From positions 1,545,758 to 1,606,062 of the forward strand of contig FN649741.1 in the NCBI GenBank assembly GCA_000310025.1: a DNA stretch of 60,305 nucleotides, given 5' to 3'. The DNA comes from Ectocarpus siliculosus (Eukaryota; Sar; Phaeophyceae; Ectocarpales; Ectocarpaceae). Of the stretch, positions 1 through 60,305 are shown one piece after another (position 1 is the stretch's first letter; every line of letters begins with the position of its first letter). The notes under the pieces were generated by a model that worked only from the letters and a program-made list of their open reading frames with translations, was not told the DNA's origin and searched no databases. Made by a program: the position numbers and the translations under genes.

Positions 1-105
1 ACAAAACGCCACCACCCCCGCGCCGTCGCCCCCGCCCCGACTCGCGCCTCTCCGCTTCTGGGCGGGCTCGGGGGTCAGGAGCGAGGACCCTCGAGGTGAC
101 GCCAT
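1..105 (-). CDS. 5' end of an unidentified gene, cut by the window edge
   Basis: On the minus strand an ATG at 105-103 opens a frame that stays open for all 35 codons to base 1. The peptide starts MASPRGSSLLTPEPAQ and becomes Arg/Gly-rich (KRRGASRGGGDG). It is GC-rich like the other coding exons here, whereas the sequence just upstream on the same strand is AT-richer and full of stops, which fits a first exon with its promoter to the right. No domain can be recognised in so short a piece. It could also be a chance open frame in GC-rich DNA. Confidence 0.4.
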   Translation of the reverse strand, partial: MASPRGSSLLTPEPAQKRRGASRGGGDGAGVVAFC

Positions 106-2476
106 GAGTGCTGCTGCCCGGGTGCTCGTGCTGCCGCCACCTCCTCTGCCGGGAGTTGCACTAGAGGTGGCGTGTGCGGCGGCGACGGCGGCCGCTGGTC
201 GTTTCCTCCCCGATTGAGGGGTCCCCGACGATGGTGTCGCCATTGCTTCGGAGATTTGTCGACGCGCGCTGCCAACTTCTACAGCTGAAGTATTATTATT
301 ATTTGATGTTCTTCGGTTCTGACAGACCGCAGCTACCCTTCTCGCTTCCTCCGACAAAAGGTCAGGCAGCACGAAGAATCGCTGGTCGCCTTCGTAGCGT
401 GCACGATGCGCTGCAAGCACTGCTGCTGTCGGCCCTGCCCGCGTTTCTCTCGCCCCTGCACAAAAAAACATTGTGGTTAAATTATTTTGCTGTCGTGCGC
501 GACGATCCAACGGCGCGTGGAAAAACGGAAAAACCTATCCTCGGGACGCATTTTCGTTCGTCGTGCATACACAAAACAGAGCAACCCGGACACGAGTTGG
601 CGGGCGCAGTTGCAGGTGGAACACTCGGCACGGCTATCGCATCTGCAAACGCATGTGGGTGGCTGCTATAGCGGGAGGGCCCCGCGCCTGGTGGTGGTGC
701 TGTTATTGCCGACAGCAAAGTGACGGTTGGCAAATTTCTTGTTCGTGCACGTTCGAAAATTACTTTTGAGTTTTTAAAAAATCAGAGACATCGCGCACCT
801 TGCGATACAGCACACACGGAGTTCGCAAGCACCCAAAAGACGCGCTCGATGTCGCCGTGCAGCGAGGCACGGAGAAAACTACACGGGGCGCGCACCTTGG
901 TAGCCCGACTCCCGACCCACGGACAACAGCGAACGACATGTACGGTACGCCAGGCACAACTCAACCAACCAACACTTTAAAACGCCTCATAAATCTACGT
1001 TCTGAAGATAACAGAGCTCGCTGGCCATGTGCGAGATATTCGCTGGTTTCACCCATAGCCTACTGTGTCATATGCTTGGCTACTGGTTGCAGCTGTTGCA
1101 TCCTTACGGCTGCTGCCGGAAGGAACTTGAGGGCGGCTACAGTAGCTGTAGCCCTCTCCTGTGTTTGGCCGTTGGTCCGGTATTTAAATTCGAGAGCAAG
1201 CAAGCCGCTGCAAAGAGCGCTGTGCGGGGCAGACACCAGGTTCGTCCTTGCAATTGCACCATCCACTTCTCACCTGAGATAAACGAGTATGGCGGAGCGT
1301 GCAAGCGACTCTCTTTCTTGAACCGCCGTCCCCTCCAGTCCTCAACACTCCCTCGACTGCTGGAAACACACACGACCTGCTCTGCCCGCCGTGGCCGACA
1401 GGAATTTCGGACCCAAGGTTTCAAGGCGGGTTCCGTGATTTCTGACCCTGGGTACCTACGAAATATTTGGCGAAACCCCCAACCCGGTGCGGTGCATGTT
1501 TCTCCATCGTTGGCTCCATCAACGGCTGTAGGACTTTGAAGATTTGCGTATGGAAACATGACAGCATATCCTGTGTGCGTGGGACAGAGACAATCGCAGC
1601 GGAGGTACGTGGAGGTTCAGGGTAGAATTAGCTCGGTGGGGGATGAAGAGAGCAGTGGTAACAGAGTGAACCCCTCTACAGCCGTGCACACCCTTAACAC
1701 TATATCTAAGTAATTTCCTCCATCAAGCAAGTGACGTACAGAAGATATATATGCTATCATACGTTATGCATATACGCTACTCCGTAATTTGAAAGTCCTC
1801 ACGTTATGATATTGACTTTGGCGACATGGTACACATCAATCAAGCAGCTTGAGCTTGGCTTGCCGAGGGTTGTTTTAAACGTTGCACCTACGAATGGAAG
1901 ACGGTGAGCCTCCCTTTATCTGTGCAGTGTGGTGACACCAAATCCCGGAGGCTCTGCCAGCTACGACGCTGAGGAGCACGAATAGAGTGGTGGTTGAGGG
2001 TGGTGGAGTTCTTCGTCTTCGGTTTCAACAAAAGTATGACGATGCTGTTTGGTTTCCAAGTCTTACGAGGTGTATTCGGCTAGCCATTGGCATCCCAGCC
2101 AGCTCTCACACATGGATGAGCGGGTCAAAAGATCGCACCACCTCTTCTTCTTTTTCCGGCGGCTAATTTTTGGCTTTGAATTCGAACGGCTCCGGCAGGA
2201 TTTAATGGCAATATTTCCAGCCGAAAGCAAGTTTCATGTGGCATGGTTAGAATTTAATTGTCGTCTGTGCAACGAGCAATCATGTGGTGATTCGACTGCT
2301 GTGTTGTTATGATCGGTGGGACGTTTTCCATATATATTTTGTGCATGCAATGGCGCGTATGTATGTGTATTGTATGGTATGTGTATGCGAAGCCACGTTG
2401 TAAGCCGCAACAGATCACACCAAATACCACCAATCACCTAAAAAGCGATTCTTCCGAGAGCGTGATGAGAGCGCAG

Positions 2477-2550
2477 CGTGTCTGAGATTCTTGAACGGTC
2501 CCTCGACAACAAGGCCATCAACCAGCTCATACTACATGCCGAAACTATCG
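2477..2550 (+). other. isolated exon-like segment
   Basis: A segment bounded by a plausible acceptor (gagagcgcag) and donor (atcg/gtaaat) encodes VSEILERSLDNKAINQLILH plus AETI with no stop. The amphipathic helical character and codon use look more like an exon than the surroundings do. No partner exons were found nearby, so it may be a stranded exon of a gene I could not assemble, a relic, or chance. Confidence 0.2.
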
Positions 2551-2716
2551 GTAAATCGCGCCACGTGCAGCAAACGATAGCTGCTCAAATAACAATGGGA
2601 GGTCGTGAGATCATCTCACCTTCACAGAACTGCTGTTATGTATTCTCTGCATTTTTGCGAGGTTCGTGAGACCCGATCAAGGAGAGGACTGCCGAACAAA
2701 AACGACAAAGATAGCA

Positions 2717-2751
<35 letters not shown>
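2717..2751. repeat. (CA)n microsatellite
   Basis: An uninterrupted dinucleotide run of about 17 CA units in non-coding sequence. Confidence 0.95.
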
Positions 2752-2754
<3 letters not shown>

Positions 2755-3561
2755 ACCTGCGCCGAGCGACCCAAGCTCTACCGAACGTCGAGAGCTCGTC
2801 CCGACTCAATCCTGAAACATACATGTATGACACAACTAACCGCGCTCACTGTGCGAAACTTGCTCACTACGAACGGTGCCCCTCATTTGGACTTCTGCCG
2901 TATCACAGGAGCTCAATACCCTACCGACTCAACGCTCCCGATGCGAACTATCCCCAAAGATCGCCTAGGACACTCAGCACACAAGCACTCACAAAAGGAG
3001 GGAGCGTGCCTGTGGGTTTGAAAAAAAACTCCTCTTGCAACAGTGAGAAAAAAACAGAATTCGAGCTCATTGAAGTTGCCATAAATATAAAGGCCGACAA
3101 GTCCATCCCGAAGACTCGGCGCGAACTTGCAAATACCGCTCGCTGCAGCGGCTCACGCCGCAACGAAACCCAGAGTCGTTCTTCTATTGTGCAGGAGACA
3201 ACACCCCACCCGCCGTACGTAGTGACTCACCTACATTCGTCTCGAAACAACGCTACCTGGTACCCATTTTGGCACGTACTATTGTAGAGCTCTGAGGATG
3301 GAACCCCCCTTTACAGGGGGAGGAGTGTGTCGTGTCATTTTGGTCCAGAGACACCCGCTATCCCCTCCCTGACACATCACTCTCCCTTCCGCTGTCAAAT
3401 TTTCAACACGATTCCAAGGCTCTCAGTGGTAGATCATGTGAAACCGGGTGTCACGCAACACGGCCCTTGCTTTCCGTCAACTTTGACAACACCACATCCC
3501 ACTTGAAAGACCCCTTTTTCCGTACGAGGGTTTACGAACGTACGGCCCGATGGCTGGATGT

Positions 3562-5061
3562 TCAGACCGCTCGGTACTGCGGTGCTGAAGCAAGGAATTC
3601 ACCGTAGGCAGCTGTGTTGGGGCGAACGAACAGTTCGACCAGCGGGTTCGCGCGGTGTTGCTTTGTTGCACCAATGTCTTTGAGCAACTCATCGAAGTGG
3701 CGGAAATGAAACGGAGCCACGCACAAGCCGCCGTATTCTTTGGCCACCGGTCTCTCCTCCCGCCGCCACTGTTGCATCTTGTCGATGTTGGCGTTCATCT
3801 CATCCGTGGTTGCCTGATTTCCGAGCTGTCCATCCGCAAAACGAACCAGCCAGTTTGCGACCAATTCCGCCGACAATACGGTGCAGAAACTGCTGTTGAA
3901 GCCAACGAACCCTAAATCAGGCAGGTCTGGGTTCACCGCGAAGCGGTAGAGACGATGAACGCCGTCATCATCGACCAGCTTGTGCTGTGCTTCCGCGGGC
4001 AGAAACGGGATGCCCTGTTTCCATCCAGTCGCCATCACCGCAACATCGCACGGGACCGTGTCACCGTTTGACAGGACCGCTGCGCCTTCTTCGTAGCGCT
4101 CGATCGATCCTTGAACCGCTTTGATCGTTCCGTCATCCAACGCTTCGAAGAAGCCAGGAGTGACGACGCCGATCGAGCAGGAGACGGTGTCTTCGATCGG
4201 CTCCGAGGGAACCATGTTGTGCTTCTTCAGACCAAGCTGGAGGGTCAGCACAGCCTCCAAGCCGCGGAAGTTGAACCAGATCAAGGGCTTCAAGAGCAGC
4301 CTGAGCGCGCGCCCGACCGGCGAGGGCAACCAGCCGTCGAACTGCTCCTCCTGCGCGCGCATGTAGAGCAGGTGCTTGAAGTTGATGCCGCCGATGAAGT
4401 ACGGCAGCCGCCAGACGTTCTTGCGGTAGACGATGGTGACCGACTTCGCGCCGTTGCTGGCGGCGTTGACAGCGATGTCCAACGCCGACTTCGAGCCGCC
4501 CAAGACCACGACGCGCTTTCCCCGGATAATCGACGGGTCGGTGTAGTCCGAGGAGTGCATGGTCGCTCCGCCCTGAGCGGTGAAGTCGCCCTCGCCCGGA
4601 TGAGTCGGGACGTTCTTCTCGGAAAACTGTCCGGTCGCAACGCTGACGAAGTCGAAGTCTTCTTTCGAAGCACTTTCCTTGTCGTCGCCTTCTTTAATCA
4701 ACGTCAGGGTCCACCCAGGTTGGCCGTCGGCCCTGCGCTCCATCGCCTCAACCTTCGTGCCGAGTCTGAACAGCCGCGCGACGTCGTGCTTGTCCGCGTA
4801 AGAATGGATGTAGGCGTGAACGTCTGGGGCCGCTGGCCATTCCGGCACCTTTTCGGGGTACGAGTGGTCGGTGAAACAGTAGAGATCCTTTGCCGATTGT
4901 GACCGGCAGTCGGGATAGGAGCGCGACGGCTCCCACACGCCTCCGAAGTCGCGGCTGCGCTCGAGCCCGTGGACATCGTGGCCGCGCTCGGCGAAAGCCT
5001 TTGCCGCGGCAATACCGCTGAAGCCTCCGCCGATCACGGCAACTCTCTTCTTCTGAGCCAT
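3562..5061 (-). CDS. flavin-containing monooxygenase, single exon
   Basis: A complete 499-residue flavin-dependent monooxygenase that would use FAD and NADPH to oxygenate a small molecule; the substrate cannot be read from sequence. The FAD Rossmann motif GGGFSG is at residues 11-16, followed by FGGVW at 39-43. A family-type F-x-x-x-G-x-x-x-x-H segment (FTAQGGATMHSSDY) covers about 160-173. The second dinucleotide (NADPH) motif LGGSKSALD is at 187-195, and the late ATGW motif lies in VAVMATGWKQ. Length is typical of the FMO/YUCCA-like group. There is no signal peptide or membrane anchor, so it is probably cytosolic. The start MAQKKRVAVIG puts the Rossmann strand right at the N-terminus, as usual. 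It is notable for having no intron while every other sizeable gene model here except the KEN-box ORF is heavily split, and for high GC; transfer from bacteria is possible but not shown. The family call is secure. Confidence 0.93.
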   Translation of the reverse strand: MAQKKRVAVIGGGFSGIAAAKAFAERGHDVHGLERSRDFGGVWEPSRSYPDCRSQSAKDLYCFTDHSYPEKVPEWPAAPDVHAYIHSYADKHDVARLFRLGTKVEAMERRADGQPGWTLTLIKEGDDKESASKEDFDFVSVATGQFSEKNVPTHPGEGDFTAQGGATMHSSDYTDPSIIRGKRVVVLGGSKSALDIAVNAASNGAKSVTIVYRKNVWRLPYFIGGINFKHLLYMRAQEEQFDGWLPSPVGRALRLLLKPLIWFNFRGLEAVLTLQLGLKKHNMVPSEPIEDTVSCSIGVVTPGFFEALDDGTIKAVQGSIERYEEGAAVLSNGDTVPCDVAVMATGWKQGIPFLPAEAQHKLVDDDGVHRLYRFAVNPDLPDLGFVGFNSSFCTVLSAELVANWLVRFADGQLGNQATTDEMNANIDKMQQWRREERPVAKEYGGLCVAPFHFRHFDELLKDIGATKQHRANPLVELFVRPNTAAYGEFLASAPQYRAV

Positions 5062-8000
5062 GAGGAGAACGCACCCCGAACCTGTTCAATGGTTGTGACG
5101 AAGCGCGCGAGCGACGAACGTTTACATGGCGGGCCAGGAGCTTCAATACTTGGTACTACAGCGGAGTCAAAGAGTAACAAAGCATTCCCAAGCACAGCGA
5201 GAGAGAGAGATCGCATCACTCTCAACTGATGTTCGCTTGGCAGGAAGAATAGGTAAACAATGCTACGTAGTGGCACCCATTCGCGCAAGTGTGAAAACAC
5301 CTCTCTGTTGAATGTGCGCGGAAATGGAAACGTGTTCCAACGTCGCCGGAAAACTGATTTATTCTCAGTGTGCGACCGAGGTAGACAGGTACACATTTCA
5401 TTCCTAATGAAGAAAACACGCGTTAAGACAACACCGTTCCGAACAGAATTTGACACAAATCGTGAACGGTTCGGCCAATGAGCCCCTCCCGGAAAGCATG
5501 CATACATGTCCATGGGAAAGAAGGCAGAGTGGAGTGTATCCCCGCTCGAGGAGGGTTTCGTGGGAAATTCAGCCGAAACTCTGCAAAAAAATCCCAAATT
5601 GTGAGGGCCGACAAGGGATGAAAGGAACTGCGAAAGGTGTAGACCCGATGTCAAGTGCTGCCACTCTCCGTACAGTCAGCAACCGTGTTTTGCAGGTATT
5701 ATGCATGTGGGATTGAATACGTTTGGCAGACTCTATGGGGACTACGATGGTTTGACAAACTAATCGGCGACGGGGAGAAACACACCAAGACACACACCAG
5801 TACCAGCAAGCATGTCATACTCTAAGCCATTTGGCAGCACTACCACGCACAACAAACACGCGCGCAGAGTCAGCACAACACATCGCACAATAACTGTGGC
5901 AGGGCCTTCGTTTATCAGCAGCTGATTCCCAGTCACAGATTTCCGGAAAACTGCGACTTGTCAGGCTTGCCAAAAGCGCAGCAGGTTGCCATTGACAAGT
6001 AGCAGCCCATTTTGCGAAGGAGCTGACAGCATGCGCCCCAGACGCATCAACCACGGATAACTGCTGGCCGGAAGGATGTCCGTAGATTCTCTGTGCTCGC
6101 CCCTCTTATTGCGTTCTCGTCGGGGGCGGATGTCTTTCTTACTTGCACTCTCCGATCTTCACTCAAAAAGGTACGGAGATCTCAACAGGACAACACAAGT
6201 TGCCCCGGGGGTAGAATTGCCCGGGGGTGACTCGGCGTTGGATTGGGGGGGGGGGTAGCGGGGCATGGTCAGTGGCAGGGGGAACTCAGAGGATCCTACA
6301 TGGCATGCAGCGCGCACGCAGGGGGGGCGGTATCTTTTTCGTCATACTTGTTGGCCATGGGCGATAGTTTTGGTAGCTGGCTGACGCTCACAAAACTCTA
6401 CAGGGCAGGCATCAACTTGAGACCGGGCGGTAACTTCCAGAACACGGCAACAAACGTCATCGTGGGCTTCGTGAACCAAAAGCAAGACGAATTTTAAGGC
6501 GATTGACCATAACGAATCACAGCAGTATGTTCACACTTCGTTGTAGCTTTGATCAGCCCGTCGCCCACATTCCTCTAACTGTAGTGATGTCACCACCACC
6601 ACTTTACACGAAACACAACGGGTGAGGCGGTCTTGTTGTGCGCAAGGTTCTCTTGTAACATGTTTGTTTCAATGCACACGACGGGTGTATGTGGGGCACG
6701 CTGCCGTCGAATAGCAGCGGTTATTTTCTGTCAAACTCTCCACCGTGCATTGGTGCTGCTGTTCGGTTTTTGCGACTTGAAGTTTGACGGTGCTATGCGG
6801 TGCCGTTAACCGATCGCACGGTTTTTTCCACGACACGGGTTTTTGTACCCCGTGATGAAACCGCGCGAACCGCGGCCTTGGTGCCCGGTCGAAGAAAACC
6901 GCAGAACTAATACGGTTATCGGCGACACCAGGACGAGTACCTATCTACAATTTGGTGGATGCGTCAGAATTTGTCCTCTCGCTGCGGTCCATTAACAAAA
7001 TGTAGATGTGTGCACATTGTGCTGTGCATGGAGGCCGCCAATGACATACTCCAACCTGGCGGCCAGAAAAACCCAGACACAAGAGCTATTTTTTCGTTCG
7101 CCATAATAGCTTCCCACAACACGCATAACAGCAGCCACATCCTCACGTGCCTCTACAGGTTGCTGTTGGCAACTTTGAAGTCCAAATAGTTCTGGCAGCA
7201 CCAGGCGGCTCATGATCACAACCCCAAATGAGTCCCTGCTGCACTCAGTTAGAGTTGACCTCGGCAACCAATTGCTCTCCCGCGCGAGCAGCTCGGACAC
7301 ATGCAGCTTTTGTATTTCCTACTCTGTGCGTGTGCAAGGAAAAGCTGTTACTTAACTGCGGTTTTTACCGCGGTTTTGGCGACGTAGTAGCTCAAACCGC
7401 ACCGTGATAAGAACGGCATCTACGGTTCCCTAAGAATCCCCGCGGGTTAAAACAGTAGTAGTTTTGTTTTCATCTCGAAATGTGACAGTGTGGTGCCGTG
7501 CCGTTTTGATGAGGTCTGTCCTCGCTAACGATTGTTCATGTGCAGGCATCATCTCAGGTGTTAGCCAGACTCCACCGTACACTGCAGATATATATGGCGG
7601 TAACTAGCCACCTGGGTAAACGCTATACGGTAGCTGGCCACCACGGTAATTTTGTCGTACAGTAACCAGCCACCAAGGTTATGCAAAGAGTTTTGCGTTC
7701 TTTGTTACGGTAACTGGTCACCACGGTTTAAATGTTTCTAGTCTCAAAGTTAACCAGACCACGGTACGTATTGCCCATTTGGTGTTGCATTTTTTCCAGT
7801 GTTTCTTAAGCGCGTGGTCACGGCACGATGATACTAATAACGCGCGCGGCACATTCACTAGAGCATCACGTCGGTCAACCGAACAGAGTTTTCGAAAACA
7901 AAAAAAGGTAAAACACCAAAAAATCTCAACATTATTGCAGGGGCATGCTCTCGCGGCGTCATCACGACGACGTAAGTCCAGCGGTACGCCAAGTAACAAT

Positions 8001-11000
8001 GTCATTGATCAGCAGACAGACAGGGCAACAAGCAAGCGCCGCCTCCCTCATCCAGCTAGAAACATTGGAAGCCGACGGTTGGTTAAAGAAACTAAACGAA
8101 AAAGACACGCGGCAGGGGGGTCCAGATAAAATATCCAGCCAACCATATGTAAACCTGGGATTATTGCCCCTGTCCCCACCCGCCCACCCACCCGTCGTAG
8201 CATAGCACGTTGTTTGCCTAGAGGGGCACAAGTAACTCGCTTGCAACGTTCACTCGGTCTTTCTTTGGGGTAATTGGAATTGTGTTATCCTTGCAGCAAT
8301 GCACTTCGCAGTAACGAGAAAGCACAGGAATTGCGATTTTTGCGCGGAAATCGTTTGTAGGGTAATGGGACAATGCAAGTTGTTCGGTAATGGTTTGGGC
8401 GGTAACGGTAATATCAATTTTCCACGGCAACGGTGTGGATGGGAACGATAAAATACCTATCACGGAAACACGGCAAACGGTAACACCTTGAGTTCACCGC
8501 GGAAACATCAAAATAACGGCTGAATCCTTCTTGCGACGCAAATCAAGGCAAGCACCGCAGAAGGCTACGATCAAAACAACTCCTAGTTGCTCTTCCTCCT
8601 ATGCGACCCCGGCTGGTGTATCCAGACTTGTTCCGAATGTCTGGATCGACGTCCAAAGAAATGGGATGTCAAGATCGAAAAGAATCGAGAAAACTGAGGC
8701 GATTCAATCTCAGAAATTGATCCAATAATTGCAAGATTACTCCGAGAAACCGATGTCAATCTCCAACACGAATAATTTATTACATGACCTCCATCGATCG
8801 AGGTATGGATGACTCCAATCGTTGATATTTTCGAATCACGTGGACGAGTTTACGATCGAAAGGCTCCCGCACCTGGTGCGCCTAGCTTCTTTGGTTCAGG
8901 ACGCTATTCTACCAAACAAAGTACATAGATAGGAGCGGCCAGGGCTTCGGGCAATTGCACCCCGGTTGACAAGCGCGAGCGGAGGATTTACAGCGCGTCG
9001 GTCGTTCGCGGCTTCGGATAGATGCGTTGCCCTTGGAGAGAAGAGGAGGCTAACACGTGACCGGTGGTGAAGGTCCATTCCAGAATGTCTTTCCCTGGTG
9101 TACCCTCGATGTTGAGATACGAGAGAAATTTGTTGGGACTAAGTGCCAAGCGTGACGTGATAACCGCCCTTCGTCTTATGGAGTTGTTGCGGTGCATGGT
9201 AAGGAGGTATTTCATATGTGGTACTTTTGGGCCATGTACATGAGTAGTAGTAGTTCGTGAGCGAAAGCCGATCGCTGGCGGTCGGATTCAGAGAGAGGTG
9301 TGGGTGAGCTTGGCGGCAAGGACATCTTGGCGTCACCTGGATACGGAACTCGTCTCTGAACAGGCTTCTTCTTTCGCCAGCGGTAACTCCAGAAGAACGT
9401 ACGACGGCGACTGACTGACTCCGTTCCGGCTTTTGCTTGCCACTTTCAGCTGGTGCACAGCACAGCAGTGTTTTTGCGGCAGTATGCTGAAAGGGGTCTG
9501 TTTTGTTTTTTCTCCAACCACCACCAGGAAACACCTTTTCGGTACAATTAATTATGGATGAACCGGGCCACTACTTGGAGGTCACACAGAGAGAGGAGCT
9601 TTTTCTCCGCCTTCCTTCCAAGGTGCCTGCCTTGATGTTTATATTTATCACGACAATGTAGCCGAATATTATTGCGTACAAACGCAATCAATCATCGATT
9701 TCCCGTTGTTTTGGCATACACGCATAATGTAGTGTGCGCAAACGTCATGATTGTCAGCAGGACCTGCCTGGCATAAGTGCGATACAAGCAGCGTGAAGCC
9801 ACTGCGCGATAGAACAAGAATGAATGCCGAAGAAATCGGATTTTGACTGCACGCCGCATTTAAATTTCCGTTGAGTGCAGAGATATCACGAACGCGGCTA
9901 CATTTGTTGTTGAGCTGACTGCTGCTAGCTGCTGTTGTAGTTGTCCAGTCGTAAAATTCGTGCTTCTCGACACCGACCACAGCAGTCTAGACTACTCCCA
10001 GAATGAATGGTCGGAGCTCGTCGTGCCGAAAGGACCACCACGTGCGAGCCAATCACATCACGGAGCAAGTGCACGGAGGGGATTATTTTTACAGTGTCGG
10101 AGACTGCTGTGTATGTTGCTGCTTGGGCACCCCCGCAGCAGGCAGTCCCTACAATAGTCCCCATATAGCCCTAGCAAAAGGCACCCGCACAGCCAAGGCG
10201 GGAGACTCACGATCTAGGTGGACTTCGCAAGATATTTACGGTTTACACTATTACTGTACAGCACATACAAATAATATACCCCCACGAAAAGTTTGTTTGG
10301 CCGCTTTTCGCCTAGTCTACGGCTCTCCGCAAAAAAATATATAGAATCCTGTGCGAGACCCGACCCTCCGACACCATTGTAATTGTTGGGTGTGACTCAT
10401 GTGTAACTACTTGTCATTCATTTGTGCGTCTCCCGCTGATACGAGCTTTCTTTAGACTATGCGTCAATTTTTGGGTGTGACTCATTTGTTTGTCATCCTA
10501 TTATGCGATCCCCGGCTGATAGATACACGTCGAAGATGTAAGACTGGCGCCAGAATAAGATAGATGGGACGAACCCACACAAGCACACACCTCCAGCGCG
10601 GCAAACGTACACAACCTCAATGCTGTTCTATGCGGTTGTCCTCGTCGTTTACGCCGTGGTCGTCCACACGGAGAAACAATCGCAGGGTTCAGCAGAAAAG
10701 TGCATGTAGGCTTGTAGTTATAGCTACTTGTAGGCCACAGACAGCAGGCGAGTTGTTGGGTACTTCGTAGTTGCCTTGGGGAGAATGCATATTCACTTGT
10801 AGTCTTAATAATGTAGTCTAGATGTGCAACGGAGAGAGTACACGGCAGCTGCACGACATGATGGCGAAACGCAAGATCTCCGTCTCTGCGGTGTGCGGTG
10901 TTTTGGCGCGTGGGTGCAGACGTTGTTTCTCGGGGTGTCTCCGTCAGTATTTTGTTTGTTGGTCCGTGCTGCATCCTCTTTGCACACGCCGCGGTGACGT

Positions 11001-12206
11001 CGTGTTTGCACCGAGTGGAAACGGAAGGCAGCCGTGGACCTCTTCAGAGGCAACAACAGCGGCAGACCCACTGATAATCTACCTTCGGCGTATCGCACCG
11101 ATCGCAGAAGACAAGGAACATCAAGGGATTCATTCGTTGTCGGAAAATATTTATTATTCCTTAATTAAATAGTGGAACAGATTCGCTGCCACTCACACTG
11201 CTCACTGCTCCTTGCCGTAGTATTTAGTATTATGGTTGTAGCATAGCAGTTGAGCGTCTAGGAAAATTCTCTTGGGCTATACGTAGATCATTTGACGTTC
11301 TCCTGACATGGGTTTGGCGCTCAAAGGCACCCAACACTCTCACCGCAGGTACAAACACGCCCATATGCCTACACCTAATTATCATCTAAAAGAAGGTGTG
11401 TTGAGTGTACACGCACACACGTCCTTCGATGTCGGAAAAAAATCAATCAAAAGGAGTTCCGAGAAACTTAACAAGTAGTACATGTATTAGACGGTGACAT
11501 GTGCAGAGATTGACGCGCATCCTACGGTTTGCAGGGTTGCATTGACCGCGGCCACATCCGTGAGCCCTGAGTCTGCAACCAATCACTGCTACAGTCAGTC
11601 GGGCATGTTTGGAGAGAGGGAGAGTTGGAACAACTGGGGACCAATTTGTCACAGCTTCGCTCCGTTCATGTGCAACAACAACCATGGAACCCGAACGAAA
11701 TCATCAGTTTTCAGAAGCAGCAGCAGCAGCAGCAGCAGCGTGTCCATTGATCTCCTCACCTGTCCACCGCGTCCGTTCTGTGTCAAAAGCGCGCTGCTGG
11801 CAACCCACTCTGCTTCTTCTCCAGGCAACGAGCGCTCGATGCAACAACACCTTTGAAGGACGAAGAGTTCTACCATGAAATAAATACACACACAGAAAGG
11901 GATCTTCAATGTGGCGGGGCCTGAGTGACGAACGGACCTGCCTGAGTGAGTTATTTTACATTTAATTGACGAAGAGCCTGGGGTTCTTCTTTTTTTTCCT
12001 GCTGCCAAAGAAAGGTTCGGGTTCGCGAGGCGTTTGTCCGCCTGTTTCCGCGCGCGCGTTCGCATCATCACAGGCACAGGGCAGGGACAACACACCTCTT
12101 ACTGCTAGCGCTTCTGCGGCGCCCTGCTTCCCAGGTGCTTGCTGTCAAAGCTCATCCTGGTGCCCCCGACACCCCAGGACTCTTCGCTTGGCTAGCGCTT
12201 GCCACC
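5062..12206. other. 7-kb intergenic region, repeat-rich
   Basis: I see no supportable gene here on either strand. Open frames are short, AT-balanced and lack domain signatures. The first few hundred bases must include the monooxygenase promoter. There are repeated GGTAAC-type motifs (listed separately at 7598-7768), further related CGGTAACGG words around 8370-8490, and short AGC runs near 11719. The last few hundred bases precede the plastid-targeted gene and should carry its promoter and 5' UTR. Confidence 0.5.
7598..7768. repeat. cluster of degenerate GGTAACTGGYCACC motifs
   Basis: Five imperfect copies of a short motif of the type CGGTAACTGGTCACCACGG start near 7598, 7628, 7661, 7708 and 7749. 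The core GGTnACYnGYCACC is close to self-complementary. Spacing is 30-47 bases, so it is not a strict tandem repeat. Function is unknown; it could be a decayed satellite or a protein-binding array. Confidence 0.6.
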
Positions 12207-15092
12207 ATGGGATTGACGCTTGCCAACACATCGCTGCTCTTTCTCGCCCTGATCACGGGATCGAGGGCGTTTGCCCCGTCAGCATCATCATCATGTCACT
12301 CCCCCCGCCGGCTGCGACGTACATCGCCCGTTGGTGCTGTTTCCGCAAAGCCCCCTCGCCCACGAGAGGGCGAGAGAGAAGAAGACCTACCGGAAGATCT
12401 TGGTGAGGACGTGATAGGGTTCGATGAGTGTGGCCGGTCAACCTATCACACAGCCCCTCGTTGCTTCTCAGGTTCAAGTTCATGTGCCATCTGCTCTCCT
12501 TCCGGACCTCGTGCTCGATCAAGAGTTTGTTGTACGCCGCACAGCAGCAGCAGTCGACAACTGCGGCATACACTGATGTCTGTGTTTTACAGCGGGTGTG
12601 CGCTTTGGCGCAAGGTCTTCAGCAGTACACAAGAACAGTCTGGGGTGGGGGTTGCAGTTGCGGTTTGACTTCCGCGGGGAGCAGCAGTGCTGTGACTCGT
12701 TGTTTTCAGCTGCAACTCAACTTCGCAACAGAAGGATTCAGGAATCTGGGTTGTTGGCGGAAGACACGGGCTGCCCACCTCTGTCTTCTTTCCGGCATGT
12801 GTAGGCTACATGATCTCCGTGTTGCCCTTCTGTAGTACGTGCAGCGAGCAGGTGTAAAACGCTCCAGCGTGGTTTTGCACATGTTGGTAGCATTTTTTGA
12901 TGTCCCAAGAAAAGCAGCAGTATTCGTAAGGCGCCGGCCGATTGTGTAACATTTTCATTGAGCAACACGTTTGAAAATAGCGCAGGTACCGCATTTTTAC
13001 CCGCGCGTCCCGCGTGTTGTGCGTTGTGGGATGATCGCCCTGTCACCAACGCTTCGAAGGCGGTTGCTTTGATATCTCTGCGTACCTCTTACTCTAGTAG
13101 TAATGGCTTCGCACGCTTCTCCGCTGTAGAACTGCTGCTGTACTTGCTGTAGACCGTTTCCAAGAACAGGATTCTCATGGGTGCTTGTTCCGGGCACGGG
13201 GGTTGGAGGCACACGCCATGGCCACGCGCTTAAAAGTTGAAAGAAACGATTTACATTTTTATCGCGTTTGAATGGCAGCGAGTTTGCCACACAGGAATCG
13301 AACCGCTACAGATTTGGGGTAGCGCCCTGAAAATGATCCCCACGACCGCTGGCGTGTTGCTGTTTTCCCCGGGCCTGCAAGGCCGAGCGGCGAGCCCTGC
13401 CTGTGTTGCACGCGTGACGAACCGACACCAAACAGCAGATTACCCGATTTGTTCCGGCTTGTATGCTTTGCTACCTTCTCAGTCATTGCCCCAGTGTACT
13501 AAAGTGTAAATATACAGCAGTCCTGCACGTTTCCTTCAACCCCCGCTGAAAAGACTTCTTGTACGCATCCCGTGGGCCAACTTCGATGAGTGCAGTAATA
13601 CGGCACTATCTACCATTTGCGGATGATCAACAACGGCTGTGTCTACCGCACGCCATCAAGGTTTCAGCGGTTCAAGAGTTTGCCACCTTGGCCCATTTAC
13701 TAGACCGTATACACGAGCATCGAAGACTACCCGCCCGAGCGTTCGAGATGGTACCCCCTTCGAAGCGGGTTGGTAAAAGAGGAGCAAGAACGAAGCGATT
13801 CAATCTGTGGGTTCCGCGTAAGGGTGCTTGTTATCGACCAATAAAACACGAAAAAAAAAACGAAACCGTGTTTTCTTGAACACAGATGGAGGCGTTTTTC
13901 CCCGAAAGCGTGAAAAGAAGGAGCCGGGTTTTTTTGGGGCTTGCTACTTAAACGGATTCGTGTTTTTGACAGAAGCATCGGACAAGCGCACCGCGGGCGC
14001 TGTAACATCACTGAGAACGCTAGAAAGACCTGCCAGACTCACGTCCAGGTCTGTTGTGGAGATGGACAAGCGGCAGAAGCGGCGTTCAGTCCGTTCTTGG
14101 TCCAAAACTAGACATTGCGTGGTGCTCTCGTCTTCAACTGCTGCTGTTGGTGCTGGGGAATTTTTTCGATCACACATAGCAAACACGGAAACAGTAGAAC
14201 GAGTACAGCAGCAGCACCAAGATCTCCAAAGCGCTGATTCCTTCGGTTCGGCTGTCTATATGATACCATCTCCCGGCGCCGTCCTGCTTCGTGGGTATTG
14301 AGTGCTTGGGTGCTGCTCAATAAGGTGTGTGAGAGACGTGTGCCACCTCACCAAAATGCCGTTGGAAAAATTGCGGCGAGATGATCTGTTTTTGGTCGGA
14401 CACATCAACATCAATCCACGGCGTCACGCAGCAGTAGAGCAACAGGGCCTCCAACACGCTATTTCTTTCGGATTGGCCATCTATGTGATGCTGGCCGTCA
14501 GCGCGGCTGCCGCCATATGATTGTTGAGCTCGTCTACCTTTGGGTAGGTGGTGGTCAAAGATGGGAGTCGTAACCGTGAAAAATGAGCTGGCAAACTGAA
14601 GAAATCGCAAGCAACACCCAGGTTGCGACACTCTGCCGTGCGCCTGTTGTTGCTGAAAACTGAAAACAGCAGGCCGGGTGGACGGGATCTTTCTAAGTGT
14701 GTTGTCCTCTGTGCCGGGTGCTGCTTATTGCGCTTTTATCGCTGCTCTATGGTGAGCAATACCATGTCAACCTGTTGTGTGCCGAGCAAAGCGTGTATTC
14801 AGGGAAGGAAACGTACTTTTTGCGATGACAGCACGAAAAGAACAAGCAAAAAAAAGTCGGGTTTTCTTTTAACCGTTCCGTTTAAAAAAGAACGATTTCG
14901 ACGTTGCGTTAATAATAACCCTAAGAACACGTTTGCCCGAAAAGAGAGCACCTCTAGAGTCATATCGTGGTGCCACAAGATTGCTGTTTGCTGCAACCGA
15001 CGCCCTTTACCCACCACACAGGGGGGCAACGTCTTAGGTTGTTGATGGGGATCTGTGGCGATGCCCGACTGAGGCTCTCTTGTCTCCCTCCG

Positions 15093-15164
<72 letters not shown>

Positions 15165-18100
15165 CGGCTTGCTTTGTTGTGTTTGTCCGTTTTGAGGCGG
15201 GGGTGGACGTCCTTNNNNNNNNNNNNNNNNNNNNNNNNNNNNNNNNNNNNNNNNNNNNNNNNNNNNNNNNNNNNNNNNNNNNNNNNNNNNNNNNNNNNNN
15301 NNNNNNNNNNNNNNCGGCTATCTTTGTTGAGTTAGACGGGGGCGAGCAAGGGTTCGACTTCTCTTTCGCGAAGGCGACCAGGCATGCAGGACCGGGGAGG
15401 AGTGCGCGTGCGACGCCGCATGGACAAATCCAGAACCGTGCCCACGGACCAGCAGCCCTTCAACGAGCTGCAGGAGCTCAAGGAGGACCCCCTGTTCGGT
15501 TGGGCGCAGGAGGATTCCAAGGTTAGTGCGTGGGTAGCTTTTCGTTCTCACGGCCCGTCTTCCTATTGCGAGCTGATTGGTCCACCTCTTCGCTGTCACT
15601 AGGCACCTAGATGGCAAAAGACGTGGTCGACGGGGTTGCACAATGCCGCAATCGCCATTTCCCTCATGCTCTGTCGGGGCGAATTGCTTGCAATGCCTGT
15701 GATGTGCCTGGAGAGATTGCGAGTACGGGCCGGGTTTTGCTTGATGCGTGGTTAGGTGGTGAACCCCCCCCCCCCCCCAAGTTGGGCACCCAAGCTGTGT
15801 CTCGCTTACTACCATGGCGCGGAGCGAGAGGGTGGGAGGGGGGTCGAGAGAGGGGAACGTGTTGTTTCGGCTTCGAGGCAGCTCTCGATGCACATGGTGG
15901 CATTACTCATATCGTTCCGATCTCTCACTACAAGCTTATGATATAATAGTAGCACCTGGTCAAGTTAGTGGAAGCGGCGACGGGCAGGAATGCACATGTG
16001 CCTGAGCAAGTCCAACACGAGCTTCTGTCGGGACAGCAGTGCACCGCATTAACACAACCCTGCTGTACGATTGGAGGGTGGGAGAGCTTTGCTTTCGCGG
16101 GCTCGTGTATGCGACATTTTTCAAACGACAAAGGACCCAATGCCCGTCGCGATGCACGAAGCCGCATCGGTCCCCACCTAAGAAGCGTCAGACGAAGTCG
16201 CATCGGTCCCCACCCAAGTAGCGCCAGACAATGTCACATCGGTCCCCACCGAAGTCTGTGCGGCTTCGGTGGGGACCGATGTGGCATTGTCTGGCGCTTC
16301 CTCGGTGGAGACCGATGCGGCTTTGTGTGACGCCACTTCGACGGGGACCGATGTGGCATTGTCTGACGCTACTCAGGTGGGGGCCGATGCGGCTTCGTCT
16401 GGTGATACTAGATAGACAGGACGGAGGAGGGGAGCAGACTATTTGTAGTGGTTGTCGGTCGGTGCCAGGACACGTCTGATGTCGGCCAGCACAAACCGAA
16501 AATAGCTGCTTGATTGTAGTCGAACGCTTTTTCAATTGTTCGAGAACTTGTTTTTTATCATTCTTCACTATTCTTCGCCGCTGGCGCACCCTCTAGTCAA
16601 GACCTTGACCGCCGGCTCGATACGAAATCAGCACCGGGCGTCAGGTATGTCAAACTTTGGATCCACAGGCATTCGTACTTGTTTTTTTCATGTCACCGCA
16701 GCTGAGAACGCTGTCACTTCCAACACTGCTGTTCGCAGCTCTCAGCACCAAATCATCAGAACTCGGGGTCGAATTTGTGGACCATATCACTCGATATTTT
16801 CCCGCGTGGATCTACTCAGCATAGACGCTTGCACGGACTTTGTGGTTCGATGAGAAAGTCGCACCAGCGACGACCAAAATCGCATTTCGAGGAATCACTC
16901 CTTTTTAGCTTGCCTCCAAATCTAGACTCCTGGTGATGGCGAAACTACCTCCGTTCTTGCTGAGAGTAAACAGTAGCTGATCCAAACTTGAGCGCCGAGG
17001 TCCAGGTCCAAACGAGGACCAGCAGTGGCCGCTAACTTCGTGACCCAGTACAGGATAGCGCCGTTAGGTTGCTTGTGCTTACCTTCGACCATCAATGACA
17101 TGCCTTCAACCGTGCCCTGTTTATCCTTCGACGTTACCGCCGGACAGGGCCTGGTCACTCGGTTAGCTCTCATCTACGCGGTCGCAATGGCTGTCAGGTG
17201 AGCCGTTCTCTAGCATGGGTCTAAATGCCGCCTATTGGGAACTCCTGATACGTGTAGTGTTGTACAGCAGAAGCCCTTTTCCCGCTTTTCATGTATCCCG
17301 TAAGTTTTCTCCGCCACTTTTTCGGGTGGCCCTGCGGGTGGTATTCAAGCGCCAAGCGCCGCCATGTACCTCCTCGCTTGCGTGCGCCACAAGATGGAGG
17401 TTGTGAATCCCTTGGACCCCGTGTATGCCGCGAAAGGCTTCCCCTTCTTCCCCGTTGAAGCGCGTGAACCGACCGGTTTTCGTCAGCCGAGAAGCAGTAG
17501 CAGCGACATGTGGTGTTCACGGGAGCCTCAACGGGAGCCTGTAGACATATCTCCTTCTTGCCCCCCTTCTTCTGCGTCCCCACTTCCAAGTATTTTCATC
17601 ACGCAGATGGTAACAGTAGTAGTAATAGTAGTAATAGTAGTGCCGTATTCGCACACTTTTTCGTGACCCCGTCCTCTTCCCCCTCCCGCCCCCGCGTTTG
17701 TAAACGCCTCTTCTGCTGTACCCGGCGTGTTCGTTCTTGCCTCTACTTCAATATTATAGCATTCCCATCGGCACCACGACGTTTCCGAACCAGCTGCCGG
17801 AGGCCTTGCTGGCCGCAAACATCGGGGGTTTGGGTGTTCTTTTGGGTGAGATTCGTAGGCGTCTGCGGAACGCACAGCAGTAGTCCCGAGTAACAAACAC
17901 GGTGGTAGTGTTAGTAGTAGTAGTAGTAGTAGTGGTAGTGTAGGTGGTAGCCACAACACCCGGTAGTGTAGGTGGTATCCACAACACCGCCCGAAGAAGA
18001 AACTGACAGAAGATCCACGGCAGTCAGATTTCATCGGGCAAGGGTCGAATTGCTCGGCCGGCTCGTCACCCGGCTGTGGTGCCAAGTCTAGCGACAAGAA

Positions 18101-19885
18101 ACAGCCGAGAGTAAAGACATGGCATGGTTTTGTCGGATATAGGAAGGCTTAGTACAGTATTTCACAGCAGTGCTTGGTCCCGGCTGTGTCTCCTCTGAGG
18201 TGGGGTAAGGCCAGCCTTGTGAGGGAAGCGAGGGAAGCGAGGGAAGCGAGGGAAGCGTCTTGTCTGGTTGAGAGGAGGATGTCTTACGTTTCAGCCTCTG
18301 TACGAGAGTCGAGCTATTTTCGTTGAACCTCTCTATTTGTTTTACTTCGACCGCACGGATCGAAAAAGTGACCACTCATAGGCCCTGACAGGTTCTCTAA
18401 ACTTTTGGGGTGACGTGGCGGGTGTCCGGGGTTCCGTGAAATCGACCGACAAGCCACCCCCGTCTCACGGTGTCGTGCACCCCGAGGTTCGAGCCCTCTG
18501 GTATTTATCCTCGATCCCCCCTTCCCCGTCGCGTGGTTCGCCTTTGCACCCTGCACAGCGGTGGCTATTCGGCTGTACAGCGGCTGGAACTACGTATCCC
18601 TTCGCCTCGGAGCCGAAGTCGTGGAGTACGAGGAGTCAGGTGGGTGCCGCCTGCCTTTTGGTTCTCGCGAACGGCGCGCGCCGCGAAGAAATTTTCTGCA
18701 CGCGCTTGTAGCAGGCGCGGGATGGACGCATGCGCCCACCACACTGCTGCCGGTGGTCTCACCGTGGAGGCGCTGCCCGTTTCGGCGCGTCTTTGTTTTT
18801 CCGCTTGCGTGTCTTTTCGACATCTAGCAACCAGCTTGGCTATGTTGCGCGTCTGCTGTGTTCACAGGCACATTCACCCACTTAGACGTCTGCCTTCGAT
18901 GCGAAATGTTGTGTAGGAAAGTGGTAAGCAAGCGGTCCTTTGCTCCTTCGACCCGTTCTCCGTGCAAACGATCTGTGTTGTGCATCCATTGGGTGGTCGA
19001 CAAACTTGCTCTCTTGTTCTTTGTACAACGGATGATGGTTTTAGGTTGGTACGACGGCAGTGAGTGGTATAAGCCCCCGGACATCCGCGCCAGAGACGAG
19101 ATGCTCAACAACTACGAGGTGCAGCCGGCGGTCGACCGTCTCAAAGCGTGAGTCTAGTAAAACCTTGCCCTTTGTTCGTGCGCGACAATGTACTACGTTG
19201 TGTTTTTCCCTCCTGCAAGTTTTGTGCGTCACCCAGGGATGCGTCGGAAGCACAGTAGTGCAGGCGCTGTTTGACTTCCCGTGTTGGTATTCTTGGTCAT
19301 CTCTTAAGTTTCGGCGAGCCTACTGCGCCGTGTATGGTTTTGTCTTCGTTTCCCGTTGAAGGGGGGCGAGCTCGCCTAGCCGTACGGTTTGATTAAATCG
19401 GAGGACGTGATATTTACATTCCAAGACGTGAGTCTTTTGCTCCATCTCTCGCTCTCTCTCTCGCTTTCTCGCTCTCTTTCGTTCTGCCTCCTTGCGCTTG
19501 CCGTTAGCAGCGTACGACTTGAGTCTCGGAATCCAGGTTTCTCGGCTTCTCTACCCCCCCCTCTCTTTTCGCTTGTTGCCTTCTCCCGAAGAACGAAAAA
19601 CAGATGATTGGGGTCTCCTAATTCGAGTTTTTTTTTTCGCCTAACCCTGACCCTCACCCCCCCCCCCCCCTCTCTTTCTTTCTCTCTCCCTCCTCCTTGG
19701 TTGCACTGCGGCAACGGCGGCGAACGAGCAGGGTTCTCGGCGCGATCGGGCTCGGATTTATCCTTACGGTGGTTGGGTTCAAGGTGGTGGTGCCGGATGA
19801 CCCGTACGCGATGCTAGACGACACATACCTCAACACCCTCAAGGGTGACGATGACATTGCGAACGACGCCGCCAAGAAGGTATGA
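12207..19885 (+). CDS. plastid-targeted Ycf36/CGLD27 family (DUF1230) membrane protein
   Basis: Assembled exons are 12207-12402, 15382-15521, 17760-17845, 18559-18639, 19045-19147 and 19732-19885 (TGA). The last three junctions agree in phase. One small exon between 15521 and 17760 is still missing, because the phases there do not meet. The first exon gives signal peptide MGLTLANTSLLFLALITGSRA then FAPSASSS, the Phe-cleavage bipartite presequence of complex red plastids; the ATG sits in gccaccatgg. Linking it to the next exon across 3 kb and the N gap is inference, though phases fit. Family hallmarks follow: VPTDQQPFNELQELKEDPLF, a hydrophobic middle exon (FPNQLPEALLAANIGGLGVL), LYSGWNYVSLRLGAEVVEYE with ESGWYDGSEW, YEVQPAVDRLK, and a last membrane helix LGAIGLGFILTVVGF. 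Ycf36 is plastid-encoded in red algae and the plant homologue CGLD27 is linked to iron-deficiency acclimation; the biochemical role is unknown. Family call strong, 5' structure moderate. Confidence 0.8.
13819..14255 (+). repeat. dispersed repeat, copy 1 (unclassified)
   Basis: About 440 bases match, in reverse orientation, the segment 50457-50900 with high identity, from the gtaagggtg(c/t)tt word through ttccttcggttcgg. Both copies share a purine-rich run after cgaccaa(t/c)a, a conserved block around gagatggacaag/gaagcggcg, and the word aaacacggaaacagtagaac. Neither has terminal repeats that I can see or an intact reading frame with a recognisable domain. It lies in the first intron of the CGLD27-type gene. 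It is probably a non-autonomous mobile element. Confidence 0.8.
15096..15161. repeat. (CT)n microsatellite
   Basis: An uninterrupted CT run of about 33 units just upstream of the N gap. The gap probably reflects assembly failure around this simple sequence. Confidence 0.95.
15215..15314. other. 100-N scaffold gap
   Basis: Exactly 100 N characters, the usual placeholder for a gap of unknown size. It falls in the first intron of the CGLD27-type gene as modelled, so an exon could be hidden here. Confidence 0.99.
16158..16410. repeat. 36-bp repeat array with a central inversion
   Basis: Seven related units carry the word cggtcccc or its complement. Three are in one orientation (cggtcc at 16168, 16204 and 16240) and four in the other (gaccgat or variant at 16274, 16310, 16346 and 16382). 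Each step is exactly 36 bases. At the switch, 16221-16254 pairs with 16264-16297 across a 9-base loop with one mismatch, giving a 34-bp hairpin. The right half reads as a 12-residue peptide repeat of type GTDVALSDAT before a stop. It lies within an intron of the CGLD27-type gene. Confidence 0.9.
17933..17988. repeat. 28-bp tandem duplication after a TAG run
   Basis: Two adjacent 28-base copies (ggtagtgtaggtggta then g/t ccacaacacc) follow a (TAG)n stretch at about 17908-17932. It is intronic in the CGLD27-type gene, 88 bases after a donor site. Confidence 0.85.
18222..18257. repeat. 9-bp tandem repeat (AGGGAAGCG)x4
   Basis: Four perfect 9-base units in an intron of the CGLD27-type gene. Confidence 0.95.
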
Positions 19886-22800
19886 GAACCACAACACCCT
19901 GGCTGCTTCTATTTAGTAGGTGCTACTGCTGTACTTGATCTAGCAGGTGCTACTGCTGTACTTGAAGCAGCACCCCTAGCAAAATTGTCGGATCAGCGTG
20001 GGCCGGGGCGCGAGCACGCCAGGGCGGAGATGTTTGCCACTGCAAGCGACCACGGCCGAGGAAAGGAAAAAGACAACTGCTTCATTTCCCCCGTGGGTTC
20101 ATCCGTGTTATGCATACAAGCCGGTGTCAACGTTCCGAGCGCATCGAGTCCCTTCTTTTTCACCCCGCAATCGCAAGTTGTCGGTTTTTTACCTTACCAA
20201 CGCCACGCCGTATTTGCCACCCGTCGTCCAACCAAACCGTCCTTCGTCGCCGGCATCGTTTTTGCTACCAGGCGGCAGCAAGGGGTACGAACCGGCCCGT
20301 CTATTGCGAGTCGCGGTACTACCAGGCCATGGCGGGTGGCGGCCTTTTGTGACAAGTAGAGAGCGGTCGCAACGTTACAGTTATCCTTGCTGTGGCTGGC
20401 TGGCTGGCTGGCTGGCTGGCCGCTCGCTCGGTACGTCGGCAGCGCACGTTGGCTTGCGCGTACGGTAGATGCAACACAGATGGAGCGTGGGGGGGGGGGG
20501 GGGGGTGATGGGCTCGATCAGGTTTATTCTCCACCGCACCGTGAGGAGAGAAGAGAGCGCAAGCATTCCTTTGTCTCTACAGGCGCACTGCGGCGGTGTG
20601 GGGCTGATTAGCGCTGGCATTGTCTTCTCCCGATGCCCGCTACTGGAATGCACGCTCTCTAATTTTGTTCGCCTGAAAGTATGACTCGTCTTGACAGAGG
20701 CAGGCATGAGGTTCGAAGGGCTGTGTATCGTGTCCGACACGTTCCGCCCCGCAGATGATGCGATTCAGGCTGCGTAACAGTCCGTTATTTCCCCAGCCCA
20801 ACCGCACATGCGTACAATATGCCCCATGTTTTCGTTCCCTCGCTTGATGCCGCGCGAATTGGGGGATTTGGGTAGTCGGAATGTTGATTGCCAACCAAAA
20901 CGTGCTGTTTACCAGAGATTTTTGTGTTAGAGGTCACCCCCTGATCCGCCATGTGATTAATCTCCTCGCGCCAGGTGCCCAGTACTTTACCCCTGGTGTT
21001 ATGAGTGCACAGGCAGCGGCTAGGGGGACGCTTAGAGTGTGAAATATTAGGTGGTGGTTGATATAGAGGCCGGAGTCGAGCGGCACAACACAAGGCGGGA
21101 CCGGTACACACGATAGTGGTTCTTTGGGAGAGGGCGGAACCACGCGGTGAATGCATTGGACTGTTCGTAGTTTGTGCATGAGTTTGGGGAGTTGGGGTGC
21201 GCTTCAGGTGTGGGATTTAGAACGCTTGGATCACCGGCCCTGCGATCAAACCAGGGAATTGGCGCCAAGAAGTGTGGGCTTATGCGCGTGGGCTTATGCA
21301 TATGCCTTGTGTACAGTCTTTTCTACGACGAGAGGGATTCATGACTGTCGGTGCCTGTACATTGGTGGTATTTCGTGCGGCTATATATAGCGTCGGCGGT
21401 GAGGGTCAGAGAAGGTGGCGAGCTTCGTTATTTTTTGTTATTTTAGGAATGGTTGTGGTGGCGTAGGACCGGGGTGGTGCTGGACGGTGTGTGTGCGGCA
21501 AGATTTTGGGTATTGGTGACGAGCTGGACACACACTGGCGGACTGAAGGCACCTCTTGCTAGAGAAGAAGGCCGAATACATCTCCCGGGGTTTAAGTTTT
21601 GACTTACTGTATGCAACTGACGTTTCACGATTAATGGGCCTGGTGGCTTTTGGTGTCTCTGGTCAGTCCACCATCAACAGGTTCGCACCGTTATTTGATG
21701 CGGGTTGTGATGATAGTGTCGCTTAGGAGGAGTCAAACGGCGGCGACCGTCAAATTATCGGGTAGACCGCAAGCGACCCACGCGGCGAGATGTTTGTTTG
21801 GGTGGCAGGATGCATTCGAACGTTGCCGGACACGCGCCATCCAGTGTTTGTTCGCGGTAAATTTATAACATAATGAGCTGGACTCTAAATAAGAGTTAAC
21901 CGACACATATGTTTGTATGCCTGCATGTATGTGTTGCCTAGACACAAGATTCGGCTACAATGCTTCTCGAGACGGATACATATATGATGAACTCTCATCG
22001 CCAGCGATCGTCTTTTTTTTTGTCAGGCTGCAGTCATCTAGACTGGACTATCTGGTCCAGTGACGGCACTGCTTTGCTGTGAAAAAAAGACTTGCGCACT
22101 CGTCCACGTGCTCGCCTGATGTCCACGTCTGATTTCTCCTCTTTCCCGTCCAAGATTATGGGTTGGCGACATGAAAATAGCGCGTTATTGTATATGTGCC
22201 ATCTTCCTACATTCCAGGCATGCATGTATTGGCCTACAGCAAGCTACACTACATTGTATGGACTAAGGTCTCACAAATATCATGTGATTTTTGAATTTTT
22301 GGATATCTTTGTATCTTCATCTGCGGAGCCCCCTGCAGGGCTATGCCAAGATTTTTCCCCGTAACCCCCAGGTGACCGGCTCTCTTTTTGGAGAGTCGCT
22401 GCGCTTGCCAACCAACTGCCCCCAGCGACAGGCAATCACAACCCAGCGGCAGCGGTTGAATGCACGCGAGAACATCGGTGAGAGAAGAAACAGTTGGATT
22501 TGGTTGCTCTGCTTTGATTGCTCCTTGCGATAACATCTCAAGCGAGATACATTGCCAAGGCGCGCAACCGGCATCGTTTTCACTCTAAAATAGACGAATT
22601 CGCGCTTGGGCGTAGGCCTCACACATGATGCTGCTGCTTGCCGTTGGCCGCGCTGCTGTTGATTATTGATACCACCGCTTGTTGTTTGACCTGTGGTTCG
22701 ATGCTGCGTCTCGTGGCACGTGTCCGGCTGTGCCAAACCTTCTCGGTGCATCTGTCTTGTTTCCGATCTAAAGCGTGGGGTAGTCGTTGCCTGTGTAACT

Positions 22801-23191
22801 GCAAATTGAACTGGGACGGTGAGAGTCTATACAAGGTAAGGTATGTAGCGCGCCAGGGGTTCACGACGAGGGAAGGCCGGTTCACGACGAGGGAGGGCCG
22901 GGAGCATGATCGCCATCGGGTGTTTCAAATGAGCTCGATGTGAACGAAATCACCGAGGGTTGTATTGCCTTCCATTTCGAATCTGTCTATGGACTGCTGT
23001 ACAAACCTGCCTACGCTCAGCAGCAGTTGACGTGTACAGACGGTTGTTTGTGTTTCCCTGTGTGTTACGTTCATGATACGCAGCAGCACTCACATTTTGT
23101 CGGCGTCGTCATTCTCTCTCCCCGCTCTATTCACCTCCCCCCCCAGGTATTCCCCAAACAGCCAGACGTATCTCCAGCAAGTTCTTTCAAC
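19886..23191. other. intergenic region, no supportable coding sequence except 5' parts of the next gene
   Basis: No domain-bearing frame was found. It holds a direct repeat of caggtgctactgctgtactt-type sequence at about 19917-19965, a (GGCT)n run at 20393-20420, a G tract near 20492, and a 21-base tandem pair at 22858-22899. A pyrimidine-rich acceptor (cctcccccccccag) at about 23147 suggests an upstream untranslated exon of the following gene lies here, possibly ending at tacaag/gtaagg near 22836. Confidence 0.4.
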
Positions 23192-23675
23192 ATGCCTACC
23201 ACTCCAGCGAGTGGCAAGGAAAACATTGGCGGCGTCGACCCAGACGCAGCCAACACTACCAAGGCCCCAAAGCCTGCTCGCCGCGGCGTAGGCCCGCGGA
23301 GTGGGACGAAAAACACCTCTCCCCGGGTTTCTATCACCGGCTCTTCTGTTGGGCGGACCGCTGCAAAGAAGTCGTCGGCGGTGTCTCCCGCGCCATCGAA
23401 GACGCGGCAGGCGGCGGCTAGGCCATCGAGCAGCATCAGCAGCAGCAGCAGCAAGAGCACGGCCACTGCCGCCACAGTACCTCGTGCTCTCGCCGCCAAG
23501 GCCTCCTCTTCGGGCCGAGGGGTAACGGTAGCAGCGTCGGCTCGGCAAGGCTCTGCTGCGGGCAAGCCCCAGGCGCAGCAGAAACAGAAGCGGTCGCGGC
23601 CGGCGGTGTTGGTGTCCTCGCCGGCGCCGCCTCGTGTAGTATCCGATGTGGGCGGCAGCAGCGGCGGAAGCGGTG

Positions 23676-23706
<31 letters not shown>

Positions 23707-24823
23707 AAAGAAGAGGAAGAGCGCCATTGTCGGGGGTGAGGGGGGAGGGAAGAAGCAGCAGCAACAGCGGGGGTCGATGGGCAAGAAGCGGCTCAAGCCC
23801 AACAAGGAAAAAAACAGGCAGACCAAGGTTATCAGTCACCCAGCGGCGAGGTCAAGCGCCCCGCCTCTCCGCTTACCCTCTCGAGGCCGATCTGATTTCG
23901 ATTTCGATTCCGACGACTCAGCGGCGGACGACGACGACAACCGTGCGCGGAATACCGTACCCGCAGCGGCGGCGCCGGCGAGCAGGAAGAAGGCACGGGG
24001 CGGGGGTGCTGCCGGGAACAAGGTGAAGCGAATGCGTACATCGTCGGGCGGCAGGCGAGAGGAGGCGGACGGTAGCAGAGCGCGACCCCTGGAGGGGCTA
24101 GCGGCAGCGAGTCCGGCCCCTGGCACCCGCGTTGCAGGCACGAAAGCGACGGCTACCACAGGTAGTCCTTCCTCTTCTCTGAAGCTGACGGCTCACCACA
24201 GCAGTACCTCGACGGCAAGGAGCGGTGGTGGCAGCAGCAGCGAGGCTAGTGCATCATCCTCTCGGCGGGGACCGTGGCGCCTCGGCGCTCTGTTCGCAGA
24301 CTCAGACGACGACGACGACCCCGAGGGAGACGGGGACGGGGGCGGGGGTCTCGCGGGGTGCAACTGGAGGCTGTCTGACGACGAGAACGAAGGCGACGAC
24401 GAGATCGACCTGCACAAGAGGAGGAGCCCACGGCGGTCTGCGGCCGGGAGGGGGGGGGCCGTGTCTGCCAGGAAAAAAATGCGCAGGGCGACCGGCGGCG
24501 GCGGCGGCGACAGGGGAAGCGATGGATGCAATTCCGCTGGCGGCGGCGGCGACAGGGGAAGCGATGGATGCAATTCCGCTGGCGGCAGTGGCGGCCGGGG
24601 GGGAGAAGGCAGTGGAGCCAAGGTGGAGCAGGCTGGTGGTTGGGCCGATGGTAGTCTTTCGCCGTCCGTCCCGGTCGTGGACGCTACAGCTGCTGGCGGT
24701 AGCCCAGGCAAGGCTTCGACGAGCCAGCAGGGCATCGAGGAGCAGGCGGAGCAGGCCGAGCTGGAAGCGATTCGAGCGCAGTTCAGGAAGGTGGACTCCC
24801 ACCGGCTGAGCCTGTCGCGCTAG
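23192..24823 (+). CDS. basic, disordered, probably nuclear protein with a KEN box
   Basis: A 543-residue open frame starting at MPTTPASGKENIGG. The frame is open further upstream, but an intron acceptor at about 23147 and composition change favour this ATG. Almost the whole protein is low complexity: Ser-, Ala-, Gly- and Lys/Arg-rich, with acidic patches (FDFDSDDSAADDDD, SDDDDDPEGD, SDDENEGDDE). Several basic clusters could act as nuclear signals (GGKKRKS, GKKRLKPNKEKNRQ, RKKARGGG, ARKKMRRA). KEN at residues 9-11 is a possible APC/C degron. A 14-residue Gly/Asp/Ser block is duplicated at about residues 437-464. Only the C-terminus looks folded: a charged helix (EEQAEQAELEAIRAQFRKVD) then SHRLSLSR. 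I do not recognise a family with confidence. A sororin-like cohesin protector is one idea from the KEN box plus a C-terminal F-x-x-V-D motif, but is unproven. Confidence 0.65.
24493..24590 (+). repeat. in-frame GC-rich minisatellite (about 42 bp, two units)
   Basis: Two near-identical units of a (GGC)n run plus gacaggggaagcgatggatg and caattccgct lie in frame in the KEN-box gene, so length changes would alter the protein by 14 residues without a frameshift. Confidence 0.9.
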
Positions 24824-27033
24824 ACAGTGTCGTGTGATGTGCGGGCCGCGCGGCGGACAGACGCCCCGGTACAGGCAACGCGCTCTTGCATGTGGCATAC
24901 GGCGGTATTGCGAGTACCGGTGGTGCGGCGGGACTATTGAGAAAGTCCGGATATAGATATATATATATGTTGTGGTTCCAGGGAGGTAGGCGTGCGGCAC
25001 CCCCTTGTGCCTTTGAAGTGATGCATGCTATTCTGGCGCGGAGCGACGCTGGGGGCTGGAAAGGAAGGGCGAGGGGGGTCGGTCATGCAGCGGATCGTTG
25101 TAGAGCTATTTCAATGAGGTATTTCACTGTTGTAAGTAAGGGTTTCCTCGGCATGTACGACAAGTCACGTTTGGATTTGCCGCAGGGGGCTTGGAGAGAG
25201 AGCGTTTCGACTCAAAAATGTTTGGATGTGTGACCGTCGTTCATCCTGATGGGCGTTCAAAACGAGAAGAACGGCAGTACGAGCCAGTGTAGAACATCGG
25301 CGATGATGGTGGTCTTACCGTTCTTCTGTAGTTGCAGATGACACGTGTTTTGTACATTATTATGTTTTTGGCATCTAGCCCTTGCAAAAATCAGGCTTTG
25401 CGTCCTTCGTGAGCGGGACGCGCCGCTTCCGGCTGTGGCTTTTGAGACGCCGTGGAGGCGACACGAGACACAGTACAGTTAGGGCGTGCTGGGTACTTTG
25501 TCCGCGTGGACGTTGAGAAGGTTGGAGTTGGAGAACGGCAAGAACGTTTTTCTTGGCAGCATTGGAAGTTGGCGAGGAAAGAAATATATATACTCCACAA
25601 CAATCGCGTGCGCACTCCCGGTGCAGTCAAGGTATCTTCGTGAAGGGTGCTGTAGCGCTTCGTTGTGGGGAGCTACTGCTGTAGGGGTTCGAAGAAGCTT
25701 ATCACCGACGTGTCCCCGTTGTGTGGTTTCTTCGTATCCAAAGGCTTGTATTGTGTGCATCAAACAGGTTTAGAAGGCCACTAGAGTTCGGAGCACGGAC
25801 CGCTCTTGTCTTCGTGGGTGTGCCCTCTCGGTGCCACTGCATTTCCACGTAGTAGATGCACCGCGTGCCCTTGTTTTTCGGTTCCCAACCGCATATTATT
25901 GTCTTGTGCTCACCTACAGCACTCTTTCGATGAACAGCAAACATAGCATACCGGACGTGCAAGTTGTAGAGTTTCTGTGTCTTTAATAGGATGTCCGTGT
26001 CGTGCACGAGGGGCTGAACGCCCTTGCAGAATCAATCTTCCACCATGCGAGTGGTTTTCGGAGAGAGGGGGTGGCTGACATTTGTTTTTACGAATCAGGG
26101 TCTTCACACGTGAGTGTTTCTTTTGTCATGTTTTATGACACACGGTCGAAGTGCTTGCAGAAACTGCTACAGCGGTGCCCCCACTCTCCGATGAAATTAC
26201 CTTTCCCACCAGAGTTCGAAAACAAGCAGGCAAAGCAACGAAAAGCGTATCGCAGCAACGGCAATCCGACATTTTACGGTGGTCCTCGCGCTGTTCGCCT
26301 TTGCTGATGAACTTGTACCTTTTCTTTGGGCACAAACGAAGACGAAGGACACCAAGATAGTTGGGATAGAGAATAGAGTCTATCGGCAAGCCTTTCCTTG
26401 TACCGTCGATCGAAGATTGGCGAATCCTCCGTGTGCCGCGGACTTTTTTTTCTTGTGTGTTTCCATCTCACGCCTCTCTGGACGAACCCACTGCGTTTTC
26501 GCTCGAGAGCAAAAAATCGCACGTAAAAGCATGTAGGTAGAAAGGTGCAAACCTTCCCCGAAGACAGCAGTAGCACATTGGTGATCCGCGCTCTCGTCGC
26601 ACGTTCTTTGTTCGCTCTTGCCAAAACCGAAAACGCCTCCGTCCTCCATCCCGCCAACTGCGAAAAAACGCCCCCCGCAAAAGAAGCTGGCGCAACCTCC
26701 ACTGCTGTTCATACACAGCGCGCAAACCTCATGCTACGGGGACGCGTCGTAGGTGCCCGGCACCATATCGACGCGCCCCGTCAATCCCGACACATGAATC
26801 TGACGGTGGCTTCAGCACGAGCAATCTGCCGGCGTACATGTTTGCCGGATCCGCCATGCCAATCTATGGGTTACTGACAGCAGCCCAACAGCGTTGCATT
26901 GATCCTCATCAGTCCACCAGCCCTGTTGGCCGGCCGGCTCCAGAAAAAACGCGAAAGTATGGCAGCCATGTATGTACGGCAATGTGCGTCTGGCCTCTAA
27001 TTGGTCAGCGATGTGTGTCTGGCCTCTAATTGG
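24824..27033. other. convergent intergenic region
   Basis: This spans the 3' flanks of the KEN-box gene (plus) and the ZRANB2-type gene (minus). I see no coding signal. Frames on both strands between 26270 and 26720 are open but have no domain and no codon bias. A 24-base direct repeat begins at 26988 and its second copy (27017-27040) runs into the ZRANB2-type stop codon. Confidence 0.5.
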
Positions 27034-27040
27034 TCAGCGA
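26988..27040. repeat. 24-bp direct repeat, period 29, overlapping a stop codon
   Basis: The word gtctggcctctaattggtca plus gcga occurs at 26988-27011 and 27017-27040. On the minus strand the second copy contains the TGA stop (27036-27034) of the ZRANB2-type gene, so the duplication spread the end of the coding region into the 3' UTR. Confidence 0.9.
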
Positions 27041-28508
27041 CGACGGTCACGGTCGCGGCTCCTTGAGCGACTCCGCCTCCGTCTTGACCTATCCTTGTCG
27101 TCCCTACTGCTCCTGTCAGCGGATGTTCGTGTTGAGAGAGGGGACGGGGCGGGGTGTACCGTAAATGCATGCTGTAGTCGTTAGACTAATGACCTCGCAT
27201 ACCTACAGTACCGGGACGCAGCGATATGCCGGGTTATCGCCGGCCTAGGCTACCTTTCACAAGGACCCGACGGGGGGGGGGGGATCGAGCACAAAGAGGG
27301 TTACTGCGTGCGCGCAAGCGTGTGTGTCAAGGAGAGCAGGGAAGATGATATGTACAGCGATCCCGGGGAAGCCGTTTCGGCCTCGTCCGCCGAGTTATAC
27401 CCCTGGAGTAAGGCACAAATCCACCCCCTAAAAGTGGAAACTAAAGTGTCGCGCAGTAGGTCAAGAAGTGAGACGAATGCCACCGCACGAACAGACGCGA
27501 TACATACAAATCTGCGCGAATACTCGCACATACATCTGCAGCGAACTTTGGCATTCCGTGACAGCCTCAAGACCGAGAGCAAGCCATCGTCTGGGGCTAC
27601 AACGTGGGCTAGCGTCTCACCTTTCTCGGCTCCTGCTCCTGCTCCTGCTTCTCACTCCCCTTCGTCTGTCCTTGTCTCTGCTGTCCCGTCTGTCCCTGTC
27701 CCTGTGATGCAAAAGAACGGAAGGAATAGAACGGTTCACAGCATCATCAGGAACGTTCCGGCCGAAACTGTTCGACTACGAACAGTTTTGCCGACCGCAA
27801 CTTTCGCAGGGCGTCGCGCGAACGGCACCATCACACGAGCACACCCACACCGCGTAAAATGAAAATGAAAATGAAAAATGAATCCAAGGCCGGTCGCAAG
27901 CTGACGAACGACGCTACATGACGCCACGGCGGGGATGGGCATATACGAGCATCTCAGCTGCTGTCGAGAAAGGCGCACTGGAAACAAAACCGTTCGGTGC
28001 GCAAGCGTGCAAGCAACCAAAATGATGGCTGCAACTCTGGCTGCATTCCGTGGTCACCGACACGGACTGCTGGCCGATGAATCTATTTGTCAGCCATGTT
28101 CTTTGCACTGCCCCGCAAAAACGCAACCTGAGAGCGAGGGCAAGACGTGAAGGCAATCATGCCAACCCCGACCTCGTCTGTTAGCATTCCGCTTGACAAT
28201 GTGCATGCCTCTCGCTCAAAGGCACTCCATACCATGCTTTAGCGTGCCATCCCACTGCGATACCGACAAAAGCTGCTAAATACACGGCGGTCGATACCAG
28301 CGAAGGCGTGCACATCCAACGCCCTTGCCAGCCCCGAACAAAACCATGCAGCCTCAAGCCCCCATTGCATGCCCACACAACAAGTACACGCGCGCACGCT
28401 TCGCGTGAGAACGACAGCCACAGAGTTCCCCGCACCCACCTGTCTCTATGGTCTCCCCCTCGCCCGTCCCTGTCTCCTCCACTCGCCGCCGCCGCCGAAA
28501 CCCCATTG

Positions 28509-28548
<40 letters not shown>

Positions 28549-30008
28549 TGCGCCCGCCGCCCGCAAGCCTGGGGCGCCCGAACTTATCATACGTGGTCAC
28601 GGATGGGGCGGGCGACGCATCGTCAAACTGCCCCCGCACCGGGGGTTTGCCGACGGGGGCCAGGCTGGTCCCGCCCAGGATCCCACCTCCGAACGACTTG
28701 CGGAGGCGTGCCAGAGCTGCATCCTGTTATGGCGCGGCGGAAGGGCGCGGGTGCCAAGGCAAATGGGTTTGGGGTCACGTTCTCATTTCGTTCCGCCTTC
28801 TGGCGACAAACCGCCACCGCCACTGGCGGGAGAGCAGCGCGCTCGCCGTGTTTCTTTGGGAACTATCAGGGGACCATGCTGCCGGCCCGGATGCGCATGT
28901 ATGGACTCACCTCCTTGGCCTTCTTGTCGGCGCGAGCCTTGATCTTCTTCCGGCCGAAGTCGTCGAAGCCATCCTCGTCGACCTCCACCGTCGCAACAGA
29001 CGCCCGGTCCTGGCGCTCGTTGAAGCCACCGCCGAGCCCCTCTCGAGCCTGCCAAGCGTTGTGAAGCGGAAGCATGTGGGATGATAGAAGCAACCAATCG
29101 TGCTCGAGTAGGAACCGACCCAGGGGGGGCTGGTTTTGGGGCTTGAAATCCCGGGGAGAAGGGAAAGACGAATAAGGATGCGGCATGTAGGTGCAGCTAC
29201 TGCTGTAGCGCTGTCTTATCGGGAACATGGATGGGTGAAGAGGGGTCGGTCACCATAGAGCAAGTGGCATGATGCAGCGAATATTGTGGGCGGCCGAGTT
29301 CCATCGTGACCGGCAGCAGTATTGCTGTCTGAATGTGGTGGAAATCTTTGGCAGCATAGACATGTGCCAAACGTGAATCCGTAGAGGTAGGCCGTACATC
29401 GGTACATCAGAGAGCAAACGGCGGTGATTCATTGACAAAACGAACGAAAGTCAAAGGGTGTTCTGGTATTGCCATAGAGTCTGCGGGAGCAATGCATCTA
29501 TTTACGTGTAGTCTACCGCTGCTGTTAAAACCAGTTTGTTGTGGACTCCCAACACCATCAGCACCGCTCCTGCCATGTGTTACCAACGTACCACCAAACG
29601 AGGGTACCGGTACAGCAGTAGTTAGGAAATCCAACAGCAGGTAACACCGAAACTCACCTCGTCCGTGGCCGCAAGGTTAGGCTTCGGGTTGTTACACTTG
29701 TTGCAGGTCGCCCGGCGCTCCCAGTTGACGTTGCCGCACGCGGTGCACGTCCAATCGCCCTTCTTGAACAGCCCCGCCGGTCCTCTGAAGTCCTTCTGCT
29801 CCTTCTTAAGGAGAGGCTTTCCACCTCCGCCAGCGGGAGGGACAGGCGCTCCCCGGCCCATGCTGGCATCAAGCTCCGCGATTCCTGCGATGGCGACGCC
29901 TCCGCCACCCCGTCCTCGCCCTCTCCCCCTTCCCCTTCCACCCCCATCGCCCCTACCTCCGGCTGGGACAGCCGCAGCGGCCGGATCATACGCTTCGCCC
30001 TCAGACAT
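27034..30008 (-). CDS. ZRANB2: ZRANB2-type RanBP2 zinc-finger, RS-domain splicing factor
   Basis: Five exons, all phases consistent: 30008-29658, 29048-28911, 28723-28440, 27701-27621 and 27112-27034, giving 310 residues. An RGG-rich N-terminus (about 18-37) precedes one RanBP2-type zinc finger at 85-112 (GDWTCTACGNVNWERRATCN then KC), with the four Cys and the Trp/Asn that read single-stranded RNA in this family. Exon 2 carries the family signature GLGGGFNERQDR and DEDGFDDFGRKKIK. Exon 3 has a long poly-Gly run, and exons 4-5 make a C-terminal RS domain (RSRSRSRSRER, RSRRRRSRSRSRDRDRRR, stop). Human ZRANB2 has two fingers and a longer RS tail; here there is one finger. The expected role is RNA binding at splice sites with other SR proteins in the nucleus. 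ATG at 30008 gives MSEGEAYDP. It is divergent from DNAI1, 1.25 kb away. Identity is strong from finger plus FGRKK plus RS order. Confidence 0.9.
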
Positions 30009-31257
30009 CTCCCTCGCTCTCTACTGCTGCTGTGTATCTGGAACGCTAAATATGATGCCAGTGGATCCCGCACCCGGCGATAGCGACCACGGCTGCAGCA
30101 GGCCGATTGCACAGCGTGTCAATGCGCAGTGGTCACCAAGCGAGGTTTAGTACAAAAGCAAGCAAGAGCTGTGCTTACTGGACATGAGTGGACTGCTGCA
30201 CTCACTCCCCGCCGGGCGCGAAGGTGGGGGGCACGCAAATGGAACCTTGTTGTGTACCCAAAAGTGGGGTTTCCCCGGCGGCGCAGCATGTCTTGTAACC
30301 GACGCCGGCAAGCCCGCGTGCTGGATCCCCCGTGATGGGATGCTGGGATCATCGATCTTTGTTCGCGAAAGTTGCGGCTTTCGAGTCTAGATCTCCTGGG
30401 ATTCAAAGCAGGGGACTGCGCCTGGAAGAGCCGGTGCAACAGGCAAGGAGTTGTGAAATCCTAAGGGTTCGGTTCATTGGTGGTGTGGCCGAAACGAGGG
30501 CAGGATTTGGGATGTGAACCTCCGATGTCTTCGGCACCGTCAACACTTCTACAGTACCACTACTGTACACTGCTGTAAATCGCCTATTCTCACTCACAAG
30601 GTGGAAGGTTTGGTTAGCCTTCCACGGCACCCACTGCTGTAGCGAATTAAATCGTTGACGTATTCAAAACAAAGCAAGACCGCCATCCCCGTGCTGGATC
30701 TGTACGTCCGTGGGCAGAACGACACCAACTCACTGGTACTGGTTTCTGTCTCAGCCTAGGGTTGGCCCGATGTGTGTCCTTGTTGTTGCATTGTTGTAGT
30801 TGCTGCTGCATCTGCTGCTGCTGCTGTTGTTGCTGATGGTGATGATAATGGATGTGCTACTTGTTATTGCTGTCTTACCACACTTCTTCCCTTGTTGGTC
30901 TTCGAGGTTAAAACCAAAACCCCCGGTCATGAACAGACCCATCAAGACAGATAGATGTGTGCACCCTTTTGTGTGTGTTTTCGTCCCACCTTCTGTGGGT
31001 GCAGCCTACAAGAATAAGGAATGAAAACCAGCTGTGCACAGAATAAGCCGAAACAATGAAAGGTTTTCAGGACTTACAAGCACGGCCACCGTTAGGACAG
31101 GAAACCCCCACATGGAATTAGAGCAAATCGCTCCAATCCTCACGCTACGTACGTCCATGACGTACAATACGCGCCACCCCCCATCCAAACATATAGTCTA
31201 GTCTACATACCTGTGTCTTTCAAGCTCCTGTGAAATATCCGTCAAGTTCTCTTTTGC
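30009..31257. other. divergent promoter region between ZRANB2-type gene and DNAI1
   Basis: A 1.25-kb spacer between two outward-facing start codons, so it should hold both promoters. There is no coding signal. It contains several copies of the actgctgta word (about 30553-30573 and 30632) and a CTG-rich run at about 30795-30835. I could not identify a defined core promoter element. Confidence 0.5.
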
Positions 31258-34200
31258 ATGTCTCAAAACAGGATGACGAGCAAAGGGAAGAAAGCGGCAC
31301 AGTCTGGCGCCAAGAGCAAAAAAGCCCCCGGGTTTGGGAAGGGACCAGCGGCTGGTGTGGCCAGTCAGTTGGCGACGTTTGAAGATGATGACATGTACCA
31401 AGAGCCGATTAAAAAGGTGCACACTTTCCGCTATGTAGTGAAACAGCTTCGCGAACTGTATGGTATATCACGTATGAGCGGTAGAGGGTGCTGAGGGAAC
31501 GGATGACATTCCCCCCCAAGTTTTATTCGACGCTGCTGTTGCGCACCCTTCATCTTCTCAACCTATGGAGAAGGTGGTGCGTCCTGCCAACCAGCTACAG
31601 CTGAGTGAAACGGAGATGAAGGAGGAGCACACACGGGTCCTAACGGCCAATGACCCTAACGGTGAGACCCCAGGGACTACGCGTCACTTCAAGTCGAGAA
31701 CGTAGTTTGTGCTGATGTGCGGGTTGCTGTGCTGTGCCAAGTGGGTGGCACTGTTGCTGCAGTATGTGGACCATAGGTGTTTATGCAACCCCCATTGGTT
31801 GTCCTATACCCCCCCAACCTCACTACACACGCCCACCCGATTTCGCCCTTCCCCTTGCGACTGCCTTCTGTTGCTCTCTAAACCTTGAAGTTCCCAACAA
31901 TATCAGCAAGTACAACTACAAGGATCACATGTATAAGATAGATCCTCCAGGGCCCGGTGACCACCTGGCGATGCATCTAGCTATTGATGGCTGGGCTCTC
32001 TTTCGCGAGGGCGACGAGGCCAAGCTGCAAGCGACGGCAGAGGAAAAGAGAAAGGCGGCGGCGGACGAGGCTAGGAAGGAGGCGCAGAAGCAGGCGAGAG
32101 AAGGGGGGGGGGGGCATGGGCAGGCATATGACGAAGAAGGTCTCCTGATTGTAGATGGCTCACCATTACCCTCGGGAAGAAGCGTGGTGTTGAAGGAGCC
32201 AGACTGACGTCGTGACGTGTTGGTCTACTCGCGCCGTAACTTGCGATTCGATCCGTAGCACAAGCTATGGGACAATATTTTTCTACGTGTGTCAAGCATG
32301 AGAGACCGATTTGGCTCCCTGGGGTGTTCTGTCGAACACCATGACTGTGGAAATTATTGTCGCTGCGCGAGAATCAGGTTAACCCAGGACCACTAGTGTT
32401 GCTGTTGCCGTCGTCGTTTATGTCGTTGCTGCCAACCGATTACCCTTGGCAACCAACCCACCAGGCTATCGAGGCGGGAGAAGAACCTGACCAGGACGCC
32501 GGTAATGAAAGCGGGAAAAACCAGTTCAACTACTCTGAGCGCGCCGCACAGACCTTCAACAATCCTATGCGGGAGAGAGGAGTAGTTACGGAACCGCCGC
32601 CAATGCTTTCTTTCAGAAACACCGTGGCGCAGTGGGAGATTTATGACTCGTACATGGCAGAGTACTCGGCACAGGTTTGTGCTCGTGCAATGAAGGAGCT
32701 GTTCAGCGCTGGTTCTAGCGCGATACATACACGATACTGCCGGCACTACCGAAATGTTGAAAGTGTTGTACTATCCGTGCGGCACACTAACGTTCGAGTT
32801 TTTCGTGTGCAGCCGTTGTTGGAAAGAGTGCTAGCTTTGGTGTCGGAAATTCGCGTCTCTCGAGGAGTTCAACTCTAGTATTAACCTTGAAAATTAGCAG
32901 CCTTGTGGAACGTCTATCCTCGTGTGGTTTTCGCGCGCACAAGGACCGGAATACATTATTTATTGAGAGCGGTGTCGGAGGATGTTGTTTGCAAACCTAG
33001 GACTTGGTCGAGTCATCGGTAGACTCCGGGCCGGTGAGGCAACAGGAAACAGACAAAAAAACTTCGATCTGCATGCTCTAACAGTCCCGTTTCTACTGCA
33101 GTTCAGACATGTGTCCATCACCACCCTCTTCATCGAAACCTACGTCGTGCTTGTGAATTTGCGTTTGCTTTCCATGGAGTACTGGACAGATGGCTGAACA
33201 AGAGGTCGAAAACAAGAAGAAGAGAGAAAAAGGTGAGGGAACGTGATTGCGTCCCTGATGTGTCTCGTGCCTCTTCTTGGAAGCTCTCGCACCCCAAGGC
33301 AACGTATTGCGGCTTGCTGTGATGCAGGTAATCTTTAGAAAGACAAAACCACGTTTAGAAGGTGCTAAAATATGCTTTGTTTTCTCTCCGACAGGCCATG
33401 CACAGAAGTTGAAGTCATCTTTGGTGCCGATTCATCGCGTCCTGTATAAATGTTCGAACCCCACGCAGAGGCCGCCGATGATGGGGCGGGCGGAGGGGGC
33501 CGGAACGAGGACGACATGGTTCACAGCGCCAAGATGGGAGGTGCCCTCAAGATTCTGGAGCGGATGGTAAACCAGAATGCGGAGGACGAGATCTTCCAAG
33601 ACTTCAAGTACTGGGAGGTGAGACCATCTAGCCCTTCCATTGCTTTCACCGGGTTTGCGAACGTACTAAGTGATAGGTTTTGCGATGTCGTACTCTGTCT
33701 GGATCTGTGTCTTCAGTTTCGACCACGAGACGTGCTCTCCGACCCAATTACCCAGCAGATTGCAAGCCTTCATGTTGAACGGTCGCTCCTGACGATCTTT
33801 ACCCCGCTACGTAGAGGCACGAGCATCAATCTGTTTGATGTGCCATGTCTTTCCTCGCCAGAATGCAAGCCATTGCTCCAACGCGTTGGTTCGATCGGCC
33901 CTAACACGCCGCTGTTTAGGACGCATCGGATCATTTCCGTGAGGGCGAGGGATCTTTGCTCCCCCTGTGGCGCTTCAGCACGGACAGGACCAAGAGGAAG
34001 CAGGTACGTTGCGGTGGCGCGAATCCTTCGGGGTAGGCTGAGTGAGTCGAAGCATTGAATCAGTGTTGCGGCCACGCGGCCGTTTGCTGGGCGTTGAACG
34101 GCCCCGACCACGCAAATGCCCCCGCACGAAGTTGTGCAGACTATTGGCCGAAGGCGTGGTGCGGTGAGACTTCCTGTCTACGGACGTCATGTTGCATGCT

Positions 34201-37200
34201 ATGTGGTCCCCGCTGAGGTACGGCACAGTCCACAAACAAAAATGTGCGGTCTCGTTGTTCGTTATGCATGGTATACCGCTCAGAGTAATGCATAGTATTT
34301 GAAGGTGTTCAGTTGTCTCGTGCAGACAACAATACGTGCTGGCTGTTGGAACACTAGCGCTCAGCCGTACATGAAAGGTGATGGTAAATGGCGTCAAAAC
34401 CACCCGTTTCTCACGATCATAGCTTCGTCCGAGCCTTCGATTACATCTGGCATCATTCGTGTGCGTAAGACGTTGTGTACGGTGGAAATGCAAAACACCG
34501 GCCGGCCGTCGACCTTGTTCTTTCCCGCAGGTGACGGCCCTAGCGTGGAACCCGCAGTACCCTGATCTGTTCGCGGCAGCCTATGGCAGCTACGACTTCA
34601 TGCGCCAGGGCAGCGGGATGGTGTGTTGCTTCAGCTTGAAAAACACCAGCCACCCGGAGTACACCTTCGGCACCGAGAGCGGGGTAAGGGGAGGGGCGCG
34701 CGGGGGGAATTTGATCTCTTTGGACGCTTCTATCTACGGAGGTGGTGCACGGCTATCTTTTGCACGAAAGGGTTTGGGTCCTCTTTAATTGGTTGACCGT
34801 GGGTAACGGTTGCCGTGATTGAAAGCCATTTCGTTGGTCAATTCCAGAGGTTGCGCATCTTTATGACTCGACCCTTAAATCTTGTGCGTGCTCCGTAGAA
34901 ACACGACGCAAATCATACTGGTTCCGCGACGTGTGCTACAGATGGCACGCTACGCTCGCTACGCTCCTCATGTATACGTACTATGCCGAACTGCACTGAA
35001 CGAAACAGGTTATGTGCCTCGACTTTCACCCGGTGCACAACTCCTTGCTGGCGGTGGGCTGCCACGACGGCACCGTCATGGTTTTCGACGTCAGACACAA
35101 GGCGAACCGCCCCATCTACTCCTCTAGCATCAAGACGGGCAAGCACACGGACCCCGTGTGGCAGGTATGCGAAAAGAGGAGGGAGGATGTGTGTTCGATT
35201 GCGCAGCCAAAGCCATTATGGATCGACTGACCACCGTTGTGAACGTTCAAGTTACCACACCTGGCCCGCGTGGTGCAAGCTATTCGACGCCATCCCCGCG
35301 ATTCAAGCACATAGTAATATCGGAGGTCTGACACCTGCAGCATCTGATCGGGCTCGGGTCGGGACTGTTTTCTGTATCCCGCGTGACGTGTTCAGGTGTA
35401 TTGGCAAAGTGACGACCAGCCCAAGGAGCTGAATTTTTTCAGCATTTCCTCCGACGGCCGGGTGGCCAGCTGGGTCATGTCCAAGAACGAGCTTAAGATG
35501 GAGCCAGTCATGCAGCTCAAACTCGTCAACACTATCAAGGTTAGCAATGGGATCGTCCACAATTGTACCCCTACCCCGATGATCATGTTTCGCGTATTTT
35601 TAAACAGATGCTGTACTGCTTTGTGCTCGACTGTCTGTCCACGCTCGATCAACATCGAATATTTTAAACAGATGCGCCTCATCAAGCTGTAACCCGGGGT
35701 GCAATCCACTTCAACCTCGGCCACCTTCGCTCCACATGGTGGTAATTGTTTTTCCTCTTTGCGTGTGCGGGGTAACTCTGACGATCGTTACACGTCTGGG
35801 CGTGTGCCTATTACCGCAGGACGACCCGGAGGAGACCTCTCTCTCCGGGCTGGCTGGGGGCTGCTGCTTCGACTTCAACCGGCACAGCGAGCACCTCTTC
35901 CTCGTGGGCACCGAGGAAGGGAAGATCCACAAGTGCTCAAAGGCGTACAGCGGGCAGTATCTCGAGACGTACGAGGGGCACAACATGGCCGTCTACACGC
36001 TCAGGTTCGCAGAAAGGAGGGGAGAAGGATGGAAGCGTCCGACGCTTTCTGGAGTCTCGAAAAACAGTGTTTCTGGTAGGCACGAGCGGTTCTGCTTTAG
36101 GGACGTTCTCAACTGAGGAAGGGATTGGTGACCGTTACCGTCCGTTGAAATGTTTCCGTGATCAGAAATCGTTCGTCACCAGAAGAACTTGCGCACGCTA
36201 TATCTATCGCGACGGACCAGCGTGAGACACAAACATTGCGCACTATCATGTCACAAGCCCTTCTGCATCGACATAATTCCCCCCACCCCCGATGGAACCA
36301 CTTCTTGCTCCAACGATACTTCGAGCATCTCGGTAGATAAAAGGTGGCTTGAAGATGCCCTCTCGCCACACTCGCCGCCCCAAACACCCCGTCAGGTGGA
36401 ACCCCTTCCATCCCCGGGTGTTCGTGTCGTGCTCGGCGGATTGGACGGTGAAGCTGTGGGACCACAGCGTGCCGTACCCGATCATGAGCTTCGACCTTGG
36501 AAATGCGGTAAGGAGGCAGCGGACGTAAAGTCACGCAGATATATGTGCATCGCACAACACCACAAAGACCACCGCTGGCGTGGTGGTTGCCGAGCGATCG
36601 ATCCCGTCGACATGTGCCAGTGTGGGCGAAATCGAGAGCCAGGGTTTGTTAGCGAGACTTTCGTGCGGATCCGAGACCAGGGGTATTGTAGGTGCGCCGT
36701 TTTTGTTCCTGCCCACCCGTCCATCCATTATTGCCTTCCTACGTTTGTTCGAGGCTTTTCGTCGTCATACACCGAACTAGTTGTGCGCAGTAAACATCTT
36801 CGTGAAAGAACGGGCACACCAATTTTTCGGCGCAACGGGGGAAGGTCGGGTGATAATAGTTTCTCGTGTACGGTAGCTCCTGTGAATCCACGTGTTGGGG
36901 CTGCTTTGGGTGAGCCCGTGCCCTGTTGGTGAGGTCATTCTTCCTCGGTTCTCGCGTGGAATGAGACGTTTACGGTGCGAATGTTGTGGTTGCTGTTTTT
37001 CCGGCCACCAGGTTGGCGACGTTTTCTGGTCGCCTTACTCGTCAACGGTGATGGCGGCGGTCACGAGCGACGGGAAGGTGCACGTCTTCGACCTGGCAGA
37101 GAACAAGGTGCGTGTGCTACTACCGAGCATCACGATCTACGCGAACCGGGTGTGATGTTTGCCTTCTGTGGGCGACTGGCCTAAGAGACGAAAGAAAGAG

Positions 37201-39033
37201 AATGGGAGGGGCTGCGGGGGTGAAAGTCACAGAACACAATGGCAGAGTGTCGAAAGGAAAAACAAAGAGGTAGCAGTTGATAGAGGGAGGCAGATGAAGG
37301 GGGACGGTCGAAAGGTAGACAGAACCCCGTAAGAAATACATCTACTTTACCGTGTTCGAGAGTGACAAACGACGAAGGGCCAAACAACAAGTCGAAGGAT
37401 AGAACCTTCCTTAATTGATCGACCGACATAGAGGTGGACACACTTGTGGAAGTTTCAAGTGTCAGCACCAAGCAGAATGTAAAAACGATATGTCCTCCGT
37501 CCAACCCCATCATATCTCGACCTCTGCCGGCCTGTTGTCCGGCTGTCTCTTGACTTTATTCTTTGTGTTGTGCCCGACCTCGTTCTGTGCTGCGTTCTCC
37601 AGCACGAGCCCTTGTGCGAGCAGAAGGTGGTGAAGCGATCCAAGCTGACCCATGTGTGCTTTAACAAGCAGGTACGGACAATCTTCTTGCTTTGCCATGA
37701 TGTGGCGACACATACGTTTCATGGCCTCGCAATGTTTTGGGGGCATTCTTGAAGACACGAAACTCTTTGTGCACAATACGTTGGTAATTTCCGGTCCAAA
37801 TACACCTTCGGTATGTCTGAGGTTGGGAACTTGCCCAAAAAGGATCTCTCTCAGATAGTTTTTGCGCACACACCGTTATGAGGCACCCGCGGCAAGAATA
37901 TTTCGCTCGACCGAGTACACAGCAACGAGTAAACCTGCTGTCTACACGCTAGGTAAAGCACGTAGACCACACAGTCTCCAACAAACCATAACCCCCCCCC
38001 ACCCCTACCCCCACGCCTCCTCCGGTCCTGTGGGAGCAATGTTCCGTCCTCTCGAGGAAGCGTGGTCAGTGGTCAAACAACTAAGACATGCACAACATGA
38101 GTACGCCTCCCCCCCTCTGTCCCAGGCCTGCATCCTCCTGAAACTTCACCACTGATCAATTGACCACCCTCCACCCTTTCGCCTACCACCGGTGGTGTCG
38201 ACGAAATGCAGGACCCCATCATCATCGTCGGCGACGACCGGGGAGGCGTGAACTCGCTCAAGTTATCGCCGAATCTCCGCAAGGTGAAGAGTCACACGCG
38301 TGCAAGCAAGCACGCACATACATGCGTTTTTTTCAAGATTGCCCAAATGACAAACAAACACGGTTTCATGCGGAGACAAGTTGTGAAACCAACCACGGTT
38401 CAGGAGCTGCTCTGCCAGTTGAACAAAGCCATCTCAGTCGGTGGGGGACACGTAGCTTGAAGAAGGTTTTTTAATGCTGTCGTTGTATTTGCCTATCCCA
38501 CTCTCTTACTTCACGATACACGAGTGTTTTGGTGTCATCTGGGTGCTCATGTGCCGCAAGACGGCGACGTGATCGAACTTTGTTTCGAGGTTCTTATGAT
38601 AGGCACGTGTACGTTCTACATGGAGGCACGGACCGAGTCCTTCGCGACGAAGCACCGGCGATGCTAATCCGATGTTGGCCACAGAGGTGCTGAAATGGGA
38701 TTCAAACCGAAAAGTTTTTTTCGGGCACATTCGACCTACTACATAGCATCCTTTACAAAGTTTGCGCCTACGGCTGCCCCACGTTTGACTGACTAAATTT
38801 CTGTTCAAATCAGAGGTGGTGTATTGTTTTGAGTTCTGGTGGGATATTCGCGGCACTTTCTCGCAGAAAACGTTACTGTTTCTCTTGGAACATATTCTCC
38901 CACATCAACTATTTAGGTCCACGAGCCTCGCGACGACGAGGGCAACGTGGTTGAGCACGACCCGATCAAGCTGCAGGTCGACAAGATGGACAGGCTGCTC
39001 ACCGTGGCAGATACCAAGCCTGTTAGCGGCTGA
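31258..39033 (+). CDS. DNAI1: axonemal outer-arm dynein intermediate chain 1
   Basis: Sixteen exons: 31258-31416, 31487-31661, 31891-about 32183, 32465-32674, 33190-33232, 33469-33617, 33920-34003, 34531-34683, 35009-35164, 35396-35539, 35820-36004, 36396-36507, 37012-37107, 37603-37671, 38212-38283, 38917-39033. Phases agree throughout; product about 738 residues (human 699). Family blocks in order: [62 protein letters not shown] with [33 protein letters not shown], then WD40 repeats from about residue 370 ([104 protein letters not shown]). It links the outer dynein arm heavy chains to the doublet microtubule (Chlamydomonas IC78/ODA9) and implies motile flagella. The least certain points are the first donor (aag/gtgcac, 70-base intron), the end of exon 3, and which of two ATGs (31258 or 31273) is used. 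Confidence 0.96.
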
Positions 39034-40428
39034 AGTTAGCTGTCCATGTTGCCACTCGGATCATGGGCTGGCGTTCGGCCAACTTGATGGTGCCGTGTTC
39101 GACTGTCGTATAGCCACTCTCGTCGACGGTTGGAAGCCGAAATGGTGATGCAGCCTGAAGGCTCGGAGTCCCCCCTCCGCCACACCGGGAGATCGGGCGG
39201 CGTACCGGTCCGCTGGTTTGGTGACGTCTTGGTTGCGGTTCTTCTACTGTATTTCTGAGTTGGTGCTTCCGGTTAGGTCCTTGCCCGTCGAGTTCTTTAT
39301 CTCGATATTCGCCGTGTACATACATGCAAATAGTCTAGTTAGTCTGTGTCTGTGTTTCGGCGCTCTGGCGCGTTCGGCGTTTGTATCTACTTTCGCCTAC
39401 ACTCGCCGTGAAACAGCCACTTAATAATTCTGTGCGTCTGTGTCCTCTTCGTTGTCTATTGCTAGACTTCTTTTCGTGTGCGTGCTTGATTTGCAGCGAA
39501 GAACCGATGACTATCCTCTTCGTATTATTCCATTTTTTCTGCAGTAGGGACCCAAGCAAAACCAACCCGACGCCATTTGATTTGTCTGGTCGGGCAAACC
39601 AAAGTCCATCAACATGCGGCCGTCTCTGGTCCGTTCATGTTGTTCATTTCGGCATCCATGAAAAACCATATATGGGCACCGCTTTGCTCTCTGTTGACTT
39701 GTTGTCTTCTCTGGTGAGAGCGGCCATGCTAGGAATGTATACGGCCGGCGGTTGTTACATCTCCATCCCATCAGATCTCGCCACAGGTGGACGAAATTGA
39801 TTTACATCAACAGTGACCCACGAACAATGATCCCCCACCACTATATTGGTGGTCGAGTAAATTATTTTGTGTGGGGTCGATAACCGTCACTCCGTGCAAA
39901 GGGGATGATCGCACCTCGTTGTGTTAAAATGGTCAAGCACCCTCGAGGTAGTTGCACAGTGCGTACAACTGTCTCTGGAAGTGAAAGCACCAGAAAATAA
40001 TTAAGTCATTCGAAGCTGTCATCCGTAGCAAGGAAATAAGCACAAGATGCCGAACACCCTTAGCAGGATGCAGCGCACCCTCCATGCGACTCGCCGAATA
40101 CCTCGAGGTGCTTCGCACCTGGTGATGTGAGAGGCTGATCCGGTGAGAACCCGGTGTGCTCCGTCCCGGCTTTGTAGGGATGCGAGGCCAATGGTCTAAC
40201 GACTACGGCCTGCACGACTATGAGTACCCCCCCCAAAAAAAAAAACACGACAAAGCGTCCTGCTGCTTCTTACAAAGAAACGCTAGATTACCCGCACCCG
40301 CGATACCTATTTCTACAAAACGCTACACCAGAGCAGCAGCAGCAGCAGCAGCCGCAACAGCGGCGGCAGCAGAACTGACAAAAAGAGAAAGACGGTGGAA
40401 CTGGGTGCAGGCCGGGATACATTCCCTA
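39034..40428. other. convergent intergenic region
   Basis: The 3' flanks of DNAI1 (plus) and the Pellino-type gene (minus). I see no gene. The right part holds one copy of a dispersed repeat (40013-40232) and an AGC run at about 40335-40360. Confidence 0.5.
40013..40232 (+). repeat. dispersed repeat B, copy 1
   Basis: About 215 bases match 49617-49830 in the same orientation with roughly 85% identity by eye, from agctgtcat through gactatgagtac and a C-run. Shared words include gaacaccctt, tcgccgaatacctc, tggtgatgtgagag and ccggtgagaacccgg. No coding capacity. It may be a SINE or MITE-like element, but I see no clear tRNA promoter boxes or terminal inverted repeats. Confidence 0.8.
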
Positions 40429-43400
40429 TTATTGCACAAAAATCATCTTGCTGTACGGACGCTCCCCGTCCTTGCACTGCAGGGGCTTGGCGCAGTAGGG
40501 GCAGATGGGGCGGTACACCGCATCTGGCGGGGCGTTGTTTGGCATCGCCAGCCTGGACCATCGTTCGGCCACCTATTGCGTGATTTTCAGTTTCAGTTCG
40601 CGGTATTGTTAGAAAAAATTGATTAGGTTACACGAGTTTTTTCTTTGTCTTTGTTTCGGTCCTTGCACTAAGACAGGCCATTAATCGACGGACCACGTAC
40701 TACGGCTATGGATGTGGACATCGTACATGTGTACGCTCTCCAAAATAGGGCGAGACGCTAAGAAGAGGCTTATTCCGCTCAAGACAAAAAAAATTGCTGG
40801 GTGTGCGCTTCTGGAACCTCATGGCCTGGCCGCGAAACCAACAAACGAGCACTATTTCTATACCATATGATATACCCGTATCCCGGGAAAGTATCGACCA
40901 CCACGAAGTTGAGCCTACTACTACCCAACGCCCTACCTCCAGACTGGCGGCGTGCCCACAAGGGTTGAACACGACCGTGGGTACTTCGCGATCGATCGCT
41001 GAACACCAGCCAAACTTTATCTGATCATTGTCGCGCCGCACAAACGATAGAGACAGCGACAGGTTGGCGGCAAGGCGGATTTGAATTCGAAAAAATGTTA
41101 GCACCCTGGACTTGATCGGCGGTTCTTTTCAGCGCAGTATTGACGAAGATCGTGTCCCCATCACAGCTTTTATTACGACCATGGGCTTGCATGAGTTCAT
41201 GGCTATGCCGAAGAGTCTGGCAAGTAGTCCAGGATGCTGTTTCATTCGGTAGTGACACACACTATTTGTGACGGGTTGGAGCGGGTACGAGTGTTTATTG
41301 ACGACGTGGAGATCGGATATTCTCGCAATAGTGCGGAGCGCGTGGAAGATCTGGAGAGATTTTCGAGTGCATGACGAAGTTCAGTCTGAAGCTTGCGCCG
41401 AGAAAGCTTGCGCCGAGAAAGCACATCACTTGGGGGTGACAGCGGTGACGGTCTTGTGTTATCAGGTCAAGGCCGAGGGGATCGAGCCGTGTCCAAAGAA
41501 TTTGTTGAAACCGACGCTGTTGCGATTGCCGATGCCGACGAATGTTGGTCAGCTGAGGTCGCTATTTGGTCCTCCGAGACAAAAAAGGGTCGGGTCATTC
41601 GGAACCCGTGACTGGCATTTTAGAAGACGACATCAAACCATTGGACTAACTCGTCGAGATCCAGGCTGAACACTTAGGGTGTTTTGTTCCTGGGACTCTG
41701 GATACTCCTGACCAGAGAACGGGTGACGGAAAGACTCGTCTGAGACCCTGAAACGTTCTGCAGGGTGTGGATGATGAGTGAGAGAACGAAGCGGAATGCA
41801 CATTGGGTGGATAGCAGCGCTGGCGAGGGGAGTCACCCTCCTCGGAGTTAAAGTGTCGGATCCTGGACCCCACGACTAACTTTTTTAGAAGCCGGAATCA
41901 AACCATTTGAGACGGCTTCTGAATATATAACCGTGTGCGAGACTCATTTTTCTGTCCAACCTCTTGTCGGGGATGCTGACCAGGACGCAAAGAACGACTG
42001 CCTGCTTGGCGTCGGCGGCTTGAAGGTGCCTCCAGCATGGACAGTCTTGACCGGAGAAGAACGGTCGGCTCGTACAACAAGCTTCTACTGCTGTTAAAAT
42101 GAACTCCTTTCTCGACGTGAACACCATCATTATCCACAACTAACCGAAGGCGGCGATCCTGTACGATTTCATTCCATTCTCTGCCATTCCCCGACTCTCC
42201 CCTTCTTCTTTACGTTTGGCAGTTGATTTCACTGTACGGATATATACTAGTGATTGGATCAGAACGGTGGTGGAATAACAAATAAATAGCACGGGGAATG
42301 TTCGAGGGTTCTATGCACGAACGAACGCACTGACTGCTGCTGCTGCTGCTGCTGCTGTGCCTAGAACTTGGGTACATTTGACTGAGGAAGGCTGGGGAAC
42401 TAGGAAATAGACATGGCAGGTTTCATTTGCATGCAGAGATAACTGAACATCTCAAATATAATTATTCGTATGGCTGTTGCTGCTTATGAACATGCGCCGG
42501 CTGATTGCGTCCACGGTTTTCGGATGGTTCAAGTCTAATAAAGGATTATAGTCTATACTGTTACCCCAATCTGCGTTGTGTTATGTCGATAATGTGCATG
42601 TAGCCAACCCCTCTCGCTCAATGTTTGGCACGATTCGGATACTATACATGCCCAAATTGAAGAAGTTCGTTAGTGCATTTTGCGTCACTCATCTTGGCCA
42701 CCACGCTAGACATACACCATGCAAGACCTTGACAAATCTTCAACGCAATGGTCTTACTGCTGCTGTTGTTGGCCACACACACACGTACCCCCCCCCCCTA
42801 CCTCCCTTCTCCCCACTGCTTCACTTGGGTACCTTACATGGGAACGGCTTTACTTAATTTTATTCGGACAGACCGGCGTGCAGTCCCCGAACTTGTTGTT
42901 CCGAGAAAACTCATCAGAAGTCATTGTTACAGTGAACAGGAGGACAAACAACACAGAGGAAATCGGAATCGCACACACGAAAGCGACGTAGCTGCTGTTA
43001 TCCCAGAGGTACTTTCCCGTCTACTCTTGTCGGTACTCCCTCACGCACCTCTACGAGCGGGCCCGGCGTTCGGCACATTGGACATGGGCCCCAAGCGAGC
43101 TGCTTTGCGTAGCCTTGGACGTGTCCACATGCCGGGAAGATGTGCGGCACGAGAGCCTTCCCCTGGTGGAGGAGAAGGAGGCAACCAAGTATTGCAGCGC
43201 GTACTCAGCTGATCGCGCTAAGCTAGGGAGAAGGATCTTTACACTTCGCCAAACAGCGAGGGGCGCAATCAGTTCGACTGGGATAATAATCTCGTAGGAA
43301 AACAAACTCCTTACGTTTTATCTTGTTGCTTGCCGACAACGGTCACGCGGTGCCAATGATGAGGCACTTTAACGCACGTCGATCCAGCCCCCCCTCTCAA

Positions 43401-46388
43401 AAACAACACGCTTTCGAACACACAACGCCTATCGCTACGTAGTCAAATGATGGCTTCATTCAGTCTACGGTCTGCGGCCCCCCTCTTCACCTCGGTGCCT
43501 CCGTCGTCTCCCTGGGCATCGTTTCTTTCGCCGACGTCTTCCGCGCCAACCGCGCCATCAGCAGCAGTGGTCGTGGCGGCCGTAGCAACTGCAGCATCGC
43601 CGCTAGCACCGCCGGTCTCGGATGACGTCCATGATGTAGGCGGTGGTTTCCACGGCTTGAACTGCAGCGTTTGGAGCTGGACTGGGCACTGCGGTTTACG
43701 ATCGTTCAGGAGTTCGATAACCTGGGAGGGTTGCACTCCCCCTAGTCTTGCCATTTGTTCTGCAGACTCGTACAACATCTGTCGGAGGCAAAGACACAGA
43801 GTCGAAACAGGTAAGAAGGTTACGACACGTTACGTTGACAGGACGAAGGCGATTAATACCGACGCACCCCAGAGGGCGAACGAGAAGCATGAACACAACT
43901 CGGCCATGACCCAACGACAGAAGGTGATGGGTGACACCATCATTCCAAGTCTCGCGATTTCTCAGAACACGGAAAACAACGGCACGCTGGTGCTCCTGCC
44001 GTTTCAATGTCAGGGGAGTGGCCATGCTAAGCTTCGATGTTCACGGTGCATCACTTTTCGGGATGTTAGGGCTGCTTCTTCTGTACACGCTCCGCGTCCT
44101 GCACGTACCTACCGCTCACAGACCCGGGAGGTAGTCACTTCTTTCTCCCCGGTTCTGCTGTGCTGACGACTGTCCGTGATCGGAGGGTTCTTTCGAGTCT
44201 AAAAACAGTCCGGGACTATCCCTCCCGACAAATTACTTCTATTATCGCGGTCGTTCCATGCCCGACGCCCTCCACCGGCGTCACGATTCTTCAATTTGAA
44301 AAATGTACAGAATAACGCAGCTACCTGTAGCCCCACCTACCCACTCCCCCCCTCGCTAGATATACAGCACCCCTCCGTCAGCTTCACCTGTACGCCGCCG
44401 ATGTCGATAATTGTCCCCGAAGTGAGTTCGTTGGTTTCGCCGGGAACGAGGTCGCCGATTGTGTCTAGGCGGCCAGCCGCGCGCAGCCGGCGAATTGCGC
44501 CCGCCACGGTCACCTTGGTTCGAATAGGTCGACGAAGTCGACGGCGTGGGTTGCGGCGACAACGGTACACGGGATAGTGTGATTCTGTGGGACCGAAGAA
44601 AGTCTTTGAAAGCAAGTAGAAACTGCAGCAAAACACCTCCCACTGTCCTTGTGACGAGGTCATCGAACTCCCGGGGGCTAACAGTTTGTCTCGTCGGTCA
44701 TGGCTTGGTGCATTGTACATAGGGATCTCCATGGATTGCCAACTTCTGCCTCAAAAGATTCAAGGTTGGTAACACGAATTCGTGAAGACGGCTTGGATAG
44801 CCATAGGCAAGTGGGTGGTACGAAAGCGTTCAATCGTAATCTACCAACAACTTATGTCTGTCTTCGTCAATTGTGTCATTTGTCTCTGACCTTTTCCGAG
44901 CGATATTACATACTACCACAACCATTTTCCTCTTGTTTTGTCTGGCCGTCCTTCGTTTTGTCCCGGTTGTCCCACACCGTCTCTCGTTTCACCTCTTTGT
45001 CCATTCCATTCTCGCCTGCCTTTTTTTTATTCAGTTGTATTTGTTCATCTCTTCTTTCGGTGTCCTGGTCAAGCCCAAGGAAAATGCTATGTAGAGATAC
45101 GCGTGTTCTCTCTGCCCCTCTTTTGTGCCTGTCGTAGTACGGGACCATGCTAGAAATGGGGGCTGCGACAGTTGGAACAGCACGCGCGACTCTCGCAAAC
45201 GAGCACGCATGTAATGTTGTGGATGTTTCGGTGCCGACTTCTAGGAAAGTGAAAACACCGCAGCTTTCTCGGGCGACAAACATTTCCCCGCGGAAACCCA
45301 CCCCTTAAGGACAGAACGTCCTTCCTTCAATACTCGCTTACCTCTCTCCACTCGCCTATCTCCGGTTTGAGAATGCGGATCCCAAATGGTGTGACGGCGT
45401 CCCACTCCCCGTTGTCCTCCAGCCACTTCGGCGACGACTCGGGGAGGGTCAAACATTTCCTGCAACGTTCGAAGAGGGGACGGTGTGTGTGTTAGAGTGA
45501 GCGAACCTAGACCCTACAGGTCTACAGTATGTGCCAAGCGACACGCTAGGCAGCAGTTCATGCTCTCCACATCCTCATACGTCTCCGTTGCAATATCGCT
45601 TCCACACGCTCGCTTGCGTGAACCTTACCTCGAGTTGAAGCCCGCTGTGAATATCCTGCACCGGTGCGGGGGACTCCTGTCGACCAGGAGCCGCACGGCG
45701 TACCGGCTGACCGGTCCGCACACCTTCCCGCCGGGCTTGGGCTGGTGCAGCGGCCCCCTCACCGCGAAGTCGTTCTCGGCACTCTGCATCCTCCCGAGCT
45801 GAAACATGTCGCAGCCATCGTCCGCCTGGCATGGAACATCCACCACATCCTCCGCTCCCCCCAGTGTTTCCGCTGGAGCCTGCGTAGTTGACGCGCGCCC
45901 TCTGCCAGCGCGTTCGGCTGCTTCCCTCTGCTGCGCGGAAAGCGACAGCTGTAGCCGATAGCCGGCGGCGTGGCTTTGGCTCTCCCCTTGCGCGCTCTTC
46001 AGCAAGAAACTTCTCCCTCCCCGATTTTGGCCGTCACCGTCACCAGCGCCGCTGCTCACACCGCAGTTCCTTGGCAACCTAGCGTTCGTGCCGCCGATCC
46101 CACCCTCCCCACCGCGCGCTCTGTGGGGCGGGTTCCTCCCGCCGCAGGACTCGGTCGGTCGCGCCTCCGGTGTCTTGAACGTCACTTGCTTCTCGCAGCG
46201 GCCGCGCGGTACATTCTTCGTTGACCTGACACTGCCACCTTCGTCGTCGTGTTCATTTCTATCGGCAGGTTTGACTAGGGTCTCTTTCGTGCGGATATTG
46301 CGACTGGGGCTCGCCATTCCACCTTGGCAGCACGGAGGGCTGCTGCCGACTGTATCGTTCTTGTGGACGGCACCAACACCGTCATGAA

Positions 46389-46424
<36 letters not shown>

Positions 46425-48706
46425 TACCACTCCTGCCGCCGACATGAACTCCGTTCGGTGACTCGCGCCGGGCGAGGATAAATCTTGCGTTCTTCGGGCC
46501 GACGCGGTGCCACGTCGAGTCGCGCACAGAAAACTCCTGCGTGCGTGTCAGGACCGAAATGTTGGCCGAAATCAGAGAGGTCACCAAGAGGACAAAAATG
46601 CTGCCGAACAGGTCGTCGGCATGTCCGAGCGACGGGAAGACGACATGCCGTAGAGTGTTGGAGGAGAACAAGGTTCCACGAAGGTGAGAATAGATTAAAT
46701 AGAAAAGGAAAATTGATCTCCCCAGTGCCTCACTTTGGGCTTGATCCGTGTCAGTATCATCGATACTCTATATCATCGTCCATGTTTTCCGAGGGGGGCA
46801 CGGTGTAGCGGTGGTCCACGCAAGCAAGCGTTATTGCAGGAACTACGGAGAGACATGTGCAGTATGGTCAAGTTTTCATCTTCTCTGTTGCCCCGACTTG
46901 CTTACTTTGTATCCAAGCACCACCAGCTGGCCGTAGCTATTGTTCGCCCCGGAAGTGACTACGCGGATAGCCTGTCGGAGGAGATGTCTGGTGAGTACGG
47001 GGCATGAGCGGTAAAAAAAAACATTAGGGCGTGCGGAAAACGGCGAGATCGAGTCTGGTCAAGCCTGTAGATCGAGCAGCTTGAGTGTGCATTCCGCTAG
47101 ACAGACGAGCTTCGAGCTCATACTACGCCGTCGACACTTGCTGATTGGGATGATAACTTTGGGCGTTAATATTTCTACTCCAAATGCATGAGAGAACGTT
47201 TTCCTTCTGGGCACTTCGCTCCATTTTCCGCCTGTTCGAGGAAGCCGGCACAAGGCTGACAAAGTAACAACATCCGGTGACCGCTCGAATGACCAAACAA
47301 AGCTCTCACTGAATACAACGGATTAAATTGGAAGTTTCTTCCCGAGGATTGTCTGCATGGGTTTCGACTCACCTGACATGTTTTTTTCCTCCGCCTTGAC
47401 CAGCGGCTACCCCTCCGACCCCTTCCACCGTGGGTGCTGCCGAGAGCACACCCCCTTCTCCCGGAGGAGGTCGGCACAGGTTCGCTGGTGGCTCCGGAGA
47501 ACAGCACCTGCAACCAGGAGGAAAGGAAGATCTTGCATTCTTCACTGAACTGGAAACCAAAGGCAACCATCTTGTCTCGCTGCTAGCGTCGCTACCCCTC
47601 GTGGTGTTGGTGATAGCTCCGATTGTTTCTCTCCAAGTTCGACACGCCTCCGACAGCGCCAAGGCCGCCTCCGCCGCTTGCGTCGCTTCTTCCCCTGATA
47701 CTGATGGGTGAACAACCTCTTTGCTAGGATGGTGTCGCGACCAGAAAAGTGATTGCTTTTCCGCACAGAACGTTCCGCTGCTCCGGATTCCCCCGAGAAC
47801 AGCACGAAGGTTAGGGTCTGCTAGTCGAGCGGCTGTCATCTCGCTGTCAAAGAGCTGGGCGAGGAGACAGGTGGTAGCATCTGCAGAGAGGTCGAGTTTG
47901 GATCTCGCCAAACAGACCAGCTCGGGCAGACCCGTTTTATCTATCTCCTCCAGCTTTGCTTCGCGCGAGATCATCAAGGCCAAACACACCCGAGCGGCCC
48001 CCAACGCCACGAAGTTGTCGACGACCACCCCGCGTCGGAGAATGTGGTCGTGTATCTCGGCAATAAGCTGATCGTCCTTCTCCGTAATTATTGGTGTCGG
48101 GGGTGATAAAGACGGTGCTGCAGAAGATGCCGCCCCCGCCGTCGCTGGTATCTTGCTTTCGTCTCCGCCCACCGTGGGCGAGTTGTCAATATATGCAGCC
48201 GATGCAAGTCTTCTTGCACAGCTCTTTTCACCACCACTTTCTCCTCCGGTCGCGTGGCCTGTTGATCTCGATCGGCAGTGAACACTCTTAGGAGCGGAAG
48301 GCCGGGACTGTGTCCGAAAAGTCACGCCTTCCACAATCGATGTCAGAGATGACGACAAATCATCAGGAGGAGTGCCCGATCTTAGTGTTCCAATAGCGGT
48401 AGACTCGTGCGCTGGTCGTCCCCTCGACCTAGGACATGAAGCAGCAGTCGCGCAGTAAATCTCATAAACACCAGCGTCTCGAGTTCGGTCTGCTTCTGTT
48501 GCTTCGGGCTCTATCGGCCTAATCACATGGTGGTTATGAATGCCACCATCAGCGTGAAGAGATGTCGTCGTGCTGGTTCGGTTCGATGGGGCGACGACGT
48601 CAACCGCAGCAGTGGCATCAGGTGTCTTCCGTGAGAAAAATGGAGTGGCGGTGCACCGCCCGAAGCACCATCGCATTTTCTTCCTCCAGACTTCAAGCTG
48701 CTCCAC
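40429..48706 (-). CDS. Pellino-type E3 ubiquitin ligase with a long N-terminal extension
   Basis: Exons on the minus strand: 48706-47373, 46987-46906, 46536-45629, 45459-45342, 44603-44388, 43778-43491, 43162-43049, 41020-40937, 40572-40429 (TAA). All phases agree; about 1095 residues from the first exon listed, whose 5' side is unresolved (it starts at an acceptor). Pellino blocks in order: YGQLVVLGY; ARFILARRESPNGV; DMFQLGRMQSAENDFAV; VSRYAVRLLVDRSPPHRCRI with FTAGFNSR; WDAVTPFGIRILKPEIGEWR; NELTSGTIIDIGGVQMLYES; DRKPQCPVQLQTLQF; then the RING-like part with ACGHVQGY, WGPCPMCRTPGPLVE, VVFNPCGHAASLEVAERW and ICPYCAKPLQC. All the paired Cys/His positions survive. In animals the FHA core binds phosphorylated IRAK-type kinases and the RING-like domain drives ubiquitin transfer. 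Odd: a roughly 240-residue low-complexity insertion with poly-Gly splits the FHA part, and the first exon (about 444 residues, helical, ARM-like in its second half) may be a separate gene. The Pellino identity rests on many ordered blocks and is strong; the N-terminal fusion is moderate. Confidence 0.88.
41100..41620 (+). mobile_element. degenerate Ty3/gypsy reverse transcriptase fragment
   Basis: In broken frames the plus strand shows reverse-transcriptase blocks in the right order: STLDLIGGSFQRSIDED, ITAFITTMGLHEFMAMPKSL, then after a stop VRVFIDDVEI (the catalytic x-x-DD block), and KAEGIEPCPK with LPMPTNVGQLRSLFG. Stops and frameshifts interrupt it, and a 17-base duplication (agcttgcgccgagaa) sits at about 41389-41421. 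No LTRs, protease or integrase were seen; related debris may continue to about 42100. It lies antisense in the intron between the two RING-like exons of the Pellino-type gene. A dead copy. Confidence 0.85.
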
Positions 48707-49616
48707 CTACTCGGCTTGGGTTGTTACGGACAATGCGAAGACTCGGCAAGGTGCCGATTGTCCAACCGCGTTCGTCCACGCGAATGATTCACAATAACAC
48801 GTTTTCTGCCCCTCGGGATTAATCATGTGCCACGGAAAATGGAGGGACGATCGATCACACACAGCTAACGATCGGCCTGCGGCGCAGGACTTGCTTGCGC
48901 AGTAAATAATTCGTGTACGTGAGATTCGACAAAGCGAGACGTCTCGCTTACCAAGACCGAGGTCTCTTTGGGCCTCCTGCGCATATTTTGTAGACAGGTG
49001 AGCCACTACGTCTTGATACGTATATAGATGCGCATACACGCATACACGCAGACGCGCAGACGTCCGTTTTGCCGGTCCAACTGGTACCGTTTCGTGAAAA
49101 ATTGTGCCGCGTTTTTTGGTTCTGGTCGTTGGTCACTGGCGTCACTGGTCACGGGTAGGCTTGTATGCATAGGCTTGGGGCTTGGGGAGGATGGCCCTAC
49201 TAAGTATCTCTCATTCAACGTATGCAAATCTCAGTGTGTTTTCTTTCGCTCTCGTCCCCTATTATTACTACATAGGATCTCGGCCCTCTTCGCCAAAAAT
49301 ATTGCTTCACGAACGAAATGGCGACATGGCACGGCAGTCCACAGCAAGCAGTGGTCCACAGCAAGCAGTGGTCCCCAACAGCAGCAACAGCATGCGAAGT
49401 AAGGGCAGTCAGAGCTCGAAAAGTAATATCGCCGGTGAAGTACCTTCCCATACTCTAATCACCATATCTGTCCGTTGTTGGAGGCACTGCTGGGACAGAA
49501 TAGCCAGAAATAATCTGAAATGGAGACGTGCTTTGATGGACGAGCTCCTCGAAAGCAGCAACAACGGCAAGTTGGTCCTGGTGACATCATCCTTGATGAT
49601 TTATACTGCTGTACAC

Positions 49617-49830
49617 AGCTGTCATACGCAAGGAAGTAAGCACAAGATGACGAACACCCTTTTAGCAGGGTGCAGCGCACCCTTCATGCGATTCGCCGAA
49701 TACCTCACGGTTCTTCGCGCTTGGTGATGTGAGAGCCTGGTCCGGTGAGAACCCGGCGTGCTCCGTCCCGACCCAGTATGGTCTAACGTCTACGGCATGC
49801 ACGACTACTACTACTATGAGTACACCCCCC
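49617..49830 (+). repeat. dispersed repeat B, copy 2
   Basis: Same-orientation partner of 40013-40232. It differs by substitutions and small indels, notably a loss of about 13 bases after gctccgtcccg and an expanded ctactacta run. The pair flanks the Pellino-type gene. Confidence 0.8.
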
Positions 49831-50456
49831 TTTCTCGCCCGACCTAATTGACGAGGTCCGCAATAATAACAATGCTTCGCGATTTGGCCTGTTGGTTGTG
49901 GTTTCGTTGGGATAAATCGAACGTACAGCGAGCGCTAGACAGACACTAATAATGATGCAAACGGATGATATTGTGGAGATGCTCGGGATTTACTTAGAGT
50001 GTAGGACTCTTCCGGCGAACATAAGGTATTTAGTTCCTTGTGAAAGGAGCGAGGAGATGAAACTCCATTATGGCAAGATAAAGCAGGGGACAGGATCTAG
50101 TACAGCCCCTGCTTGAGGGAGCTGATCCCTCCCCCACCCACGTTTCTTTTATCATTCCTACCAGAGCCAAGGCAAAAAAAAGTAGTTCTTAAATGACGGG
50201 TCTTCCAGATTGTACAGCGCGTGCATATCCCTACGAGACTTCTCAATGAGCTCTACGAGGTAGAGTCTAATGGCAGACAGGATGAATGGGATTCGTTCAC
50301 GATATTAGGCGATGACGAGAAACATTCTGTCCCCAAAAATATCTAACGACCGGCGGACGGATCGGTGTGACAATGTGACCCAACACTTCTTATGAGGAGG
50401 AAATATTGTCGCGAGGGAAACCCGAAAAGGAAAAGAGAGCAACCAGCCGCTCGTAG

Positions 50457-50900
50457 CCACCCGAACCGAAGGAATCAGCGCGTTGGAGATCTTGGTGCTG
50501 CTGCTGTACTCGTTCTACTGTTTCCGTGTTTGCTATGTGTGATTGAAAAAAAAAACAGCACCACCAACAGCAGCAGTTGAAGACGAGAGCACCACGCAAT
50601 GCCTAGTTTTGGGCCAAGAACGGACTGAATGCCGCTTCTGCCGCTTGTCCATCTCCACAATAGACCTGGACGTGAGTCTGGCAGGTCTTTCTAGCGTTCT
50701 CAGTGATGTTACAGCGCCCGCGGTGCGCTTGTCCGATGTTTCTGTCAAAAACACGGATTCGTTAAAGTAGCAAGCCCCCAAAAAAACCGGCTCCTTCTTT
50801 TCACGCTTTCGGGGAAAAACGCCTCCATATGTGTTCAAGAAAACACGGTTTCGTTTTTTTTTTTCGTGTTGTGTTGGTCGATAAGAAACACCCTTACAGA
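50457..50900 (-). repeat. dispersed repeat, copy 2 (unclassified)
   Basis: Reverse-orientation partner of 13819-14255. The flanks of the two copies do not match, so the homologous segment marks the element's approximate ends. No intact domain-bearing frame. Confidence 0.8.
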
Positions 50901-52284
50901 GAGGAGTTTGAATCATCAATAGGTGCATGGAAAAAAAGGCAAAATTCAACTCGCTGTACACGAACAGACCAAGCGGCGATTGCTTCTTTGCGAACCACAC
51001 ACACAGCAGCTGCGACTGCCGCCACCTCCGAATCAGGATTGGTGAAGGAAAGGGTTTGTACGCCTGAATCCCTCGGATTGACAAAACTCGCCTTCACGAG
51101 AAGTGTAGGGCGTCTACTGATAGTCTTGCATGTATCTATATCCCAAGACACAGGGAGAGGTGGACAGCAGTCGTGACCCCGGCTAGAATTTACTAGTGCG
51201 TAAGCCATGTATCGGATCGTGGAGACTGGCGCCTAGAATGCATGTGAGGATAAAATCGGTGGTGAACCCTGTTGCTACATCAACAACATCGCAGCGTGGT
51301 GTCTCTCTTCACACTATAAATAAGTGTTCTGCACCCATGGTGTTTGCTACGCAGCCAGCCCTGATCGGCGTGTCCAGCGAATATTGCACGGCCAAGCACG
51401 TTTGTTATTTTTGGCGTAAAGTTTCATCCAACACAAAAGAGGCCCCCTCTAAGAAGAAACATACGAGGGGAGCGTACAGAGCCGATATCACGGTGGTTGC
51501 ATCTCTTACGCTACGCTTCTAAGGAATCCCGACACCAAGGCCTGTCGAATTTCACATCATTTCGCGAGACGTGTGGTTCATTGGAAGGAAAGGATTACCA
51601 CACTCCGGAGAATAATTCACCGCTCAATACAAAACCTAGTACACAGCTGAGTCAACCCAAGAGAAGCAATAAGGACGAAAACAAGGCGGGATTTAATGAC
51701 AACAAACCTTCGGCAAACGCCTTCATGGCGCACCACCTACGATTCGTCCGCTACCTCGAACTCCAACTCATTCGCTTGTGCGGTCGTGATCATTCGTCTT
51801 GCCACTACTCCAGCATACACGGACTGCAAAATCAAACATACGACAACAATAACATGAAAAATAAAATAAACCACAAAGCACAGGTGCTCACCTAGTGTAG
51901 GCTGCGCGAGGAAGACAAAAGGCCGAAAATGACAAACACAACGAGTTGTGCAACGAAGAGCGCTTGTTCCACCCTCAACGCGGCGTATCGTACTCGATCC
52001 CCCCGCCCCCCCGCGGGCGACGAGCGCTGACAAGCGTGCCCCCACCCCCCCAGCGTGAGGCGGCCCGTATGTAAAACAAATGGCGCACCGGGCATGCAAC
52101 CACTCCACAAACTAAGCGCGCTATGTTAAAAAAGAGAACAAAGTGGCACCAATCGGTCCGCCAAATAATACACGGTTCATGAACAACATCCCCTTTCCGT
52201 TCCCGTTCCCCGCGCTGCAGAAGGCAACAGCAGCAGTAGCAAACCTAGCCCCATGATTCTCGAAAGCGCGACATCGTCGGCGCA

Positions 52285-55200
52285 TCAGACCGAGAAAGAT
52301 GGCGTTGAGCGAGTCTCGGAGAGACTCGGAGTAATCGCCTCCTCCCGCAACTTTCGCTTGTTGGCCTCGTCTATGCGCTTCGCGTTGAGCATGAGCGGGT
52401 ACGGCAACAAGTGGGACAGCATGATGATGACGATCAGGGTCTCCGGCCAGTCGGTGTAGTCCCACACCCACGAGATCACGTACGGCACGATGCTCGCTCC
52501 GAAGTTAAGGCCGAACATCACCACCGACATGCCCATCTCCGAGGGCATCGTCACCCGGTTGTTGAGGTCGTAGCAGTAGCCCACGGTCGGCCCGTTGTAG
52601 AGCCCGTACGCCGCGATCCCGGTCCACAGGACAAACGCCGAGGACTGGAACACTAGGATTGCCGCCGCCGCCGCCGCACCGCACAGGAACAGGATGGTGG
52701 AGTGCCGGTACAGGCGCGGGAGGGTGAGGTGTCGCTGGTCCTGCAGACCCGCGAGACGTCCGATGGTAATGGCCGTCCACAGGACAACGATAAGGAGCTC
52801 CGCGTGCGATTCGTCGATGACGTCGGTGTCGTCGACGTAGCTCTCCAGGTACGCGGTGGCGCCCACCTGCAGTGAAATAGGGTTTGGGCAGTGTTGGGGG
52901 CACACGGGAGGTATTTAGCTGGTAGCTCCAGCCAACCAAGCAAGACATGTGGTGGTCATCGCCTTGAGTGCGTAGCCGGGTTTAAAGCTGTTGGAGAAGC
53001 TAGCAAGTGGAGCCAGGACTACTCGTGGTGTGAATAAATTGTGTTGTGTGTGTGGGGGGGGGGACACGTCATGGTATGTGTGGTGGGGAGGTCATGAGCT
53101 CATTATCACAACCCTTCTTCAAGCATGGCTGGTTGTTGGATCGACACAGCTGGAGCTCTTGAAACGAACGGCAGGGTGCATGTGAGAACGGAAGACTGCT
53201 GTGGAGTCTAACGAGAGACACCGCGGGTCTTTGCTGCTGACTTAATACCATGCACAACTTTACCAATACAAGGAGGAAAAGCTTAGACACCAACACAACT
53301 ACTAGGCCTGTCAGGGGACACCTCGCAACCCGCAAGACCAACCTCTACGCGAGGTCAATATTCGCCAAGTCAAGGCACCAACATGTGGTTGTATTCCGAG
53401 GCTACCCCCCCTCCCAAAAAAGAAGAGAACAATACTATAACAAAGCGCCCCCCCTCACAGCGCTCGGGTAAAACGATCCTCCTCATGACGACACAATCAA
53501 AATGGCTGTGAATCTTCGTCTGGGCAGACGAACAAAACAAATTTCTGCTCTGGCCGTGGACTAGCTACTGCCGGTCCCAGTAAGACGTGCTGTAACGTTC
53601 GACGTTCGCTCACAAGCTCAAAGCGACACTTCGCCCAGTCTTTGTTTGCGAGAGAATAAAAAAACTGGAACCAGTCTTCACGAGAGAAAAAAAGACTGGA
53701 AGGCAAACACCACTGCGGCCCTTGTACATCGGGCGCCCGCACGCCGCGGGCGAAACAATTCATCAGGTCCCCATGATGCCACGGCAAAAAAAGGGGGAGT
53801 CCTCTCACCTTGCCGCCAATGAGGCAGAACACCATGCCGCTGATGTGGAACTCGATCTTGTACCTGCGGTAGAAGGCGGCCATCTTGCAAATGCTCGTCG
53901 AGCTTTCCCCCGGCACCCCCACGTTTTCCTCTCTGCGCTCCGGCATTTTCTTCCGCTCCTGCAGAAACGGGAGCAACTTGTGTCAAAAAAATATCAGTAT
54001 CAACTAATATAAGTGTTCTCTTGAATACAACACAGCAGTATACAATGTCACATCCATCCATGAGCGATTTCAGTAGCACAAAACAATACCCGTTTCAGTA
54101 TATGCCGTGACATGGCACACCAACGTTTGGCAGGTGCCTAGGATATTAATTGAACACAGCACTAGAAGAAAAAAAACGGACAAACTTTGAACGCGAACGA
54201 ACGCAAATAATAATAAAAAAAACTCACCTCGAGCAGACCCTCGTACTTTTCTGGGGCGGGCAGGATGATCATGAACACCGCCGTCGCGCAGCTCACCGCC
54301 GACAGGATGACGTACTGGACAAAGAGCGAACCGGTCAGGTAGCCGATGAGCGGTACGAGCGCGCCCGAGATGCCGAAGACGACAGTGTTGGCCCCCAGCC
54401 AGGGCCCAGCCTTCGCCCCGTGCAGCTTCCGGGTCATGATCTGGCAGCCCGTGTCCGTGATGGCCGTGCAGAGGCCGAGTACGAAGAAGGAGAAGTGGAG
54501 GGTGTACACGGAGGTGATGAACGGCATGTAGATCAGGACCGACGTCAGGAGGAGCAAGATGATCGACATGACGTTGTTCCCCCGCATCCAGAGGTACAGC
54601 TTGGACGAGACCACTGCTCCGAGGACCGCTCCGACGCCTCGAGCGATGAACACGGACCCGACCTGCGGAGGAGGGGTAGATTGGCGGGGGGAACCGAACG
54701 TGACCGCAAATTAGAGATGGCACACCGACCCTATCTTGGCGGGCGAGAGGTTATACCCCACACGGGGGGTGAGATAGCGCATCAGGCTGGAAACGTGAAA
54801 GGAAAGGAGCGACTCAAGCCCCAAGGAAACGGCGACGGAGAAACGCAAGCGAGAGCACGAACACAAGTGACGAAGCTCTCGAGGCTGACGATGATTGGTG
54901 TGGTATTTATCCGACACGCGATGCACCCCAAGAGAAAATCTTGCGGTACGGAACCCGTCCGCGCTGCTGCGCTGCTCTGCTGGAAGGCGTGACGATGCCC
55001 GGCACGACCAAAAAAAAGAAAAGAAATCCATACGTGATGGCCTGTGAGCAGGACACCGGTCGCGTCTAGATTTACGAGTCTTTAAGTTCACACGTTGGTT
55101 GGGGTTGAACAGACGAGATTTCGCTAATGTCCTCGCCCTCTCGTTCCCAGCAGGGCTAGAACTCGGAAAAAAAAATACCATGAAAATACGCACGAGACAG

Positions 55201-57975
55201 CTAGTATCTGGACTTTGGCAGGCTTTGTCACGATCGTATTCTGCTTTCCTGCTGCTGACCACCACGGCGATAGCATACGAACTGCTGTATACACGATTGC
55301 ATTCGACATTGTTTTTGGAGCCCCGTGCGTGCCTCACACGGCACTTTTTACACCTCTACAGCAGTACTTGGCTCCTGAAATAAGCACGATAAAAAAGGAA
55401 TGCAGCTACCAGCGGATATTCCCGGAAGAAAACTGCAAGACATACCGACAAAGCTCAGCGCCGAGGAAAAATCCGGGCGCGGGTGGATACGAAGAGAAGC
55501 TTGCTTTGGGTCTGCATGATGAACGACGCTCGACGAGACTTGGGGGTCTGCCACGTGTGTTCCCAATCCCAACAGAAGTGCAACAGCACATAAAACGACA
55601 GAGGTGTTGTGTGAGGTGGTGGAACCAAGGGTTGCTCGCGGATGGTTCTCCAGCTATCCCGCCCCCCCCCTCCTCCTCCCCCTGAACCGACATGTTCATC
55701 TCGGGGCCCGCGCGTCCTCATCTCTTCTCCAAACGGCCTCTCCTTGCCTTTACGCCCATGTAGGAAGAGTGGGAAATGGATGAGAGACTTGACAGGAAGT
55801 TTGGGTTGTCTTCGCACAACATGGATACAACAAACAGCGAATTTTAACCCTCCTTGTCGCGCCAAGCCTACCGTCCATTTTCAACTACAGTGGCGTCATC
55901 ATATTCTATTATTAATAGTCGCCCAAAGTCAAAACAACGGCAACCACCACGTATGTATGCACTCGTGTATGGTATCATTTTTACAATATTATTCCTAATA
56001 TGTTTAATAAACCAGCAAGCTGTCAAAAGACACTGCGCCGTGTCCCCTGTGAAGGTTACATTTTACAATACACGACACAACGGAGGGATTCTCCCCGATA
56101 TTTTGTCGTTGACCCAGTAGAGAACTACAGGGCATGTTTTGTAAATGTAAGCTACCTATACAGATGTTTTTGTACTTAGCACCAGCTGGCATCACTGATA
56201 TAAATCATCAATGTATAGACTTAAAAAAGACTCGAAATAAGTCCAGTACCCAGCCGGTTTCCCTCCACTCACTGAAAAGACTCCACCACATCCCGTCCGA
56301 CTGTGGGTATTTCTCGAATGGGTAGTCTTTCTGTAGGTGTATTGATTTTTCCTTAATGGCTGCGGTAGGCGGTAGGACACGAGAAGCAACAAATAAGGCG
56401 GAGAAAATCAAACCTCCTGCGTACCACCACCGCGCGTGATATTTCCGAGCCTGGCGCGTCCACGTATGTATGCACTGTAGTACCACGGCGCAGTCGAATT
56501 CAGTGTTTCACAAATACTACCTTGTGCCACTTTCTGTGTTTTTGTCAAACTGGGTGCACGGGTACCATCTGCGTGCAGAGCTTTGGGGGCATAAAGGTAT
56601 GACATGAGCGCATGCTGACATCGCAATATTTGGTGCTGCGGTATACGGCGTGCGAAGTCGGCACGGCACACATTGCAAGAAGAAATAATGAAAGTAACGG
56701 CAATGTCGTGCAGGACCATCCATGGGATGATAAGGAAACACACACAGTAGTACAGCATCATGCTCTCGGGCCGTGCGGGGAGGATAACAACATGCACGTT
56801 GTTGGCGTGCAACGGTGAACTACAAAAATCCGTCTTTCTACATCGTGAAAGTTTTGGGGAGCAGCGTCGTCAATCGTGCACCTGGCAACGAAGGTGTCTG
56901 TCTGCAGCAACCTTTTCAAACTATCTTGTATTGTACCTAGACTGGTCCGGGCACTTCGTGTGACGGAGCAACCGAGAGTGACGTGATCGTGATCAAAGGT
57001 AGAGGCAAGGGGATTGAGGCGCCTCTCGACCGATTGACTTAGACAAAGCACGTCCTTTCGCTCTGTCTTCTACACGCTTGACTGTAGGTGTCACGTGATT
57101 GGCGTGGGTATGTAGAAACGACGAGTGTTTGGTGATCACGCGGTGGAGGAGCGGGATGGATCATCGAGCCATGACAAACTACACCACCATCGAAAGAACG
57201 GTAGGGGGGCAACTACTGGGTGTAGAGCAGTGTGCTCTGTGCCCTCTTTACACCTTGAAAAGACAAGCTCGTGACCAGCGAGGTAGCCAAAGACTTTGAT
57301 GACTGACGCGCGGACACAAACAGCAGTCGGATGTGTGATACGGCCAACCACACCTTTGCGGGCAAAATCACGGTAAAACAGAGCCAGCCCAACACTCAGG
57401 TGGTGCGCTCTGACAGCGACGCTACAGATCAAACCCAACTTCCGAGCAGCCGCGTATTTTGGGATGACCAGCGTGACTCTCTAGGGAACCCTGCGAGCAT
57501 CGGTTTCGGAGGAACAGGGCGCCTTCCTTCCCTTTCCCATCCTTGATGTGTGCCTAGATCATCATTGGTCTGATGATGAAAGTAGCTCTTTTCACCGCGA
57601 CAAAATGTTCAGAAAGTGCGGATAATACTCGGTGGAAAGATACGACCACCACCACCACGAAAAGACAGCAGCAGCGCACTACACACAAAGGCATCTGGCT
57701 CTCACGTCGGTTGCCGTTGTGTCGCAGTTGTCTGCGAGGTCGTCCAGCGTCGATCCGAGCGCCACCAGCACGATGCCACACACTCCCATCGCGAACATGT
57801 ACCCGGTGCCGAGCGCGTACTTGTAGTGCTTCCGTACATCCTCCTCCGGTGTCGCCGACGCTGACTGCTTGTCTCGGCCTCGTGCCGGCGACGACGGCGG
57901 CGAGGGACTTAACAGGGTGGTCGTCTCGCTCTCATTCTGGTAGCTCTCGTACTGGTTGCCATCCGGACCCGCCAT
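52285..57975 (-). CDS. major facilitator superfamily transporter, MFSD4-like
   Basis: Four exons, all phase 0: 57975-57706, 54662-54228, 53958-53809 and 52866-52285 (TGA), giving 478 residues and about 12 hydrophobic helices. About 45 soluble N-terminal residues include ETTTLL at 17-22, an acidic dileucine sorting motif. Helix 1 (YMFAMGVCGIVLVALGSTLD) is followed by DLADN and then FIARGVGAVLGAVVSSKLYL, the arrangement of the helix 1-2 loop in MFSD4/FucP-type carriers. Exon 2 gives helices 2-6, exon 3 the cytosolic central loop plus the start of helix 7 (RRYKIEFHISGMVFCLIGGK), exon 4 helices 7-12 and a short charged tail (NAKRIDEANKRKLREE). Animal MFSD4 proteins are described as sugar carriers, but the substrate here is unknown. 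The first intron is 3 kb. MFS membership is strong, the subfamily moderate. Confidence 0.88.
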
Positions 57976-58481
57976 CTTGCTGCGCAGCTATAGCTCTCCG
58001 CAGGCGAGGCCGTAGCGTGCCTCTCTCTCTCGGGGAGAGAGCACAGGGGTGCGGCAAAAGGCCGAGAAAAATCAAACCCTCGGAGAGGCAAGCCCGGGAT
58101 CTGTCCGCGCAGCAAGTCGCTGCCGTCACTACTGTGAGTGATCAGAGAGCTGCAACGACAGGACAGCAAGGGGGAGCCGGACTAGCGGGGGTTGGGATGC
58201 AGTGGCCGGCGACGGACGTCAGAAGACGTGGGGGAGTGAAGTGGGGATCGATTGTGTGTGACAGTCACGGTATATGAGCCCGCGGGTCAAGCTGATTCGC
58301 GGAGGCTCTCCACAGCCGGTTTCCCGAGAGGTACCCGGTCGCCTCTTCTAATGTCACTCACGGAGCCCCCTAGCCTCACCCTCACCCTGCACAGCCGCGG
58401 CCGTGCTCACTACTGCCTACAAGACTACACATTGCACGCGACCAACTTGCACCCCAAGTCGCAGCTGTGAGCTGACTTACA

Positions 58482-58624
58482 GCCTTATCGTCGGACGCCG
58501 AGGACGAGAGCGAAGGGGAGAAGACTGACGTGGCGGAGACAGAGCTCGAGGTCAAGTTCGCCGGCGAAGAACCAGCGGAAGGGCAGAGGGAAAGGCGGCA
58601 GAGTTGCGGGAGAGATTTTGTCTA
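58482..58624 (+). other. possible terminal exon of an unassembled gene
   Basis: After a good acceptor (gagctgacttacag) a frame runs to TAG and encodes an acidic then basic tail: LSSDAEDESEGEKTDVAETE, LEVKFAGEEPAEGQRERRQS, CGRDFV. Composition is exon-like, but I found no upstream partner on the plus strand in the 500 bases before the divergent transporter gene. It may be chance. Confidence 0.25.
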
Positions 58625-59756
58625 GATCGTCTCCTCTTGTCGCCCTGCCCCTCCCCCCCCACAGCCGAGAGAGCACAGGATGGCAACGGGTCTGTCGTTC
58701 TCCTCAGGTCAGTGCTTGTGTTCTCGTTCCCTCGGCCAGTTTGTCCCCTTACTCTTTTGGCTTGGATTATTACTACCTGCAATAGCATGACACTTGCATC
58801 TCGGCTGGTTTCGTACGCCCACGAGACGGTCAAGGCCGCATCGCCCACCTCGAGGAAGCAAGGCACATTATACATACACCCGTGCGTGGTTGAGTCTGCC
58901 CTTGCTACGGCTGATGCAGCCGCCAGTGTGAGGAGTGGTGGCCTCGCTTTTTGGTGGCGGCAGCATCGATGTTCGTGGGGGTAGTTCTGCCCTCGGATGT
59001 TTGGGCCGATCTTCTGTTTGCATGTGGACTCCTCCGCGACATCATCTGCAGGTCACACTCTTTTAGGGAAAAAAAAAAAAATCGTGCGTGGCCTTCGCCG
59101 CTTCCCCAGGGTAGGCCCAACCTGTGCCGTTCTCTCACCAGCATGCGTTTATATTCTAGCGCCCGCGCTCCTCTGCTTGGTTCCAACCGGCAACGGAGTC
59201 TGATAGAAACGCGTCAGGCAGACGGAATTCCGCTTTACCGCCGCGCATGTAGGTGTGAACACTCTTCGCCCCCCAGACACGTACAAGAAAAAAAGTAGGT
59301 ACTGGTATATACATACCACGCGCTTCCGCCACCTCCACCCTTTACAACCTGATACTTGTACAGCTATTTATGGATGTACATCCATCCCTTTTTCTTGTGT
59401 CGCACTACAATACACCTTGGTAGCCCATGAAGGAGTTATGCGATGCCACCGTCGTACCGTGCCAGTCGGAATCCGAGCTGGTACTCCTTTAGAGAGCGCG
59501 CCATCAAAATATCGAAATTTTTGTCCTTTGTACTCGGCGAAAAGGCTGACGTTCTTTAGCGGCCAGCCCGTGTGCGGCACAGCGACCAACCTGTACGAGG
59601 CATTTGTTCTGAATGCCGACCCCTTTTCGGCGCGGCGTTTGCCACTAAACTTCTTGAGTTCGCGCTCTTGTTTGCGCCGTGCGTGCATGTGTGCAAACAC
59701 ACCGGACAAATTCTATACTGCTATTTACTTGGAAATACCTTGGGACGAAACAAATA

Positions 59757-59825
59757 CATCAGTATTTTCGAGTCAGTTCTTCTCCTCAGATAGTATGGGA
59801 TGTAAACAGTGGCATCACCTCCCGC
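59757..59825 (+). repeat. 69-bp exact direct repeat, copy 1
   Basis: Starts catcagtattttcgagtcag and ends catcacctcccgc. It is identical to 60196-60264, with related sequence continuing (g-rich, then ccacttc). The offset is 439 bases. Confidence 0.95.
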
Positions 59826-60195
59826 AGGGGTTGGTGTTGCCACTTCGTAGCGAATGGAAAGAAATAAATATGGCTATGGGAAACAATCCTGTTTCCTGTC
59901 AAGCAGTAATAATACAGCGATCTATATTTATTTCTTTCCCATCCGCGACGATTGTATTTTCCGGAGAAAAAATTGACTGAAAATAGAAATAGAGAAATTC
60001 GAGAAAGATTCCAATAATCGTTGGGTGGGTGGGTGGTGTCTCAAAAAGGAGACTCTCCTTTCCTCTGTTTTCCTGTCTTGCACAGGTTTGACAAAAGGAA
60101 GTGAGAGTGTGTTCTTCCTCCTCCTTTGTTCTGGATCTTTACGTCTGGAGAATTCTTAAATCGTGCCTCTTTCTTCATTTCCTGTTTTGAGAATC

Positions 60196-60264
60196 CATCA
60201 GTATTTTCGAGTCAGTTCTTCTCCTCAGATAGTATGGGATGTAAACAGTGGCATCACCTCCCGC
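60196..60264 (+). repeat. 69-bp exact direct repeat, copy 2
   Basis: Identical to 59757-59825. It could be a recent tandem duplication that has partly diverged, or the terminal repeats of a short insertion. Confidence 0.95.
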
Positions 60265-60305
60265 GGTCGGTGTATCCACTTCTCTCCCTTACTTAGGAAA
60301 CTCAC

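What the first reader, a model, noticed from the sequence alone, without database searches (positions are those of the whole stretch)
40429..46987. Pellino E3 ligase outside animals
Eight exons of matching phase encode, in order, the FHA-like blocks and the complete RING-like Cys/His pairs of Pellino (CGHVQGY, CPMCRTPGP, NPCGH, CPYC). Pellinos are best known as animal Toll/IL-1 receptor pathway ligases that bind phosphorylated IRAK kinases. An alga that makes one must use it on other phosphoproteins, which would point to an older, more general phospho-dependent ubiquitin system or to lateral gain.
Basis: partly seen in the sequence, partly recalled or inferred. Interest (0 to 1): 0.85.

Follow-up and report, generated by a model that had tools for sequence, protein, structure and literature searches.

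The report
Pellino ubiquitin ligase in an alga
A photosynthetic alga carries an intact-looking gene for Pellino, a ubiquitin ligase known mainly from animal immune signalling, although searches of its genome found no clear trace of the Toll-type immune pathway in which Pellino works in animals.

Summary
The minus strand at 48676-40429 carries a spliced gene whose joined exons match both Pellino domain models over cut-off (FHA 125 bits, RING 66-69 bits). Six of eight unjoined reading frames hit Pellino models alone. The closest solved structures are Pellino 2 and 1, with 34.6% identity to Pellino 2 over 188 aligned columns. All eight Cys/His of the RING-like pattern are present. The gene is single copy and shares its contig with 29 of 87 light-harvesting matches, so animal contamination is very unlikely. 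No TIR or Death match reached a cut-off.

Three corrections. Only three of five residues called essential for phosphothreonine binding are kept: T187 and N188 are Pro and Phe, so phospho-dependent binding is uncertain. And a brown-alga Pellino is already in print: a kelp transcriptome paper lists PELI among genes raised in males under white light.

Ancient origin against lateral gain cannot be decided here, because no collection of eukaryote genomes could be searched.

The parts
47373..48676 (-). candidate 5' exon (ATG at 48676, donor after 47373), 434 aa N-terminal extension of no known family
   Evidence: Open frame of 445 aa ends over a GT donor whose phase fits exon 1; no Pfam match at E<=10; GC by codon position 0.586/0.598/0.521, unlike exons 1-8 at 0.649/0.544/0.701; could belong to another gene
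46906..46987 (-). exon 1: SYGQLVVLGYK, start of the FHA domain
   Evidence: No Pfam match alone; weak phmmer stretch to YGELVVLGY of Pellino 2, 2.9 bits; GT-AG
45629..46536 (-). exon 2: long low-complexity insert, then the FHA core with the R106, S137 and R138 equivalents
   Evidence: PF04710 47.2 bits for the uncut frame; about 200 residues lie between the two matched stretches where Pellino 2 has about 33
45342..45459 (-). exon 3: FHA core; carries Pro-Phe where Pellino 2 has T187-N188
   Evidence: PF04710 16.1 bits alone; residue mapping
44388..44513 (-). exon 4: end of the FHA core
   Evidence: PF04710 13.8 bits alone
43491..43778 (-). exon 5: linker with RKPQCPV block, then low complexity
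   Evidence: Aligned to ARPQCPV of Pellino 2 in the joined protein; no Pfam match alone
43049..43162 (-). exon 6: RING-like part 1, CGH and CPMC (donor may instead lie after 43045)
   Evidence: PF20723 19.3 bits alone
40937..41014 (-). exon 7: RING-like part 2, CGH (may instead start at 40998)
   Evidence: PF20723 13.0 bits alone; both junctions tested joined, 68.9 or 66.3 bits
40429..40572 (-). exon 8: RING-like part 3, CPYC, and stop codon
   Evidence: PF20723 22.8 bits alone, over its 22.6 cut-off

Best explanation
This is an unbroken, single-copy, intron-bearing nuclear Pellino gene of a photosynthetic alga. Its protein most likely works as a RING-type E3 ubiquitin ligase: the C-terminal CHC2CHC2 domain binds zinc and a ubiquitin-charged E2, and the N-terminal FHA domain brings in the substrate. 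Shown here: the domain architecture, all Cys/His of the RING-like pattern, single copy, and three of five phosphothreonine-site residues. Inferred: zinc binding, ligase activity, substrate choice and regulation. The substrates cannot be Toll-pathway IRAK kinases if that pathway is absent, as the searches suggest. I put about 55% on phosphothreonine-guided binding through the kept Arg and Ser, and the rest on an altered or phosphate-independent FHA surface. The best hint about context is from a kelp, where PELI is raised in males during gamete formation together with flagellar genes.
For: Both Pellino Pfam models over cut-off in both splice models; 6 of 8 uncut frames hit them alone; best solved-structure matches are Pellino 2 and 1 at 2.2e-26 to 1.2e-23; C-G-H, C-P-M-C, C-G-H, C-P-Y-C all present, the pattern described in PMC4484250 and PMC8860249; no internal stop in 3162 nt of the nine-exon model; one locus in the genome; 29 light-harvesting matches on the same contig; PELI in the male white-light set of S. 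latissima.
Against: T187 and N188 of the phosphothreonine site are Pro and Phe. The 5' end is uncertain: the upstream exon has no known domain and a different GC pattern by codon position. Exons 1 and 5 hit no model alone. The exon 6/7 junction is ambiguous. No transcript of this species was available. The kelp assignment is a KEGG label whose sequence I did not see.
Confidence: 0.82

Rival explanations
1. It is a Pellino by descent but a repurposed one: the FHA no longer binds phosphothreonine and the protein is a scaffold or a phosphate-independent ligase. (This overlaps with the best explanation on descent and differs on mechanism.)
For: T187 and N188 equivalents are Pro and Phe; long low-complexity stretches within the FHA region and in the linker.
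Against: R106, S137 and R138 equivalents and all Cys/His of the RING-like pattern kept; an unbroken frame in the nine-exon model.
Confidence: 0.35
2. Lateral gain: the gene came into the algal lineage from an animal, directly or through a virus, and was then domesticated.
For: In the passages and listings seen here the family is described from animals, one insect poxvirus and, as a label, a kelp; single copy here.
Against: Identity to human Pellino 2 is 34.6% over the FHA core and start of the linker, against 47% between worm and fly and 40% between worm and human quoted in PMC8860249 (not the same stretch, so only a rough comparison); eight introns; GC of the locus 0.541 against 0.536 for the window; a kelp also has PELI; no relative found in IMG/VR or among bacteria and archaea, though these searches reach close relatives only.
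Confidence: 0.15
3. Contamination: the contig stretch is animal DNA in an algal assembly.
For: The family is known chiefly from animals.
Against: The gene lies at about 1.59 Mb of contig C16, which carries 29 light-harvesting matches at 0.10-0.28 Mb; it is flanked by copies of a repeat dispersed over many contigs of the assembly.
Confidence: 0.02

Closest known systems
Human Pellino 2 and Pellino 1 (PDB 3EGA, 3EGB, 9IF9)
   Same: FHA then RING-like order; 34.6% identity to Pellino 2 over 188 columns of FHA core and start of the linker; R106, S137, R138; RING-like Cys/His pattern
   Different: T187-N188 replaced by Pro-Phe; about 200 residues where Pellino 2 has about 33 in the N-terminal part of the FHA region (probably the wing, not tested); long low-complexity linker before the RING-like part; possible 434 aa N-terminal extension
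Schistosoma mansoni Pellino (PMC4484250, passages)
   Same: A Pellino kept in an organism where the Toll pathway is reported missing
   Different: An animal; keeps all five phosphothreonine-site residues, binds human IRAK-1 and causes its ubiquitination
Saccharina latissima PELI (PMC6742357)
   Same: A Pellino label in a brown alga, so possibly an orthologue
Melanoplus sanguinipes entomopoxvirus Pellino (PMC10383966, passages)
   Same: A Pellino outside an animal genome; 27.6% identity to Pellino 2 within the FHA is quoted
   Different: Its RING part is truncated; here it is complete

Membership tests
Pellino | Pellino FHA domain (PF04710) | tested here: met
   125 bits, cut-off 25
Pellino | Pellino RING-like domain (PF20723), C-terminal to the FHA | tested here: met
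   68.9 or 66.3 bits by junction, cut-off 22.6
Pellino | CHC2CHC2 pattern (two CGH, two CPxC) | tested here: met
   Read in exons 6, 7 and 8; pattern
Pellino | Phosphothreonine-site residues R106, S137, R138 | tested here: met
   All three conserved in the alignment
Pellino | Phosphothreonine-site residues T187, N188 | tested here: not met
   Pro and Phe. A functional feature of studied members; it lowers the claim of phospho-binding, not that of descent
Pellino | E3 ligase activity | not testable with these tools
   Needs protein
Toll/IL-1R pathway Pellino | TIR, Death and Rel-homology partners in the same genome | tested here: inconclusive
   0 TIR at E<=1, control rang in 2 of 14 genomes, over cut-off in 1; 0 Death at E<=1, control rang in 2 of 14, over cut-off in none; TIR_2 one match below cut-off, E 0.74; RHD 0, but its control rang nowhere; split exons can hide a domain

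The most novel reading that the evidence does not exclude
Pellino is an ancient FHA-RING ubiquitin ligase that predates animals and was recruited to Toll signalling later; in brown algae it belongs to the male-gamete and flagellar programme, and its FHA domain, with Pro-Phe in place of Thr-Asn, reads a different ligand from the IRAK phosphothreonine motif.
Probability: 0.2. Interest if true: 0.68.

Novelty: new member of a known kind. Interest (0 to 1): 0.42.

Why it matters
Pellino is usually described as an animal immune ligase tied to IRAK kinases. A complete copy in an alga without a detectable Toll pathway means either that the module is older than that pathway or that it moved between distant lineages. 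It also offers a natural variant at the phosphothreonine site that could separate the ligase function from IRAK binding. The kelp expression record gives a concrete place to look: male gametophytes during gamete formation.

Tried and rejected
Viral origin: a 352 aa joined query found no pattern match in IMG/VR (a single protein finds close relatives only). A CGHV(H/Q)GY DNA pattern gave 15 loci; I read all 15 in the matched frame by eye and compared them by tblastn, where 3 of 15 gave weak matches (E 0.27 to 0.91) around the motif itself; none looked like a Pellino. Bacterial origin: 19 pattern stretches in the GTDB collection, none confirmed by tblastn at E<=1e-3.

Mobile unit flanked by direct repeats: 120 nt direct repeats (87% alike) lie at 40060-40179 and 49662-49781, on both sides of the gene, but the element is dispersed: all 40 scored candidates match (the query itself is one of them), out of 1764 first-look candidates. 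Not special to this gene.

Upstream helical region: a 163 aa stretch of the candidate 5' exon was folded without an alignment and gave mean pLDDT 46.5; too poor for a fold search, which I did not run.

With 'choanoflagellate' 0 papers; with 'non-metazoan' 0; with 'dinoflagellate' 4, of which the one dinoflagellate paper has the word only as an author name in a reference; with 'sponge' 100, 20 listed, none judged to be on Pellino outside animals by title; with 'brown alga' 4 and 'kelp' 5, only PMC6742357 relevant by title. Two mixed-term searches listed 20 papers each of 1,190 and 2,151: one held the word, again PMC6742357, and none did. A search with evolution, protist and FHA domain listed 20 of 76 and led to the helminth paper and two reviews. 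KEGG number K11964, recalled as that of PELI, gave seven papers, none on the topic by title. Public protein databases were not searchable, so annotated non-animal Pellinos may exist there.

Full report
What is there. On the minus strand between 48676 and 40429 lies a spliced gene. Its last eight exons (46987-46906, 46536-45629, 45459-45342, 44513-44388, 43778-43491, 43162-43049, 41014-40937, 40572-40429) join in one frame and end in a stop codon. All eight introns of the nine-exon model are GT-AG and its 3162 nt coding sequence has no internal stop. I chose the sites for GT-AG and phase, so this shows that a consistent model exists, not that it is transcribed.

Is it Pellino? hmmscan of the joined protein gives PF04710 Pellino_FHA at 125 bits and PF20723 Pellino_RING at 68.9 or 66.3 bits, by exon 6/7 junction; the other Pfam matches listed are below their cut-offs. 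Since I chose splice sites with an animal Pellino in mind, I also scanned the eight uncut stop-to-stop frames: 6 of 8 hit a Pellino model alone, two of them over the curated cut-off; the frames of exons 1 and 5 hit nothing. The six-frame genome search, which knows nothing of my splicing, gave one PF04710 match, over cut-off, in exon 2, and one PF20723 match, below cut-off, in exon 8. Of 15 PDB sequences listed at E<=1, the first three are Pellino 2 and Pellino 1 (2.2e-26 to 1.2e-23); the other 12, at E 0.062 or worse, align only to query residues 35-115, which include the glycine-rich stretch.

How alike. Over 188 aligned columns of the FHA core and the start of the linker, 65 are identical with human Pellino 2, or 34.6%. 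PMC4484250 (passages) names R106, S137, R138, T187 and N188 as essential for phosphothreonine binding. With an offset of four, the PDB chain reproduces all five letters, and the alga has R, S, R, P, F. The change lies inside exon 3, away from any splice site. The same paper gives the RING-like pattern as CHC2CHC2, and PMC8860249 (passages) as two Cys-Gly-His and two Cys-Pro-X-Cys; all are present here. Between the first weak FHA stretch and the core the alga has about 200 residues where Pellino 2 has about 33.

Gene ends. The open frame just upstream (445 aa) runs into a donor after 47373 in the right phase and offers an ATG at 48676. It matches no Pfam family at E<=10, its GC by codon position differs from the other exons, and a 163 aa helical part folds with low confidence alone. 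I treat it as the probable but unproven first exon.

Whose genome. The assembly (189 Mb, 492 contigs) has 87 PF00504 light-harvesting matches, 29 of them at 0.10-0.28 Mb of contig C16, which also carries this gene at about 1.59 Mb. The organism is therefore photosynthetic and the gene is very unlikely to be a stray animal contig. That it is a brown alga is my reading and was not tested. The gene is single copy: the seven matches of a 298 aa query all lie in this locus.

Pathway. TIR (PF01582) and Death (PF00531) gave 0 matches at E<=1, but the Death control rang over cut-off in none of 14 genomes; TIR_2 gave one weak match below cut-off; RHD gave none, and its control found none either. These are exon-by-exon searches, so absence is likely for TIR and open for the others. 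Flatworms are a precedent for Pellino kept without the Toll pathway (PMC4484250, passages).

What is in print. PMC6742357 (outline, passages, section 16 and the first part of section 15 seen) lists 'PELI: pellino' among KEGG genes raised in male Saccharina latissima gametophytes under white light, in a set with IFT, BBS9 and axonemal dynein genes such as DNAI1. The word occurs once in its main text. [quoted passage not shown] So a brown-alga Pellino, expressed, has been recorded. In nine searches of the library with the word Pellino I saw no study of Pellino outside animals and their viruses besides this listing (long result lists were seen only in part, by title).

Neighbour. A frame at 32345-32875 on the plus strand matches flagellar dynein intermediate chains (Chlamydomonas-type 78 kDa chain 59.7 bits, dynein axonemal intermediate chain 1 59.2 bits) and its core has one match in the genome, itself. 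It lies beyond the 3' end of the Pellino gene on the opposite strand, so the two are in converging orientation; whether another gene lies between them was not checked. DNAI1 and PELI share the same kelp male set; that two neighbours do so may be chance, and that the kelp genes are the same as these was not tested.

Verdict. The gene is a new member of a known kind, with a changed phosphothreonine site. The claim of phospho-dependent action is weakened, and the choice between ancient origin and lateral gain is open. The low identity, the introns and the kelp record lean towards an old presence in the lineage.

Noticed in passing
window 32345-32875 (+): Exon of a flagellar (axonemal) dynein intermediate chain gene with one match in the genome, converging with the Pellino gene; DNAI1 and PELI are both in the male white-light gene set of a kelp.
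   Followed up: partly
window 40060-40179 and 49662-49781: Direct repeats, 87% alike, on both sides of the gene; a short dispersed element, 39 further copies among the 40 scored of 1764 first-look candidates.
   Followed up: yes
G000 contigs C92, C232, C488: 18 light-harvesting matches with the same score (127.6 bits) crowd on three contigs (10, 3 and 5 matches), which may be a recently amplified array.
   Followed up: no
window 3565-5085 (-): Long 507 aa open frame of a flavin-binding monooxygenase (PF00743, 131 bits).
   Followed up: no
window 52288-54710 (-): Two frames that look like exons of a major facilitator superfamily transporter (PF07690, 19.4 and 32.3 bits, both below the 33.4 cut-off).
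   Followed up: no
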